Source: Buttiauxella agrestis
Lineage (GTDB): Bacteria; Pseudomonadota; Gammaproteobacteria; Enterobacterales; Enterobacteriaceae
Assembly (NCBI RefSeq): GCF_900446255.1
Contig: NZ_UIGI01000001.1
Span: 3,994,763-4,058,762 of the forward strand
Direction: 5' to 3'
DNA length: 64,000 bases
Shown: in pieces, positions 1 to 64,000 of the stretch
How positions within the stretch are numbered: position 1 is the first letter of the stretch
Layout: every line of letters starts with the position of its first letter
The notes under the pieces: generated by a model
The model's database searches: none
Seen by the model: the letters and a program-made list of their open reading frames with translations, nothing else
Told to the model about the DNA's origin: nothing
Program-made: the position numbers and the translations under genes

Positions 1-608
1 CCTTCGCCAATGACGGTACAGATGACTGGCACTTTCAGACCAGACATTTCACGCAAGTTGCGCGCGATGGCTTCTGACTGACCGCGTTCTTCCGCGCCCA
101 CACCAGGATAAGCACCTGGGGTATCGATGAAGGTAATGATTGGCATATTGAAACGCTCAGCCATTTCCATCAGACGCAGTGCTTTACGATAGCCTTCTGG
201 TGCTGGCATACCGAAGTTACGGCGAATCTTCTCTTTGGTTTCACGACCTTTCTGATGGCCAATAACCATCACCGGACGACCATCGAGACGCGCAATCCCA
301 CCAACAATAGCTTTATCGTCAGCATACGCACGGTCACCCGCAAGTTCATCGAACTCATCAAAAGCGAGACGCAGGTAATCAAGCGTATACGGGCGCTGCG
401 GGTGACGCGCCAGTTGAGCAATTTGCCATGCTCCTAAATCGGAGAAGATCTTACGTGTGAGTTCTACGCTTTTTTCACGCAGACGCTGCACTTCTTCGTC
501 CAGATTAATATCTAACTTTTCGTCCTGACGGCTAACTGCAGTCAGGGAATCAATTTTCGCTTCCAGCTCTGCAATCGGCTGTTCAAAATCGAGGAAATTC
601 AGACTCAT
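1..608 (-). CDS. accA: Acetyl-CoA carboxylase carboxyltransferase subunit alpha (3' end missing)
   Basis: Partial gene: the ATG is at 608-606 and the reading frame stays open to the window edge, giving about 202 of the roughly 319 residues usual for AccA. With AccD it forms the carboxyltransferase that moves the carboxyl group from carboxybiotin to acetyl-CoA, the first committed step of fatty acid synthesis, in the cytoplasm. The N-terminus reads [19 protein letters not shown], and the crotonase-like part with [18 protein letters not shown] is visible near the edge. It starts 12 bases after the dnaE stop, the conserved dnaE-accA arrangement, so co-transcription with dnaE is likely. Confidence 0.97.
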
Positions 609-620
609 AATATTCCTGTA

Positions 621-3600
621 TTAGTCAAACTCCAGTTCCACCTGCTCCGGGCCTATCAGCGAGCGAAGCTCATTGAGCAAACGATCGCTAGGAGATACAC
701 GCCACGCTGCGCCAAAACGCAAACGTGCTCGTGCATCCGCTCTCTGATAGTAGAGATGTACTGGAATGGTCCCCGAACGATGGGGTTCCAGAGACTGACG
801 GAGACGGTTCAAAAGCTGGTCATCAATTTGCCTGTCCGTCAGCGAGATAGCAAGCCCACGCGCATACTTTTCGCGGGCCTCGTCTATGTCCATAACTTCG
901 CGAGCGGTCATTTTAAGGCCACCGCTGAAGTCATCAAAGCTGACCTGTCCGCTGACGATCAGGATACGGTCTTTTTCCAACAGATGCTGGTACTTTTCTA
1001 ACGCATCTGTGAATAGCATCACTTCCAGGCGACCAGAACGGTCATCCAGAGTGCAGATGCCAATGCGATTGCCACGTTTGGTAACCATCACCCGCGAAGC
1101 AATCACCAGACCCGCAGCCGTGGTCATTTTACCACGTTCTGTCGGGTGCATCTCTTTCAGGCGCATGCCACCGACATAGCGCTCGATTTCTTTTAGATAC
1201 TGAGTGATTGGGTGGCCGGTCAGGTATAAACCTAACGTTTCACGCTCACCATCCAGCACCACTTGTTCAGGCCACGGAGTCACGCTGGCGTAGGATTGTT
1301 CAACCTGTTCCGGCTCATCAGCCAGCACACCGAACATATCCACCTGGCCGATAGCTTCGGCTTTCGCGTGCTGATCGGCAGCTTTCAGCGCATCGGGCAG
1401 CGCATTCATCAATGCTGCCCGATGCGGCCCAAGGCGGTCAAACGCCCCGGACATCACTAATTTTTCAAGGATGCGTTTATTGAGTTTTTTAACGTCAGCA
1501 CGCGCACAGAGGTCGAACAATTCGCGGAAATAACCGCCTTCGTTACGCGCCTCAATTATCGCTTCAATCGGGCCTTCACCAACACCTTTAATCGCACCAA
1601 TGCCGTAAACAATTTCCCCATCGTCATTGACGTGGAAATGATAAAGCCCGGAGTTAATATCCGGTGGCAAGATTTTCAGGCCCATGCGCCAGCATTCATC
1701 CACCAGGCCGACGATTTTCTCAGTGTTATCCATATCCGCAGTCATCACCGCGGCCATGAATTCTGCCGGGTAGTGCGCTTTTAACCATAGTGTCTGGTAA
1801 GAAACCAGCGCATACGCAGCGGAGTGAGATTTGTTAAATCCGTAACCGGCAAATTTTTCTACCAGGTCGAAGATTTTAATCGCCAGCTCACCGTCAATGC
1901 CACGAGACTTCGCGCCATCTTCAAAACCGCCACGCTGCTTCGCCATCTCGACCGGGTTCTTTTTACCCATCGCACGACGCAACATGTCCGCACCGCCCAG
2001 CGAGTATCCCGCCAGCACCTGCGCAATCTGCATAACCTGTTCTTGATACAGGATAATGCCGTAGGTCGGTTCCAGCACCGGTTTCAGGCTTTCATGCTGC
2101 CATTGAATATCCGGATAGGAGATAGCTTCGCGCCCGTGCTTACGGTCGATAAAGTTATCAACCATGCCGGATTGCAGCGGTCCAGGGCGGAACAGCGCCA
2201 CCAATGCAATCATATCTTCGAAGCAGTCGGGTTGCAGGCGCTTGATCAAATCTTTCATGCCGCGGGATTCGAGCTGGAACACCGCAGTGGTTTCCGAGCG
2301 TTGCAGCATGTCGAAGCTTTTCTTGTCCTCGAGCGGGATAGCGGCGATATCTATCGGCTCTAAACCCTGCTTCGCCCGACGCGGGTTGATCATCTTCAGC
2401 GCCCAGTCGATGATGGTGAGCGTACGCAGGCCAAGGAAGTCAAACTTCACCAGCCCCGCATATTCCACATCGTTTTTATCAAACTGGGTGACCGGGTTTT
2501 GCCCCTGATCATCACAATAAAGCGGCGCAAAATCGGTAATTTTTGTTGGGGCGATAACCACACCACCGGCATGCTTACCGGCGTTGCGCGTGACACCTTC
2601 GAGCTTACGCGCCATATCAATAAGCGCTTTTACTTCTTCGTCAGCTTCGTAAATTTCAGGAAGCTGCGGCTCGGCTTCAAACGCTTTTGCCAGGGTCATG
2701 CCCGGATCGGGCGGGATAAGCTTAGAAATACGATCGACGAAGCCGTACGGGTGCCCCAGTACGCGGCCTACATCGCGGATAACCGCTTTTGCCGCCATCG
2801 TACCAAAGGTAATAATCTGAGATACCGCTTCGCGCCCGTACATTTCTGCCACGTGATCGATAACCCGATCTCGTTTTTCCATACAGAAATCGATATCGAA
2901 GTCCGGCATCGAAACACGTTCCGGGTTAAGGAAACGTTCGAAAAGTAGATCAAACTCCAGAGGATCAAGGTCGGTGATCTTCAGGGCGTAAGCCACCAAA
3001 GAACCAGCACCAGAACCACGGCCAGGGCCAACAGGCACGCCGTTGTCTTTCGACCACTGGATAAATTCCATCACGATCAGGAAGTAGCCAGGGAAGCCCA
3101 TCTGGTTGATAACTTTAAGCTCAATATCCAGACGCTCATCGTAAGGCACTCTTTTTTCCGCACGCTCTGCAGGATCTTTGAACAAGAACTCCAGACGATC
3201 TTCCAGTCCTTCCTTAGATTTCATGACCAGGAAGTCTTCAGTAGACATTTCACCCGTCGGGAATTGCGGCAGGAAGTACTCGCCCAGACGCACCGTGACG
3301 TTACAACGCTTGGCGATTTCTACACTGTTTTCCAGCGCTTCCGGAATATCGGAGAAAAGCTCGCACATCTCCTCTTCGGTACGCAGATACTGCTGCGAAG
3401 AGTAATTGCGGGGGCGTTTAGGGTCATCCAGCGTAAACCCATCGTGGATAGCCACGCGGATTTCATGGGCGTCAAAGTCTGTGGACTCAATGAATCTTAC
3501 GTCGTTGGTTGCAACAACCGGTAAGCCGCGTTCATCCGCGAGAGCAACGGCCGCGTGCAAATAAGTTTCTTCATCAGGACGACCGGTACGAATCAGTTCC

Positions 3601-4103
3601 AGATAGAAGCGATCGGCAAAATACTGCTGATAGAATTCCAGACACAAATCAAGCTGTGCCGTATTCCCACGCAACAAGTTTTTGCCAATATCCCCCATGC
3701 GCCCGCCAGAAAGCAGGATCAGCCCTTCGTTTAACTCGGCAAGCCAGGTGCGATCGATAACCGGCCCCGCGGCACCATAACCGCGTTGATAGGCTTTCGA
3801 GATGAGCAAAGTCAGATTTTGATAACCGACATTATTAACAGCGAGCACGGTTAAATGGCTGAGTTCATCACCCAGCAATTCGTTTGCCACGTTAAAGTCA
3901 GCACCAATAATGGGCTTGAGGCCTACGCCATGCGCAGCACCATAGAACTTCACCAGCCCGCAAAGGTTGGTGAAATCGGTGATAGCAATAGCTGGCATCC
4001 CCATTTCCGCGGCTTTCTTTACCAGCGGAGCGGTTTTCGCCAGGCCATCAACCATGGAATAGTCACTGTGCACCCTAAGGTGTACGAAACGTGGTTCAGC
4101 CAT
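621..4103 (-). CDS. dnaE: DNA polymerase III alpha subunit
   Basis: Replicative DNA polymerase catalytic subunit, 1160 residues, the same length as the E. coli protein. An N-terminal PHP domain ([14 protein letters not shown], residues 8-21) is followed by the C-family polymerase core. The acidic pair is visible in [13 protein letters not shown] near residues 400-405, and [11 protein letters not shown] is typical of the active site. The OB-fold region near residue 1000 has [18 protein letters not shown]. The internal beta-clamp binding motif, QADMF in E. coli, reads QVDMF here, near residue 920. It lies between rnhB (38 bases upstream) and accA (12 bases downstream) in the conserved lpx-dnaE-accA cluster. 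Confidence 0.98.
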
Positions 4104-4141
4104 TTCTCATTCCGTTTAGATGTATATCGTACGTCCGCAAA

Positions 4142-4738
4142 TCAGGACGCCAGTCCGAGAGCGCGTTTGACCGGAGCAAAACTACGGCGATGGTGCTCAG
4201 TCGCACCATGCTCTGCCAGCTTTTCCAGATGGAAAGCGGTAGGGTAGCCCTTATGTTGGGCAAAACCATATTGCGGGAAGGAGAGATCAAGCTCTGCCAT
4301 TTCACGATCGCGCGTCACTTTGGCAATTATTGATGCCGCGCTAATTTCTGCAACCCGGCTATCGCCTTTTACCACAGCCAGCGAAGGCATAGGTAATGCA
4401 GGACAGCGGTTGCCATCAATCAATACATACTCAGGAACCACATGAAGGCCCGCAACGGCACGCTGCATCGCTAACATAGTGGCATGAAGAATGTTTAATT
4501 GGTCAATCTCTTCCGGCTCCGCACGGCCAAGACTCCAGGACAGTGCTTTTTCGATGATTTCTTCGTAAAGCGCGTTGCGGCGTTTTTCAGAGAGCTTCTT
4601 TGAGTCCGCAAGACCGATAATAGGTTTTGTAGGATCAAGAATCACAGCAGCAGTGACCACCGCGCCAACCAGAGGGCCGCGCCCAACTTCATCAACACCA
4701 GCCACCAGGTGCGTGTGAGGATAAATAAATTCAATCAT
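4142..4738 (-). CDS. rnhB: Ribonuclease HII
   Basis: Cleaves the RNA strand of RNA-DNA hybrids and incises DNA at single embedded ribonucleotides. The protein has 198 residues, usual for bacterial RNase HII. The metal-binding signature [17 protein letters not shown] is at residues 13-29, with the conserved D-E pair, and further family segments are [11 protein letters not shown] and [13 protein letters not shown]. Its ATG overlaps the lpxB stop by four bases (ATGA), indicating translational coupling inside the lpx operon, with dnaE following 38 bases downstream. Confidence 0.97.
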
Positions 4739-5883
4739 TGGGCAAGCTCCAACACAGCATCCGCCGCTTGTTCATCAGCATTACAACGAATCTGCTGATG
4801 CAGGTCGCGGAATGTATTGTGCATTTGATGGCTCTGCGCACCGTCTTCAAGCAGCGGCTCCAGAGCCTTCGCCAACGCGTTTGGCTCACACTCTTCTTGC
4901 AACAATTCTTTGACCAACTCACGGCCTGCCAACAAGTTAGGCAGTGACACGTAATCAGTTTTTACCAGGCGCTTCGCCAGCCAGAAGGTAAACGGCTTCA
5001 TGCGATAGCCCACGACCATTGGGCATTTTGCCAACATGCACTCAAGTGCGGCAGTGCCAGAAGCCAGCAATGCAGCATCACTCGCAACCATCGCTTCGCG
5101 CCCTTGCCCATTGAGCAGGTGCATCGTCAGATCGGGAGCCACTTCTGCTTTAATACGCTCAAACTGTTCACGCCGTTTGGCATTGACCAGCGGCACCACA
5201 ATCTCAAGCCCCGGAAAACGCTCGCGTAGCAATAGCGCTGTTTTAAGGAAATCGCCACTCAGCATTTCAACTTCTGCGCCACGGCTACCAGGCAACAATG
5301 CCAGGCATTTAGCATCAGGCGAAATACCGAGTGTCATGCGTGCAGCATTTTTATCGGGATCAAGCGGCATGGCATCAGCCATGGTATGACCGATAAAGCG
5401 GCACGGGACATTAAATCTATCGTAAAACGCTTTTTCGAAAGGCAGAAATGCGAGCACCAGATCCGTTGCTCTGCCAATTTTGAAAACGCGTTTTTGGCGC
5501 CATGCCCAGACTGAAGGGCTGACGTAATGAATAGTGCGAATACCCTGTTTTTTGAGATTACCTTCCAGGGTGATATTGAAATCAGGGGCATCAATACCGA
5601 CAAAAACGTCTGGCTGCAATGCAGTGAAGCGGCGGGTGAGATCCGCACGAATGTGGAGTAAACGACGCAGACGACCGAGCACTTCAACAATGCCCATCAC
5701 TGCCAGTTCTTCCATTTCGTACCAGGCTTCGCAACCTTCAGCCTGCATCAAAGGCCCAGCCACACCCACGAAGCGAGCATCAGGAATGCGGGCTTTGAGA
5801 GCACGAATCAGACCTGCACCAAGAATATCGCCGGAGGTTTCTCCGGCGACCAGGGCAATCGTAAGCGGGCGACCTGATTTCAT
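4735..5883 (-). CDS. lpxB: Lipid-A-disaccharide synthase
   Basis: GT19 glycosyltransferase that condenses UDP-2,3-diacylglucosamine with lipid X to form the lipid A disaccharide at the inner face of the cytoplasmic membrane. It has 382 residues, as in E. coli. The N-terminus [19 protein letters not shown] is the family signature; [12 protein letters not shown] and [11 protein letters not shown] are also typical. Its ATG directly follows the lpxA stop with no spacer and its stop overlaps rnhB. The order lpxD-fabZ-lpxA-lpxB is the standard lipid A cluster. Confidence 0.98.
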
Positions 5884-6672
5884 CTAGCGAATCAAACCAC
5901 GCGTTGAACGAGCGAAGAATTCAACAAATGCTTTCACTTCCGGATGTTGCTCGGCAATTTGAGCAATCTCAGGTTTGGCTTCTTCGAAGGTTTTACCGCT
6001 GCGGTAGAGAATCTTATACGCATTACGCACTGCGTGGATGGCTTCTCTACTGAAACCACGGCGCTTCAGACCTTCGATGTTCACGCCAAACGGCGTTGCG
6101 TGGTTGCCCTGCGCAATAACATATGGCGGGACATCTTGCGCCACACCGGAACAACCGCCCACCATAACGTGTGCACCAATAATGCAGAACTGGTGTACCG
6201 CAGTCATGCCCCCGATGATGGCAAAATCATCAACAGAAACGTGACCAGCAAGCGTAGCGTTATTTGCGAGGATACAGCGATTACCTACTGTGCAGTCGTG
6301 CGCCACATGCGCATTAACCATCAGCAAGTTGTCACTACCCACCTTCGTCAAACCACCGCCCTGCTCTGTTCCGCGATGGATGGTAACGCTTTCGCGAATG
6401 CGGTTGCGATCGCCAATTTCCACACGGGTCGGTTCACCAGCATATTTAAGATCCTGGTTAACTTCACCAATGGACGCGAACTGGTAAATCTCGTTGTCAC
6501 GGCCAATAGTCGTGTGACCATTTACCACAACATGAGACTTCAGAACGGTACCTTCACCGATCTCAACATGCGGACCAACAATACAAAACGGGCCAATATG
6601 GACGTTAGCACCAATGACGGCACCGTCTTCCACAATGGCAGATGGATGAATAAAGGCGGATTTATCAATCAC
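5884..6672 (-). CDS. lpxA: UDP-N-acetylglucosamine O-acyltransferase
   Basis: First step of lipid A synthesis: transfers 3-hydroxymyristate from ACP to UDP-GlcNAc. It has 262 residues of left-handed beta-helix hexapeptide repeats, the usual length. The catalytic histidine lies in [11 protein letters not shown] (residues 120-130, His125 by alignment in length), and AVHQFCIIG follows. The start codon is GTG at 6672-6670, three bases after the fabZ stop, so fabZ, lpxA and lpxB are tightly packed. The substrate family competes with FabZ for the same hydroxyacyl-ACP pool, which fits the operon. Confidence 0.98.
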
Positions 6673-6675
6673 GTA

Positions 6676-7131
6676 TTAGCTCTCCCGGCTGCGGGCACAC
6701 ATCATAGTTGCTTCGCAGACAATTTTACCGTCAACGGTCGCCACGCCTTTGAAGCGCGTCAGACCACGGCGGGTTTTCTCGAAAGTCACTTCCATAATCA
6801 TCTGGTCGCCTGGCACGACTGGACGTTTGAAACGAGCTTCATCAATACCAGCAAAGTAGTAAAGCTCACCAGGTTCCAGTTTGCCCACGCTTTTAAACGC
6901 AAGAATACCAGTGGCTTGCGCCATCGCTTCAAGAATCAGCACACCTGGGAAAATCGGTTTACCAGGGAAGTGGCCCTGGAAAAACGGCTCATTTACTGTG
7001 ACATTTTTTACTGCACGTAAAAAACGCCCTTCTTCAAAATCCAGCACGCGATCAACCAGTAAGAACGGGTAACGGTGCGGCAGAAGTTCTAAAATCTCTT
7101 CGATGTGCAGAGTATGAGTGTCGGTAGTCAA
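6676..7131 (-). CDS. fabZ: 3-hydroxyacyl-ACP dehydratase FabZ
   Basis: Dehydrates 3-hydroxyacyl-ACP in fatty acid elongation. I chose the TTG at 7131-7129 because it gives 151 residues, matching the family, and because AGGAAG lies a few bases upstream. An in-frame upstream extension to 7158 exists but has no ribosome binding site of its own. The hot-dog fold motifs are clear: [14 protein letters not shown], then [20 protein letters not shown], which holds the catalytic His and Glu. It sits between lpxD and lpxA as in other enterobacteria. Confidence 0.97.
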
Positions 7132-7173
7132 GATACTCTTCCTGTCTAAATGTACCAAATGACAATAATAACA

Positions 7174-7208
7174 CGGCCTGCGACTATCTCGGGATAGCTA
7201 GCAGGCCG
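7174..7208. repeat. Nested stem-loop between lpxD and fabZ
   Basis: A palindrome with outer arms CGGCCTGC and GCAGGCCG and an inner CTATC/GATAG stem occupies the 116-base spacer between lpxD and fabZ. No T-run follows on either strand, so it does not look like a Rho-independent terminator. It could stabilise or process the operon transcript. This is direct sequence observation; the role is unknown. Confidence 0.6.
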
Positions 7209-7247
7209 CAAATCAGTAAGCACTAACGCGTCTTGGGCGGGTGACTT

Positions 7248-8273
7248 TTAGTCTTGTTGATTGATTTTTTTCTCGACGGATTTCAAGCGTTTGCTGATCT
7301 CGTCGATATTCATCACCAACGCGGCTGTTTTACGCCACACTTTGTTCGGCTGTAACGGAATACCTGAAGAGTAAACCCCCGGCTCTGTGATTGGGCGCAT
7401 GACCATGCCCATTCCCGTCACGGTGACTTTATCGCAGATTTCCATGTGACCATTGATAACACTGGCACCACCAATCATACAGTAGCGACCAATTTTCAGG
7501 CTACCAGCCATAATCACACCACCAGCAACGGCAGTATTGTCGCCAATCACAACGTTATGTGCAATCTGGCATTGATTATCAATGATAACACCATTACCGA
7601 TAATCGTGTCGTCTAGCGCACCACGGTCGATAGTGGTACAGGCACCGATTTCAACACGATCGCCAATGATCACGCGGCCAAGCTGGGGGATCTTCACCCA
7701 ATTACCGCGATCGTTGGCATAACCAAATCCGTCAGAACCAATGACGGTGCCGGATTGAACCAGGCACTGTTCACCCATCTGGATTTCGTGGTAAATCGAC
7801 ACATTCGCCCACAAGCGAGTGCCAGAACCAATTTTGGTGTTTTTACCAACGAAGCAGCCTGCACCAATGACGACGTTATCACCCAGCACGACACCAGATT
7901 CAATAACCGCATTGGCACCAATAGCCACGTTAGTACCCAACGTCGCAGTCGCATCAACTACCGCACTTGGTGCGATGTTTTGAGCGGGTTGCGGCGTGGA
8001 ATCAAGAATTTGCGCCATGCGAGCGTAAGTCAGGTAGGGATTCTTCACTACCAATGCTGCGCTATGTGCGAAAGGGAGATCGGCTTCAGTCATTACGACG
8101 GCAGAAGCCTGGCAAACAGCCAATTGCTCACGGTAACGAGGGTTAACCATAAACGTAATTTGGCCAGCCTGGGCCGTTTGCATAGATGCAACGCCGGTGA
8201 TGACGAGTTCGCCATCACCGTGCAATTCTGCATCCAACTGCTGGGCTAAATCAGCCAGTCGAATTGAAGACAT
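7248..8273 (-). CDS. lpxD: UDP-3-O-acylglucosamine N-acyltransferase
   Basis: Third step of lipid A synthesis: N-acylates UDP-3-O-acylglucosamine with hydroxymyristoyl-ACP. It has 341 residues, as in E. coli. An N-terminal uridine-binding domain ([20 protein letters not shown]) is followed by the hexapeptide-repeat beta-helix from about residue 100, with the catalytic-His region in [18 protein letters not shown], and a short C-terminal helix. It starts three bases after the skp stop and is probably co-transcribed with skp and bamA. Confidence 0.98.
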
Positions 8274-8276
8274 TAC

Positions 8277-8777
8277 TTATTTAACCTGTTTCAGAACATC
8301 TGAAGTGATGTCTTTAACACTGCTGCCAGCATAAGCAACGGTGTTAGCATCCAGAACTACATCGTAGCCTTTGTCGTCAGCAACTTTCTTCACAGCACTC
8401 TGAATACGAGTAACCAGTTTGGCACGTTCTTCGTTAGAACGACGACCACGGTCTTGTTCGAATGCCTGAGCTTTGGTCTGGAACTGTTGACGCTGAGCCA
8501 TCAGGTCTTTTTCCATTTTGCTACGGTCAGCAGCTTTCATGGTAGAACCATCACGTTGCAGCTTTTGCATTTTGGACTGCAGATCGCCTTCCATATTCTG
8601 CAATTCGCTCGCGCGGCCTTTAAACTCATTTTCCAGAGTTTTGGACACACCGGTGCTCTGCGCAACCTGTTGGAACAGATTACCCATGTTTACTACAGCA
8701 ATGCTGTCAGCTGCTTGAACGCTGGCTGATGCAGCCATAGCGAGGCCAAGACCTGCGGCAAATAACCACTTTTTCAC
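8277..8777 (-). CDS. skp: Periplasmic chaperone Skp (OmpH)
   Basis: Trimeric periplasmic chaperone that holds unfolded outer-membrane proteins for delivery to the Bam complex. It has 166 residues, slightly longer than the E. coli protein. A signal peptide [22 protein letters not shown] ends near residue 22. A highly charged, helical coiled-coil body ([20 protein letters not shown]) forms the tentacles. The start codon is GTG with AAGGAG nine bases upstream. It lies between bamA and lpxD, linking outer-membrane protein and lipid A biogenesis. Confidence 0.97.
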
Positions 8778-8801
8778 AATAAACTCCTTACCATCCCGTA
8801 T

Positions 8802-8880
8802 GTGTCCTGAGACACTCTTTTTTACGTGCGCCAGTTCTGCATATTGCGAACTGGCGTCAACGTTTACTGCTTTATGCAGT
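8802..8880. repeat. Three small stem-loops in the bamA-skp spacer
   Basis: Within 119 bases there are three inverted repeats: GTGTC/GACAC (8802-8815), CGCCAGTTC/GAACTGGCG with a 10-base loop (8829-8856), and ACTGC/GCAGT (8866-8880). None is followed by a T-run on the minus strand. They would form consecutive hairpins in the RNA between bamA and skp and may set relative expression by affecting decay or partial termination. Confidence 0.6.
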
Positions 8881-8896
8881 CCTTTGCACAGAACAA

Positions 8897-11308
8897 TTAC
8901 CAGGTTTTACCAATGTTAAACTGGAACTGTTCCGCTTTGTCGCCTTCGTATTTCTTGAACGGTTGAGCATAAGAGAACACCAACGGCCCCAGAGGCGACA
9001 TCCATTGCAATGCGATACCTGCGGACATACGAATGTTGCTTGGGTCACTGTAATCAGGTACCCCTGCATTTTGCATAGCCGTATTGTTATCCCAATTTGT
9101 ATCCCAGACGGTACCCATGTCCATGAACACGGAAGTACGAACAGAGTTCGCGTATTTCTCGCTCAGGAACGGCGTTGGCGTGATAAGTTCGAAACTTGCC
9201 ACTGCCATTGCGTTACCACCGACTGCATCATCAGATGAGCAATAGCCGCCAGACTGGTCACAGTTGTCATTTCCTGGCCCACCAATATAGACCGCTTTCG
9301 GGCCGATGTTGTTGGACTGGAAGCCACGCACGGTACTCGAACCACCGGCGTAGAAGTTTTCATAGAACGGCATCTCTTTGCCGCCCAGGCCATCACCGTA
9401 GCCGACGCGAGTACGACCTAACATTACCCAGGTATGATCTTCATCAATTGGGAAGTAGCTCGCCGTATCCAGCGTAACCTTATAGAACTCGTTATCAGAG
9501 CCAGGAACGGTCACTTTACCGTTCAGGTTGACGCGGGAGCCTTCAGTTGGGAAGTAACCACGGTCAAGCTTGTTGTACGTCCAGCCATAGTTCAGCGTGA
9601 AGTCATCTGCGGCAAAACCGTTATCATCAGAGCTTGTACTGGCCGTTTGACCAACAGAATCCAGATAACGCCACATCGCAACCTGCGGCTGCATATTGGA
9701 CAGGTCGTTATGAACGTAACCTAAGCCCAGACGCAGTGTGTTGTTTTCGTTAACCGGGAAGCCAAGCGTTCCATCCACACCGTAACTTGTGTTGGTGTAG
9801 TCAGAAAGGTCCGCATCGTCTGCTTTAAAGTCGTTGTAGAAGATACGGCCGCCGAGGCTCACCCCATCAACTGTAAAGTACGGGTCGGTTAACGACAATT
9901 CAGCATATGTCTGATAATCGTTTTTCGTCCCGTTGATGCCAACAGAGTAACCCGTACCTAACCAGTTATCCTGCTGAACACCGACCTGGAAGCTGATACC
10001 ACTTTCTGTACCGTAACCGATACCAAAGTTGAAGCTACCGGTGTTTCGTTCTTTCACTTTGTAGACAACATCAACCTGGTCAGGGCTACCTGGCACACGC
10101 TGTGTATCAACATCTACCGTTTCGAAGTAGCCAAGACGGTTCAGACGATCTTTGCCTGAATCGACAAGGTCGCTACCCAGCCAGGTGCCTTCCATCTGAC
10201 GCATTTCGCGACGCAGAACGGCATCTTTACTGGTATCGTTACCTTCAAAGCGAATTTTACGCACGTAGTAACGGTTACCGGAATCAACGTTAACATGCAG
10301 TTTTACAGTCTTATCTGCATCATTGATTTCAGGCTGCGTTTGTACACGCGGATAGGCGTAACCATAACGACCCAACAATTTCTTGATGTCGTCTTCCATT
10401 TTGGTCACTTTGGTGCCGTTATAAAGCTCGCCGGGTTTTAGTTTAGTCAGCGTTTCAATTTCCGCTGAATGCCCAGCCAAATTACCATTCACCGTTACAC
10501 CAGCAATCTTGTACTGATCGCCTTCTGTGAGGTTGATAGTAACGTAAATATTTTTCTTATCAGGCGTCAGACTGACCTGAGTAGAATCAATATTAAAGCG
10601 AGCATAACCGCGATCCAGATAGTAACTGCGCAGGGTTTCTAAATCGCCCGCCAGTTTTTGCTTCTGGTATTTACGATCGCCCACCACGTTCCACCAAGGT
10701 ACTTCATCGCGCAACTGGAAGTGCGAGATCAGTTCATCGGTCGTAAACGCATGGTTGCCCACGATGTTGATTTGCTGAATTTTGGCTGAAACGCCTTCCT
10801 GGAATACCAGTTTCAGGTCAACACGGTTACGCGGCAATGGCGTAACAACGGCTTTAACGCTGGCACTGTACTTACCAACGCTGTAGTAGAAATCTTCCAG
10901 GCCTTTTTCAATATCGGCAAGGGTTGTGCGGTCCAGAGATTCACCGACACGCACACCAGAAGCCTCAAGGTTCTGTTTCAGCATGTCGTCCTTCACGGAC
11001 TTGTTACCAGAGAAGGTAATACTCGCGATTGTCGGGCGTTCTTTCACCTGAACAACTAACGTTTCGCCATCACGAAGTACCCGGACATCTTCGAAGTTCC
11101 CGGTAGCAAACAGTGAACGAATAGTATTACTGATATCCTCGTCAGAGACGGTATCGCCTACGCGAACCGGCATGCTGAGGAGGGCCGCACCGACGGCGAC
11201 TCGCTGCAGGCCTTCGAAATGAATATCCTTCACTACGAACCCGTCTGCACCGTATACGGTGGCGCTGCTAAACAGCAGCGACGCTATGAGCAACTTTTTC
11301 ATCGCCAT
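8897..11308 (-). CDS. bamA: Outer membrane protein assembly factor BamA
   Basis: Omp85-family core of the Bam complex, which folds and inserts beta-barrel proteins into the outer membrane. It has 803 residues. The signal peptide [20 protein letters not shown] is followed by five POTRA domains (about residues 21-420) and a 16-strand barrel. The conserved loop-6 sequence VRGFQSN and the C-terminal signal ending in QFNIGKTW are present. The extracellular region around [19 protein letters not shown], near residue 690, is the part most different from E. coli, as expected of surface loops. It starts 32 bases after rseP. Confidence 0.98.
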
Positions 11309-11340
11309 CGTTGTTATGCGTTCTTCCTAACCTATTCTCT

Positions 11341-12693
11341 CTAAAACCGAGAGAAATCATTGAAAAGTGCAAGCCCCATCAACAGCACCAGCAATATAGA
11401 GCCAATGCGGTAACTAAAGTCTTGAACTCGCTCGGAAACCGGCCCACCTTTCAGTTTTTCAATCGCCAAAAAGAGCAGATGCCCCCCGTCGAGGACGGGT
11501 AACGGAAACAGGTTGATAATCCCCAGATTGACGCTAATCAGCGCCAGGAACATCAGATAGTAAATCAACCCAGATTCCGCCGACATACCTGCACCTTGAG
11601 CTATGGAGATTGGCCCACTGAGGTTATTTAGCTTGATGTCACCGGTTATTAATTTCCCCAACATGTTGACCGTAAGCTTCATGAGTTGCCAGGTTTTATC
11701 CGTGGCTTCTGCAACTGCGGCAAACGGCCCATACTGGCGTACTGTTTTATACTCATCAGGCAGCGGGATAACTTTTGGAACCACACCCGCAAACCCTTCA
11801 GGCTTCGCATTACCCGGTTTTGTATCCGGTATCAGCGTTAAAGACAAGAGCGCCCCTTGTCTTTCTATTTCTAGCTCCAGTGCGTGACCTGGATTGTCAC
11901 GCACCTGACTAACAAATTCTGTCCACTGCGTAAGAGCCGCACCGTTGACTTTAACGATCCTGTCCCCGGCTTGCAAACCTGCTTTATTCGCAGCGGAATT
12001 TGGCTGCACTTCTTGTAAAACCGTTTCAATTTGCGGACGGCGTGGCCCGATGCCAAGTGAAGTAACCGGATCCTGCTTTTCTGGCTCAAACTGCCAGTGG
12101 CGCAAATCCAGAGTTTTTTCACTGCGCAAATTCGAACCCAGCGGGGCCATTGACACCTTGACATTGTCATCGCCAATCTTCGCCATCAACGCGAGCTGAA
12201 CTGATTCCCAATCAGGCGTTTCGATACCATCTATCGCTTTAAGTTCCATGCCTGGTGCAATTTGTGCTTCTGCCGCTATCGAGTTGGGCGTAATTTCACC
12301 AACAACCGGACGGACACCAGGGACACCAATGATAAACACAAGCCAATAGGCAAACACAGCGAAGATAAAGTTAGCAATCGGACCAGCAGCAATAATTGCG
12401 GCTCGTTGAGAAACGGTTTTGTTATTGAAGGCCTGGTGACGCAATTCCGGGGCAACTGCCTCGACGCGTTCATCAAGCATTTTGACATAACCGCCCAGAG
12501 GGATTAGAGCGATGACAAATTCTGTACCATGGCGGTCAGAACGACGCCAGAGCGCTTTACCAAAACCAATGGAAAAGCGCTCTACTTTAACGCCACAGCG
12601 GCGAGCAACCCAAAAATGGCCGAACTCATGCACGGTAATTAGTACACCCAGTGCAACGATAAATGCAGCCAAATTCCAGAGTAAGCTCAGCAT
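11341..12693 (-). CDS. rseP: Site-2 intramembrane protease RseP
   Basis: Zinc metalloprotease of the inner membrane that cleaves RseA after DegS, releasing sigma-E. It has 450 residues. The zinc motif HEFGH is at residues 22-26 in the first membrane segment. Two tandem PDZ domains occupy the periplasmic region ([19 protein letters not shown] and [20 protein letters not shown]), and the third metal ligand lies in [10 protein letters not shown] near residue 400. It sits between cdsA and bamA, so the envelope-stress protease and the Bam core are co-transcribed. Confidence 0.97.
12219..12247 (-). promoter_or_regulatory. Possible internal sigma-E promoter within rseP
   Basis: The minus strand has GGAACTT (12247-12241), then 16 bases, then TCGAAA, which resembles the sigma-E pattern GGAACTT-N16-TCNNA. 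It would drive bamA and skp from inside rseP, about 900 bases before bamA. The bases also encode conserved RseP residues (Met-Glu-Leu), so a chance match is possible. Confidence 0.3.
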
Positions 12694-12704
12694 ATAACCT
12701 TCCG

Positions 12705-13562
12705 TTAAATCGTCCTGAATACCAGCAATAACAGACAGGCAAATACCGGTACTGCTGCTGTAAGGCTATCTATGCGGTCAAGGATACCACCATGACCGGG
12801 GATCAAGTGACCGCTATCTTTAATCCCTGCTTCACGCTTAAACATGCTTTCGGTTAAATCACCCAGCACTGATGCCAGAGCGGCAATGACCGAACAAGTC
12901 AACAGGATAACTGGCGCCACATCCAGATTTGCCCACATGCCAAACAGCAGTGAGATTATCGCAGAAGTGAACAAACCGCCAAAGAAGCCCTGCCAGGTTT
13001 TACCCGGTGAGACTTTTGGGGCGAGTTTATGTTTGCCAAACATTTTGCCAAACATATATGCACCGGAGTCAGCACCCCAGACCAAAACCATCACATACAA
13101 CAGCCAGATTGAGCCTGTGTAATGGTTAATATCATAGTGCCAGTTACGCAGTACAATCATGCCCCAGAAAAACGGCACAATCGTTAAAACGCCGAATATC
13201 AGACGTAGCGTTTTAGAGTTACGCCAGATTGATGCTGAGCCAGGATAGAAAAGCACCAACAGCAATGCAGCAAACCACCAGGCTAAAGACGCCCAGAGTG
13301 ATGCTTCAATGAGCGGGATATGGACCGTGCGCTGATATTCGGGTAATGCAAATAGCATCAGAGCCAATAACAACCCACACAAAACAGCAAGCCACACGCG
13401 CTGAGAGCGAGCTTTAAAACCTGCTAGTTGTCCCCATTCCCAGGCTGCGAGCATACAAACCACGAGGGTTGTAATGGCAAATCCTACAGGTGGAAGCCAG
13501 AATAACGCGGCTATGACCACCGGGATTAAAATAAACGCAGAAAGCAGGCGATACTTCAGCAA
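12705..13562 (-). CDS. cdsA: Phosphatidate cytidylyltransferase
   Basis: Makes CDP-diacylglycerol from phosphatidic acid and CTP, the branch point of phospholipid synthesis. It has 285 residues and about eight hydrophobic membrane segments. The CdsA signature is complete near the C-terminus: [20 protein letters not shown] followed by ILDRIDS. The start codon is TTG (13562-13560) behind a GGGGGT Shine-Dalgarno stretch, giving [10 protein letters not shown], the family start. It lies between uppS and rseP with spacers of 18 and 11 bases. Confidence 0.97.
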
Positions 13563-13580
13563 AAGTGACCCCCAACAGGC

Positions 13581-14333
13581 TTACTCACCACCAGGTGCCG
13601 TGCCACCAAAACGACGCTCTCGATTTGCAAAAGCATTTAGCGCACCTTCAAAGTCTTGTTCATCGAAATCAGGCCAAAGAACATCAGTGAAATAAAGTTC
13701 TGCGTAGGCAATCTGCCAAATCAGAAAGTTACTGATACGATGCTCTCCCCCTGTCCTAATTACCAAATCTACGGGAGCCAGTTCATTCATGCAGATTTGC
13801 TTGCTCAGCAACTCTTCATCAATCTGATCAGGACGCAATAAACCGTCCTGAACCTGTTCGGCGAGATGCCGCACTCCCTGAATAATATCCCAACGTCCGC
13901 CATAGTTCGCGGCGATATTGAGAGTCAAACCTGTATTGGTACTGGTTAAGGCTTCGGCTTTATTAATACGTTCTTGCAGGCGAGCATTGAACCGGCTGGT
14001 GTCGCCGATAATGCGCAGACGAACATTGTGACGATGCAAACTTTTGACTTCGCTATCTAAAGCCCACACAAACAATTCCATCAGCGCGCTCACTTCCTGA
14101 GCCGGGCGATTCCAGTTTTCACTACTGAAAGCATAAAGTGTCAGTGCATCAATACCATTATTTGCGGCAAAACTCACAGCCCGGCGAACAGACTTAGCTC
14201 CCGCTTTGTGACCGGAAACTCGCATCTTCCCTTGACGCTTTGCCCAACGACCGTTGCCATCCATGATAATGGCAACATGACGCGCGCCATGCTCGGATTG
14301 TGTTTCGCTTATTTGTTGGTTTGCAGACAACAT
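13581..14333 (-). CDS. uppS: Undecaprenyl diphosphate synthase
   Basis: Cis-prenyltransferase (also called ispU) that extends farnesyl diphosphate to the C55 carrier for peptidoglycan and other envelope glycans. It has 250 residues. The catalytic aspartate is D25 in HVAIIMDGNGRWAKRQG; LYAFSSENWNRP and the C-terminal LVIRTGGEHRISNFLIWQ are family hallmarks. It follows dxr after a terminator and precedes cdsA, so isoprenoid precursor supply and lipid-carrier synthesis are adjacent. Confidence 0.97.
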   Translation of the reverse strand: MLSANQQISETQSEHGARHVAIIMDGNGRWAKRQGKMRVSGHKAGAKSVRRAVSFAANNGIDALTLYAFSSENWNRPAQEVSALMELFVWALDSEVKSLHRHNVRLRIIGDTSRFNARLQERINKAEALTSTNTGLTLNIAANYGGRWDIIQGVRHLAEQVQDGLLRPDQIDEELLSKQICMNELAPVDLVIRTGGEHRISNFLIWQIAYAELYFTDVLWPDFDEQDFEGALNAFANRERRFGGTAPGGE

Positions 14334-14392
14334 AACGCGTAATTATTCCCAGATATGGATTAAGCGGTACTCAAAATGATTTCAGCTTTTAC

Positions 14393-14420
14393 ATAAAAAA
14401 GCCGTGCTATAACACGGCTT
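14393..14420 (-). terminator. Rho-independent terminator after dxr
   Basis: On the minus strand, AAGCCGTG and CACGGCTT form a GC-rich stem with a short loop, followed by a run of six T. It lies 100 bases beyond the dxr stop and 60 bases before uppS. Confidence 0.85.
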
Positions 14421-14519
14421 ACCAATCATTCAGCCAGTTTTTCCTGACTGAAAGATGGCGCAGACTATATCACTGAAGCACAGAGCTAACAAATACAGGT
14501 ACATCAGCCGGATGAATAA

Positions 14520-15719
14520 TCATCGGGTTGCGATACGTGTCACCAGATTTCGGGCAACCTCGCGCGCTTTTGCATCCACCGCCAGCACTTCTTCTACGCT
14601 CTTTGGCTCAGTCAGTTCCACACTATCAAGAACAGCACGGTTTAAGGAAGCAATGTCGGTAAATCGCAGTTGCTCTTGCAAGAACGCCTCAACAACAACT
14701 TCATTGGCTGCATTAAGCACAGTTGTCGCGGCCTGTCCTTGCTCAAACGCTTCCATCGCCAGCTTCAAGCAAGGATAGCGGTGATAGTCTGGTTCCATAA
14801 AGGTGAAAGTCCCAATCTTACAAAAATCGAGCGGTTCCACACCTGACTGCACGCGCTCTGGAAAAGCCATGGCGTGTGCAATTGGAGTACGCATATCTGG
14901 TGCGCCTAACTGCGCCAGAACGCTTCCATCACGATAGCGAACCATCGAATGGATGACTGACTGCGGATGGATCAGTACTTCCATTTGTTTAGCTGATGCA
15001 TTGAATAGCCAGCGGGCTTCAATATATTCGAGACCTTTGTTCATCATGGTGGCCGAGTCAACGGAGATTTTACGCCCCATCGACCAGTTCGGATGGCTAC
15101 AAGCCTGGTCCGGCGTCATTACCGCAAGCTCACTCAAAAGCGTCTCACGGAATGGGCCACCTGATCCGGTAAGAATAATCGACGAAACGCCATTACTCTC
15201 AAGTTCAGCGTACCCGAGGTTTTGCTGGATTGTTTCCGGTAAACTCTGAAAAATCGCGTTGTGTTCACTGTCGATAGGCAGCAACTGAGCTTTACTGCGT
15301 TGCACCGCGTCCATAAACAAACGCCCACACGTCACCAGTGACTCTTTATTTGCCAGCAAGACTTGTTTACCGGCGGCAATCGCAGCAAGCGTAGGTAACA
15401 GCCCAGCAGCCCCAACAATCGCGGCCATCACTTGATTCACTTCATCCAGTGCGGCCATTTCGCATGCTGCATGCTGCCCGGACAGAACTTCAGTAGCACT
15501 CCCCTGCTCTTTTAGCAGACGACGCAATTGGCTCGCAGAAACCTCATCATCCATCACCGCCCAACGTGGCTTGAACTCCAGGCATTGTTCAGCCATTCGC
15601 GTGACATTCTTCCCGGCAACTAATGCCACGACGGAGAATTTTTCAGGGTTATGACGCACAACGCTAAGGGTACTGGTACCGATAGATCCGGTAGAGCCAA
15701 GAATGGTCAGTTGCTTCAT
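14520..15719 (-). CDS. dxr: 1-deoxy-D-xylulose 5-phosphate reductoisomerase
   Basis: Second enzyme of the MEP isoprenoid pathway: rearranges and reduces DXP to MEP with NADPH. From the ATG at 15719 it has 399 residues, one more than in E. coli; an upstream in-frame extension lacks homology. The NADPH-binding loop [10 protein letters not shown] starts at residue 7, and the metal and substrate regions [13 protein letters not shown] and SGGPFR are clear. It lies downstream of frr beyond a strong terminator. Confidence 0.97.
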
Positions 15720-15754
15720 GGGGCGCTCTGGAGTTTTAGTATGAATAATCAAAT

Positions 15755-15810
15755 AAAAAACGCCGTAGACAATAATCGTGGCGTGAGCCACGGCTTGCAT
15801 ACGGCGTTTG
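15755..15810 (-). terminator. Nested-hairpin terminator after frr
   Basis: Outer arms AAACGCCGTA/TACGGCGTTT enclose an inner hairpin CGTGGC-TCAC-GCCACG (minus strand), and the outer right arm runs into a T-rich tract. The double-stem form is unusual but the T-run orientation fits termination of frr transcripts. Confidence 0.75.
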
Positions 15811-15828
15811 ACCCGTCATATCAACGGA

Positions 15829-16386
15829 TTAGAACTGCATCAACTCAGCTTCTTTCTCAGCCAGAGCCGAGTCTACTTTTTTGATAGCAGCATCAGTCAG
15901 TTTCTGAACGTCATCCTGGGAGCGACGATCGTCATCTTCGCTGATTTCTTTATCTTTCAGCAGCGCTTTAACTTTGTCGTTAGCATCACGGCGAACGTTA
16001 CGAACCGCAACACGCGCGCCTTCAGCTTCGCCACGTACAATCTTGATCAGATCTTTACGACGTTCTTCAGTCAGTGCTGGCAGTGGAACACGAATATCGG
16101 TACCGGCAGAGCTTGGGTTCAGACCGAGGTCGGAAGTCATAATCGCTTTCTCAACGGCCTGGCTCAGGGAGCGGTCAAACACGTTGATCTTCAGTGTGCG
16201 AGAATCTTCAACCGTTACGCTCGCCAGCTGGCGCAGTGGAGTTGGTGTTCCGTAATACTCCACAATGATACCGTCCAGCAGAGATGGAGAGGCGCGGCCG
16301 GTGCGGATTTTACTGATTTGAGTTTTGAATGCTTCTACGCATTTTTCCATACGCACTTCGGCATCTTTTCTGATATCACTTATCAC
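15829..16386 (-). CDS. frr: Ribosome recycling factor
   Basis: With EF-G it splits post-termination ribosomes. I chose the GTG at 16386-16384, which gives the standard 185 residues starting [13 protein letters not shown] and has AAGGA upstream. An in-frame extension to 16425 has no support. The helical domain contains [15 protein letters not shown], the sequence near the conserved Arg cluster, and the C-terminus ends in KEAELMQF. It is in the conserved rpsB-tsf-pyrH-frr order. Confidence 0.97.
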
Positions 16387-16557
16387 GTTACGAATCCTTG
16401 AAAACTGGTTTAGGGCAGACCACACTTCACGCTGCGATGCAGACGCTGCGAGCTAAGTATAGCCCTGTTTATTCATGGCGCCCGTTGGGGTTGCCTGCTA
16501 CTCAATTAATCAGAGTAAGTAAAATCGAATCTTACCCTGATTTAGCATCGACTGAAA

Positions 16558-17283
16558 TTATTCAGTGATTAAAGTGCCTTCTTTTTCGCCCATCACAACA
16601 CGGCGAAGCGCACCTGGTTTGTTCATGTTGAAAACACGAATCGGTATTTTGTGATCGCGAGCCAGGGTAAACGCCGCCAAATCCATCACTTTCAATTCTT
16701 TTTCCAGCACTTCGGTATAGGTCAATCGCTCGCAAAGCGTGGCGGTAGGATCTTGAACCGGATCCGCAGTAAACACGCCATCAACTTTTGTCGCTTTCAA
16801 TACGACATCGGCTTCAATCTCAATACCACGCAAACACGCAGCAGAGTCAGTGGTAAAGAACGGGTTACCGGTACCAGCCGCCAGGATAACGACGCGGTTA
16901 TTGCGCAGCAGACTGATAGCTTCTGCCCAGCTGTAGTTATCACACACGCCATTCAATGGAATAGCGGACATCAAGCGGGCGTTCACATAGGCGCGATGAA
17001 GCGCATCACGCATTGCCAGGCCGTTCATGACGGTGGCCAACATGCCCATGTGGTCGCCCACAACACGGTTCATACCGGCTTTTGCCAGGCCCGCACCGCG
17101 GAATAAGTTGCCACCACCAATCACCACCCCGACCTGAATGCCCAATTCAACCAGCTCTTTTATTTCCTGAGCCATACGATCAAGGATGCTTGCATCAATA
17201 CCGAAGCCTTCGGTACCTTGCAGCGCTTCGCCGCTTAGCTTGAGCAGAATGCGTTTGTAGACAGGTTTTGCATTGGTAGCCAT
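16558..17283 (-). CDS. pyrH: Uridylate kinase
   Basis: Phosphorylates UMP to UDP; a hexameric amino-acid-kinase-family enzyme controlled by GTP and UTP in relatives. It has 241 residues, as in E. coli. [13 protein letters not shown] at the N-terminus binds phosphate, and [13 protein letters not shown] and the segment near residue 135-165 ([19 protein letters not shown]) form the nucleotide site. It lies 157 bases after tsf, beyond the tsf terminator, so it likely has its own promoter as well. Confidence 0.97.
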
Positions 17284-17402
17284 GATTCTTTCCTGGGAAC
17301 AGTCAACGAATGGGGATGGTTAATTCAGGCGACATCATGTCGCATATCAGCAAGTTCTGTATCAGAGCAGACTGATTTTTAAAGCCCGGCTTTTTAAATC
17401 CA

Positions 17403-17433
17403 GATAAAAAGGAACCGCCAATTGGCGGCTCCC
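17403..17433 (-). terminator. Terminator after tsf
   Basis: On the minus strand the stem GGGAGCCGCC-AATT-GGCGGTTCC (one mismatch) is followed by TTTTTATC. It lies just past the tsf stop and ends the rpsB-tsf operon. Confidence 0.85.
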
Positions 17434-17440
17434 TTAACAA

Positions 17441-18292
17441 TTAAGACTGCTTGGACATTGCAGCAACTTCTGCTGCGAAGTCAGTCTCAACTTTCTGGAT
17501 GCCTTCGCCCACTTCAAAGCGGATGAAGCCATTCACGTCGGCATTGTGCTCTTTCAGAATCTGACCAACAGTTTTGCTTGGATCGATTACGAAAGGCTGA
17601 CCAGTCAGAGAAACTTCACCGGTGAATTTCTTCATACGGCCTTCAACCATTTTCTCTGCAATTTCTTTTGGCTTGCCAGACTGCATAGCGATGTCCAGCT
17701 GAACCTGGTATTCTTTCTCTACCACTTCAGCAGACACGTCTTCTGGTTTAACGAATTCTGGCTTGCTTGCAGCGATGTGCATTGCAATTTGCTTAACCAG
17801 ATCTTCGTCAGCGCCTTTAGCGGCCACCAGAACGCCGATGCGAGCACCGTGCAGGTAACTACCCAAAACGTCGCCTTCAAGTACGGAAACGCGACGGATG
17901 TTGATGTTCTCACCGATTTTAGCAACCAGAGCAACACGTTCTTCTTCGAACTGTGCTTTCAGAACTTCAACGTCAGTCACTTTACCAGCAGCAGCTGCGT
18001 CCAGTACTTTGTCAGCGAATGCCTGGAAACCAGCATCTTTAGCAACGAAGTCAGTCTGGCAGTTAACTTCCAGAATCACAGCGTAGCCGTCAGCAATCTT
18101 AGTTTTGATCACACCGTCAGCAGCAACGTTACCTGCTTTCTTAGCCGCTTTGATCGCACCAGATTTACGCATGTTTTCGATTGCCAGCTCGATGTCGCCA
18201 TTAGCTTCAGTCAGGGCTTTTTTGCAATCCATCATGCCTGCGCCAGTACGTTCACGCAGTTCTTTTACCAGAGCAGCAGTAATATCAGCCAT
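17441..18292 (-). CDS. tsf: Elongation factor Ts
   Basis: Nucleotide exchange factor for EF-Tu. It has 283 residues as in E. coli. An N-terminal UBA-like domain ([19 protein letters not shown]) precedes the core with the EF-Tu-contacting TDFVAKD motif near residue 80, and the C-terminal module ends in [11 protein letters not shown]. It is the second gene of the rpsB-tsf operon, separated from rpsB by a 153-base spacer holding a partial terminator. Confidence 0.98.
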
Positions 18293-18360
18293 TCTAAAAT
18301 CCTCGGTTATCTCGTAGAGAGAGATAAGCCCTGGTTCACCGTACAGACGAACCCTGGCTC

Positions 18361-18391
18361 AAAATAAAAAGGGGACCTGAGACAGGCCCCC
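18361..18391 (-). terminator. Partial terminator or attenuator between rpsB and tsf
   Basis: On the minus strand GGGGGCCTG-TCT-CAGGTCCCC is followed by TTTTTATTTT. A terminator inside this operon is known from E. coli, where it lowers tsf expression relative to rpsB; the same role is inferred here. Confidence 0.75.
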
Positions 18392-18445
18392 TAACCAAAC
18401 TATTCAATACCTGGTTAATAAGGGCTCAAATAAGAGCGAACCTTA

Positions 18446-19361
<916 letters not shown>

Positions 19362-19483
19362 TAGTTGTTGGTAGATTGTGCGGACATTGATTCTCGATTT
19401 GGCACCGATCGTACGCCCTGATAACATTGCCCGACTCACTGCTCAATTATTGTCGATTATCACGACACCTGCGGACAGAATTA

Positions 19484-20278
19484 ATGGCTATTTCAATTAA
19501 AACACCTGAAGAAATCGAAAAAATGCGCGTTGCGGGCAGACTTGCCGCTGAAGTGCTGGAAATGATCGAATCCCACGTAAAACCGGGCGTCACCACTGGC
19601 GAACTCGACCGTATTTGTAATGATTACATCGTTAACCAACAGCAGGCTGTTTCTGCCTGTCTGGGCTACCACGGCTTCCCAAAATCCGTGTGCATCTCAA
19701 TTAACGAAGTCGTCTGTCACGGTATTCCTGATGACGCTAAAGTGCTGAAAGATGGTGATATCGTCAACATCGACGTCACCGTGATTAAAGACGAATACCA
19801 TGGTGACACCTCAAAAATGTTCATCGTGGGCAAGCCGACAATCCTCGGTGAGCGTCTGTGCCGTGTGACCCAGGAAAGCCTGTATTTGTCACTGCGCATG
19901 GTTAAACCAGGCATCCGTCTGCGTACCCTTGGCGCGGCTATTCAGAAGTTCGTTGAAGCAGAAGGTTTTTCCGTGGTTCGCGAGTATTGCGGACACGGTA
20001 TCGGCCGTGTATTCCACGAAGAACCACAAGTTCTGCATTATGACGCTGATGACGGCGGCGTGGTGCTGCAACCGGGTATGACGTTCACCATTGAACCAAT
20101 GGTGAACGCCGGTGATTACCGCATTCGCACCATGAAAGACGGTTGGACGGTGAAAACCAAAGATCGCAGCTTGTCTGCACAATACGAGCATACTATTGTG
20201 GTGACAGATAACGGCTGCGAAATTCTCACATTGCGTAAAGATGACACCATCCCGAATGTGATTTCGCATAACGAGTGA
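19484..20278 (+). CDS. map: Methionine aminopeptidase
   Basis: Removes the N-terminal methionine from nascent proteins; a type I dinuclear metallopeptidase. From the ATG at 19484 it has 264 residues, the E. coli length; an in-frame extension to 19427 is not conserved. Metal ligands lie in IVNIDVTVIKDEYHGDTSKMF, GHGIGRVFHEEP and FTIEPMV. The residue before FHEEP is Val, where E. coli has Gly. Divergent from rpsB, and followed by a terminator that separates it from glnD. Confidence 0.97.
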   Translation: MAISIKTPEEIEKMRVAGRLAAEVLEMIESHVKPGVTTGELDRICNDYIVNQQQAVSACLGYHGFPKSVCISINEVVCHGIPDDAKVLKDGDIVNIDVTVIKDEYHGDTSKMFIVGKPTILGERLCRVTQESLYLSLRMVKPGIRLRTLGAAIQKFVEAEGFSVVREYCGHGIGRVFHEEPQVLHYDADDGGVVLQPGMTFTIEPMVNAGDYRIRTMKDGWTVKTKDRSLSAQYEHTIVVTDNGCEILTLRKDDTIPNVISHNE

Positions 20279-20303
20279 TTCGCCTGGCGCAAGTCAGCAA
20301 TCG

Positions 20304-20330
20304 AAGCCGGCATATTGCCGGCTTTTTTTA
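20304..20330 (+). terminator. Terminator after map
   Basis: AAGCCGGC-ATATT-GCCGGCTT followed by seven T, 26 bases after the map stop and just before the glnD start. Confidence 0.9.
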
Positions 20331-20341
20331 TGGATGGCGAC

Positions 20342-23014
20342 ATGACACAGAGTTTACCCGAGCAGTACGCGACCACGGTGCTTCCTGAGATTTCCGGGCA
20401 ACCTGACTATCCCGTCAACTGGTCTGATTCGGATCTTAACTGTGCCCAGATAAAAGCCCGTATCGACCTGTTCCAGCAATGGCTTGGAACAGCATTTGAT
20501 GACGGTATTTCCGCCGAAAAGCTGATAGACGCACGCACTGAATTTATCGACCAGCTCCTGCAACGTTTATGGCTCAGCTATGGCTTTGGTGATGTCGCCG
20601 AAACCGCACTGGTTGCTGTCGGGGGCTACGGGCGCGGCGAATTGCATCCCTTGTCTGATATTGATTTGCTGATTCTGAGCCGTAAGCGCTTAACCGAAAT
20701 CCAGGCACAGAAAATTGGCGAGCTACTCACATTACTGTGGGACGTAAAGCTGGAAGTAGGCCATAGCGTACGAACGCTGGAAGAGTGTTTACTCGAAGGC
20801 CTGTCAGATTTAACGGTCGCGACCAACCTGATTGAATCGCGCTTATTAATTGGCGATGTCGCCCTCTTCCTCGAACTGCAAAAACACATTTTTAGCGACG
20901 GTTTCTGGCCATCAGCCAAATTCTTTGCCGCCAAAATTGATGAGCAAAACGAGCGCCATCAGCGCTATCACGGCACCAGCTACAACCTCGAGCCGGACAT
21001 AAAAAGCAGCCCTGGCGGTTTACGCGACATCCACACGCTGCAATGGGTTGCACGCCGCCACTTTGGCGCCACGTCGATGAGCGAAATGGTCGGCTTTGGT
21101 TTTTTAACCGAGGCTGAACGCAACGAACTGGACGAATGCCAGCATCTGTTATGGCGCATCCGTTTTGCTCTGCACCTTGAAGTAAACCGTTACGATAATC
21201 GTCTGTTGTTTGACCGACAACTCAGCGTCGCGCAGCGCCTGAATTACAGCGGAGAAGGCAATCAGCCAGTGGAACACATGATGAAAGATTTTTATCGTGT
21301 GACCCGCCGCGTCGGCGAACTTAACCAGATGCTGCTACAGCTATTTGACGAAGCGATTCTTGCGCTCGACGCCAGCGAAAAACCCCGCCCACTCGACGAT
21401 GATTTCCAGCTGCGCGGCACCTTGATTGACCTGCGCGACGAAACGCTGTTTATGCGCGAACCCCAGGCCATTCTGCGCATGTTTTACATGATGGTGCGTA
21501 ACCGCGACATCAGCGGAATTTACTCGACCACATTGCGCCATCTGCGTCATGCGCGTCGCCATCTTGTACAGCCGCTCTGTTACATCCCAGAAGCGCGCGA
21601 TCTGTTCCTCACAATATTGCGCCACCCCGGTGCCGTGAGCCGCGCTTTACTGCCAATGCACCGCCACAGCGTGTTGTGGGCGTATATGCCGCAGTGGTCG
21701 CATATTGTCGGCCAGATGCAGTTCGATCTCTTCCACGCGTATACCGTTGATGAACACACCATTCGCGTGCTGCAAAAACTGGAAAGCTTCGCGAAAGAAG
21801 AAACTCGTCCGAAGCACCCATTATGTGTCGATCTCTGGCCTCGCCTGTCGCATCCGGAACTGATCCTGATTGCCGCTCTGTTCCACGACATCGCCAAAGG
21901 GCGCGGTGGCGATCACTCAGTGCTCGGTGCGCAGGACGTTTTAAAATTTGCCGAACTGCACGGTCTGAACTCACGCGAAACACAGCTCGTCGCCTGGCTG
22001 GTACGCCAGCACTTACTGATGTCCGTAACGGCACAGCGGCGTGACATTCAGGATCCGGAAGTCATTAAACAGTTTGCCGAAGAAGTACAAACGGAAAACC
22101 GCCTGCGTTATCTGGTTTGCCTGACGGTTGCGGATATCTGCGCCACCAACGAAACCCTGTGGAATAGCTGGAAACAGAGCCTGTTGCGTGAGCTGTACTT
22201 CGCCACTGAAAAACAGCTGCGACGCGGAATGCAAAACAGCCCGGATATGCGCGAACGTGTGCGCCACCACCAGCTACAAGCGCTGGCGTTGCTGCGTATG
22301 GATAACATCAATGAAGAAGCGCTGCATAATATCTGGCGCCGTTGCCGGGCAAACTATTTTGTCCGCCACACGCCAAATCAAATCGCCTGGCATGCACGTC
22401 ATTTACTCAAGCACGATCTCAGCAAGCCGATGATTTTGCTTAGTCCGCAGGCCACGCGCGGCGGTACTGAAATCTTTATCTGGAGCCCGGACAGGCCACA
22501 CCTGTTCGCGGCAGTTTGTGCCGAACTCGACAGGCGCAACCTCAGCGTTCACGACGCGCAAATTTTTACCACGCGTGACGGCATGGCAATGGATACCTTT
22601 ATCGTACTCGAGCCGGACGGTAGCCCGCTTTCCGCCGATCGGCACGATCTCATCCGCCATAGTATCGAACAAGCCATAACGCAGGTGAGCTGGCAGACGC
22701 CTCAACCGCGCCGCCAGTCAGCCAAACTTCGCCATTTTACTGTCGATACCGAAGTGAATTTCCTGCCCACTCACACTGACAGGCGCACATTCCTTGAGCT
22801 GATTGCACTTGATCAACCAGGCTTATTGGCCCGTGTCGGGGAAGTGTTCGCTGACCTTGGGATCTCGCTTTATGGCGCAAGAATTACGACAATTGGTGAG
22901 CGAGTAGAAGATTTATTTATAATAGCCACCGCCGACCGGCGTGCTCTTAATGATGAGTTGCAACAGGAAGTACAGCAACGGTTGACAGCGGCCCTTAATC
23001 CAAACGATAAATAA
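20342..23014 (+). CDS. glnD: Bifunctional uridylyltransferase / uridylyl-removing enzyme GlnD
   Basis: Senses glutamine and adds or removes UMP on PII proteins (GlnB, GlnK), the top of the nitrogen cascade. I chose the ATG at 20342, giving 890 residues as in E. coli; a longer in-frame form would start inside the map terminator. Domains in order: nucleotidyltransferase ([20 protein letters not shown], about residues 100-120), PII-uridylyltransferase region, HD domain ([15 protein letters not shown], near residue 515), and two C-terminal ACT domains ([20 protein letters not shown] and [20 protein letters not shown]). Confidence 0.97.
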
Positions 23015-23053
23015 CAGTCTGTTAATTTCGTCACAATCAGGAAAACTTTAACA

Positions 23054-23878
23054 ATGCAGCAGCTACAAAATATCATTGAAACCGCTTTCGAGCGCCGCGC
23101 CGAAATCACTCCGGCAAATGCTGATACCGTTACTCGTGAAGCGGTAAACCAGGTCATCTCCCTGCTCGACAGCGGTGCGCTGCGCGTTGCCGAAAAAATT
23201 GATGGCCAGTGGGTGACTCACCAGTGGCTGAAGAAAGCTGTTTTGCTCTCTTTCCGTATCAATGACAACCAGGTTATTGATGGCGCTGAAAGCCGCTACT
23301 TCGACAAAGTACCGATGAAATTCGCTAACTACGACGAAGCACGTTTCCAGAAAGAAGGCTTCCGCGTGGTACCACCAGCGGCAGTACGCCAGGGTGCATA
23401 CATTGCACGTAACACCGTGCTGATGCCTTCTTACGTCAACATCGGTGCATACGTTGATGAAGGCTCTATGGTTGATACCTGGGCAACAGTCGGCTCTTGC
23501 GCGCAGATTGGTAAAAACGTTCACCTGTCTGGCGGCGTCGGTATTGGTGGTGTTCTGGAGCCATTACAGGCAAACCCAACTATCATCGAAGATAACTGCT
23601 TCATCGGCGCACGTTCAGAAGTGGTTGAAGGCGTTATCGTTGAAGAAGGTTCCGTGATTTCCATGGGCGTTTATATCGGCCAAAGCACGCGTATTTATGA
23701 CCGTGAAACCGGTGAAGTCCATTACGGCCGTGTACCTGCAGGCTCGGTTGTCGTTTCCGGTAACCTGCCGTCTAAAGATGGTAAATACAGCCTGTACTGC
23801 GCTGTTATCGTGAAAAAAGTCGACGCGAAAACACGCGGCAAAGTTGGAATCAACGAGCTGCTTCGCACTATCGATTAA
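23054..23878 (+). CDS. dapD: Tetrahydrodipicolinate N-succinyltransferase
   Basis: Succinylates tetrahydrodipicolinate in the succinylase branch of lysine and diaminopimelate synthesis. It has 274 residues, as in E. coli. An N-terminal helical domain ([18 protein letters not shown]) is followed by a left-handed beta-helix of hexapeptide repeats ([20 protein letters not shown]) and a C-terminal extension ending in [10 protein letters not shown]. It lies 39 bases after glnD and is followed by a terminator. Confidence 0.98.
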
Positions 23879-23888
23879 TAAAATGTGT

Positions 23889-23914
23889 AAAAGGCGGTTC
23901 ACCCCGCCTTTTTA
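23889..23914 (+). terminator. Terminator after dapD
   Basis: AAAAGGCGG-TTCACC-CCGCCTTTTT, ten bases after the dapD stop. Confidence 0.85.
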
Positions 23915-23987
23915 GCATTTTGGGCTAGCGGGAAAGGATTTTTCCGTTAATTATCTATAGGTTAATGGTATCGAAAAAGGTAACACT

Positions 23988-24377
23988 ATGTACGATAACT
24001 TGAAAAGTCTGGGTATTACCAATCCTGATGAAATCGATCGTTATAGCCTCCGGCAGGAAGCCAACAACGATATCCTGAAAATCTATTTCCAGAAGGATAA
24101 AGGCGAGTTTTTCGCTAAAAGCGTGAAGTTTAAATACCCACGCCAGCGCAAAACTGTCGTTGCCGATGGCGTCGGCCAGGGTTACAAAGAAGTGCAGGAA
24201 ATCAGCCCAAATCTGCGCTATGTAATTGATGAACTGGATCAACTGTGTCAGCGCGATCGCACTGAAGTCGATCTGAAACGCAAAATCCTCGACGATCTTC
24301 GCCATCTGGAATCTGTGGTTGCTCATAAGATCAGTGAAATTGAATCCGATCTTGATAAGCTAACCCGCGGTAAATAA
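23988..24377 (+). CDS. yaeH: UPF0325 family protein YaeH
   Basis: A 129-residue cytoplasmic protein of the UPF0325 family, found next to dapD in enterobacteria; its function is not known. It is nearly identical to E. coli Yae[21 protein letters not shown] at the start and a charged helical C-terminal half ([20 protein letters not shown]) likely to form a coiled coil. No signal peptide or membrane segment. Transcribed alone between two terminators. Confidence 0.93.
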
Positions 24378-24381
24378 TGCC

Positions 24382-24409
24382 AAAGGGCCGGAATCTCTGG
24401 CCCTTTTCT
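24382..24409. terminator. Bidirectional terminator between yaeH and cdaR
   Basis: AAAGGGCC-N9-GGCCCTTT sits between the convergent genes yaeH and cdaR, with TTTTCTT on the plus side. The best T-run serves yaeH. Confidence 0.75.
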
Positions 24410-25566
24410 TATCTCTGCTCATCTAACTGCAACGCGACATACAATAGCAATCTGTCGTCAAAATTCCCTAAATCTAACCCTGTTAATTCTGAAATTCGAT
24501 TCAGGCGGTATTCCAGTGTGTTGCGATGAATAAACAACGCCTTAGACGTTGCCAACGGTTGCACATTATGGCGAAACCATGCGCTAAGAGTTCGGCGCAA
24601 TAAGCCGTTATTATCCATTGATTTTAAACGAGCGAGCGGACGAGCCAGCTCATTGGCCTGCCAACCGCCGCGTAAACTATCCAGCAACACCGGCAACATC
24701 AAATCCTGGTAAAAATAACCCCGGCTTTCCGGCATACGCTGTTTGCCGACCATCATGGTGGTACGAGCGGTGCGATACGAGCGTGCAATACTGCCAGGCC
24801 CGGTGAAATAGTTGCCGAGTGCGACACGAAAACGTAATTGACCATTCTCTTTCATGCGCAGAATAAGCTGCTCTACGCGTTTACGATGATCTTCTGCATC
24901 CCAACGACCAAACTGGTTGAGCGCCGGTTTCAGGACCACCATTTCCGTTAACGAAATAATCGCTATCAGATTATTGCGCTCCGGAGTTGTCAGCGCGGTT
25001 TGCAGCTGTTGCAGCTCTTCCATGGCGCTGTCTACGCCAAGCTGGCCGCTATCGACTTCCACCACCGCCACGACTCGCGGCTGGTTGAGATCAATCCCCA
25101 AACGCTGCGCCCACTCACTCAATGCAGGCGTTTGTTCTTCCGCCTGAATCAAATTCATTACCAATTCTTCGCGCAGGCGCGTGTCCTGTGCGAGTAAATG
25201 CATCAGGCGTGATTGCTCAAGCATCATCTCAGCCGTCATACACACCAGCTCGCCGTATTTACGTAGCGATCCCGGCTCGCCGGTCAAACCAATAACGCCG
25301 ACAATTTCCCCTTCAATGCGCAACGGCAGGTTAATCCCCTGGCGCACGCCATGAAGATGTCGCGCTACCGCATCATCAATATCTACAACACGTCCCTGAG
25401 AGAGCACCAGCAGCGCACCTTCGTGCAATTCACCAATACGTTCTTTATCGCCGCTACCAATAATCCGCCCACGCGCATCCATCACGTTGATGTTGGTATC
25501 AATGATGGTCATGGTACGCGCCACAATGTCCTGCGCCATTTTGGTATCAAGATGCCAGCCAGCCAT
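24409..25566 (-). CDS. cdaR: Carbohydrate diacid regulator CdaR
   Basis: Transcription activator for uptake and breakdown of glucarate, galactarate and glycerate in E. coli. It has 385 residues, the same length. An N-terminal sugar-diacid recognition domain (QDIVARTMTIIDTNINVMDARGRIIGSGD) precedes a PucR-type C-terminal helix-turn-helix (FIHRNTLEYRLNRISELTGLDL, about residues 345-366). The ATG is preceded by GGAGGAAG. Its usual targets (gud and gar operons) are not in this window, so it acts in trans. Confidence 0.95.
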   Translation of the reverse strand: MAGWHLDTKMAQDIVARTMTIIDTNINVMDARGRIIGSGDKERIGELHEGALLVLSQGRVVDIDDAVARHLHGVRQGINLPLRIEGEIVGVIGLTGEPGSLRKYGELVCMTAEMMLEQSRLMHLLAQDTRLREELVMNLIQAEEQTPALSEWAQRLGIDLNQPRVVAVVEVDSGQLGVDSAMEELQQLQTALTTPERNNLIAIISLTEMVVLKPALNQFGRWDAEDHRKRVEQLILRMKENGQLRFRVALGNYFTGPGSIARSYRTARTTMMVGKQRMPESRGYFYQDLMLPVLLDSLRGGWQANELARPLARLKSMDNNGLLRRTLSAWFRHNVQPLATSKALFIHRNTLEYRLNRISELTGLDLGNFDDRLLLYVALQLDEQR

Positions 25567-25676
25567 GCTTCCTCCTGAATCGTGCTAATGGCCTAGCATA
25601 GGCGAGATGAATCCCCTCAGCATTGTGCGAATGCACAAAGCGCGGATGAAGTGTATGGAGTTGTGGAAAGGCTCAC

Positions 25677-25700
25677 AAAAAAGGGCCGCAATAGCGGCCC
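25677..25700 (-). terminator. Terminator after degP
   Basis: On the minus strand GGGCCGC-TATT-GCGGCCC is followed by six T, 30 bases beyond the degP stop. Confidence 0.88.
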
Positions 25701-25729
25701 TGATAGTGTTGAGATGAACTCGGTAACGA

Positions 25730-27175
25730 TTACTGCATCAGCAGGTAGATGGTGGTATCACCACGCTGAATGTTCAGCGCCATTACTGACGGTTTAGTAT
25801 CGAGAATTTTACGCAGTTCAGCGATGTTATTCACCTGCTGTTGGTTCACACCGATGATGATGTCACCTTTTTTCAGGCCAATTCGCGCCGCTGGCGTATT
25901 CCCTTTCACGTTATTGACGATAACGCCCTTCTCACCTTTACCGCTGCGGTTGCTCATTTCAGCCCCTTCGATACCGGTAAAGATAGTCGAGGAGTCAACC
26001 TGAGTCTGGCTGCTTTGTTGCAGTTCCAGATTAACCGATACCGGTTTGCCATCGCGCAGCAGGCCCAGGGTCAATTTGCTACCCACAGGCATAGAACCGA
26101 CTTCCGCACGCAATGCTGCGAAGCTGCTGATCGCTTTACCGTTCATCGAAACCACCACATCACCGGCTTTGATGCCCGCTTTTGCAGCAGAAGAGTTCGG
26201 CATAACCTGGCTTACGAATGCGCCGCGTTGTGCATCGACTTTCATCGCTTTCGCCAGCTCAGAGTTCAGCTCAGTACCCATGATGCCCAGCTCGCCACGT
26301 TTAACCTGGCCGAACTCCACCATTTGCGCGGTGAGGTTTTTCACCATGTTGCTCGGGATGGCAAAGCCGATACCAATGTTGCCGCCATCTGGTGCCAGAA
26401 TCGCGGTGTTAATCCCGATCAGTTCACCGTTGAGGTTAACCAATGCGCCACCGGAGTTACCCCGGTTGATTGCCGCATCGGTCTGGATAAAGTTTTCATA
26501 GTTTTCGATGTTCAGGCCGCTACGACCCAACGCCGAAACAATACCGGAAGTCACGGTTTCACCCAGACCATACGGGTTGCCGATTGCCACGGTGTAATCA
26601 CCGACGCGCAGCGCGTCAGAGTCCGCCATTTTAATCGCGGTCAGATTTTTAGGATCCTGGAGTTGCAACAAAGCGATATCAGAGCGTGGATCTTTACCCA
26701 CGACTTTCGCATCAAATTTACGGCCATCGCTCAGGGAAACCTGAATTTTGGTTGCGTTATCAACAACGTGGTTGTTTGTCACCACGTAGCCTTTCGCTGC
26801 GTCAATAATTACGCCAGAACCAAGAGCGGCAAACTTCTGTTGTTGACCGCCGCCCTGAGAGCCATCATCAGCCCCGCCGCCGCCCTGGCAGAATGGAGAA
26901 CTCTGGAACGGAGAGCCTTCCTGACAGAATGGCGAATTATCACCAAAGAATTGCTGGAAGTTACGCCCCATCCGCGGTGTATTCACGGTGGTGCTACCTT
27001 CAACGTTAATGCTCACCACGGAAGGCATCACTTTTTCCAGCATCGGTGCAAGGCTTGGAAGCGGCTGTGCCGCGGTTGCAGAAGACGCTGTTTCAGCCGC
27101 AATTGCAGATACAGGACCCAGCGCCAAACCCAGGCTAAGAGCCAGCGCGCTCATTGCTAAAGTTGTTTTTTTCAT
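25730..27175 (-). CDS. degP: Periplasmic serine protease and chaperone DegP
   Basis: HtrA-family protease-chaperone that degrades misfolded envelope proteins. From the ATG at 27175 it has 481 residues, a little longer than E. coli because of a Gly/Gln-rich LA-loop (CQGGGGADDGSQGGGQQQKF). A signal peptide ends near ATAAE-like SAIAAE. The trypsin fold shows the catalytic His (TNNHVVDN), Asp (RSDIALLQ) and Ser (RGNSGGALVN), followed by two PDZ domains. A sigma-E promoter lies about 50-80 bases upstream. Confidence 0.97.
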   Translation of the reverse strand: MKKTTLAMSALALSLGLALGPVSAIAAETASSATAAQPLPSLAPMLEKVMPSVVSINVEGSTTVNTPRMGRNFQQFFGDNSPFCQEGSPFQSSPFCQGGGGADDGSQGGGQQQKFAALGSGVIIDAAKGYVVTNNHVVDNATKIQVSLSDGRKFDAKVVGKDPRSDIALLQLQDPKNLTAIKMADSDALRVGDYTVAIGNPYGLGETVTSGIVSALGRSGLNIENYENFIQTDAAINRGNSGGALVNLNGELIGINTAILAPDGGNIGIGFAIPSNMVKNLTAQMVEFGQVKRGELGIMGTELNSELAKAMKVDAQRGAFVSQVMPNSSAAKAGIKAGDVVVSMNGKAISSFAALRAEVGSMPVGSKLTLGLLRDGKPVSVNLELQQSSQTQVDSSTIFTGIEGAEMSNRSGKGEKGVIVNNVKGNTPAARIGLKKGDIIIGVNQQQVNNIAELRKILDTKPSVMALNIQRGDTTIYLLMQ

Positions 27176-27225
27176 CGATTTAAGTCTCAAGTTAATAAGT
27201 CACGCAAAATTGCTGTGTAGGCCAA

Positions 27226-27255
27226 TATAGAGTGACAATTGAGGCGCTAAGTTCC
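27226..27255 (-). promoter_or_regulatory. Sigma-E promoter of degP
   Basis: On the minus strand GGAACTT (27255-27249), 17 bases, then TCTATA (27231-27226), a close match to the sigma-E promoter pattern, placed 51 bases before the degP ATG. In E. coli degP is a classic sigma-E and CpxR target; I do not see an exact CpxR tandem GTAAA site here. Confidence 0.85.
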
Positions 27256-27318
27256 GCCGATAAGTCACTGGAAAAAGTAAAAATTTATTGTCCGTCTTTA
27301 CAAAACTCAACGAGTCAC

Positions 27319-28833
27319 TTATTCCACAGCTATCAGGCGTCGATACTCATCCCATGCGAATAAGTCCGTCATTCCACTGATATAATCCTGAATCAGGCGG
27401 CAGCGGTAGTAATATTCCCACACACCATAATCACTGGCTGACTTATCCAAATCACTGACGGCTTCAATATATGCAAGCCGATGTTTTGTCGATAATTTAT
27501 GGAACAGGCGTGTCTCAATAGGCAGACGACGTAAACTTTCTTTCTCCACCAGTTCAGCAAAATCCTCATTTGATATATGGAGTAAGGGACTGTAAATATC
27601 AAGTAAGCCACTGATTACACGATACCCCTGTAGCTCGAGCTGTTCGACCTCAGGGTGGCTAAATACATGCTTAAACGCCACTTGCTTATAAAGCTCGAGC
27701 AAACGCGCAAAAGGGCTGTCATCTTCAAGCAACGCGTGATTAAACTCGCCGCTATACATCTCAGCAATATTGTCGATAAAACGCTGGGCAGCGTAGGGGA
27801 CTAATTGGTTTAGCGTGTTGACGCGCAAATACATAAAGAACTGATCTTCGGTACTGCGGCGCATCTGATTGGTACGGGATTTTTCCCAGGCTTCATTCAC
27901 CACTTGCGCAAAAAGATCGCCGTCACAATGCTCGCCCCAGGCGTCGCATAAGTGCTGATAAAGCTGCTCGACGGTGAATATACTTTTCTCGACAGCGTCT
28001 TCCAGATCCGCCACGCAGTAAGAAATATCGTCCGCCGCTTCCATAATCCAGGTCAGCGGAAAACGGCTGTGCTCGCCAAGTTCCAGCTCTGAACGCAAGC
28101 GTGCGATATATGAGTCTTCAGAAAGATAGTAACCGGGCTTTTTCATCAGATAAGCGTGGCTTTCAGGCGGCTCGCCAACAAACCAGGCAGGACGGGTATA
28201 CTTGAGAATGCAGCCCACTTGCGCCCAGGTCAGATTCATCCGCAACAAGCTGTGCACCAGGCGAATACCCTGCGCATTACCTTCAAACTGGCAAAGATCC
28301 TGGCGCACTTTACGGCGCAAACCGTTTAACTGATCTTCTCCTTCATGCAGACACAGCGCCGCGACTTTGCAGCGATCGTCACTGCGTGGCTGGCTTCCGG
28401 CATCCCCCGGAAACAAACGCTGGCGAAACCAGTCATTTATAGCTGATTCCCCAAAGTGGCCAAACGGCGGGTTGCCGATGTCATGCATCAGGCACGCCAT
28501 TTCAACGATACTTTCAAACGGACCGGTGAGTTCATGCAAGCCATAGCGTTCGAGATCTTGCTGCTCTTTCAGGCGACTCAACACTTCTTTGGCTATATAA
28601 CGCCCCACCTGCTGCACTTCCATGGAATGCGTTAAACGCGTGCGGACAGAGGCATTTCGCTCCAACGGGAAGACCTGAGTTTTCTGCTGTAACCGGCGAA
28701 TCGCTGGGGAATTGACGATCCGCCCACGATCGCTTTCAAAAATGCGCAGGATCTCATGTTCATTCTTTTGCCCTTCGGGCGAACGGAAACGGCGGTGCCA
28801 ATTAATTTTCTTACGGAAATCTATTTCACTCAT
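27319..28833 (-). CDS. dgt: Deoxyguanosine triphosphate triphosphohydrolase
   Basis: Hydrolyses dGTP to deoxyguanosine and triphosphate, a dNTP-balance enzyme. It has 504 residues. The HD metal site reads RLTHSMEV and [18 protein letters not shown] (about residues 113-130), then [17 protein letters not shown], all standard for Dgt. It is divergent from mtnN, with the 93-base gap holding both promoters, and lies upstream of degP on the same strand. Confidence 0.97.
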
Positions 28834-28926
28834 GCCTTCTCCTTCGCCCAGATTAAGAGCGGATTAATCCTTAATGCCTGCCATGATAGACTATGCATCT
28901 GATTTAACACTTTAGCGAGTATCACT

Positions 28927-29625
28927 ATGAAAGCAGGCATTATTGGTGCAATGGAAGAAGAAGTTACGCTGCTGCGTGACAAAATTGAAAACCGTCAAAC
29001 TCTGACCCTGGCCGGGAGTGAAATTTACACCGGCACGCTCAATGGCGTTGAAGTGGCGCTGTTGAAATCTGGCATCGGTAAAGTGGCTGCGGCAATGGGC
29101 GCAACGCTTTTGCTGGAACACTGCAAGCCTGATTTTATTATCAACACCGGTTCCGCAGGCGGCCTCGCGCCGACGCTGACAGTGGGCGATATCGTGGTTT
29201 CTGATGAAGTGCGTTATCACGATGCGGACGTCACCGCTTTTGGTTATGAATTCGGCCAACTGCCAGGCTGCCCGGCAGGCTTTGCTGCTGATGCAAAACT
29301 GATTGCTGCTGCTGAAGAGTGCATTGCCGAGCTGAACCTGAATGCAGTACGCGGCCTGGTTGTCAGTGGTGATGCGTTCATTAACGGTTCTGTAGCATTG
29401 GCAAAAATCCGCCATAACTTCCCACAAGCTGTTGCTGTAGAAATGGAAGCAACTGCGGTTGCACATGTTTGCCATAACTTCGGCACGCCGTTTGTGGTGG
29501 TTCGCGCTATTTCTGATGTGGCTGACCAACAATCTCACTTGAGCTTTGAAGAGTTCCTGGCGGTTGCGGCGAAACAGTCCACGCTGATGGTTGAAAACCT
29601 GGTGCAGAAACTGGCCCGTGGTTAA
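28927..29625 (+). CDS. mtnN: 5'-methylthioadenosine / S-adenosylhomocysteine nucleosidase
   Basis: Splits adenine from methylthioadenosine, S-adenosylhomocysteine and 5'-deoxyadenosine, feeding methionine salvage and autoinducer-2 formation. It has 232 residues, as in E. coli Pfs/MtnN. The catalytic acid lies in [10 protein letters not shown] (residues 7-16), and [11 protein letters not shown] and ISDVAD form the ribose and adenine site. The stop overlaps the start of btuF by eight bases. Confidence 0.97.
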
Positions 29626-30436
29626 CAAGAAGCTTTTAGTTAATAAGAAACTCTGGCGCGGGTTCACCGCGCTACTGTTTTGCATCCCGGCGCTGCTCAT
29701 TGCCGCGCCGCGGGTGATTTCACTGTCGCCGAGCAATACCGAACTGGCATTCGCCGCAGGGATCACGCCAGTCGCCGTCAGTGCATGGTCGAACTATCCA
29801 GACGCCGCTAAAAAACTTGAGCAAGTCTCAAACTGGCAGGGAATGAATCTCGAGCGCATCGTGGCGCTTAAACCCGATGTAGTGCTGGCATGGCGTGGTG
29901 GAAATGCAGAACGACAAGTCAATCAGATGCAGGCACTGGGGATAAAAGTCGTCTGGCTTGACCCGACGACAGTTGAAGGTGTGGTTGCCGCCCTGCGTCA
30001 ACTGAGCCAGTACAGCCCAACTCCGCAAACCGCCCAAAACGCAGCCGATCAACTGGCGAAAGAATTTGCAGATTTGAAAGCGAAATACGCTCATCGCGCG
30101 CCGAAAAAAGTGTTTTTGCAATTCGGCCAGCAACCGCTGTTTACCTCAGGACGCGGTTCGATTCAGAACGAAATTCTGGAAGTGTGTGGCGGGCAAAATA
30201 TCTTCGCGGATAGCCGCGTTCCCTGGCCGCAAGTCAGCCGTGAACAGGTGCTCAGTCGCCGTCCCCAGGCTATTATTATCACCGGCGATGACACCCAAAT
30301 TCCGCCCGTTGAACAATTTTGGAATACCCAGCTAAAAATTCCGGTTATTGCAGTGAATGATGACTGGTTTAGTCGCTCAAGCCCACGTATTATCCTCGCC
30401 GCAAAACAGCTCTGTGAGGAGCTGGCAGAAAAATAA
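29618..30436 (+). CDS. btuF: Vitamin B12 periplasmic binding protein BtuF
   Basis: Binds cobalamin in the periplasm and delivers it to the BtuCD transporter. I chose GTG at 29618 (272 residues), which overlaps mtnN by eight bases and gives a start like that of relatives; longer frames read into mtnN. A signal peptide ([18 protein letters not shown]) is followed by the class III binding fold, with [33 protein letters not shown] and [16 protein letters not shown]. It sits in the conserved mtnN-btuF-yadS order. Confidence 0.93.
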
Positions 30437-30457
30437 ACTTACTGAGGGTCATCTCCC

Positions 30458-31078
30458 ATGCTCGTCTATTGGCTGGACATCATTGGCACAGCCGTCTTTG
30501 CAATATCCGGCGTGCTGCTGGCAGGAAAACTTCGAATGGACCCGTTCGGCGTGCTGGTGCTGGGCGTGGTGACTGCCGTGGGCGGCGGAACCATTCGCGA
30601 TATGGCGCTGGATAATGGCCCGGTATTTTGGGTTAAAGATCCCACTGACTTAGTGGTGGCGATGGTCACTTGTCTGTTGACCATTGTGCTGGTGCGCCAG
30701 CCGCGCCGTCTGCCGAAATGGATTTTGCCCGTGCTGGATGCCGTCGGTCTTGCAGTGTTTGTCGGGATTGGGGTGAACAAGGCATTTCTGGCCGGTGCCA
30801 GCCCGCTGATTGCCATCTGCATGGGCGTGCTGACCGGTGTTGGCGGCGGGATTATTCGTGATGTTTTAGCGCGTGAAATCCCAATGATCCTGCGTACGGA
30901 AATCTACGCCACGGCCTGCATTGCCGGCGGTATTGTCCACGCCACCGCGTATTACACCTTCCACGTGCCGCTTGAACAAGCGAGTATGATTGGCATGGTC
31001 GTCACGCTGGCTATTCGTCTGGCCGCGATTCGCTGGCATCTTAAACTGCCAACATTTGCGCTCGATGACAGACAATAG
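30458..31078 (+). CDS. yadS: TRIC-type inner membrane protein YadS
   Basis: A 206-residue protein of the UPF0126/TRIC family with about seven membrane segments. Two internal repeats each carry a GGG-IRD motif (AVGGGTIRDMAL and GVGGGIIRDVLA), typical of the pseudo-symmetric TRIC fold. Relatives are described as cation channels or glycine transporters; which applies here cannot be told from sequence. It follows btuF by 21 bases and is likely in the same operon. Confidence 0.92.
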   Translation: MLVYWLDIIGTAVFAISGVLLAGKLRMDPFGVLVLGVVTAVGGGTIRDMALDNGPVFWVKDPTDLVVAMVTCLLTIVLVRQPRRLPKWILPVLDAVGLAVFVGIGVNKAFLAGASPLIAICMGVLTGVGGGIIRDVLAREIPMILRTEIYATACIAGGIVHATAYYTFHVPLEQASMIGMVVTLAIRLAAIRWHLKLPTFALDDRQ

Positions 31079-31081
31079 AAA

Positions 31082-31120
31082 ATAAAAAAGCCGGATAACG
31101 CTTTCGCTTATCCGGCCTAC
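31082..31120. repeat. REP element, also terminator of erpA
   Basis: GCCGGATAA (31090-31098) and TTATCCGGC (31108-31116) followed by CTAC form a classic REP palindrome between convergent yadS and erpA. On the minus strand the stem is followed by six T, so it can serve as the erpA terminator. Confidence 0.85.
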
Positions 31121-31134
31121 AAAGAACGATGTTA

Positions 31135-31482
31135 TTAAACGCTAAAGGAAGAACCACACCCACAGGTGCTTTTCGCATTCGGGTTAGTCACCACAAAGCG
31201 CGAACCTTCCAGACCTTCGGTGTAATCCACCGCGCCGCCAACCAGATACTGCAGGCTCATCGGGTCAACAACCAAAGCAACACCTTGCTTCTCGATAGTC
31301 ATATCGCCGTCGTTAATCTGATCGTCAAAGGTAAAACCATACTGGAAGCCGCTGCAACCACCACCGGTGATGTAAACGCGCAGTTTCAGATTCGGGTTCT
31401 CTTCATCCGCGATCAGGTGTTTTACTTTATTGGCTGCTGCTTCGGTAAACTGCAACGGCAGCACTGCTACGTCATCACTCAT
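31135..31482 (-). CDS. erpA: Iron-sulfur cluster insertion protein ErpA
   Basis: A-type carrier that delivers Fe-S clusters to targets such as IspG and IspH. Two adjacent ATGs exist; the second (31482) has the better spacing from GGGAG and gives 115 residues starting [12 protein letters not shown]. The three cluster cysteines are in GGGCSGFQ and in CGCGSSF near the C-terminus. It stands alone between the REP element and clcA. Confidence 0.95.
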
Positions 31483-31563
31483 CATTTGCTCCCAACGAAA
31501 TAAGAAGTCGGGTAAAGTTTAACCCGATCTTTAGGGCCATTATCTAATACCCGAGTAAATCGT

Positions 31564-32985
31564 TCAAGTATTCTCCCCGGCTGGGGTTTGCTGCTCTTTC
31601 GCCCGCTGTTCGGCTTCTTGTTTTGCCAGCGTGCGCTCAAGAATCGAGGAGTATAGCGGTTTCCCACCGAGAAATTGTGCCAATAGTGTCGCGCCAAGGC
31701 AGGTAATAATCATTGGCAGAATGAGCTGATAATTGTCGGTCATTTCCAGAACCAGCACAATTCCTGTCAGCGGCGCACGTACCGATGCCGCAAACAATGC
31801 GCCCATTCCGGCAATCGCAAATGTCCCAACTTCAAGGTGATACGCCGGGAACCAGGCGACACTGGCGGCTCCGAAAGCCGTTCCCAGCAACGTCCCCAAT
31901 GCCAACATGGGGGCGAAAATCCCGCCCGGTGCACCGGATGCGAAACACAACAAAGTAGTAATCACGCGGGCAATAAAAATAAATAGCAGCATGCCAATAG
32001 TGTAGTTACCCGCCGCCGCGATAGGTATCAGGTTGAAACCACCGCCAGCAGCAGCCGGTTGAATCAGCCCTAAAACGCCACAAATTCCACCTAACAGGCC
32101 GCCGATAATCACCCATTTTTTTAGATTGCCGCCGTGGAAGCGCTGGAACATATCCTGAGTACGGAACACCATTGCGTTAAAGAACACGCCAACGATGCCA
32201 AAGACCATTCCCAACACCAGATATAGCCATAATGTGTTCACCGGCGCACTAGCCAGTTTCCCGACTTCAATGACGGCACTTTCACCGTTGAAAATACGGA
32301 ACACCACGCTCGACATAATCACGCCGATAAACACGGCTTTTATCGAAATCAGGTTGTAACGGAACTGCGGACGCATCTCTTCGATGATGAACAAAATTCC
32401 CGCCAGCGGTGCGTTAAACGCGGCCGATAAACCCGCTGCGGCACCCGTCGCCAACAGTGAATGACGCGCTTCGGCACCGCGCAGCCGGAAAATATCCAGC
32501 ACCATGCGGCCGATATTCCCGCCCAACTGCACCGTTGGCCCTTCGCGACCCAGCACCATGCCCGCGCCCAGCGTTCCCATACCGCCGATGAATTTCACTG
32601 GGATAACGCGCCACCAGCGCACCGGGCGTAACTCCTCGAGCGCACCTTCAATTTCAGGGATACCCGAGCCGCCCGCTTCAGGTGCATAACGGCGCACCAG
32701 ATAATAGCCAAGCATCGCCAAAAGCATTGAACTGATGAATGCCAGCGGCCAGACAATCAGGCTGTAATCTGCCACATGCGCCAGCATCGCCAGGCGATTC
32801 TGTTGTACCCAGGTCACTGATTTTTCAAAAGCGACCCCCACTAAACCGGCTAACGTCCCTACTATCGCGGCCATGAAAAGAATAGCGACAGGCGTTTTGT
32901 CCTGTCTCATAAGGCGACGCACCATGTCGCCCCTGCGTAAGCGCACAACTTGCTGTGCTTCGAAAGAGGGGTGGGAGTGATTCAT
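31564..32985 (-). CDS. clcA: H+/Cl- exchange transporter ClcA
   Basis: Inner-membrane ClC antiporter (two chloride for one proton) used in extreme acid resistance. About 473 residues from the ATG at 32985; another ATG four codons upstream (32997) is also possible, as neither has a strong ribosome binding site. Ion-pathway motifs are present: [14 protein letters not shown] (gating Glu), IIEEMRPQF (internal proton Glu) and GAPGGIFAP. Divergent from hemL. Confidence 0.95.
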
Positions 32986-33123
32986 TAGGCTAATCATTTA
33001 TTGGTAATACAAATCGAGGGGGCATTCTACTCTCTCGACGCGTTTGGGCAAAACTTTCATAACTTCGAGAGTTTCCCTTAGAATAGCGTGTTGCCACTAT
33101 TTCCACGAATCAGGAGCCGATTC

Positions 33124-34404
33124 ATGAGTAAGTCTGAAAACCTGTACGCTGCCGCCCGCAAAGTCATCCCTGGCGGGGTGAACTCACCGGTTCGTGCCTT
33201 TACCGGAGTCGGCGGTGTACCGCTGTTTATCGAACGCGCTGACGGGGCTTACCTGTTTGATGCTGACGGCAAAGCCTATATCGATTACGTCGGTTCATGG
33301 GGGCCAATGGTTCTGGGTCATAACCATCCGGCTATCCGTAATGCGGTGATTGAAGCGGTAGAACGCGGCCTGAGCTTCGGCGCGCCAACCGAGATGGAAG
33401 TGAAAATGGCGGAACTGGTGACTGAACTGGTTCCAACCATGGATATGGTTCGCATGGTGAACTCCGGTACTGAAGCCACCATGAGCGCGATTCGCCTGGC
33501 TCGCGGTTTCACCGGGCGCGATAAAATCATCAAATTTGAAGGCTGCTACCACGGCCACGCTGACTGCCTGCTGGTAAAAGCGGGTTCTGGTGCACTCACC
33601 CTCGGCCAGCCAAATTCACCGGGCGTTCCAGCTGATTTCGCCAAACACACCCTCACCTGCACCTATAACGATCTCGCCAGCGTGCGTGCAGCATTCGAGC
33701 AGTATCCGCAGGATATCGCCTGTATCATCGTTGAACCGGTCGCGGGCAACATGAACTGCATTCCACCAAACGCCGATTTCCTGCCGGGCTTACGCGCCCT
33801 GTGTGATGAGTTTGGCGCCCTGTTTATCATCGACGAAGTGATGACTGGATTCCGTGTTGCCCTGGCGGGCGCGCAGTCTTACTACGACGTGGAGCCTGAC
33901 TTAACGTGCCTGGGTAAAATCATCGGTGGCGGTATGCCCGTCGGTGCATTCGGTGGCCGCCGTGAAATCATGGACGCTCTGGCACCAACCGGCCCGGTTT
34001 ATCAGGCGGGCACGCTTTCTGGTAATCCAATCGCGATGGCCGCAGGTTACGCGTGCCTGACAGAAGTCTCTCAACCTGGCATTCACCAGACGTTGACTGA
34101 GTTGACTGAAATGCTGGCGCGTGGGCTGTTGAAGGCCGCGAAAGAAGAAAACATTCCTTTGGTCGTCAATAACGTCGGCGGTATGTTCGGCTTGTTCTTC
34201 ACCGATGCTGTGTCTGTGACGAGCTATCAGGATGTGATGGCGTGTGACGTTGAGCGCTTTAAGAAGTTCTTCCATTTGATGCTGGAAGAAGGCGTTTACC
34301 TGGCGCCATCTGCATTTGAAGCAGGCTTCATGTCAGTTGCGCATTCGAAAGAAGATATTCAGAAGACAATTGACGCCGCGCGTCGGGTGTTTGCGAAGCT
34401 GTAA
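33124..34404 (+). CDS. hemL: Glutamate-1-semialdehyde 2,1-aminomutase
   Basis: PLP enzyme that makes 5-aminolevulinate in the C5 haem pathway. From the ATG at 33124 it has 426 residues, as in E. coli. Family motifs: [12 protein letters not shown] near the start, [27 protein letters not shown], and the PLP-binding lysine in [17 protein letters not shown] near residue 265. It is the last conserved gene before the accessory islet; the region beyond its stop holds a palindrome that may terminate it. Confidence 0.98.
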
Positions 34405-34422
34405 CGCTGAGCAAAATAGATC

Positions 34423-34446
34423 CGTAGGGCGAGCAATCGCCCTACG
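34423..34446. repeat. Perfect inverted repeat at the hemL side of the islet
   Basis: CGTAGGGCGA-GCAA-TCGCCCTACG is a perfect 10-base stem with a GNRA tetraloop, 18 bases after the hemL stop and 34 bases before the end of the convergent 609-residue gene. There is no T-run. It resembles short REP-like palindromes of enterobacteria and could stop or protect transcripts from both sides. Confidence 0.7.
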
Positions 34447-34480
34447 AAAGTGGTTAGCCCGTTGTTTCAATACTGCAATA

Positions 34481-36310
34481 TCAGAACCCCGTTACCATAA
34501 ACTCACCAAATTCTTCCTTGAGTTTTGCCGATTGACTGACTGAAGGTTTACCTCCCCCCGCCAGCGCTGAAAAGTGCGTCCTGACCTCTTTGAGTAAAGG
34601 CAATCGATCTGCATCTTCTGTCTCCTTCAACCCGATAATTTGTGCCAGACGCATAGAGTTTAGCAGCGTGCTATTCAGTTCTTTCACATGACTAAAAGTC
34701 CGCGGCATACCTTGCTGTAACATAACCTGAATACTGCCGTTCGCTTCTTTCTCGGTCGCATCAAGCGCCTGGAACACGAGCTTCAAATATTTACGAGTGG
34801 CTTTCAATAATGGGCTTCGATTCATAACCTGCTCAACTTGCTCAATATTTCTGAAGTTGATGGCCGTGTTATTGCTGAACAACAACTCATAAGCTTGCTG
34901 TACATAGCTGTTTGGATCGCTGATTGCGGTAATGAATTCATTCATGGTGCACGGTGCTTCATGCGTTTTAGGCCGATTGGCAACAAAGCGCTGAAGCGAA
35001 TCAGAAAGTTGCTCGGTTGCAAGTGTACGCACTACAAAAGATTTGATAACGTTATCTTCAGAAATCACATCGGCATTCTTCTCTTGCTCGTTGTGACCTT
35101 CAATTGGCAAGACCAGCAAGCGTGAACCACATCCTGCCTGCTTCCGTAAATAGGCAAATTCGCCAATAGTCCCCGCCCCAGAAGTAGTAATACCATCAGC
35201 ATCAGCAATATAAGCCAGATGCATGGCATTAAAATCACCCGCAGCCCCCGGCCCACAAAATAAGAACAGTATTCGCTGGAAAACGGGATCATTAGCACGC
35301 ATTCGCTCATTAACACAGCGTGCTATTATATTTGTTTTCTTATGTGCATAAACATAAACAATATTTTGGGCATCACCGCCGCGCTGTACTAAAGAACCCG
35401 CCATCACGCCTGAAAAGGGACGATTAACATTAGTTAATTTTTCTTTAATTTGTTCTTTAGAAAGTGAATGTGACAATAATAAATCGGCAACTTTTACCCT
35501 GGCAATATATTTCGGGGTTCCACTGAAGATACCAAGGCGTTCAGTAACATTACTAATACTTACCAGGGTATTACGTCCACCTAAATCAATATGCGAAATT
35601 ATCTCTCCGTATCCCCCTAATACTTTTGATAACAAAGCATATTTCGGCAGTAAATTGAGTTGGCTATCATTAAGATTAAGTAAAATTGCATGGTTTTGTT
35701 GATCCAGACATCGTTTCCCGGGGACTCCCGCAGACTGGGCCGCTTTCTGCAAATAGGGATCCATATCCGTCAGTACATAGCAACGTTCTGCCATAATTTC
35801 ACGCCCAAAATTAGCCGTCATGCTATTCATCAGATTCTTGGCTGAAATGATGGGTAATTCATTACAATCTTTATGCGTTTGGAACAAAGTACATTGCGAA
35901 AGCTCTGTGATTATTTTCTGACTATCATTCTGTCTGGCGGATTTTGACGTGACACTGCGCAAAGGAAAACGCGCGATATGCTGGAGAATGCTGGCATCAT
36001 CCGACCCCCCCGTATCCTTATTCAGATATCCATAGATAGATTTATCTGACTCAGCTATCAAGACATTAATTTGGCGATTGACAAGTGTCTTTGCAAGATT
36101 TACGACCAAAGGGGATCGCGGCGTGCCTTCCCACGGACAGGGGACATGAAACATAACGATGCTATCTTCAGGAATAGATTTTTTCTCCAGCGCCATCGAA
36201 ATAATATTGAGTAAACGTGCAGTATGCCCGCCCCCTGTTGGAGAATAGCTAACAACAATTAATTTAGCGGAAGGATTTCTTATAAACTTCCTTACAGTTT
36301 CACTAATCAT
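34481..36310 (-). CDS. Uncharacterised protein with glycosyltransferase-B-like motifs
   Basis: A 609-residue protein that I do not recognise as a named family. Near the N-terminus KLIVVSYSPTGGGHTARLL (residues 16-34) resembles the Gly-rich-His loop of MurG and diacylglycerol glycosyltransferases (TGGGH at 25-29). In the middle DGITTSGAGTIGE (372-384) and EGHNEQEKNA (404-413) resemble the donor-sugar site of the GT-B fold. A helical C-terminal region of about 190 residues is extra. There is no signal peptide or membrane segment, so it is likely cytoplasmic or exported by another route. The ATG is preceded by AAGGGG. Base composition is visibly richer in A and T than in hemL or fhuB, suggesting transfer. 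Function is unknown; glycosyltransferase is an inference from motifs. Confidence 0.75.
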   Translation of the reverse strand: MISETVRKFIRNPSAKLIVVSYSPTGGGHTARLLNIISMALEKKSIPEDSIVMFHVPCPWEGTPRSPLVVNLAKTLVNRQINVLIAESDKSIYGYLNKDTGGSDDASILQHIARFPLRSVTSKSARQNDSQKIITELSQCTLFQTHKDCNELPIISAKNLMNSMTANFGREIMAERCYVLTDMDPYLQKAAQSAGVPGKRCLDQQNHAILLNLNDSQLNLLPKYALLSKVLGGYGEIISHIDLGGRNTLVSISNVTERLGIFSGTPKYIARVKVADLLLSHSLSKEQIKEKLTNVNRPFSGVMAGSLVQRGGDAQNIVYVYAHKKTNIIARCVNERMRANDPVFQRILFLFCGPGAAGDFNAMHLAYIADADGITTSGAGTIGEFAYLRKQAGCGSRLLVLPIEGHNEQEKNADVISEDNVIKSFVVRTLATEQLSDSLQRFVANRPKTHEAPCTMNEFITAISDPNSYVQQAYELLFSNNTAINFRNIEQVEQVMNRSPLLKATRKYLKLVFQALDATEKEANGSIQVMLQQGMPRTFSHVKELNSTLLNSMRLAQIIGLKETEDADRLPLLKEVRTHFSALAGGGKPSVSQSAKLKEEFGEFMVTGF

Positions 36311-36570
36311 GAATCCCCTTACAACATATTATTTAATATAAACACCACCCAATATCATTGGTGAAAATGATATACTCAACTTAATTCATTGATAGAATAT
36401 ATTTAACTTCACGGTCTATTCCAGGTGGCTGTAACGCCTATATGTTAGCTACAAATGCTAAAGAGTAGTGATGTCAGTCTCATTTCTGGTAATGATATTT
36501 TGCAACTAAAATAAACTCTTCATTATATGAATCTGTCGCATCAAAACTCACTTTTTGGAAGGAAGTTAAA
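36311..36570. promoter_or_regulatory. AT-rich divergent promoter region of the islet, with palindrome
   Basis: This 260-base region lies between the two divergently transcribed islet genes and must hold both promoters. It is very AT-rich. A perfect inverted repeat, ATATCATT and AATGATAT separated by six bases (36352-36373), lies about 42 bases before the ATG of the 609-residue gene and looks like an operator half-site pair. I cannot assign -35 boxes with confidence. No regulator gene is adjacent. Confidence 0.5.
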
Positions 36571-37497
36571 ATGTATAAAAGATATCTGGATTGTAATGCC
36601 TCAGACTTAATGGATCTTTCCCGCGCCGATTTGCTCTTTTCTCTCAGAGCCTGCGAAGGCCGTATTCTGGTGAGTGAAACTATTGTCACCGTCACACCAT
36701 TACTCACCTCGGTCACTAATGCTGAACTGGCTGCCAGCCAGGGCGCAGATCTTTTACTGCTCAACCTGTTTGATGTTGAAAATCCCAAAATTGCAGGAAT
36801 GCCTGCCGATATACCACCCGAGGATGTCATCCGCAAATTACAGCATCTAACCGGTCGTGTTATTGGCGTTAATCTGGAAGCAGTCGATAAGAGCTTTTGC
36901 GCTAAACACGAAGAACTTTGGAAGATGCGTCAGGGGCGATTTGCTACCGCGGCTAATGCACGCCGACTCCATGAAATGGGCGTCGGGTTTATTGTACTGA
37001 CAGGAAACCCAGGCAACGGCATCAGCAATGAAGCGATCGCTGAAAGTTTGCAGGAAATACGTGCTGAATTAGGTGAAAAGATGGTGCTGATCGCAGGAAA
37101 AATGCACTCTGCGGGGATCTTACCGTCTGGCTCGCAAAAACTGATAACACCGGATGATGTAGAAACATTCATCCGAAAAGGTGCCGATATCATTTTGTTA
37201 CCCGCCCCCGGAACAGTGCCAGGGATAACGCTCGAGTATGCGCAAACGCTGATCGATCTGGCACATCAAATGGGCGCGATGACCATGACCGCAATTGGCA
37301 CCTCGCAAGAAGGTGCGGACGCTGAAACCGTACGTCAAATTGCCCTAATGAGCAAAATGGCCGGAACCGACTTACACCACATCGGTGATACCGGCTACAC
37401 CGGGATAGCAATACCCGAAAATATTCGCACTTACAGCATCGCTATCCGTGGTGTTCGCCATACTTACACTCGTATCGCAAGGTCCGTCAATCGCTGA
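36571..37497 (+). CDS. TIM-barrel-like protein, probably DUF7916 family
   Basis: A 308-residue cytoplasmic protein with alternating strands and helices, typical of a TIM barrel: VIGVNLEAV (98-106), FIVLTGNPG (140-148), MVLIAGKMHSAG (171-182), DIILLPAPGTVPG (206-218), MTMTAIGTS (237-245) and LHHIGDTGYTGI (268-279). The segment SVTNAELAASQGADLLLLNL (47-66) is what I associate with the DUF7916 family, often found beside sugar phosphotransferase genes; the activity is unknown. Here there are no such neighbours. The ATG has a strong GGAAGGAAG upstream. Transcribed away from the 609-residue gene and towards fhuB. Family assignment is from memory of the motif, not a search. Confidence 0.75.
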   Translation: MYKRYLDCNASDLMDLSRADLLFSLRACEGRILVSETIVTVTPLLTSVTNAELAASQGADLLLLNLFDVENPKIAGMPADIPPEDVIRKLQHLTGRVIGVNLEAVDKSFCAKHEELWKMRQGRFATAANARRLHEMGVGFIVLTGNPGNGISNEAIAESLQEIRAELGEKMVLIAGKMHSAGILPSGSQKLITPDDVETFIRKGADIILLPAPGTVPGITLEYAQTLIDLAHQMGAMTMTAIGTSQEGADAETVRQIALMSKMAGTDLHHIGDTGYTGIAIPENIRTYSIAIRGVRHTYTRIARSVNR

Positions 37498-37503
37498 TAC
37501 TGA

Positions 37504-37535
37504 CAGAGCCGTTATAGAGCCTATCAACGGCTCTG
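37504..37535. repeat. Perfect inverted repeat at the fhuB side of the islet
   Basis: CAGAGCCGTT (37504-37513) and AACGGCTCTG (37526-37535) form a perfect 10-base stem with a 12-base loop. It lies between the convergent 308-residue gene and fhuB and covers the fhuB stop codon. No clear T-run on either side. Confidence 0.7.
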
Positions 37536-39509
37536 CTTACGCAGCAAATAAACAAAATACGGCGCACCGATAAACGTCGCCAATAGCCCGGCTGGAACCT
37601 GATCCGGGAACAAAATCATTCTCCCGCACCAGTCCGCCGCGACCATCAGCATCCCACCGAATAACGCCGACATAATCAGCTGCGGCATTGCACGCCGGAA
37701 ACCTAACATCCGAGCGATATGCGGAGCCATTAAGCCGACAAAACTCAACGGGCCAACGGTCATGGTTGCGGCAGCAGTTAATGTTGCGGCCAGCAAAAGC
37801 AAAGCAAAACGCGATGGCGTCAGCGCCATACCAATTGCCCGTGCGGTCGCGCCACCTAATGGCAGAATCATCAACCAGCGGCGGCAAAGCGGTGTCAGCG
37901 CGAATAAGATAACCATCAGGATCAGCGTTCTGACAGCCTGATCACCGGTCACGTTGTACGTTGAACCGGAAATCCAGGTGAGTATTCCCGCCATACGCGG
38001 ATCGCCGCTTGCCATCAACAGCATCAGCAACATGGTAAACGCGGTACTCAGCGCCATTCCGGCCAGCAACATGCGCTGTGGGGAAAAACCGCCACGGCTG
38101 GCAGTGACCATAATCACCAGTAGCGTCACCGCAGCCCCCAGACTGCCCGCCGGGAATAACCAGCCGAAGGCATTTCCAGGCACAATAAACAGCATCACCA
38201 CCACACCAAATGCCGCACCAGAACTGATGCCCAGCACTTCCGGGCTTGCCATCGCGTTACCGGTTAAACGCTGAATCACGCTCCCGGCGACGGCCAACAT
38301 CATGCCCGCTGTGAGGGCTGCCATCACACGCGGCCAGCGCCACTGCAATAGGTCGTGGAATAACGAACCACTCACCCAGTTCCAGCCCTGTACGTCGCGC
38401 CCCATCGTCAATGCGGTGACGATAACCAACGCTAACACGCCGATGCCCATCAACACCCACCAGAGCAGATGCTGACGCTCAACCGGAACGTTATCGCCCT
38501 GGTTCATGGCAGGCGTACCCACCGTTCGCAGACGCGGCAGCAGCCAGAGCAGCAACGGCGCACCAATCAAAGCCGTCACGGTGCCGGTAGAAATTTCACG
38601 CCATGCGCCGGTGAGCCAGATAACGGATTGATCCGACAGCCAGAGAATTAATGCCCCGATAAGCGGCGCGAGGAATAGCCGAGCCACCAGGCGACGCGCC
38701 CCCAGCATTTTCGCCAGAAGCGGCGCGAACAGGCCGATAAAACCGATAATCCCCACCGCATTGACCAGCAATGCGCTAATGGCAATCGCTAACACCAGCG
38801 TCGCGAGACGCACCATGGAAAGCGCCAGGCCAAGATTACGCGCCACGCCATCGTCAAGCCCCATCAATGTGAGCGGGCGCAGCAACAGAAGCGTCAGTAA
38901 CAAACCACCCACCAGGCGCGGCCACAGGCCATTCACGATATCCCAGTCCTGCTGGTTCAACGAACCGGTGCTCCACAGGAACATGTTCTGCAACTGGTCG
39001 TGGTGGAAAATCGCGAGTAATTGATTCACCGCGCCGCAATACAGGCTCAGTACCAAACCCGCGAGGATGAGCGTCACAGGGGATAAACGTTTACCCCAGG
39101 CGACACCGAATACCAGTAAACCGACGACGCCCGCGCCCACTAAGGCCGCAAATTGTTGCGTCGCGAATCCACCGGGCAGCGCCCACAGCGTCGCGACGGT
39201 CACGCCGAGCTGCGCTCCACTCGCCACGCCAAGCGTGGTGGGTTCCGCAAGGGGGTTTCGCAGCACTTGTTGGAATAGCACGCCCACCAGCCCTAACCCT
39301 GCCCCGACCAATAAGGAAATGGCCAGGCGAGGCAACAAGCTGTAGTGGAATAACATCTGATTGATGTCATCGATATTTGGCTGCCACCAGGCGGATGCCC
39401 ACAGGGCTGATGGAAGTTGGGCCTTGAGATTGTGCAGCGTCAGCGCGCAGGCAATCACAAACAGCAGCGATAACAAGATCGCCGGGAACACAGCATGACG
39501 ATGTTTCAC
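37524..39509 (-). CDS. fhuB: Fe(3+)-hydroxamate ABC transporter permease FhuB
   Basis: Inner-membrane permease for ferrichrome and other iron hydroxamates. From GTG at 39509 it has 661 residues, near the E. coli length; the GTG overlaps the fhuD stop as GTGA. It is a tandem duplication of a BtuC-like permease with about 20 membrane segments; both halves carry LGLVGVLFQQVLRNPLAEPTTLG-type and VAGSVIQRLTGNAMASPEVLG-type motifs and a coupling-loop GxxxPxxR-like segment. The longer in-frame upstream reading runs through fhuD and is not supported. Confidence 0.96.
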   Translation of the reverse strand: MKHRHAVFPAILLSLLFVIACALTLHNLKAQLPSALWASAWWQPNIDDINQMLFHYSLLPRLAISLLVGAGLGLVGVLFQQVLRNPLAEPTTLGVASGAQLGVTVATLWALPGGFATQQFAALVGAGVVGLLVFGVAWGKRLSPVTLILAGLVLSLYCGAVNQLLAIFHHDQLQNMFLWSTGSLNQQDWDIVNGLWPRLVGGLLLTLLLLRPLTLMGLDDGVARNLGLALSMVRLATLVLAIAISALLVNAVGIIGFIGLFAPLLAKMLGARRLVARLFLAPLIGALILWLSDQSVIWLTGAWREISTGTVTALIGAPLLLWLLPRLRTVGTPAMNQGDNVPVERQHLLWWVLMGIGVLALVIVTALTMGRDVQGWNWVSGSLFHDLLQWRWPRVMAALTAGMMLAVAGSVIQRLTGNAMASPEVLGISSGAAFGVVVMLFIVPGNAFGWLFPAGSLGAAVTLLVIMVTASRGGFSPQRMLLAGMALSTAFTMLLMLLMASGDPRMAGILTWISGSTYNVTGDQAVRTLILMVILFALTPLCRRWLMILPLGGATARAIGMALTPSRFALLLLAATLTAAATMTVGPLSFVGLMAPHIARMLGFRRAMPQLIMSALFGGMLMVAADWCGRMILFPDQVPAGLLATFIGAPYFVYLLRKQSR

Positions 39510-40405
39510 GCCTGGCTCCCTATGGCTTTCGCCAGCGTATTCGTGAAGCTCATGGCGGACAGCGTTGCGCCATAAAGCCAGACCGGAGGGACTCGCTGGA
39601 AACGATTCTGGCGCACGAAAGGCATCGCATTCCACAACGGAGTAGCGGTCACGCGGGCCATTTCAGCATCGTTGTTATGATCAAAACAGATGACGTCGGC
39701 GTCTTTCACTTCGGCTAAACGCTCCAGGCCAACCACCGCGCTGCCCCAGAAGTTAGTTTCACCAGACCAGGCGTTTTTCACTCCGAGCAAATCCATCACC
39801 TGTTGGAACAGGCTGTTTTTGCCGATGATCAGCGCATGGCGGGAATCTAATAATGTCATCAATAAAACGGGTTTATCACCCCGCCCGGCAAAGCGGGGCT
39901 TCATCTGCTCGATAAACTGGTCAAATTTCAGTAGGTGATCTTTTGCTGCCTGCTGCATCCCCAGTTTTTCGCCCAGTTCTGTCAGAGACTTGCGAGCGAC
40001 AGTCAGCGGTTTGCCTGAGCCATCGTTAAAACTAAAACCTAGACCGGGTGCGATGCGCGCCATTTTTTCAGGTGCCGGGCCGTAGCCTGCGGAATAGAGA
40101 ATCAGCGACGGTTTTAGCTGGGTGAGAAGCTCGAGATTAGGTTCAGTTCGCAGCCCAACGTCGATAATGCCATCAGGCAATTTTGGCTCGCCGACCCAGG
40201 CTTGATAATTGGCGATATCGGCCATCGCATAGGGTTTTACGCCCAGCGCCAGCATCAGTTCAACGGGCAACCATTCCAGCGCGACAATGCGATGAGGGTC
40301 AATTGAGGCCGCGTGAGAATTGCCCATTTTGAGCAGCAACGGCGAGAGCGCGAGTGCCACCAGTAGCTGGCGACGGCTCATTGAAGGATTAATCAATTCA
40401 CTCAT
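39506..40405 (-). CDS. fhuD: Fe(3+)-hydroxamate binding protein FhuD
   Basis: Periplasmic binding protein for ferrichrome-type siderophores, 299 residues. The N-terminus MSRRQLLVALALSPLLL has a twin-arginine and a hydrophobic core ending at SHAAS, as in E. coli FhuD, consistent with Tat export. The class III fold shows IVALEWLPVELMLALGV, DVGLRTEPNLELLTQLKPSLILYSAGYGP and FYGATLS-like LYGATLSAMSF. Its ATG overlaps the fhuC stop (TAATG) and its stop overlaps fhuB. Confidence 0.96.
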   Translation of the reverse strand: MSELINPSMSRRQLLVALALSPLLLKMGNSHAASIDPHRIVALEWLPVELMLALGVKPYAMADIANYQAWVGEPKLPDGIIDVGLRTEPNLELLTQLKPSLILYSAGYGPAPEKMARIAPGLGFSFNDGSGKPLTVARKSLTELGEKLGMQQAAKDHLLKFDQFIEQMKPRFAGRGDKPVLLMTLLDSRHALIIGKNSLFQQVMDLLGVKNAWSGETNFWGSAVVGLERLAEVKDADVICFDHNNDAEMARVTATPLWNAMPFVRQNRFQRVPPVWLYGATLSAMSFTNTLAKAIGSQA

Positions 40406-41202
40406 TAGTAAACAAAGCTCACGGGAGCCGCACCCGCAGGATGTGGCAGAATGCCCATCGGAATACCGTAAATCTTCTCCAGCGTTTCGCTTTGCATTAA
40501 TTGGGCAGGGGTTCCCTGAGCAATCATTTCACCGCCACGCAGCGCCACCAGGTTATCGCAATAGCGGGCGGCCATATTGATGTCGTGCAGTACGGCAATC
40601 ACCGTCAGGCCGCGTTCCTGGCTCAGGCGATGGATAAGCGCGAGGACGTCAACCTGATGGGCAATATCCAGCGCCGACGTTGGTTCATCCAACAGCAGGC
40701 AGCGGCTGTCTTGTGCGACTAACATCGCAATCCATGCCCGCTGGCGTTCGCCACCGGAAAGGCTATCAACCAGACGATGGGCAAAAGGCTTCAGGCCAAC
40801 CAGCGTAATCGCCTCTTCAACCAGTTCCCTGTCCGCCACGCCAAAACGGCCCAGCGCGCCGTGCCACGGATAGCGACCAATCGCCACCAGCTCGCGCACG
40901 GTCATGCCCTCTGCTGCCGGAAGTTGCTGCGGTAAATAAGCGACTTTGCGCGCAAATTCTTTGCTGCTCCAGCTATCCAGCGGTTGGTCGTTAAGATTGA
41001 TTTCCCCGGCAGAAGATTTCTGATGGCGGCCAAGCATTTTCAGCAGCGTCGATTTCCCCGATCCGTTATGCCCAATCAAACCCGTCACTTTTCCTACAGG
41101 AAAGGTGATAGACAGCGGATGGAGGAGCGTGCGACCGGGTACACGGAAAGTAACGTCAGTGAGGCTAAACGTGGTATCGGGTTGAAGGTGTTTGTCCTGC
41201 AT
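40405..41202 (-). CDS. fhuC: Fe(3+)-hydroxamate ABC transporter ATP-binding protein FhuC
   Basis: ATPase that drives FhuB. From the ATG at 41202 it has 265 residues, as in E. coli; another ATG lies three codons upstream, and longer readings overlap the fhuA end. Walker A GHNGSGKST, signature LSGGERQ, Walker B CLLLDEPTSALD and the H-loop VLHDINMAARY are all intact. It follows fhuA after a 47-base spacer with a strong hairpin. Confidence 0.97.
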   Translation of the reverse strand: MQDKHLQPDTTFSLTDVTFRVPGRTLLHPLSITFPVGKVTGLIGHNGSGKSTLLKMLGRHQKSSAGEINLNDQPLDSWSSKEFARKVAYLPQQLPAAEGMTVRELVAIGRYPWHGALGRFGVADRELVEEAITLVGLKPFAHRLVDSLSGGERQRAWIAMLVAQDSRCLLLDEPTSALDIAHQVDVLALIHRLSQERGLTVIAVLHDINMAARYCDNLVALRGGEMIAQGTPAQLMQSETLEKIYGIPMGILPHPAGAAPVSFVY

Positions 41203-41221
41203 GGGAGCCATCTTTGTTGAT

Positions 41222-41241
41222 GGGCACGGCGAACCGTGCCC
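41222..41241 (-). repeat. TTCG-loop hairpin between fhuA and fhuC
   Basis: On the minus strand GGGCACGG-TTCG-CCGTGCCC is a perfect eight-base stem with the very stable UUCG tetraloop, in the 47-base fhuA-fhuC spacer. There is no T-run. It would protect the 3' end of fhuA RNA or reduce read-through, so the receptor is made in excess over the transporter. Confidence 0.75.
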
Positions 41242-41249
41242 GAATACAC

Positions 41250-43484
41250 TTAGAAGCGGAATGTTGCAGTCGCAACAACCTGGCGCTCTGCGCCCCAGAA
41301 GCAACCATAGGTTTCAAAGCAGCTGGCAACGTATTCACGGTCAAGCAGGTTGTTCACGTTTACCGCGATGCTTGAACCATTCAGACCGAAACGACCGAGG
41401 TCATATTTGACCACTGCGTCCAGCACCGCTGCGCTGCCGACTTTAAAGGTGTTAGCCGGGTCGCCGTAGCTTGAACCAATGAAGCGACCGCCCGTACCCA
41501 GAGTCAGACCACTCAGCACGCCATCGTTGAAGGTGTAATCACCCCACAGCGAAGCCATGTGTTCTGGCACTTGCGCAGGGGTGTTGCCTTGCAAGTTGGT
41601 GTCCTTGGTGTACTCCGCATCGGTATAGGTATATGACGCGGTGACGTTGATGTTGGCATTGAGAGCGGCTTTCGCTTCCAGTTCCACACCACGCGCACGA
41701 ACTTCACCCGCTGGAACCTGGTTCAAAGCATTTGTTGGGTCAGCCATCAGCGTATCAGACTTGGTCAGCTGATAAACCGCACCGGTAATCACCACCGGCA
41801 TATCTTTCGGCACATACTTCACGCCCGCTTCGTATTGCTCACCTTTGGAAGGTTCATAAGCGACACGTGGCGTGCTGTACAGGCTAAAGGCGTTAGGCTC
41901 GAAAGACTGGCTGTAGCTGATGTATGGTGAAATACCGTTATCAAACAGGTAGTTCACACCGCCACGCCAGGTAAATTGTTTGTCGTTACGCTCGATGTAA
42001 CCGTTGTCGCTGCGCACCGTGGTCGCTTGCTTAGACCAGTCGTAACGACCGCCCAGCGTAAGCACCCATTTGTCCCACTCAGCCTGATCCTGAACGTAAA
42101 GGCCAGTTTGCTCGCTTTCGTTCATCTGATAAGGCACAGCTTCGCCGAAATCAACCGGTTCCATTGGCGGCAGATTATTCAAATCCAGCGGAGGAGCATT
42201 ACCAAACAAGGCGCTGATATCGTTGCGCATACGCGAGTAATCCACACCGGTTAACAGGGTGTGTTCAACTGCGCCAGTCGCGAAGTTGCTTTGCAGTTGG
42301 GTATCGACGCTAAAGTTTTGCAGACGTTCTTTATCAACAACTGTGCCGCGGCCCAAATAGTGTGACTGCTGCTCTGGTGACAATGCCTGACAGTAAACGT
42401 TGAAGGCATTCATGCTGTTGTTACACAGCCCGGTGCCGTATGCGCTTTGCTGATCCACTTTCATCTCAGCGAAACGCAGGTTCTGACGCACGGTAAAGGT
42501 GTCGTTAAAGCCGTGTTCGAAGCTGTAACCGACCATTTTCTGGTTACGGGAATAGCTGTTGTTCGTGGCACCTTCATTGAAATCGGTTGGCAGGTGACCG
42601 CCGCCTGGCAGTGGTTCAACCGTCCCTTCTTTTGGCAACCAGCCGTAATAACCGGTTTCTGGCTCATTCTGGAAATAGGACAAGAAGGTGAAATTAGTCT
42701 TGTCATCCGGACGCCATGAGAAAGAAGGCGCGATGGCATAACGCTGCGATTCTGCACCCTGCTGCTGTTCGTTACCTGAACGCGCAACACCGGTCAGGCG
42801 GTAGGAATACACGCCATCGTCGTCCAGCGCGTCGCTGAAATCAAAACCAGTCTGGAACAGGCTGTCTGTGCCCATTTTAAACTGAACTTCATGAAGCGGT
42901 TCTGTGGTCGGGCGCTTGCTGACCATAGAAACGATACCGCCCGGGCTGCTTTTTCCGTACAACACGGAAGTCGGGCCGCGCATCAGTTCTACACGTTCCA
43001 GCATATAAGGGTCGATGACAGCATCGTTATAGAAATCGCCCTGCATTTTCAGGCCATCCAGATAGTTGTTCTGGTTCAGGCCAACAGAGGAAAAGCCACG
43101 AATGATAACAAAATCATAGGTGTTCGAAGCGCCACGGCTGCTTACTGTCACGCCGGGGGTGTAACCCAGAGCTTCTTTCACCGACTGGAACTGATGCATC
43201 TGCATCTCTTCGTTGGTGACAACCGAAATAGACTGCGGTGTCTTTTCGATTGGGGTGTCTGTTTTAGTCGCGGTCGCGCTGCGTTTAGCCGCGATAGTTG
43301 GGGACGGGCCCCACGCGCTTTCATCAGCCGCAGCGTTTGCGGAAACGGTGATGGTGTCTTCTTTAGTTGTTGTGTTGTCTGCTGCAAAACTTGATGCACT
43401 CACACCGCTCACGGTGGCCGCAACAAAAAATGCAAGTTTACGGAGAGAGGTGTTGACTGGTTGTCCAGTTCTTAAACGCGCCAT
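41250..43484 (-). CDS. fhuA: Ferrichrome outer membrane receptor FhuA
   Basis: TonB-dependent receptor for ferrichrome and, in E. coli, for several phages and microcin J25. From the ATG at 43484 it has 744 residues. The signal peptide (to about residue 34) is followed by the TonB box EDTITVSAN, the plug (TPGVTVSSRGASNTYDFVIIRGF, VLYGKSSPGGIVSMVSKRPTTEP) and a 22-strand barrel ending in ATATFRF. The loop regions around 340-420 differ most from E. coli, suggesting a different phage and bacteriocin spectrum. First gene of fhuACDB. Confidence 0.96.
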   Translation of the reverse strand: MARLRTGQPVNTSLRKLAFFVAATVSGVSASSFAADNTTTKEDTITVSANAAADESAWGPSPTIAAKRSATATKTDTPIEKTPQSISVVTNEEMQMHQFQSVKEALGYTPGVTVSSRGASNTYDFVIIRGFSSVGLNQNNYLDGLKMQGDFYNDAVIDPYMLERVELMRGPTSVLYGKSSPGGIVSMVSKRPTTEPLHEVQFKMGTDSLFQTGFDFSDALDDDGVYSYRLTGVARSGNEQQQGAESQRYAIAPSFSWRPDDKTNFTFLSYFQNEPETGYYGWLPKEGTVEPLPGGGHLPTDFNEGATNNSYSRNQKMVGYSFEHGFNDTFTVRQNLRFAEMKVDQQSAYGTGLCNNSMNAFNVYCQALSPEQQSHYLGRGTVVDKERLQNFSVDTQLQSNFATGAVEHTLLTGVDYSRMRNDISALFGNAPPLDLNNLPPMEPVDFGEAVPYQMNESEQTGLYVQDQAEWDKWVLTLGGRYDWSKQATTVRSDNGYIERNDKQFTWRGGVNYLFDNGISPYISYSQSFEPNAFSLYSTPRVAYEPSKGEQYEAGVKYVPKDMPVVITGAVYQLTKSDTLMADPTNALNQVPAGEVRARGVELEAKAALNANINVTASYTYTDAEYTKDTNLQGNTPAQVPEHMASLWGDYTFNDGVLSGLTLGTGGRFIGSSYGDPANTFKVGSAAVLDAVVKYDLGRFGLNGSSIAVNVNNLLDREYVASCFETYGCFWGAERQVVATATFRF

Positions 43485-43510
43485 TATGGTTTCTCTGATG
43501 AAGTGACGAA

Positions 43511-43542
43511 TGATAACGTAAACGATAATTATTATTATGCCC
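43511..43542 (-). promoter_or_regulatory. Fur-like operator upstream of fhuA
   Basis: The 19 bases at 43524-43542 match the Fur consensus at 13 positions, and a further GATAAC hexamer lies at 43512-43517. It is about 30-60 bases before the fhuA ATG, where the promoter must be. Iron repression through Fur is the known rule for fhuA. Confidence 0.65.
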
Positions 43543-43641
43543 GCAGAATAATAGACGAAACGGAAAGTGCATAGCAAGCAGATCACACCCCTAACGAGTG
43601 CGAGGGAATAATAATTAACCAGAGTAATTGCATGGACTTAA

Positions 43642-43679
43642 CAAAAAAGAAAAGCCCCCGTTACAAACGGAGGCTTTTT
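43642..43679 (-). terminator. Terminator after mrcB
   Basis: On the minus strand GCCTCCGTT-TGTA-AACGGGGGC is followed by TTTTCTTTTTT, just past the mrcB stop. Confidence 0.85.
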
Positions 43680-43695
43680 CAGAATACAGCGAGGA

Positions 43696-46254
43696 TTAGT
43701 TACCGCCGAACATGTCCTTAATCCACCCAGCAACGCCATCACTTTTTTCTGGCTGTTGCTGTGGTTGTTGCTGTTGTTGCTGCGGCTGCTGTTGTTGTTG
43801 TTGAGGCTGCCCCTGCGACTGGCTAAACGGATTGTTGTTTTGCTCAGCCTGCTGGCTTTGCTGACACAAACCGTCTGGATTCGTCGTCCACACTGGCAAC
43901 GTACGATCGCCACCACCGCCGCACTGGAAGTAACCCGCGCTATCCACACTCATATCGACGATATCTTCCGGTGGATTGAGCACCAACGGAATTGGCGTCT
44001 GGTTAGCAAGGTAGCGCTGATACAACGACATCGCACCGCTTGCACCGTACAGCTTGGTCGGCTGGTTGTTATCACGCCCAACCCAGGTAATCGCCACTTC
44101 TTTGCCATCAATACCGGCAAACCAGGTATCGACGTTATCGTTGGTCGTCCCCGTTTTACCTGCCAGATGCAGGTTCGGATATTTGCCACCCAACGCACGC
44201 CCTGTACCGCGAGCCATAACCTGCTGCATGGTAAACAGCGTCATATACGCCGCCTGAGGTGGAACAGCTTGTTCGGCCTGCGGGAAGCTTTGATACAACA
44301 CGGTACCGTCTTCAGCAATTACCGAACGTAACGCCGACAGCGTTGCTCGATTACCGCCGCTGGCAATGGTCTGGAACGCCTGAGCCACTTCGATTGGCGT
44401 CAGGTTCAGCGCCCCCAGCAACATAGCCGGAACCGGGTGCAACTGGTTCTGCGGCACGCCGAGTTTGACCCAGGTGTCGGTTACGGCTGGCAAGCCCAGC
44501 GCCATACCCAGGTTGACGGTTGGCACGTTCATCGAACGCGTCAGCGCGTCCACGAGCATGACCTTGCCGCTCTCGCTGTAGCGACGGTCATCGTTTTGCG
44601 GCGACCACACTTGTCCGTTTGGCTGTTTCAGCGCGATTGGTGCATCGGCAATCCAGGTATTCAGGCGGTACGCATCCGGCTGGCTTAGAGCCGTCAGATA
44701 AGTCGCAGGTTTTGCCAGAGAACCAATGGATCGACGCGCCTGCATCGCACGGTTAAAGCCTGCAAATTGCGTTTCTGCCCCGCCGACCATGGCACGAACT
44801 TCGCCGGTCGAACGGTCAACAATCACCATGGCCGCTTCGAGATCTTTGAGCTTACGGGAGGCACGCAGTACCGGAACCCCTTCGCTCACCGCTTTTTCTG
44901 CCGCATCCTGGGAAACGGAGTCAAACGTAGTAAAGATCTTCACGCCAGACAGGTCTTTAACTTTATCGCCAAGTTTTGTCTGGAGTTCGTTACGCACCAT
45001 CTGCATAAACGCAGGCTGTGGCGAAATCACACCACCACGCGGTTGCACACCCAGCGGGCGAGCACTCAGCATGTCGTACAATTCCTGGTCGATCACCTTC
45101 TGCTCTTGCAGCAGGCGCAACACAAGGTTACGTCGCTCCAGCGCCAGTTTCGGGTTACGCCACGGGTTGTAAATCGACGCTCCTTTCACCATACCCACCA
45201 GCAATGCTTGCTGGTCGAGGCTCAGTTCTTCAACCGGGCGACCGAAATAGTACAGGCTCGCCAGTGGGAAGCCGCGAATTTCGTTATCGCCGCTCTGGCC
45301 GAGATACACTTCGTTCAGGTACAGCTCAAGAATGCGATCTTTGCCGTAACGCGCATCCATGATCAACGCCATGTACGCTTCGTTCGCTTTACGCCAGTAA
45401 GAGCGTTCGCTCGACAAGAACAGGTTCTTAACCAACTGCTGCGTCAGCGTACTCGCGCCCTGCACGGTACGACCGGCAGTGAGGTTAGCCAGCACCGCAC
45501 GACCGATAGAGTAGAAGCTGATGCCATCGTGCTCATAGAAATGACGGTCTTCAGTGGCAATCAGGGTATCAACCAACAGTTCCGGGAAACCGGTGCGCGG
45601 CACAAACAGACGCTGCTCGCCATTCGGCGAAGACAACATAGTGATCAGGCGCGGATCCAGACGGAAGAAACCGAAGCTACGGTTGTTGTCCATATTCTGG
45701 ATAGAGTCCAGATGGTCGCCATCAAACACCAGACGTGCGCGGATCTGCCCTTCTTTACTGTCAGGGAAATCGAACGGACGACGGATCATCTCGATGCTAT
45801 TGCCCTGCACCGTAAACTCACCAGGACGCGTCATTTTAGTTACCTGACGGTACTGAGTCGCTTCCAGTAGGTTGACCATCTCTTTTTTGCTGTACGGCAT
45901 ATCCGGCTCAAGGTTCACCATACGGCCATAAACTGCCGCCGGGAGCTGCCAGACTTTGCCATCAATGCGCGTGCGAATCTTCTGGTCAAGGTAGACGCCG
46001 TAAATCACAAACAGCACCACGAAGACCACAAACAGTTTTACTAAGAACCACAACCAGCGGCGCTTTTTACGTGGCGGACGGCCATTGCCGCTGCCTTTTC
46101 CTTTACGTGGCGGCATCGGTTCCTCGTCATCGTAATCATCGTCATAATCCGCGTCGTATTCCTCTTCCCGGACTCGACGACGGCTGACTTTCTCTTTTGC
46201 GGGACGTGAAGGTTTGCCTTTACGTCCAATAGGTTCGCGGTCATTCCCCGCCAT
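43696..46254 (-). CDS. mrcB: Penicillin-binding protein 1B
   Basis: Bifunctional peptidoglycan glycosyltransferase and transpeptidase of the inner membrane. From the ATG at 46254 (GGTGGAG upstream) it has 852 residues. Order: cytoplasmic Lys/Asp-rich tail ([17 protein letters not shown]), one membrane segment (about 66-90), UB2H, GT51 glycosyltransferase with [10 protein letters not shown] and the [16 protein letters not shown] motif, and transpeptidase with [10 protein letters not shown] (active Ser), SMN and KTGTTND. The C-terminus carries a Gln/Pro-rich repeat (see 43750-43809) before [14 protein letters not shown]. Confidence 0.97.
43750..43809 (-). repeat. Polyglutamine repeat tract in mrcB
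   Basis: Twenty consecutive codons encode only Gln and Pro, including two copies of the heptapeptide PQQQQQQ. The codons alternate CAG, CAA and CCN, forming a trinucleotide-rich tract that could vary in length by slippage. It lies in the flexible tail of PBP1B. Confidence 0.9.
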
Positions 46255-46332
46255 TGCTTTCTCCACCAAAATAAGGCGCACGGCCTGATTTTCCTTTCTT
46301 TCGCTAAACGCAAAAGAGGAAATCTCTCAAAG

Positions 46333-48765
46333 TTATTGGTACTTTTTAGTGCGCCGCGTTGGCAGCGCATCTGCTGGCGAATCCGGCCAGACGTGCTTTG
46401 GATAACGTCCTTTCATCTCTTTTTGCACTTCCCGGTATGCACCGTTCCAGAATGCGGTTAAATCACGCGTTATCTGCAAAGGGCGCTGCGCCGGGGAGAG
46501 CAGTTCCAGAACCAGCGGCACACGACCATCGGCAATCACCGGTGTTTGTGCCTCGCCAAACATTTCTTGCATACGAACCGCAAGAACAGGCGGGTTTTCA
46601 TCGTCATAGCGAATCGCTATCTGGCTTCCGGTCGGCACAGTGTAATGAGTTGGCAGCGCACTATCCAGACGTACGCGCGCGTTCCAGTCGAGCAAGTTCT
46701 GTAACGCACGTGTGACATCAATGTTTTTTAATGCCCGCAGCGAGTGTACACCATGCAGTTCAGGTAATAACCAGCGATCTAGCTCTCCCAGCAAGGCGTT
46801 GTCTGAAACTTCAGGCCATTGCAGTTCGGGCAGCCATTTTGCCGCACAGGCCAGACGTGTTCTGAACTGTTGCGCCTGAGGCGACCAGTTCAAAACGGCC
46901 AGACCCTTATCACGAATGCCGTTAAGCATCGCCTGATGCAGCTCGTCTTCGGATGGTTTTGCCAGTGGCTGAACTTTCAGCACCAGTTTACCGATTTGCA
47001 TGCGACGAAACGCTTTCAGCGTGCCTTGCGTTTCATCCCATTCCACGGAGTCGCTTTGGGTTAGCAGCGCCGGACACTGCGCCGCAAGCGCGTCGATGTC
47101 CAGAGGAATGGCCTGCAAAATACGGGCGTCGGGCGTATTGCTCCCCTGCAACAATAGCGGCGCTAACAGCCATTCATAACGCGTTAGCGGATCGTCCTGG
47201 TTGAGCATCGCCCCCATGCCGTTGGCTAACTGGTAACGGCCATCCAGGCCCCGACGGCGAGCGATTCTGTCGGGGAAGGCCTGCGCCAATAACGGTGCGG
47301 CAAGAGAAAAATCGGCTTCGCCGCCACGGCTGTTCAACCTTTTTAATAATTGCCCGCTGCGCTGCTGCCAGTTTTCCTGACGACGGCTAAACACGTTCCG
47401 CAAATCGCTGTCCTGGCCTCGCGGTGGCTCTTCAAGAATCGCCGTCAGGCGGGCAGCCGTCGCCTGTTCATCTGCCGTTTTCGCATTGACTAACATGGCG
47501 GCGAAACGCGGGTCATTACCGAGACTCGCCATTTTCTGGCCTGTAGACGTAAGTCGGTTTTGCTCATCAAGCGCGTTGAGCTGGCGTAATAAAGTGCGCG
47601 CAGCCGCAATATTGGCGGCAGGCGGCGTATCAAGCCAGGTCAGTTGATTCAGGTCTGAGCAGCCCCATTGCAGTAAATCGAGCAGCAAACCGGAGAGGTC
47701 ACTTTGCAGGATTTCCGGCTCGCTTTGAGCGCTCGCACGCTCAGCCTGCTCGGCGCTGATAAGATGTAAACAAATCCCAGGCTCCAGACGCCCTGCTCGC
47801 CCAGCACGCTGAATCATCGACGCCTGGCTAATACGCTGAGTGATAAGGCGCGTTAACCCGGTGCGCACATCAAAACGGGCAACGCGCTCTTGCGCGCAGT
47901 CCACGACCAGACGAATGCCTTCGATGGTCAGACTGGTTTCGGCGATATTGGTCGCCAGTACCACTTTGCGCATGCCGTTCTGCGCAGGCAAAATCGCTTT
48001 GCGCTGCTCGCCCAAAGGCAATGCACCATATAACGGACAAAGCTGAACATCGCTTGCGACGCGCTCTTGCAGTTGCTGCGCGACACGCTGAATTTCACTC
48101 ACACCGGGCAAAAACAGCAACAACGAGCCTGACTCTTCACGCAGCAAATTCGCCACCGCAATGGCGACGGCTTCATCAAAACGTTGGTGAGTCGAAAGCG
48201 GGCTGTAGCGACGATCTACCGGAAATGCCCGTCCTTCAGAACTGATAACCGGCGCTTGAGGTAAACATTGCTGCAAGCGTGAGTTATCAAGCGTTGCGGA
48301 CATAATCAGGAGTTTAAGATCGTCACGTAACCCTTGTTGCACGTCGAGTAACAGCGCCAGCGCCAGATCGGCTTGCAGACTGCGTTCGTGGAATTCATCG
48401 AGGATAACCAGCGCCACCCCGGTGAGTTCAGGATCGTGCTGAATCATGCGCGTCAAAATACCTTCGGTCACGACTTCAAGCTGCGTATTTGGCCCTACAC
48501 AGGTTTCGGCACGCATCCGGTAGCCGACTGTTTCACCGGGCTTTTCACCCAATAATTCTGCCAGACGCTGTGCAACATTACGTGCCGCCAGGCGACGAGG
48601 TTCCAGCAGTAAAATGCGTCCACCTAAGTTTTCCTGCTGTAAAATCTGCAACGGCAACCAGGTTGATTTACCGGCACCCGTTGGCGCGCTCAGTAAAACC
48701 TGCGGCGCGTTTTGCAAGGCGTTAAGAATATCGGGTAGCACTGCGGCAACCGGTAATGACGACAC
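46333..48765 (-). CDS. hrpB: ATP-dependent RNA helicase HrpB
   Basis: DEAH-box helicase-like protein of uncertain cellular role. I chose GTG at 48765, with TTTGGAG six bases upstream, giving 810 residues, one more than E. coli; a TTG four codons upstream is less likely. Motif I APTGAGKST, motif II DEFH (VILDEFHERS), motif III SATL and motif VI QRAGRAGR are present, followed by the HrpB-specific C-terminal domain ending PTRRTKKYQ. Divergent from thpR with a 74-base promoter gap. Confidence 0.95.
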   Translation of the reverse strand: MSSLPVAAVLPDILNALQNAPQVLLSAPTGAGKSTWLPLQILQQENLGGRILLLEPRRLAARNVAQRLAELLGEKPGETVGYRMRAETCVGPNTQLEVVTEGILTRMIQHDPELTGVALVILDEFHERSLQADLALALLLDVQQGLRDDLKLLIMSATLDNSRLQQCLPQAPVISSEGRAFPVDRRYSPLSTHQRFDEAVAIAVANLLREESGSLLLFLPGVSEIQRVAQQLQERVASDVQLCPLYGALPLGEQRKAILPAQNGMRKVVLATNIAETSLTIEGIRLVVDCAQERVARFDVRTGLTRLITQRISQASMIQRAGRAGRLEPGICLHLISAEQAERASAQSEPEILQSDLSGLLLDLLQWGCSDLNQLTWLDTPPAANIAAARTLLRQLNALDEQNRLTSTGQKMASLGNDPRFAAMLVNAKTADEQATAARLTAILEEPPRGQDSDLRNVFSRRQENWQQRSGQLLKRLNSRGGEADFSLAAPLLAQAFPDRIARRRGLDGRYQLANGMGAMLNQDDPLTRYEWLLAPLLLQGSNTPDARILQAIPLDIDALAAQCPALLTQSDSVEWDETQGTLKAFRRMQIGKLVLKVQPLAKPSEDELHQAMLNGIRDKGLAVLNWSPQAQQFRTRLACAAKWLPELQWPEVSDNALLGELDRWLLPELHGVHSLRALKNIDVTRALQNLLDWNARVRLDSALPTHYTVPTGSQIAIRYDDENPPVLAVRMQEMFGEAQTPVIADGRVPLVLELLSPAQRPLQITRDLTAFWNGAYREVQKEMKGRYPKHVWPDSPADALPTRRTKKYQ

Positions 48766-48839
48766 AGACGGCTCCAAACGGGTATGATGCGAAGTTCGCT
48801 ATTGTAGCATTACGACAAGACATTATTGAGAGAACCAAT

Positions 48840-49379
48840 ATGGCTGAGACTCGCCGTCTGTTTTTTGCCCTTGAGCTACCCAAAGAGGTGCAACAACAGA
48901 TTATCCACTGGCGCGCCACACAGTTCCCTGAAGATACCGGACGCCCGGTGGCCGCCGAAAACTTGCATCTGACGCTGGCCTTTTTGGGTGATGTCAGTGC
49001 GGATAAACAAAAAGCGTTGAGCCAACTCGCCGGGCGCATTCGACAGAAAGGTTTTACCCTGGCGATAGACGATGCCGGGCAATGGCTGCGCTCGAACGTT
49101 GTGTGGATTGGCCCGCGTCACGCACCTTTAGGATTAATTCAACTGGCGAATATGTTACGTTCCCAGGCGGCGCGTAATGGCTGTTACCAAAGCCCGCAGC
49201 CGTTTCATCCGCATATCACGCTCTACCGCAACACGCCGCGAGCAGTCACCATCCCACCCGCTAATTTTCGCTGGCAGTTTAAGGTCGATGAATTTGCCCT
49301 GTATGAGTCTGTATTCAGACAGGGCCGCACTCGTTACCAGGAATTACAACGCTGGACACTAAGTAATAAGGAAGAGTGA
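48840..49379 (+). CDS. thpR: RNA 2',3'-cyclic phosphodiesterase (2'-5' RNA ligase) ThpR
   Basis: 2H phosphoesterase (formerly ligT) that hydrolyses RNA 2',3'-cyclic ends and can join tRNA halves in vitro. From the ATG at 48840 it has 179 residues; the upstream extension overlaps hrpB. The two catalytic HxTx motifs are HLTLAFLG (about residue 42) and HPHITLYR (about residue 122). Its stop is immediately followed by the sfsA ATG, so the two are translationally linked. Confidence 0.94.
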   Translation: MAETRRLFFALELPKEVQQQIIHWRATQFPEDTGRPVAAENLHLTLAFLGDVSADKQKALSQLAGRIRQKGFTLAIDDAGQWLRSNVVWIGPRHAPLGLIQLANMLRSQAARNGCYQSPQPFHPHITLYRNTPRAVTIPPANFRWQFKVDEFALYESVFRQGRTRYQELQRWTLSNKEE

Positions 49380-50084
49380 ATGGAATTTACCCCGCCGTTG
49401 CAGCAGGCCACGCTGATCAAACGCTACAAACGTTTTCTGGCTGATGTGGTAACTCCGTCTGGTGAAGAATTGACGTTACATTGCCCAAACACAGGGGCAA
49501 TGACCGGCTGTGCAACGCCCGGCGACACTGTTTGGTATTCCACGTCTGATAGCCCGACCCGCAAATATCCTCACACCTGGGAAATAACACAGACGCAAAA
49601 CGACGAGTTTATTTGTGTGAATACGTTGCGCGCAAACGCCGTCGTGAAGGAGGCGCTAAGTACAGAAAGCATCGCGGAATTAACGGGTTACACCACCATC
49701 AAAAGCGAAGTGAAATACGGCGCTGAGCGCAGCCGCATTGATTTTATGTTACAAGCAGATTGCAAGGTTAACTGCTATATTGAAGTGAAATCAGTCACGT
49801 TATCACAACAAGGATGTGGCTATTTCCCAGACGCTGTCAGCCTCCGTGGCCAGAAGCATTTGCGGGAATTGATGAGCGTGGTTTTGCAGGGCGAACACGC
49901 AGTATTGCTGTTTGCAGTATTGCATTCTGCTATTACTCAAGTGTCCCCGGCACGCCACATCGACGCAAAATACGCGCAACTGTTATACGAGGCGCAACAG
50001 TGCGGAGTTGAAATAATTGCTTATAAGGCCGAACTTTCTGCCCGAGGGCTTACTCTAATTTCGCCGTTGCCTGTCTGTTTATAA
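49380..50084 (+). CDS. sfsA: Sugar fermentation stimulation protein SfsA
   Basis: A 234-residue protein of the SfsA family. In E. coli it was linked to maltose gene expression and DNA binding; structures suggest a nuclease-like core, so its true role is unsettled. Family motifs: [32 protein letters not shown] and [10 protein letters not shown], the last resembling the E-x-K of PD-(D/E)XK nucleases. No intergenic gap to thpR. The 188-base stretch after it holds the dksA leader. Confidence 0.93.
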
Positions 50085-50272
50085 TTTCTTAATAAAGAGC
50101 AGTTAACGTTTGTCTGTTTTGTGTGCTGGCGGCTCGCGTAAATACGCTTTTCTTCACAGGGTTGTCAAGAGAGGAATTTATATAATTGCCATCCTGAAAA
50201 GCATCTGCTATTTATAGCGGCCTGATTTTCCCCCGAACAGGGGACCGATAGTGCGTGTTAAGGAGAAACAAC

Positions 50273-50728
50273 ATGCAAGAAGGGCAAAAGCGTAAAACAT
50301 CGTCCCTGAGTATCCTCGCCATCGCTGGGGTGGAGCCATATCAGGAGAAAGCGGGCGAAGAGTATATGAACGAAGCCCAGCTGTCGCACTTCAAGCTAAT
50401 TCTTGAAGCCTGGCGTAGCCAACTTATGGATGAAGTTGATCGCACGGTGACGCATATGCAAGACGAAGCAGCAAACTTCCCGGACCCGGTAGACCGTGCA
50501 GCCCAGGAAGAAGAGTTCAGCCTCGAACTGCGTAACCGTGACAGGGAACGTAAACTGATCAAGAAAATCGAGAAGACTCTCAAGAAAGTAGAAGACGAAG
50601 ATTTCGGCTACTGCGAATCTTGTGGCGTTGAAATCGGCATCCGCCGCCTCGAAGCTCGCCCGACAGCTGATTTGTGCATTGATTGCAAAACGTTGGCAGA
50701 AATCCGCGAAAAACAAATGGCTGGCTAA
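50273..50728 (+). CDS. dksA: RNA polymerase-binding transcription factor DksA
   Basis: Binds the RNA polymerase secondary channel and, with ppGpp, sets the stringent response. From the ATG at 50273 (AGGAG upstream) it has 151 residues as in E. coli. The coiled-coil tip carries [10 protein letters not shown] with both key aspartates, and the zinc finger has four Cys in CESCGVEIG and CIDCK. The 188-base upstream region holds a TATAAT-like box near 50185 and a CCCC-GAACA-GGGG hairpin. Confidence 0.97.
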
Positions 50729-50752
50729 CAGCTCGCGATTTCATCACTTTCA

Positions 50753-50775
50753 AAGGCGGGAGTCTCTCCCGCCTT
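50753..50775 (+). terminator. Hairpin between dksA and gluQ
   Basis: AAGGCGGGAG-TCT-CTCCCGCCTT followed by ATTCATTTC, a strong stem with a weak T-tail. A terminator here controls gluQ read-through in Shigella; here the poor T-run suggests partial termination. Confidence 0.75.
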
Positions 50776-50798
50776 ATTCATTTCTAGCTCCCTGAAAA

Positions 50799-51665
50799 AT
50801 GACCACATCTCACTACATTGGGCGCTTTGCACCCTCGCCTTCGGGTGAACTCCATTTCGGTTCGTTAATTGCCGCACTCGGCAGTTATCTACAAGCTCGC
50901 TCAAAACACGGCCAATGGCTGGTGCGCATCGAAGATATCGACCCGCCGCGTGAAGTTCCTGGCGCCGCCGCGACCATATTGCAGCAATTAGACCATTACG
51001 GTTTGCATTGGGATGGCGAGGTTTTATGGCAATCACAACGCCATGAGGCTTATCGTGAAGCCCTTTCGTTTTTACAACAGCAAGGTTTGAGTTATTACTG
51101 CACCTGTACTCGCAGCCGAATTCAACAAATCGGCGGGTTTTACGATGGCCATTGCCGCACGCTAAATCACGGGCCAGATAATGCGGCACTGCGTTTTGTG
51201 CAGCGCCATCCGGTATTAAGTTTTGAAGATAAACTATACGGAACGTTAATTGCTGACGCCCCCCTGGCGCGTGAAGATTTTATCATTCACCGTCGTGATG
51301 GGTTATTCGCGTATAATCTTGCTGTAGTGGTAGATGATAATTTCCAGGGCGTGAGCGAAATTGTGCGCGGTGCCGATTTAATTGAGCCAACCGTTCGACA
51401 AATTTCGCTGTATCAACAATTTGGCTGGAAGGTTCCAGATTACGTTCATTTGCCTTTGGTGCTTAATGAACATGGCGCAAAATTATCGAAGCAAAACCAC
51501 GCGCCAGCCCTTCCACAAGGCGATCCGCGTCCCGTAATCCATGCTGCGCTAACATTTTTGAATCAGCCGGAAATCGCTCATTGGCAAGATTTGACGTTGA
51601 GTGAGTTGCTCACTCAAGCGGTACAAACCTGGTCGCTGAAGGCCATTGTGCCAGACTCGTCGTGA
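50799..51665 (+). CDS. gluQ: Glutamyl-Q tRNA(Asp) synthetase
   Basis: Paralog of the glutamyl-tRNA synthetase catalytic core that attaches Glu to queuosine in the tRNA(Asp) anticodon. It has 288 residues and no anticodon-binding domain. The ATP site reads [20 protein letters not shown], and the KMSKS counterpart is AKLSKQ. A Cys-containing segment [12 protein letters not shown] with YDGHC is the usual zinc site. It lies after dksA and probably depends on read-through plus any local promoter. Confidence 0.95.
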
Positions 51666-51750
51666 ATACGTCGTTCTCAAATGCCACACACTGAGCTATG
51701 ATTAGCCGCTGTTTTTTTTGTCCCTATGATTGACACTGCCGAGGTGTACT

Positions 51751-53148
51751 ATTTTTACCCGAGTCGCTAATTTTTGCCGCAAGGTGCTTAACCGCGATGA
51801 CGTCGTGGTCGAGGAGAATGAAGATCTCCCGCAAATCACGGTAATTCCGCGTGACCAGCACGCTCTGTCCCGCAAAGATATCAGTGAAAATGCCCTCAAG
51901 GTGCTCTATCGTCTGAACAAAGCAGGCTATGAGGCTTACCTCGTGGGTGGCGGTGTTCGTGACCTTTTGCTTGGCAAACGCCCGAAAGACTTTGACGTCA
52001 CCACCAGCGCAACACCGGATCAGGTTCGTAAACTGTTCCGCAACTGCCGCCTGGTTGGCCGCCGCTTCCGTCTGGCTCACGTCATGTTTGGGCCGGAAAT
52101 CATTGAAGTCGCCACTTTCCGTGGGCATCACGAAGAGCAGAAGTCTGATAAGCAGACTTCCCAGACCGGCCAGAACGGTATGTTGCTGCGCGACAACATC
52201 TTTGGTTCTATCGAAGAAGATGCCCAGCGCCGTGATTTCACCATCAATAGCCTCTATTACAGCGTGGCTGATTTCTCAGTGCGTGATTATGTCGGTGGCC
52301 TGCGTGATTTACGCAACGGCGTTATCCGCTTAATTGGCGACCCTGAAACCCGCTATCGCGAAGACCCGGTGCGTATGCTGCGTGCTGTGCGTTTCGCCGC
52401 CAAGCTGAATATGACGATTAGCCCGGAAACCGGCGAGCCGATTCCGCGTTTAGCTACCCTGATTAATGACGTGCCCCCTGCCCGCTTGTTTGAAGAGTCC
52501 CTGAAACTTCTGCAAGCTGGCCACGGTTACGCGACCTACGAATTACTGCGTGAATATCACCTGTTCCAACCATTATTCCCGACTATCACCCGCTACTTTA
52601 CCGAGCAAGGTGACAGCCCGATGGAGCTCATGATTGCTCAGGTGCTGAAGAACACCGATAACCGTATTCATAACGATATGCGCGTTAATCCGGCCTTCTT
52701 GTTCTCCGCAATCTTCTGGTATCCGCAGCTTGAGATGGCTCAGAAGCTGACTCAGGAAAGCGGCCTTGCTTATATGGACGCATTCGCACTGGCAATGAAT
52801 GAAGTGCTGGATGAAGCCTGCCGTGCGCTGGCTATTCCTAAACGCATTACCACACTGGTGCGTGATATCTGGGGCTTGCAGCTTCGCCTGTCGCGCCGCC
52901 AGGGCAAACGCGCATGGAAACTGATGGAGCATCCTAAGTTCCGTGCGGCGTACGATTTGCTGGCACTGCGTGCCGAAGTGGAAAACAACAGCGAACTCCA
53001 ACGCCTGACCAAATGGTGGGGTGAATTCCAGGTCGCAGCGCCCCCTGCGCAAAAAGATATGCTTGATGTGTTAGGGGATGAACCAGCGGCTCGCCGTCGC
53101 CATCGCCGGCCGCGTAAACGTGCACCGCGTAGCGGAGGAAGTGCATGA
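51751..53148 (+). CDS. pcnB: Poly(A) polymerase I, ATT start
   Basis: Adds 3' poly(A) tails that promote RNA decay and affects ColE1 plasmid copy number. The most plausible start is ATT at 51751, giving 465 residues, as in E. coli, whose pcnB also starts at AUU; the protein then begins (I/M)[18 protein letters not shown] lies just upstream. A TTG at 51730 is in frame but lacks a binding site. Nucleotidyltransferase motif [20 protein letters not shown] and RNA-binding regions are present; the C-terminus is Arg-rich. folK overlaps its stop by four bases. Confidence 0.93.
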
Positions 53149-53624
53149 CACTGGCGTTTATCGCCCTTGGCAGCAACCAGGCGTCACCGCTTGAGCAAGT
53201 GACTCACGCGCTTGACGCCATTGCAACCATTCCGCAAAGCCGGGTGGTTGCTATTTCCTCTTTCTACCGCACCCCGCCACTCGGCCCGCAAGACCAACCT
53301 GATTACTTAAATGCTGCCGTCGCACTAGAAACTGAACTGTCTGCGGAAGACTTACTGGCTCATACTCAACGTATTGAGTTAGAGCATGGTCGTGTGCGCA
53401 AAGCAGAACGTTGGGGGCCGCGTACGCTCGATCTCGATATTATGCTGTTCGGTAATCTGACTATCGCCACACCTACGCTTACCGTGCCGCATTACGATAT
53501 GAAAAACCGCGCATTTATGCTGGTTCCGCTGCTGGAAATTGCGCCTGAATGCGCGTTCCCTGGTGGACAACGCGTGGCTGACGTTTTAAAACACCTCTCC
53601 CAGGATGGGATTAGTTTGTGGTAA
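53145..53624 (+). CDS. folK: Hydroxymethyldihydropterin pyrophosphokinase
   Basis: Transfers pyrophosphate from ATP to 6-hydroxymethyl-7,8-dihydropterin in folate synthesis. It has 159 residues. The family signature is [15 protein letters not shown] (about residues 88-102) after [13 protein letters not shown] at the N-terminus. Its ATG overlaps the pcnB stop as ATGA. In E. coli a fimbrial cluster follows; here panB is next after only 42 bases. Confidence 0.96.
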
Positions 53625-53666
53625 CCAGGGACGTGTTCATTTAATTAATATCATTCCGGGACTGCC

Positions 53667-54461
53667 ATGAAACCAACCACCATGTCTCAGTTGCGCCAGT
53701 GGAAACAGGCTCAACGCAAATTCGCGACAATCACCGCCTACGATTTCAGCTTTGCAAAACTGTTTGCCGATGAAGGCATTGGCGTGATGCTGGTTGGCGA
53801 TTCGTTAGGGATGACCGTTCAGGGCCACGACTCCACTCTGCCCGTCACCGTGCAGGATATTGCCTACCACACACGCGCCGTGCGCCGTGGTGCGCCAAAT
53901 TGCCTGCTGCTGGCCGACCTGCCGTTTATGTCTTACGCCACGCCTGAACAAACCTTTGCCAACTCCGCCGAACTGATGCGCGCCGGTGCCAATATGGTCA
54001 AGCTTGAAGGCGGTCGTTGGCTGGCTGACACTGTCAAAATGCTGACCGAGCGTGCCGTTCCCGTTTGCGGGCATTTGGGTCTGACGCCGCAATCGGTCAA
54101 CATTTTCGGTGGCTATAAAATTCAGGGACGTGATGAGGCTGCTGCGCAAACGCTGTTTGATGATGCCGTCGCTCTCGAAGCCGCAGGAGCACAACTGTTA
54201 GTGCTCGAGTGCGTGCCGGTTGCACTGGCGAAACGCATTACTGACGCGCTGACCATTCCGGTTATCGGCATCGGTGCAGGCAACGTCACTGACGGGCAGA
54301 TTCTGGTGATGCATGATGCATTTGGCATTACCGGCGGCCATATTCCAAAGTTTGCGAAAAACTTCCTCACCGGAACCGGTGATATGCGCGCTGCGGTGCG
54401 ACAGTACATTTCCGAAGTTGAGTCCGGCACCTATCCAGGTGAAGAACACAGTTTCCACTGA
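53667..54461 (+). CDS. panB: Ketopantoate hydroxymethyltransferase
   Basis: First committed step of pantothenate synthesis: transfers a hydroxymethyl group to 2-oxoisovalerate. It has 264 residues, as in E. coli. Metal and substrate regions [27 protein letters not shown] and [13 protein letters not shown] are intact, and [20 protein letters not shown] is typical. A TIM barrel enzyme. panC starts 14 bases downstream. Confidence 0.98.
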
Positions 54462-54474
54462 CAGGAGAAGGGTT

Positions 54475-55329
54475 GTGTTGATTATCGAAACCATACCGCT
54501 GTTACGTCAGCAAATTCGCCGCTGGCGCCAGGAAGGCAAACGCATCGCGCTGGTGCCGACGATGGGCAACCTGCATGACGGCCATATGAAGCTGGTCGAT
54601 GATGCCAAAAGCCGCGCCGATGTGGTGGTCACCACTATTTTTGTTAATCCAATGCAGTTTGACCGTCCGGATGATTTAACCCGCTACCCGCGCACCTTGC
54701 AGGAAGATTGCGAAAAGCTCAACCGTCGCAAAGTGGATTTGGTATTTGCACCTGCTCCTGCCGATATTTACCCGCAAGGCCTGGATTCTCAGACCTTTGT
54801 CGAAGTGCCAGGCCTCTCGACAATGCTTGAAGGCGCAAGTCGCCCTGGGCATTTCCGTGGCGTTTCGACCATCGTCAGCAAGCTGTTTAATATGGTGCAG
54901 CCTGACATCGCTTGCTTCGGCGAAAAAGACTTCCAGCAAGTCGCCGTGATCCGCAAAATGGTGGCGGACATGGGCTACGACATTGAAATCATCGGCGTGC
55001 CAACGGTGCGTGCAAAAGATGGCCTGGCGCTGAGTTCACGTAATGGTTATCTGACCGCCGAGCAGCGCAAAATCGCGCCGGGTTTGCACAAGGTGATGCA
55101 GTCAATTGCCGATAAACTGCGTGCCGGTGAGCGTGATACCGAAGAGATGCTGGCGATTGCCGCAACCGAGCTTAACGAAAAAGGTTTCCGCTCCGACGAC
55201 CTGCAAATCCGCGATGCCGATACCCTGCTGGAGCTAAATGTTGAAAGCAAACGCGCTGTTGTTTTAATGGCCGCGTGGCTGGGTCAGGCGCGTTTGATTG
55301 ATAATATTCAGGTCGAACTGGCGCAGTAG
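54475..55329 (+). CDS. panC: Pantothenate synthetase
   Basis: Joins pantoate and beta-alanine with ATP. I chose GTG at 54475, with AGGAG eight bases upstream, giving 284 residues, one more than E. coli; longer in-frame readings run back into panB. Motifs: [15 protein letters not shown] (ATP site), [26 protein letters not shown] and [13 protein letters not shown]. Forms the pantothenate cluster with panB and panD. Confidence 0.97.
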
Positions 55330-55343
55330 ACAGCGTCATAAAA

Positions 55344-55392
55344 TCGGGCAATACTGCCCGACTAAATTCCGGTGGCAAGCACTCTGGCTTGC
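55344..55392. repeat. Two small hairpins in the panC-panD spacer
   Basis: TCGGGCA-ATAC-TGCCCGA (55344-55361) and GCAAGC-ACTCTG-GCTTGC (55375-55392) lie in the 97-base spacer. Neither has a T-run. They may separate panBC from panD expression. Confidence 0.6.
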
Positions 55393-55426
55393 TGCTTACG
55401 TAACTCTAGTGATGAAGGTTTAAGCT

Positions 55427-55807
55427 ATGATACGCACCATGCTGCAAGGCAAACTTCACCGTGTCAAAGTGACGCAGGCGGATTTGCACTATGAAGGCTC
55501 CTGCGCCATCGATCAGGACTTCCTTGAGGCGGCAGGCATTCTGGAATATGAAGCCATTGATATTTATAACGTCACCAACGGTAAGCGTTTTTCAACTTAC
55601 GCTATCGCTGGCGAACGTGGTTCTAAAATCATTTCGGTAAATGGCGCCGCGGCACACTGTGCTGATGTTGGTGACATTCTGATTATCGCCACTTACGTCA
55701 CCATGCCGGATGAGCAAGCGCGTAGCTGGCAGCCAAAAGTGGCCTATTTCGATGGCGATAACGACATGAAACGCCTGGCGAAAGCCGTACCGGTTCAGGT
55801 GGCATAA
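55427..55807 (+). CDS. panD: Aspartate 1-decarboxylase proenzyme
   Basis: Pyruvoyl enzyme that makes beta-alanine from aspartate for pantothenate. It has 126 residues, as in E. coli. Self-cleavage between Gly24 and Ser25 is visible in [10 protein letters not shown]. Other conserved residues are Tyr58 region FSTYAI and NGAAAHC. In E. coli yadD separates panC and panD; here they are adjacent. Confidence 0.98.
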
Positions 55808-55825
55808 CCCCTGAGTTTTAGTAAG

Positions 55826-55859
55826 AAAAAGACCTGCTTTATTAAGCAGGTCTTTTTTT
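55826..55859. terminator. Bidirectional terminator between panD and yadE
   Basis: AGACCTGCTT-TATT-AAGCAGGTCT with A-run on the left and seven T on the right, between two convergent genes. Confidence 0.92.
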
Positions 55860-55862
55860 GTC

Positions 55863-57113
55863 TCAAGACTGCGGCTGGTTACTGATAAGCCGCGACATCG
55901 TTTCCAGCGAATCAGTACGCAGAATATAAAGCCGTTTTAGCAAAAACGGATTATCTCCCGGTTTCACCTTCCCGCGCACCGTTGTCACCGCCATATGGAA
56001 CCCCGCATCATTCGCGGCTTGTACCGCTTTATCGTTGTAGCCGCCAAACGGATACGACAGGTATAAAACATGCGGATTAAACTGGGCCAGCGCGCGTCTT
56101 GAATGCTCAAAATCGAGCAGAATATTGCGATAGGTTCGGCGTAAAAGTGTCGGCTGGCGGTTGGCGTCAACGCGATGCAAAAAATGCGTATGCGACTGGA
56201 TATCAAACACATCCTGACTGCCCTGCAATTCCGAGAGACTCATAAATTGCAGCGATTTTGGATTCCAGAGTTGCGGGTGCGCTTTTATGCGCGACGAAAT
56301 AATAAAGGACGTTGCTTTAAAACCGTACTCTTTAAGAATTGGGTAAGCGTAGCGATAAACCGATTTCAGGCCATCATCAAACGTAATCACCACCGCCCGC
56401 GCTGGCAGGTTCATGCGGTTACGCACATAGCCCTCAAGCTGGTACATCGTGAGTGTGGTGTAACCCGTATCGCGCAGCCAGGTCATTTGGTTACTAAATG
56501 CAACAACCGAGGTAGTGGTTGAGGTATGACGGAAGCGGGTGTTCTCTTCATCGCGCAAGATGTGGTGATAGGTCAGCACCGGAATGCCGTTATCGGGCTG
56601 CGCATCAAGGCTGCTGACATACCCAAGACGGTTGCCAATCCGAATTTGATACCAGGTCTGGTTTAAACGGTCTTTCAGTTTAGCAATGATCGGATAACGC
56701 AAATTATCTGCCAGCGTGCCAAACGGTGCGCTGCCGTTGTCGGGTGCGTTGTATACCGTGACATCGCGGAAAGTGACCAGATTCTGATTACTGAGCGGCT
56801 TGTTCAAATCACCCAATCGGTCTTCGACGCGCTGTTTCCCCGACACCGGCTCGAGGTGGGTTTTATCAATAAAACCGGTACCAAAACCGAAACTAAACTC
56901 ATAATAATCCGCGGCAATTGGCACGACGGCCAGTATTTGCCCTTCCTCAATTGTGCCCACAGAAATGACTTTGTCCCCAACCTGCGCCCAGATATCGGCG
57001 TCTTCGGTGGTCTGCATGTATTGCGCGGGGGTGTGATGGCTGCTGAGCAGGCTGGCATTCGCACTGCTGCCACAAATGAGCATCAACACGGAAAAAAGAA
57101 GGCGAGTTAGCAT
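55863..57113 (-). CDS. yadE: Polysaccharide deacetylase family protein YadE
   Basis: Predicted exported NodB-type carbohydrate deacetylase; its substrate is unknown. From the ATG at 57113 it has 416 residues; an in-frame ATG 16 codons earlier is possible. A signal peptide ([16 protein letters not shown]) leads an N-terminal region with SH3-like segments, then the deacetylase domain with [11 protein letters not shown] (metal Asp pair) near residue 240, [11 protein letters not shown] and [12 protein letters not shown]. Convergent with panD. Confidence 0.9.
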
Positions 57114-57196
57114 AACGAGTTTGATTGCACTGAGTGTCTCAATGGCGGAAAGAGTCGCCATTCTAACAAAAGATCACTCAATACCAATCTTTCAAA

Positions 57197-57628
57197 TCAA
57201 TATTGGTGGAGTAGGACGAACGGGGGATTCTTTTGTTGTTGATGCCAAAGGCTGGTGATATCACCGCCCCCCTGCTCAACAATACGGTCGCGAAATTGTT
57301 CGCTGGTCAGCGTTTCACGCTGGGCGCGCATCGCAAATAACGTGGGAAGCGTGACGCCAGAAATCACCTCGCAATGAGAATGTTGGTGGCTCATCAGCGC
57401 CGCAGTACGGTATGGCGCCGCACCGGTTTGGTCGGTCAGAAAAATAACGCCATCGCCGGAGTCGCAGTTATACAACGCATCGCACATCATCCGGCTCAGC
57501 ATATTGGTGCTCAGCCCTTTCCAGTAATTCACCGCGCAGCATTGCGGCTGCGGGCCAAAACGTCGCTCGATTGCATCCAGCATATCCTGAGCATAATAGT
57601 CATGACCGGCAATAACCCAACCTAACAT
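57197..57628 (-). CDS. yadI: PTS EIIA component homolog YadI
   Basis: Single-domain mannose-family PTS IIA protein, 143 residues from the ATG at 57628 (AAGGAG upstream). The phosphorylated histidine is His9 in MLGWVIAGHDYYAQ. It has no IIB, IIC or IID partner nearby, so the sugar, if any, is unknown; it may be an orphan regulatory IIA. Lies between yadE and yadH, as in E. coli. Confidence 0.92.
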   Translation of the reverse strand: MLGWVIAGHDYYAQDMLDAIERRFGPQPQCCAVNYWKGLSTNMLSRMMCDALYNCDSGDGVIFLTDQTGAAPYRTAALMSHQHSHCEVISGVTLPTLFAMRAQRETLTSEQFRDRIVEQGGGDITSLWHQQQKNPPFVLLHQY

Positions 57629-57744
57629 GGCGTTCTCCTTTTCGCAGAGCGCAAGTGTGCCAGAGCGAAAAGTAAGCTCCCTGATGCTAATCAAAACTGA
57701 GTAAGAAAATTCTTCGATAACCCCCCATTTCGGGGGTATCGATA

Positions 57745-58515
57745 TTAGCTGCGCAGGCCGCGACCGCGTTGAATCAGATACCAGCACAGAATGTAGAAGG
57801 CCAGGATAAAGCCCACCAGCACTGCAACGGTAAACAACAGCGGCACGTCATTGATGCCGAGGAAACCATACCGGAAGCCGCTAATCATATACACCACCGG
57901 GTTAAGGTGAGACAGCGCTTTCCAGAAGGGTGGCAACAATGAAAGAGAGTAGAACACGCCGCCTAAATAGGTCAGCGGAGTCAGCACGAAGGTGGGAATC
58001 AGGCTAATGTCGTCAAAGGTTTTGGCAAACACAGCGTTCAGCAAACCGGCCAGCGAGAACAAAATGGCGGTCAGTAACAGCGTCAACGCGACAAACAGCC
58101 ACGAGTGAACCTGGAATGGCACGAAGAACAATGAAACAGCCGTCACCAGAATGCCAACACACAGGCCACGCGCCACGCCACCGCCAACATAGCCCGCGAT
58201 GATAATGTGGGTTGGCACCGGAGCCACCAGCAACTCTTCAATATTGCGCTGGAATTTGGCGCTAAAGAATGAAGAAGCCACGTTGGCATAAGAGTTGGTG
58301 ATCACCGCCATCATGATCAAACCCGGCACGATAAATTGCATGTAGGTGAAACCATGCATGGAGCCGATCTGCGAGCCAATCAGATTACCAAAGATAATAA
58401 AATACAACGTCATGGTGATGACTGGCGGCACCAAAGTTTGAATCCAGATACGCGTGAAACGGTGAATTTCTTTGGTCCAGATACTTTTTAACGCGACCCA
58501 ATAGAGATGCATCAT
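57745..58515 (-). CDS. yadH: ABC transporter permease YadH
   Basis: ABC-2 type inner-membrane permease, 256 residues and about six membrane segments. The signature of the ABC-2 family (FSLAGLLNAVFAKTFDDISLIPTFVLTPLTYLGGVFYSL region) is present. Its ATG overlaps the yadG stop as ATGA, so the two form an exporter. The substrate is unknown; the family includes polysaccharide and drug exporters. Confidence 0.93.
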   Translation of the reverse strand: MMHLYWVALKSIWTKEIHRFTRIWIQTLVPPVITMTLYFIIFGNLIGSQIGSMHGFTYMQFIVPGLIMMAVITNSYANVASSFFSAKFQRNIEELLVAPVPTHIIIAGYVGGGVARGLCVGILVTAVSLFFVPFQVHSWLFVALTLLLTAILFSLAGLLNAVFAKTFDDISLIPTFVLTPLTYLGGVFYSLSLLPPFWKALSHLNPVVYMISGFRYGFLGINDVPLLFTVAVLVGFILAFYILCWYLIQRGRGLRS

Positions 58516-59438
58516 GCCTTTCCTCCTTTCGGGCCGTTAACCAGCGTGACGAACAACTCTTCCAGACGGTTAGCTTTGTTACGCATACTTAACACCTGAA
58601 CTCCTTGCGAGCTTAACTGGCTGAATACGCTATTAATCCCTTGCTCACGCAGCACTTCCACTTCAAGTGTTGAGGTGTCCACCAGGCGATACTGGTAGCC
58701 ATCGAGTTTGGGCAGCGGGCTTTTCGGCGCAAGATCGAGAATAAACGTTTCTGATTTCAGCTTTGAAAGTAATGACTTCATCGAGGTATTTTCTACCAGC
58801 TCGCCGTTTTGAATAATGCCGATATTGCGGCACAGCATTTCTGCTTCTTCAAGGTAGTGAGTGGTCAGAATGATGGTGGTGCCTTTATCGTTCAGATCTT
58901 TCAGGAAGCCCCACATAGAACGGCGAAGTTCGATATCAACACCCGCCGTTGGCTCATCGAGGATCAGCAGTTTTGGCTCGTGCATTAAGGCACGGGCAAT
59001 CATCAAACGGCGCTTCATGCCGCCGGATAACATACGTGCACGTTCGTTGCGTTTTTCCCACAGATCGAGCTGTTTCAGGTACTTTTCGCTACGCGCGATG
59101 GCATCAGCACGTTCGACGCCGTAATAACCCGCCTGATGCACCACAATTTGCTGCACGGTTTCAAACGGGTTGAAGTTAAATTCTTGCGGCACCAGTCCGA
59201 GCTGACGTTTGGCGTTAACCACGTCTTTTTCCAGGTCGTAACCAAACACACGAACCCGGCCAGAAGTTTTATTAACCAGCGAACTGATGATACCGATGGT
59301 GGTAGATTTCCCTGCGCCATTCGGCCCCAGCAGCGCATAAAAATCACCTGCTTCAACACGAAGATCTATGCCACGTAGCGCCTGAACACCGCCAGCATAG
59401 GTTTTCGTTAACTGTTCCAGTTCTAATGCAATTGTCAT
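58512..59438 (-). CDS. yadG: ABC transporter ATP-binding protein YadG
   Basis: ATPase of the YadGH exporter, 308 residues as in E. coli. Walker A GPNGAGKST, Q-loop LVPQEFNFNPFETV, signature LSGGMKRR, Walker B LLILDEPTAGVD and H-loop TTHYLEEAE are all present. A C-terminal extension (about 215-308) is typical of DRA-type drug or polysaccharide ATPases. Divergent from can. Confidence 0.95.
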   Translation of the reverse strand: MTIALELEQLTKTYAGGVQALRGIDLRVEAGDFYALLGPNGAGKSTTIGIISSLVNKTSGRVRVFGYDLEKDVVNAKRQLGLVPQEFNFNPFETVQQIVVHQAGYYGVERADAIARSEKYLKQLDLWEKRNERARMLSGGMKRRLMIARALMHEPKLLILDEPTAGVDIELRRSMWGFLKDLNDKGTTIILTTHYLEEAEMLCRNIGIIQNGELVENTSMKSLLSKLKSETFILDLAPKSPLPKLDGYQYRLVDTSTLEVEVLREQGINSVFSQLSSQGVQVLSMRNKANRLEELFVTLVNGPKGGKA

Positions 59439-59559
59439 GGATATACGGTTACCTTGTCCGGTACAAAAAAGTTAAGCTGTTTAAAAATTATTTCAGTTGC
59501 ACTATCAGTTGCCCTATATTACCTCAACGCACTTCTTCCGTTACAGGTTGTTAACTTCC

Positions 59560-60240
59560 ATGAAAGACATAGATACCCTCATCAGCAATAACCAGGTCTG
59601 GTCAAAACTGATGGAGGACGAAGACCCGGGCTTTTTCGAACGTTTGTCTCAAGCCCAAAAGCCTCGCTTCTTGTGGATTGGCTGTTCTGATAGTCGTGTA
59701 CCCGCAGAGCGTCTGACCGGCCTTGAGCCTGGCGAGTTGTTTGTTCACCGCAATGTCGCAAACCTGGTTATTCATACGGACTTGAATTGCCTTTCCGTTG
59801 TGCAGTATGCGGTTGATGTTCTTGAAGTTGAACACATTATTATTTGCGGTCACTACGGATGTGGCGGTGTACAAGCGGCGGTTGAGAACCCGGACTTAGG
59901 GCTTATCAACAACTGGTTGCTGCACATTCGCGATATCTGGTTCAAGCATAGTTCGCTACTGGGAGAACTCCCACCGGAGCAGCGCCTGGACACACTTTGC
60001 GAGCTGAATGTGATGGAGCAGGTTTATAACCTCGGTCATTCCACCATTATGCAGTCTGCGTGGAAACGCGGGCAAAAAGTGACAGTTCACGGTTGGGCTT
60101 ACGGTATTCACGATGGTCGCCTGCGCGATTTAGAAGTCACCGCTACCAGCCGAGAATCGCTGGAGCAAGGTTACCGCAGCGGGATTTCAAACCTGCAAAA
60201 CTCTCATATCAGCCATAAGAATAGAACACCTTCGCAGTAA
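59560..60240 (+). CDS. can: Carbonic anhydrase
   Basis: Beta-class carbonic anhydrase (E. coli yadF) that supplies bicarbonate in air. From the ATG at 59560 it has 226 residues; earlier in-frame codons lack homology. Zinc ligands are Cys42 and His98/Cys101 in GCSDSR and CGHYGCGG. The C-terminal end ([13 protein letters not shown]) is a few residues longer than in E. coli. Divergent from yadG. Confidence 0.97.
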
Positions 60241-60250
60241 GTCAGATAGC

Positions 60251-60277
60251 AAAAAGGGCCTTAAAGGCCCTTTTTTA
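60251..60277. terminator. Terminator between can and hpt
   Basis: GGGCCT-TAA-AGGCCC with A-run before and six T after, between convergent can and hpt, so it can serve both. Confidence 0.9.
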
Positions 60278-60292
60278 ATGAATGCTACCGAC

Positions 60293-60829
60293 TTATTCGT
60301 CCAGCAGAACCACTTTGCCGACGTACGGCAGATGGCGATAACGCTGAGCGTAATCAATACCATAACCCACTACGAACTCGTCAGGAATGGCGAAACCCAC
60401 CCACTCCACGTTCACGTCAACTTCGCGGCGTTCCGGTTTATCCAGCAGCGTACAAATCGCCAGTGACTTTGGCTCACGCAGGCTCAGGATCTCACGCACT
60501 TTGCTCAAGGTATTACCGGAGTCGATAATATCTTCGACGATCAGCACATCTTTACCGCGAATATCCTCATCAAGATCTTTCAGGATTTTCACATCACGGG
60601 TGGTAGACATGCCGCTGCCGTAACTCGATGCGGTCATAAAATCGACTTCGTGGGGCACTTGCACTTCACGGCACAGGTCCGCCATGAACATAAACGAGCC
60701 ACGCAGCAGGCCAACCAGCACCATATCACTACCGCTATCACGATAATGTTCAGTGATCTCACGACCCAGTTCAGCGATACGGGCTTTGATCTCCGCTTCG
60801 GGGATCATCACTTCAACAGTATGTTTCAT
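60293..60829 (-). CDS. hpt: Hypoxanthine phosphoribosyltransferase
   Basis: Purine salvage enzyme that converts hypoxanthine to IMP with PRPP. From the ATG at 60829 it has 178 residues, as in E. coli. The PRPP loop is [14 protein letters not shown] (about residues 99-112), and [21 protein letters not shown] and [18 protein letters not shown] are typical. Divergent from gcd. Confidence 0.97.
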
Positions 60830-60957
60830 AGTTATAACCATATGATTTAAAAATAAATCATTCGATGTCGGTTAAATATCAGCCAACACAAAATATTCAG
60901 GCCAGCAGTATAACAGCAAAACCCATTCCCGTGCCCAATTGGTAAAAAAGCCATTTA

Positions 60958-60973
60958 TGTGATGAATATCACA
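60958..60973. promoter_or_regulatory. CRP site upstream of gcd
   Basis: TGTGA-TGAATA-TCACA is a perfect palindromic match to the CRP core, 53 bases before the chosen gcd start. In E. coli cAMP-CRP lowers gcd expression; the position near the promoter is compatible with repression here. Confidence 0.8.
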
Positions 60974-61025
60974 CTTGTTAATAACTATAATGAATTGCTA
61001 TCAAACTTTTAAGAGCGTGATAATT

Positions 61026-63404
61026 GTGAAAACAAATAACAGTGGTTCGCGAGTCATCGCAACCTTAACAGTCCTGTTTGCGGTACTGAGCGGGCTGTAT
61101 TTATTTATTGGCGGGATATGGTTAGTGGCAATTGGTGGGTCCTGGTACTACCCAATTGCAGGCGCGGTGATGCTCATCACCGCATGGTTACTTTGGCAAC
61201 GTAAAGCTCTGGCACTTTGGATTTATGCCGCATTACTGCTTTGCACCGTCGCGTGGTCTGTCTGGGAAGTCGGTTTCGATTTCTGGGCATTAACCCCGCG
61301 TTTAGACGTTCTGTTCTTCTTCGGCGTGTGGTTACTGCTGCCGTTTGTGTACCGTCAGCTGATTAAGCCATCAGCGGGTGCGGCTCCGGCATTGGGCGCG
61401 GTATTAGTCATCACCGTGATTGGGCTGGTCTGGGCGGTATTTAACGACCCACAAGAGATCAACGGCACGCTCAGTGCTGATGCTCAAACGCATCCGGCGG
61501 CGAGCGCCACCATTCCGGATGCCGACTGGCCTGCGTATGGTCGCAACCAGGAAGGCCAACGCTACTCTCCTTTGAAGCAGATCAACGATAAAAACGTCGG
61601 TGAGCTTAAAGAAGCGTGGACCTTCCAGACCGGTGATGTGAAACGCGCAAGCGATCCAGGTGAAATCACGAACGAAGTGACCCCGATTAAAATCCGCGAC
61701 ACGCTGTACCTGTGTACTGCGCACCAGCAATTATTTGCGCTGGATGCAGCCACCGGTAAGCAGAAGTGGAAGTTCGATCCGCGTCTGGATACCAACCCTT
61801 CATTCCAGCACGTGACCTGTCGTGGCGTTTCTTACCACGAAGCGAAAGCGGCTAACTCAAGCCCGGATGTGGTTTCAGACTGCCCACGTCGAATCATTCT
61901 TCCGGTGAATGATGGCCGCCTGTTTGCGATTAATGCCGATAACGGTCAGCTCTGCGAAAGCTTTGCTAACAAAGGCATTCTGAATCTGCAAACCAACATG
62001 CCGGTCACCACACCTGGTATGTATGAGCCAACTTCACCGCCCATCATCACCGATAAAGTGATCGTGATTGCAGGTGCTGTGACGGATAACTACTCGACGC
62101 GCGAGCCGTCTGGTGTGATTCGTGGGTTTGATGTGAACAGCGGCAAGCTGCTGTGGGCATTCGACCCGGGTGCGAAAGACCCGAATACCGTTCCGGGCGA
62201 TGAACACCACTTCACCATTAACTCACCAAACTCCTGGGCACCTGCGGCCTACGACGCGAAGCTTGATTTGGTGTACCTGCCGATGGGTGTTACCACTCCC
62301 GATATCTGGGGCGGCAACCGCACACCGGAACAGGAGCGTTATGCCAGCAGCATTCTGGCGCTGAACGCCACCACCGGCAAACTGGCCTGGTCTTATCAAA
62401 CAGTTCACCATGACCTGTGGGATATGGACATGCCGTCGCAGCCAACGCTTGCGGATATTACCGTTAAAGGCGAAACCGTTCCGGTTATCTATGCGCCTGC
62501 GAAAACCGGTAACATTTTTGTGCTCGACCGTCGTGACGGCAAACTGGTGGTTCCGGCTCCGGAAAAACCAGTGCCACAAGGTGCTGCGAAAGGCGATTAC
62601 GTGACGCCAACTCAGCCGTTCTCGGATTTGAGTTTCCGTCCGAAGAAAGACCTGAGCGGTGCGGATATGTGGGGTGCCACGCTGTACGACCAGATGGTCT
62701 GCCGCATTATCTTCCACAAGCTGCGCTATGAAGGCATTTTCACACCGCCATCTGAGCAAGGCACACTGGTATTCCCTGGGAACCTGGGAATGTTCGAATG
62801 GGGTGGGATTTCGGTTGACCCGAATCGTCAGGTTGCGATTGCTAACCCAATGGCACTGCCGTTTGTTTCCAGGCTGATGCCACGCGGTCCTGGCAACCCG
62901 ATGGAGCCGCCGAAAGATGCCAAAGGTTCAGGCACTGAAACGGGCATCCAGCCACAGTACGGCGTACCGTATGGCGTGACGCTGAATCCGTTCCTCTCTC
63001 CGTTTGGTTTGCCGTGTAAGCAACCGGCGTGGGGCTACATTTCTGCGGTAGATTTGAAAACCAACGATGTGGTGTGGAAGAAACGTATCGGTACTGTTCG
63101 CGACAGCTCACCGCTCCCACTGCCGTTTAAAATGGGGATGCCGATGCTTGGCGGCCCCATTTCTACCGCCGGGAACGTGTTGTTTATTGGCGCAACCGCA
63201 GATAACTACCTGCGTGCGTACAATATGAGCAACGGTGACAAGCTGTGGGAAGCACGCCTGCCAGCTGGTGGGCAGGCAACGCCGATGACTTATGAAGTGA
63301 ATGGCAAACAGTACGTGGTCATTTCCGCGGGCGGCCATGGTTCGTTTGGAACGAAGATGGGCGATTACATCGTCGCTTACGCTTTGCCGGACGACGCTAA
63401 GTAA
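61026..63404 (+). CDS. gcd: Quinoprotein glucose dehydrogenase (PQQ)
   Basis: Membrane-bound PQQ enzyme that oxidises glucose to gluconate in the periplasm and passes electrons to ubiquinone. From GTG at 61026 it has 792 residues; ATG at 60990 is also in frame. Five N-terminal membrane segments (to about residue 140) are followed by an eight-bladed propeller. WPAYGRNQEGQRYSPL and DLWDMDMPSQPTL are PQQ-propeller signatures. No pqq biosynthesis genes are in the window, so the cofactor source is unknown. Confidence 0.96.
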   Translation: MKTNNSGSRVIATLTVLFAVLSGLYLFIGGIWLVAIGGSWYYPIAGAVMLITAWLLWQRKALALWIYAALLLCTVAWSVWEVGFDFWALTPRLDVLFFFGVWLLLPFVYRQLIKPSAGAAPALGAVLVITVIGLVWAVFNDPQEINGTLSADAQTHPAASATIPDADWPAYGRNQEGQRYSPLKQINDKNVGELKEAWTFQTGDVKRASDPGEITNEVTPIKIRDTLYLCTAHQQLFALDAATGKQKWKFDPRLDTNPSFQHVTCRGVSYHEAKAANSSPDVVSDCPRRIILPVNDGRLFAINADNGQLCESFANKGILNLQTNMPVTTPGMYEPTSPPIITDKVIVIAGAVTDNYSTREPSGVIRGFDVNSGKLLWAFDPGAKDPNTVPGDEHHFTINSPNSWAPAAYDAKLDLVYLPMGVTTPDIWGGNRTPEQERYASSILALNATTGKLAWSYQTVHHDLWDMDMPSQPTLADITVKGETVPVIYAPAKTGNIFVLDRRDGKLVVPAPEKPVPQGAAKGDYVTPTQPFSDLSFRPKKDLSGADMWGATLYDQMVCRIIFHKLRYEGIFTPPSEQGTLVFPGNLGMFEWGGISVDPNRQVAIANPMALPFVSRLMPRGPGNPMEPPKDAKGSGTETGIQPQYGVPYGVTLNPFLSPFGLPCKQPAWGYISAVDLKTNDVVWKKRIGTVRDSSPLPLPFKMGMPMLGGPISTAGNVLFIGATADNYLRAYNMSNGDKLWEARLPAGGQATPMTYEVNGKQYVVISAGGHGSFGTKMGDYIVAYALPDDAK

Positions 63405-63410
63405 AAAACT

Positions 63411-63440
63411 GTCGGGTGGCACTGCGCTTATCCGACCGAC
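63411..63440. repeat. REP-like palindrome after gcd
   Basis: GTCGGGTGG and the following CTTATCCGAC form an imperfect REP palindrome six bases beyond the gcd stop. Confidence 0.65.
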
Positions 63441-63446
63441 GAAACT

Positions 63447-63482
63447 GGCGGATGAACAGACTTCTGTTCATCCGCCTTTTTT
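63447..63482 (+). terminator. Terminator after gcd
   Basis: GGCGGATGAACAG-ACTT-CTGTTCATCCGCC is a perfect 13-base stem followed by six T, which overlap the cueO stop codon on the other strand. Confidence 0.93.
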
Positions 63483-64000
63483 ACGCCACCGTAAACCCAA
63501 GCATCATGCCGGTATCTTCATGTTCCAGCAGATGGCAATGCGCCATATACGCCTGCTCTTTCGCAGCCGCATGATCAAAGCGCACTAACACTTCACTGCG
63601 CCCGCCTTCCACACGAACCGTGTCTTTCCAGCCCTGACGATGAGCCTCAACCGGCTTACCATTTTCACTCAGAATGCGGAACTGCGTGCCGTGAATATGG
63701 AACGGGTGCAGCATCATGTCGCCTTCACCAGAAATCGTCCATTTCTCGTACTTGCCCTTCTCGACCGCAAACGCAGGCGTGTTCATATCAAATGCTTTGC
63801 CATTAATCTTATTCGCATTGTGGAAGTCAAAGCCCTGCTGGCCATGATTCATACCACCATGATTCATTTTGCCGTGGTCCATCTTTCCGTGGTCCATATT
63901 ACCCATCATGCTGCCATGCCCGGCCATATTCATGCCCGCCATCGCCTGCTGGCCATATTTGTCCATCAGCGCTTGCATCCCCATCATGTCCAGCATCGGG
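63481..64000 (-). CDS. cueO: Multicopper oxidase CueO (C-terminal part)
   Basis: Periplasmic cuprous oxidase of copper resistance. Only about 172 C-terminal residues are in the window; the N-terminal part and Tat signal lie beyond base 64000. The type 1 copper and trinuclear site ligands are in [13 protein letters not shown] and [17 protein letters not shown]. Before them is the Met/His-rich segment that covers the copper site, with four tandem M-(D/N)-H-G units (63841-63900). The E. coli copper-responsive promoter would lie outside the window. Confidence 0.96.

What the first reader, a model, noticed from the sequence alone, without database searches (positions are those of the whole stretch)
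34481..36310. Unrecognised 609-residue protein with GT-B-like donor and acceptor motifs
The gene sits between two conserved genes (hemL and fhuB) that are adjacent in E. coli. It has TGGGH at residues 25-29, SGAGTIGE at 377-384 and GHNEQEKNA at 405-413, a pattern reminiscent of MurG or MGDG-synthase-type glycosyltransferases, plus about 190 extra C-terminal residues. It has no signal peptide and no pathway neighbours. It could be a stand-alone cytoplasmic glycosyltransferase or a secreted effector. The motifs are seen; the function is inference.
Basis: partly seen in the sequence, partly recalled or inferred. Interest (0 to 1): 0.75.

Follow-up and report, generated by a model that had tools for sequence, protein, structure and literature searches.

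The report
Rare island-borne GT28-like glycosyltransferase candidate
A foreign-looking two-gene insert in a Buttiauxella genome carries a rare, conserved protein that is probably a distant kind of sugar-transferring enzyme, and some of its relatives in other bacteria sit beside surface-pilus genes.

Summary
The ORF is real (34481-36310, minus strand, 609 aa) and the quoted motifs are exact. It is not alone between hemL and fhuB: with a divergent DUF7916 gene (36571-37497 +) it forms a 3.1-kb low-GC insert that 11 of 12 held Buttiauxella genomes lack and B. agrestis has at the same site. Relatives are rare: B. agrestis (88%), two Rahnella (70-71%) and three motif-bearing copies in the Janthinobacterium family (35-37%). 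Six compared sequences keep YSPTGGGHT, LTDMD, DQQNH, YVYAH, FCG, GAGTxGE, GHxEQ..NA and a C-terminal TGF; selection is purifying. The isolated C-domain of the window and B. agrestis passes Pfam's GT28_C cut-off and the family's C-domain beats all shuffles against MurG, but not against MGDG-type proteins; the N-domain matches no GT family, and no structure could be predicted. Best reading: a cytoplasmic GT28-like NDP-sugar glycosyltransferase, fold inferred, acceptor unknown. In three Janthinobacterium-family genomes a relative without these motifs directly follows a type IVb-pilus operon, with the motif-bearing copy beside it in two; between two of them it is 49.5% identical while T2SSF is 97%.

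The parts
34481..36310 (-). GT28-like protein gene, 609 aa
   Evidence: dN/dS 0.16 vs B. agrestis; homologs
34889..35383 (-). C-terminal GT28_C-like domain as tested (residues 310-474) with YVYAH, FCG, GAGTIGE, GHNEQEKNA
   Evidence: PF04101 23.2 bits, E=8.1e-5, cut-off 22; hhalign of the family C-domain vs MurG, 0 of 100 shuffles reach the score
35594..36289 (-). N-terminal domain as tested (residues 8-239) with YSPTGGGHT at 22-30 and LTDMD at 180-184
   Evidence: motifs invariant in six sequences; no GT family among Pfam matches up to E=10 (HMMER filters drop most matches above 0.1)
34484..34519 (-). last 12 codons, tail KEEFGEFMVTGF; TGF at the very C-terminus in the motif-bearing sequences
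   Evidence: alignments A3, A4, A5
36571..37497 (+). divergent DUF7916 gene, 308 aa, co-inserted
   Evidence: PF25509 419.7 bits; present with the GT gene in B. agrestis and Rahnella G464
34405..37523 (.). insert between hemL and fhuB, 44% GC vs 51% for the window
   Evidence: absent in 11 of 12 held Buttiauxella genomes, where the two stop codons lie 35-210 bp apart; GC
34421..34448 (-). palindrome after the GT stop codon, terminator-like
   Evidence: 1 terminator-like site found in the region, 3.4 expected in shuffles, so weak

Best explanation
The gene encodes a soluble cytoplasmic enzyme whose C-terminal domain is a divergent GT28-type donor-nucleotide-binding domain and whose N-terminal domain carries a GGGH glycine loop; together they probably make a GT-B glycosyltransferase. 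An NDP-sugar would bind the C-domain loops (GAGTxGE, GHxEQ..NA) and the N-domain GGGH loop would lie on the acceptor side (inferred). About 150 further C-terminal residues end in an invariant TGF tail, perhaps a docking or closing element (inferred). The acceptor is unknown. In enterobacteria the gene is a horizontally acquired accessory gene kept near DUF7916, a family that elsewhere lies beside GntR and PTS sugar-uptake genes. Shown: ORF, motifs, C-domain similarity to GT28_C, insertion, linkage, purifying selection. Inferred: fold, chemistry, donor, acceptor, role of DUF7916.
For: PF04101 match in 4 of 6 scanned members (best E=7.2e-5); above the curated cut-off for the isolated C-domain of window (23.2) and B. 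agrestis (25.4), just below for Rahnella G464 (21.8). hhalign of the C-domain (7 sequences) vs 20 MurG, and vs the same 20 plus 3 MGDG-type proteins, aligns GAGT.GE with GALTVSE and EQ..NA with HQ..NA, P=0.0026 and 0.001; 0 of 100 column shuffles reach the score in each comparison, and 0 of 60 in a repeat of the second. The 20 MurG are those of 30 fetched proteins that were under 460 aa (25) and held a GG[TS]GGH motif (20). The N-domain's best hhalign to MGDG-type proteins sets GGGH on GAGH, though 4 of 60 shuffles score as high. Motif columns are invariant in six sequences. dN/dS 0.16 and no strongly hydrophobic segment.
Against: The whole-protein Pfam score lies below the cut-off (21.3 vs 22). 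None of three Burkholderiales motif-bearing C-domains matches PF04101. hhalign with the whole-protein alignment gave P=0.006-0.012 and probability 4-6% against MurG sets, and P=0.37 against MGDG-type proteins; reversed-target controls gave P 0.07-0.42. Even the isolated C-domain reaches only probability 12-22%, and against MGDG-type proteins alone 4 of 60 shuffles score as high. N-domain tests were null: no GT match in Pfam; 29 of 100 shuffles reach its MurG score. A four-motif collinear test was not convincing: 6 of 400 shuffles for P0001, 7 of 400 for P0002, 70 of 400 for L046, 187 of 400 for L045, 236 of 400 for motif-less P0003, and P0001's first block did not sit on GGGH. The Janthinobacterium N-domain weakly resembles ABC_sub_bind (E=4.2e-4, below cut-off). 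No solved-structure sequence matches convincingly (best E 0.43). No structure model was obtained.
Confidence: 0.57

Rival explanations
1. A GT-B-fold enzyme that is not a transferase: a nucleotide-sugar hydrolase or epimerase (PseG-like or UDP-GlcNAc 2-epimerase-like), acting with DUF7916 in sugar metabolism.
For: The same C-domain similarity; the DUF7916 neighbour, whose family lies beside GntR and, in some records, PTS genes and, on an Enterococcus plasmid, beside annotated glycoside hydrolases and a hyaluronate lyase. That PseG shares the MurG fold is recalled.
Against: No Pfam or NCBIfam match to such families; the nearest profile is GT28_C; the Janthinobacterium genome has no DUF7916 match.
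Confidence: 0.15
2. Not GT-B: another Rossmann-like alpha/beta protein in which a glycine-rich segment resembles GT28_C by convergence.
For: N-domain without GT match; weak ABC_sub_bind match for the Janthinobacterium N-domain; Burkholderiales members do not match GT28_C; hhalign probabilities low; no gain over shuffles against MGDG-type proteins.
Against: C-domain match above cut-off in two sequences and above all MurG shuffles, aligned at the GT28 motif positions.
Confidence: 0.18
3. A pilus-linked family: in Burkholderiales a motif-less paralog, with or without the motif-bearing copy, modifies or is exported by a type IVb pilus; the enterobacterial gene is a relocated offshoot.
For: In three of four loci of the Janthinobacterium family (L004/L015, L045, L047) the motif-less paralog directly follows T2SSF, pilin, two Shufflon_N pilins and an SLT transglycosylase (some genes equated by blastp only). 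Between L045 and L047 it is 49.5% identical, against 97% for T2SSF and the 543-aa ORF before it, 90% SLT, 83% pilin, 75 and 64% Shufflon_N.
Against: The fourth locus (L046) sits by GH114 and GGDEF genes instead; the immediate neighbours scanned in the window and in Rahnella are not pilus genes; no export signal seen.
Confidence: 0.1

Closest known systems
GT28 C-terminal domain, PF04101 (MurG type)
   Same: The AD.IT..GAGT.GE and P..GH.EQ..NA segments align with MurG's in order, with the stretch after them
   Different: Only residues 361-451 match; N-domain unmatched; about 150 extra C-terminal residues; whole protein not above cut-off; PF04101 is found in 59 of 60 sampled genomes, this gene in very few
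MGDG synthase/UgtP-type GT28 (PF06925)
   Same: By eye GAGH vs GGGH, VTDFD vs LTDMD, PIPGQE..NAD vs PIEGHNEQEKNAD in the same order (sequences; hhalign places two of these correctly)
   Different: No PF06925 match reported up to E=10; not above shuffles for either domain (4 of 60 each)
EarP (EF-P arginine rhamnosyltransferase)
   Same: Working analogy only: a bacterial glycosyltransferase that modifies a protein (EF-P modification from the abstract start of PMC5615199, seen in the listing; GT-B fold and cytosolic location recalled)
   Different: No sequence match seen (Pfam; PDB chains)

Membership tests
GT28_C (PF04101) | Score over the curated cut-off | tested here: inconclusive
   Whole protein 21.3 vs 22; isolated domain 23.2 window, 25.4 B. 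agrestis, 21.8 Rahnella G464; no match in three Burkholderiales members
GT28 as a full enzyme | GT28-type N-terminal domain (PF03033 or PF06925) | tested here: not met
   Neither is listed for 4 N-domains up to E=10; HMMER filters drop most weak matches
GT28 as a full enzyme | GT-B fold, two facing Rossmann domains | not testable with these tools
   Structure job failed
GT28 as a full enzyme | NDP-sugar-dependent transferase activity | not testable with these tools
   needs the bench
MurG | NCBIfam family model match | tested here: not met
   Only a chance-level YidC match, E=0.083
Anti-phage defence protein | PADLOC model match | tested here: not met
   None for the window protein; 1 of 6 members matches one model at E=0.099
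DUF7916 (for 36571-37497) | Score over the curated cut-off | tested here: met
   419.7 vs 27 bits

The most novel reading that the evidence does not exclude
A previously undescribed glycosyltransferase family with two branches: a motif-bearing enzyme (window, Rahnella, some Burkholderiales) and a motif-less, fast-diverging partner at the end of type IVb pilus operons. In Burkholderiales the two may work as an enzyme/pseudo-enzyme pair that decorates pilins or pilus adhesins; in enterobacteria the enzyme branch was captured alone and sits with DUF7916.
Probability: 0.14. Interest if true: 0.68.

Novelty: new variant of a known kind. Interest (0 to 1): 0.42.

Why it matters
If it is a glycosyltransferase, it is a distant branch near GT28 that Pfam only just detects, with an added C-terminal region, a strictly kept C-terminal TGF and a degenerate paralog at pilus operons. 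That gives testable hypotheses about glycosylation away from the usual surface-polysaccharide clusters, and a recurring neighbour for DUF7916, a family for which the paper library held no paper under that name.

Tried and rejected
Whole-protein PDB sequence searches found only weak matches to coiled-coil-type chains (best E 0.43). PADLOC and PHROGs gave nothing convincing. Plasmid, phage and viral-contig searches for the GT protein were empty (the Janthinobacterium protein was not searched in phages), so a phage or plasmid vehicle is not shown. A home-made four-block motif test built on three MGDG-type sequences failed to discriminate: the eight MurG proteins printed scored 11-27 against 200-223 for the three source sequences, P0001 scored 14.0 with the first block misplaced, and unrelated window ORFs scored as high (18.8); I give it no weight. 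N-domain profile comparison was null. The idea that the insert is simply the Rahnella GT-GntR-PTS-DUF7916 cluster moved over is weakened: Rahnella DUF7916 is 80-83% identical to DUF7916 copies in L043, L048 and L049 (no GT found on those records) but only 61% to the window's. Promoter, terminator and repeat scans showed nothing beyond chance. Paper searches (listings only, no paper opened) showed no paper on this family; absence in print is claimed only for those searches.

Limits of the counts: the genome-contig scan finds close relatives only and did not return four genomes found later (that collection is not the same), so rarity counts are lower bounds. The order search (0 of 394) held no known positive and shows little. 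The 'type IVb' label rests on Pfam names (PilS, Bundlin, Shufflon_N) and general knowledge.

Full report
OBSERVATION. The gene is at 34481-36310 on the minus strand, 609 aa. hemL (33088-34404) is confirmed by NCBIfam. The sequence between this gene and fhuB is not empty: it holds 36571-37497 (+), DUF7916 by Pfam (419.7 bits).

THE INSERT. The window's own assembly is not held; relatives point to Buttiauxella (nearest genome G001; its genus holds G009, the genome of L002, whose record is titled Buttiauxella agrestis with an 'unverified' tag). In 11 of 12 held Buttiauxella genomes the hemL and fhuB stop codons are 35-210 bp apart, with neither insert gene between them (in G001 hemL is split over two contigs but its 3' end adjoins fhuB). 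The E. coli genome viewed has 34 bp. In the window the distance is 3119 bp, and B. agrestis (G009/L002) has both genes at the same site. The insert has 44% GC and the GT gene's third positions 40%, against 60% for hemL and 67% for fhuB. dS between window and B. agrestis is 0.39 (GT) and 0.37 (DUF7916), against 0.73 (hemL) and 0.57 (clcA-like), so the insert may have moved more recently than its flanks diverged; this is a weak inference. dN/dS is 0.16 and 0.055, so both proteins look maintained.

DISTRIBUTION. The GT gene was found in 1 of 12 held Buttiauxella, 2 of 14 genomes of the genus of Rahnella perminowiae, 0 of 394 of the order (no positive in the sample), 1 of 40 of the genus of Janthinobacterium violaceinigrum, 1 of 398 of the phylum, being the query's own genome, and, with the profile, 4 of 392 of the Janthinobacterium family including the query genome; one of those four holds only the motif-less branch. 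No match in the plasmid, phage or viral-contig collections as searched. A genome-contig scan gave three loci.

THE DUF7916 LINK. Of 26 Buttiauxella and Rahnella genomes, GT is in 3 (G009, G422, G464) and DUF7916 in 4 (those plus G006). If unrelated, 3 of 3 falling among 4 of 26 has probability 4/2600, worked by hand and ignoring ancestry. In Rahnella G464 the order is GT(-), GntR/UTRA(-), a shortened PTS gene of 159 aa (+), DUF7916(+). In G422 the PTS frame is 467 aa and the GT lies at another contig's end, cut there. DUF7916 also occurs where no GT was found: next to GntR in Buttiauxella G006 and in a Photobacterium, and next to GntR with PTS-like matches on an E. coli plasmid. The Janthinobacterium genome has no DUF7916 match. 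So the link is seen in two genera but is not obligatory, and DUF7916 is most simply a sugar-metabolism protein (inference).

PROTEIN FAMILY. Six motif-bearing sequences (window, B. agrestis, Rahnella G464, Janthinobacterium P0002, L045, L046) keep Y22-T30, S103-D105, LTDMD, DQQNH, YVYAH, FxFCG, GAGTxGE, PIxGHxEQxxNA and a final TGF. A seventh, Rahnella L003 (P0004), is cut by its contig end. A second branch (P0003, first copy in L045, L047) is 23-25% identical to the window protein and lacks GGGH, GAGTxGE and GHxEQ, yet is clearly homologous (hhalign probability 100). PF04101 matches 4 of 6 members scanned, and the isolated C-domain exceeds the cut-off in two of the six scanned. The C-domain against MurG scores above 100 of 100 shuffles, but against MGDG-type proteins alone 4 of 60 shuffles reach it. 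The N-domain tests failed, and three Burkholderiales C-domains do not match PF04101.

PILUS LINKAGE. In Janthinobacterium (L004/L015), L045 and L047 the motif-less copy directly follows T2SSF, a pilin ORF (PilS in L047), two Shufflon_N pilins and an SLT transglycosylase. The motif-bearing copy follows in the first two, before a sugar ABC-transporter operon. Pfam was run on some of these genes in each locus; the rest are equated by blastp. Between L045 and L047 the 543-aa ORF and T2SSF are 97% identical, SLT 90, pilin 83, Shufflon_N 75 and 64, the motif-less copy 49.5. This gradient is unexplained: pilin-matched modification or an arms race would both give it. L046 has a motif-bearing copy beside GH114 and GGDEF genes.

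VERDICT. A likely distant GT28-like glycosyltransferase in a two-gene horizontally acquired insert. The C-domain similarity is supported; N-domain, fold, donor and acceptor are inferred. The secreted-effector reading has no positive evidence here. Novelty: new variant of a known kind.

Noticed in passing
L045 7419-9404, L047 8318-10315, L004 5622-7574: A motif-less GT-like paralog closes type IVb pilus operons and is far more divergent than the pilus genes (49.5% vs 97% for T2SSF between L045 and L047).
   Followed up: partly
L014 12590-13069: The PTS gene beside DUF7916 in Rahnella G464 is 159 aa and lacks most of EIIC, against 467 aa in Rahnella G422 (L044 999-2402).
   Followed up: partly
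window 36571-37497: 25 plasmid records show 80-90% identity to DUF7916; the five such rows displayed match only its last 63 residues, so they look like remnants of a DUF7916 gene (one region viewed). Described only.
   Followed up: partly
window 34405-37523: dS between window and B. agrestis is lower in the insert genes (0.37-0.39) than in hemL (0.73) and the clcA-like gene (0.57).
   Followed up: no
hemL-fhuB gap in L018-L029: In the empty sites the short gap varies between species and in several holds palindromic, repeat-like CCCTCTCCC or GTAGGGTGGAT sequence; the window has a palindrome at 34421-34448.
   Followed up: no
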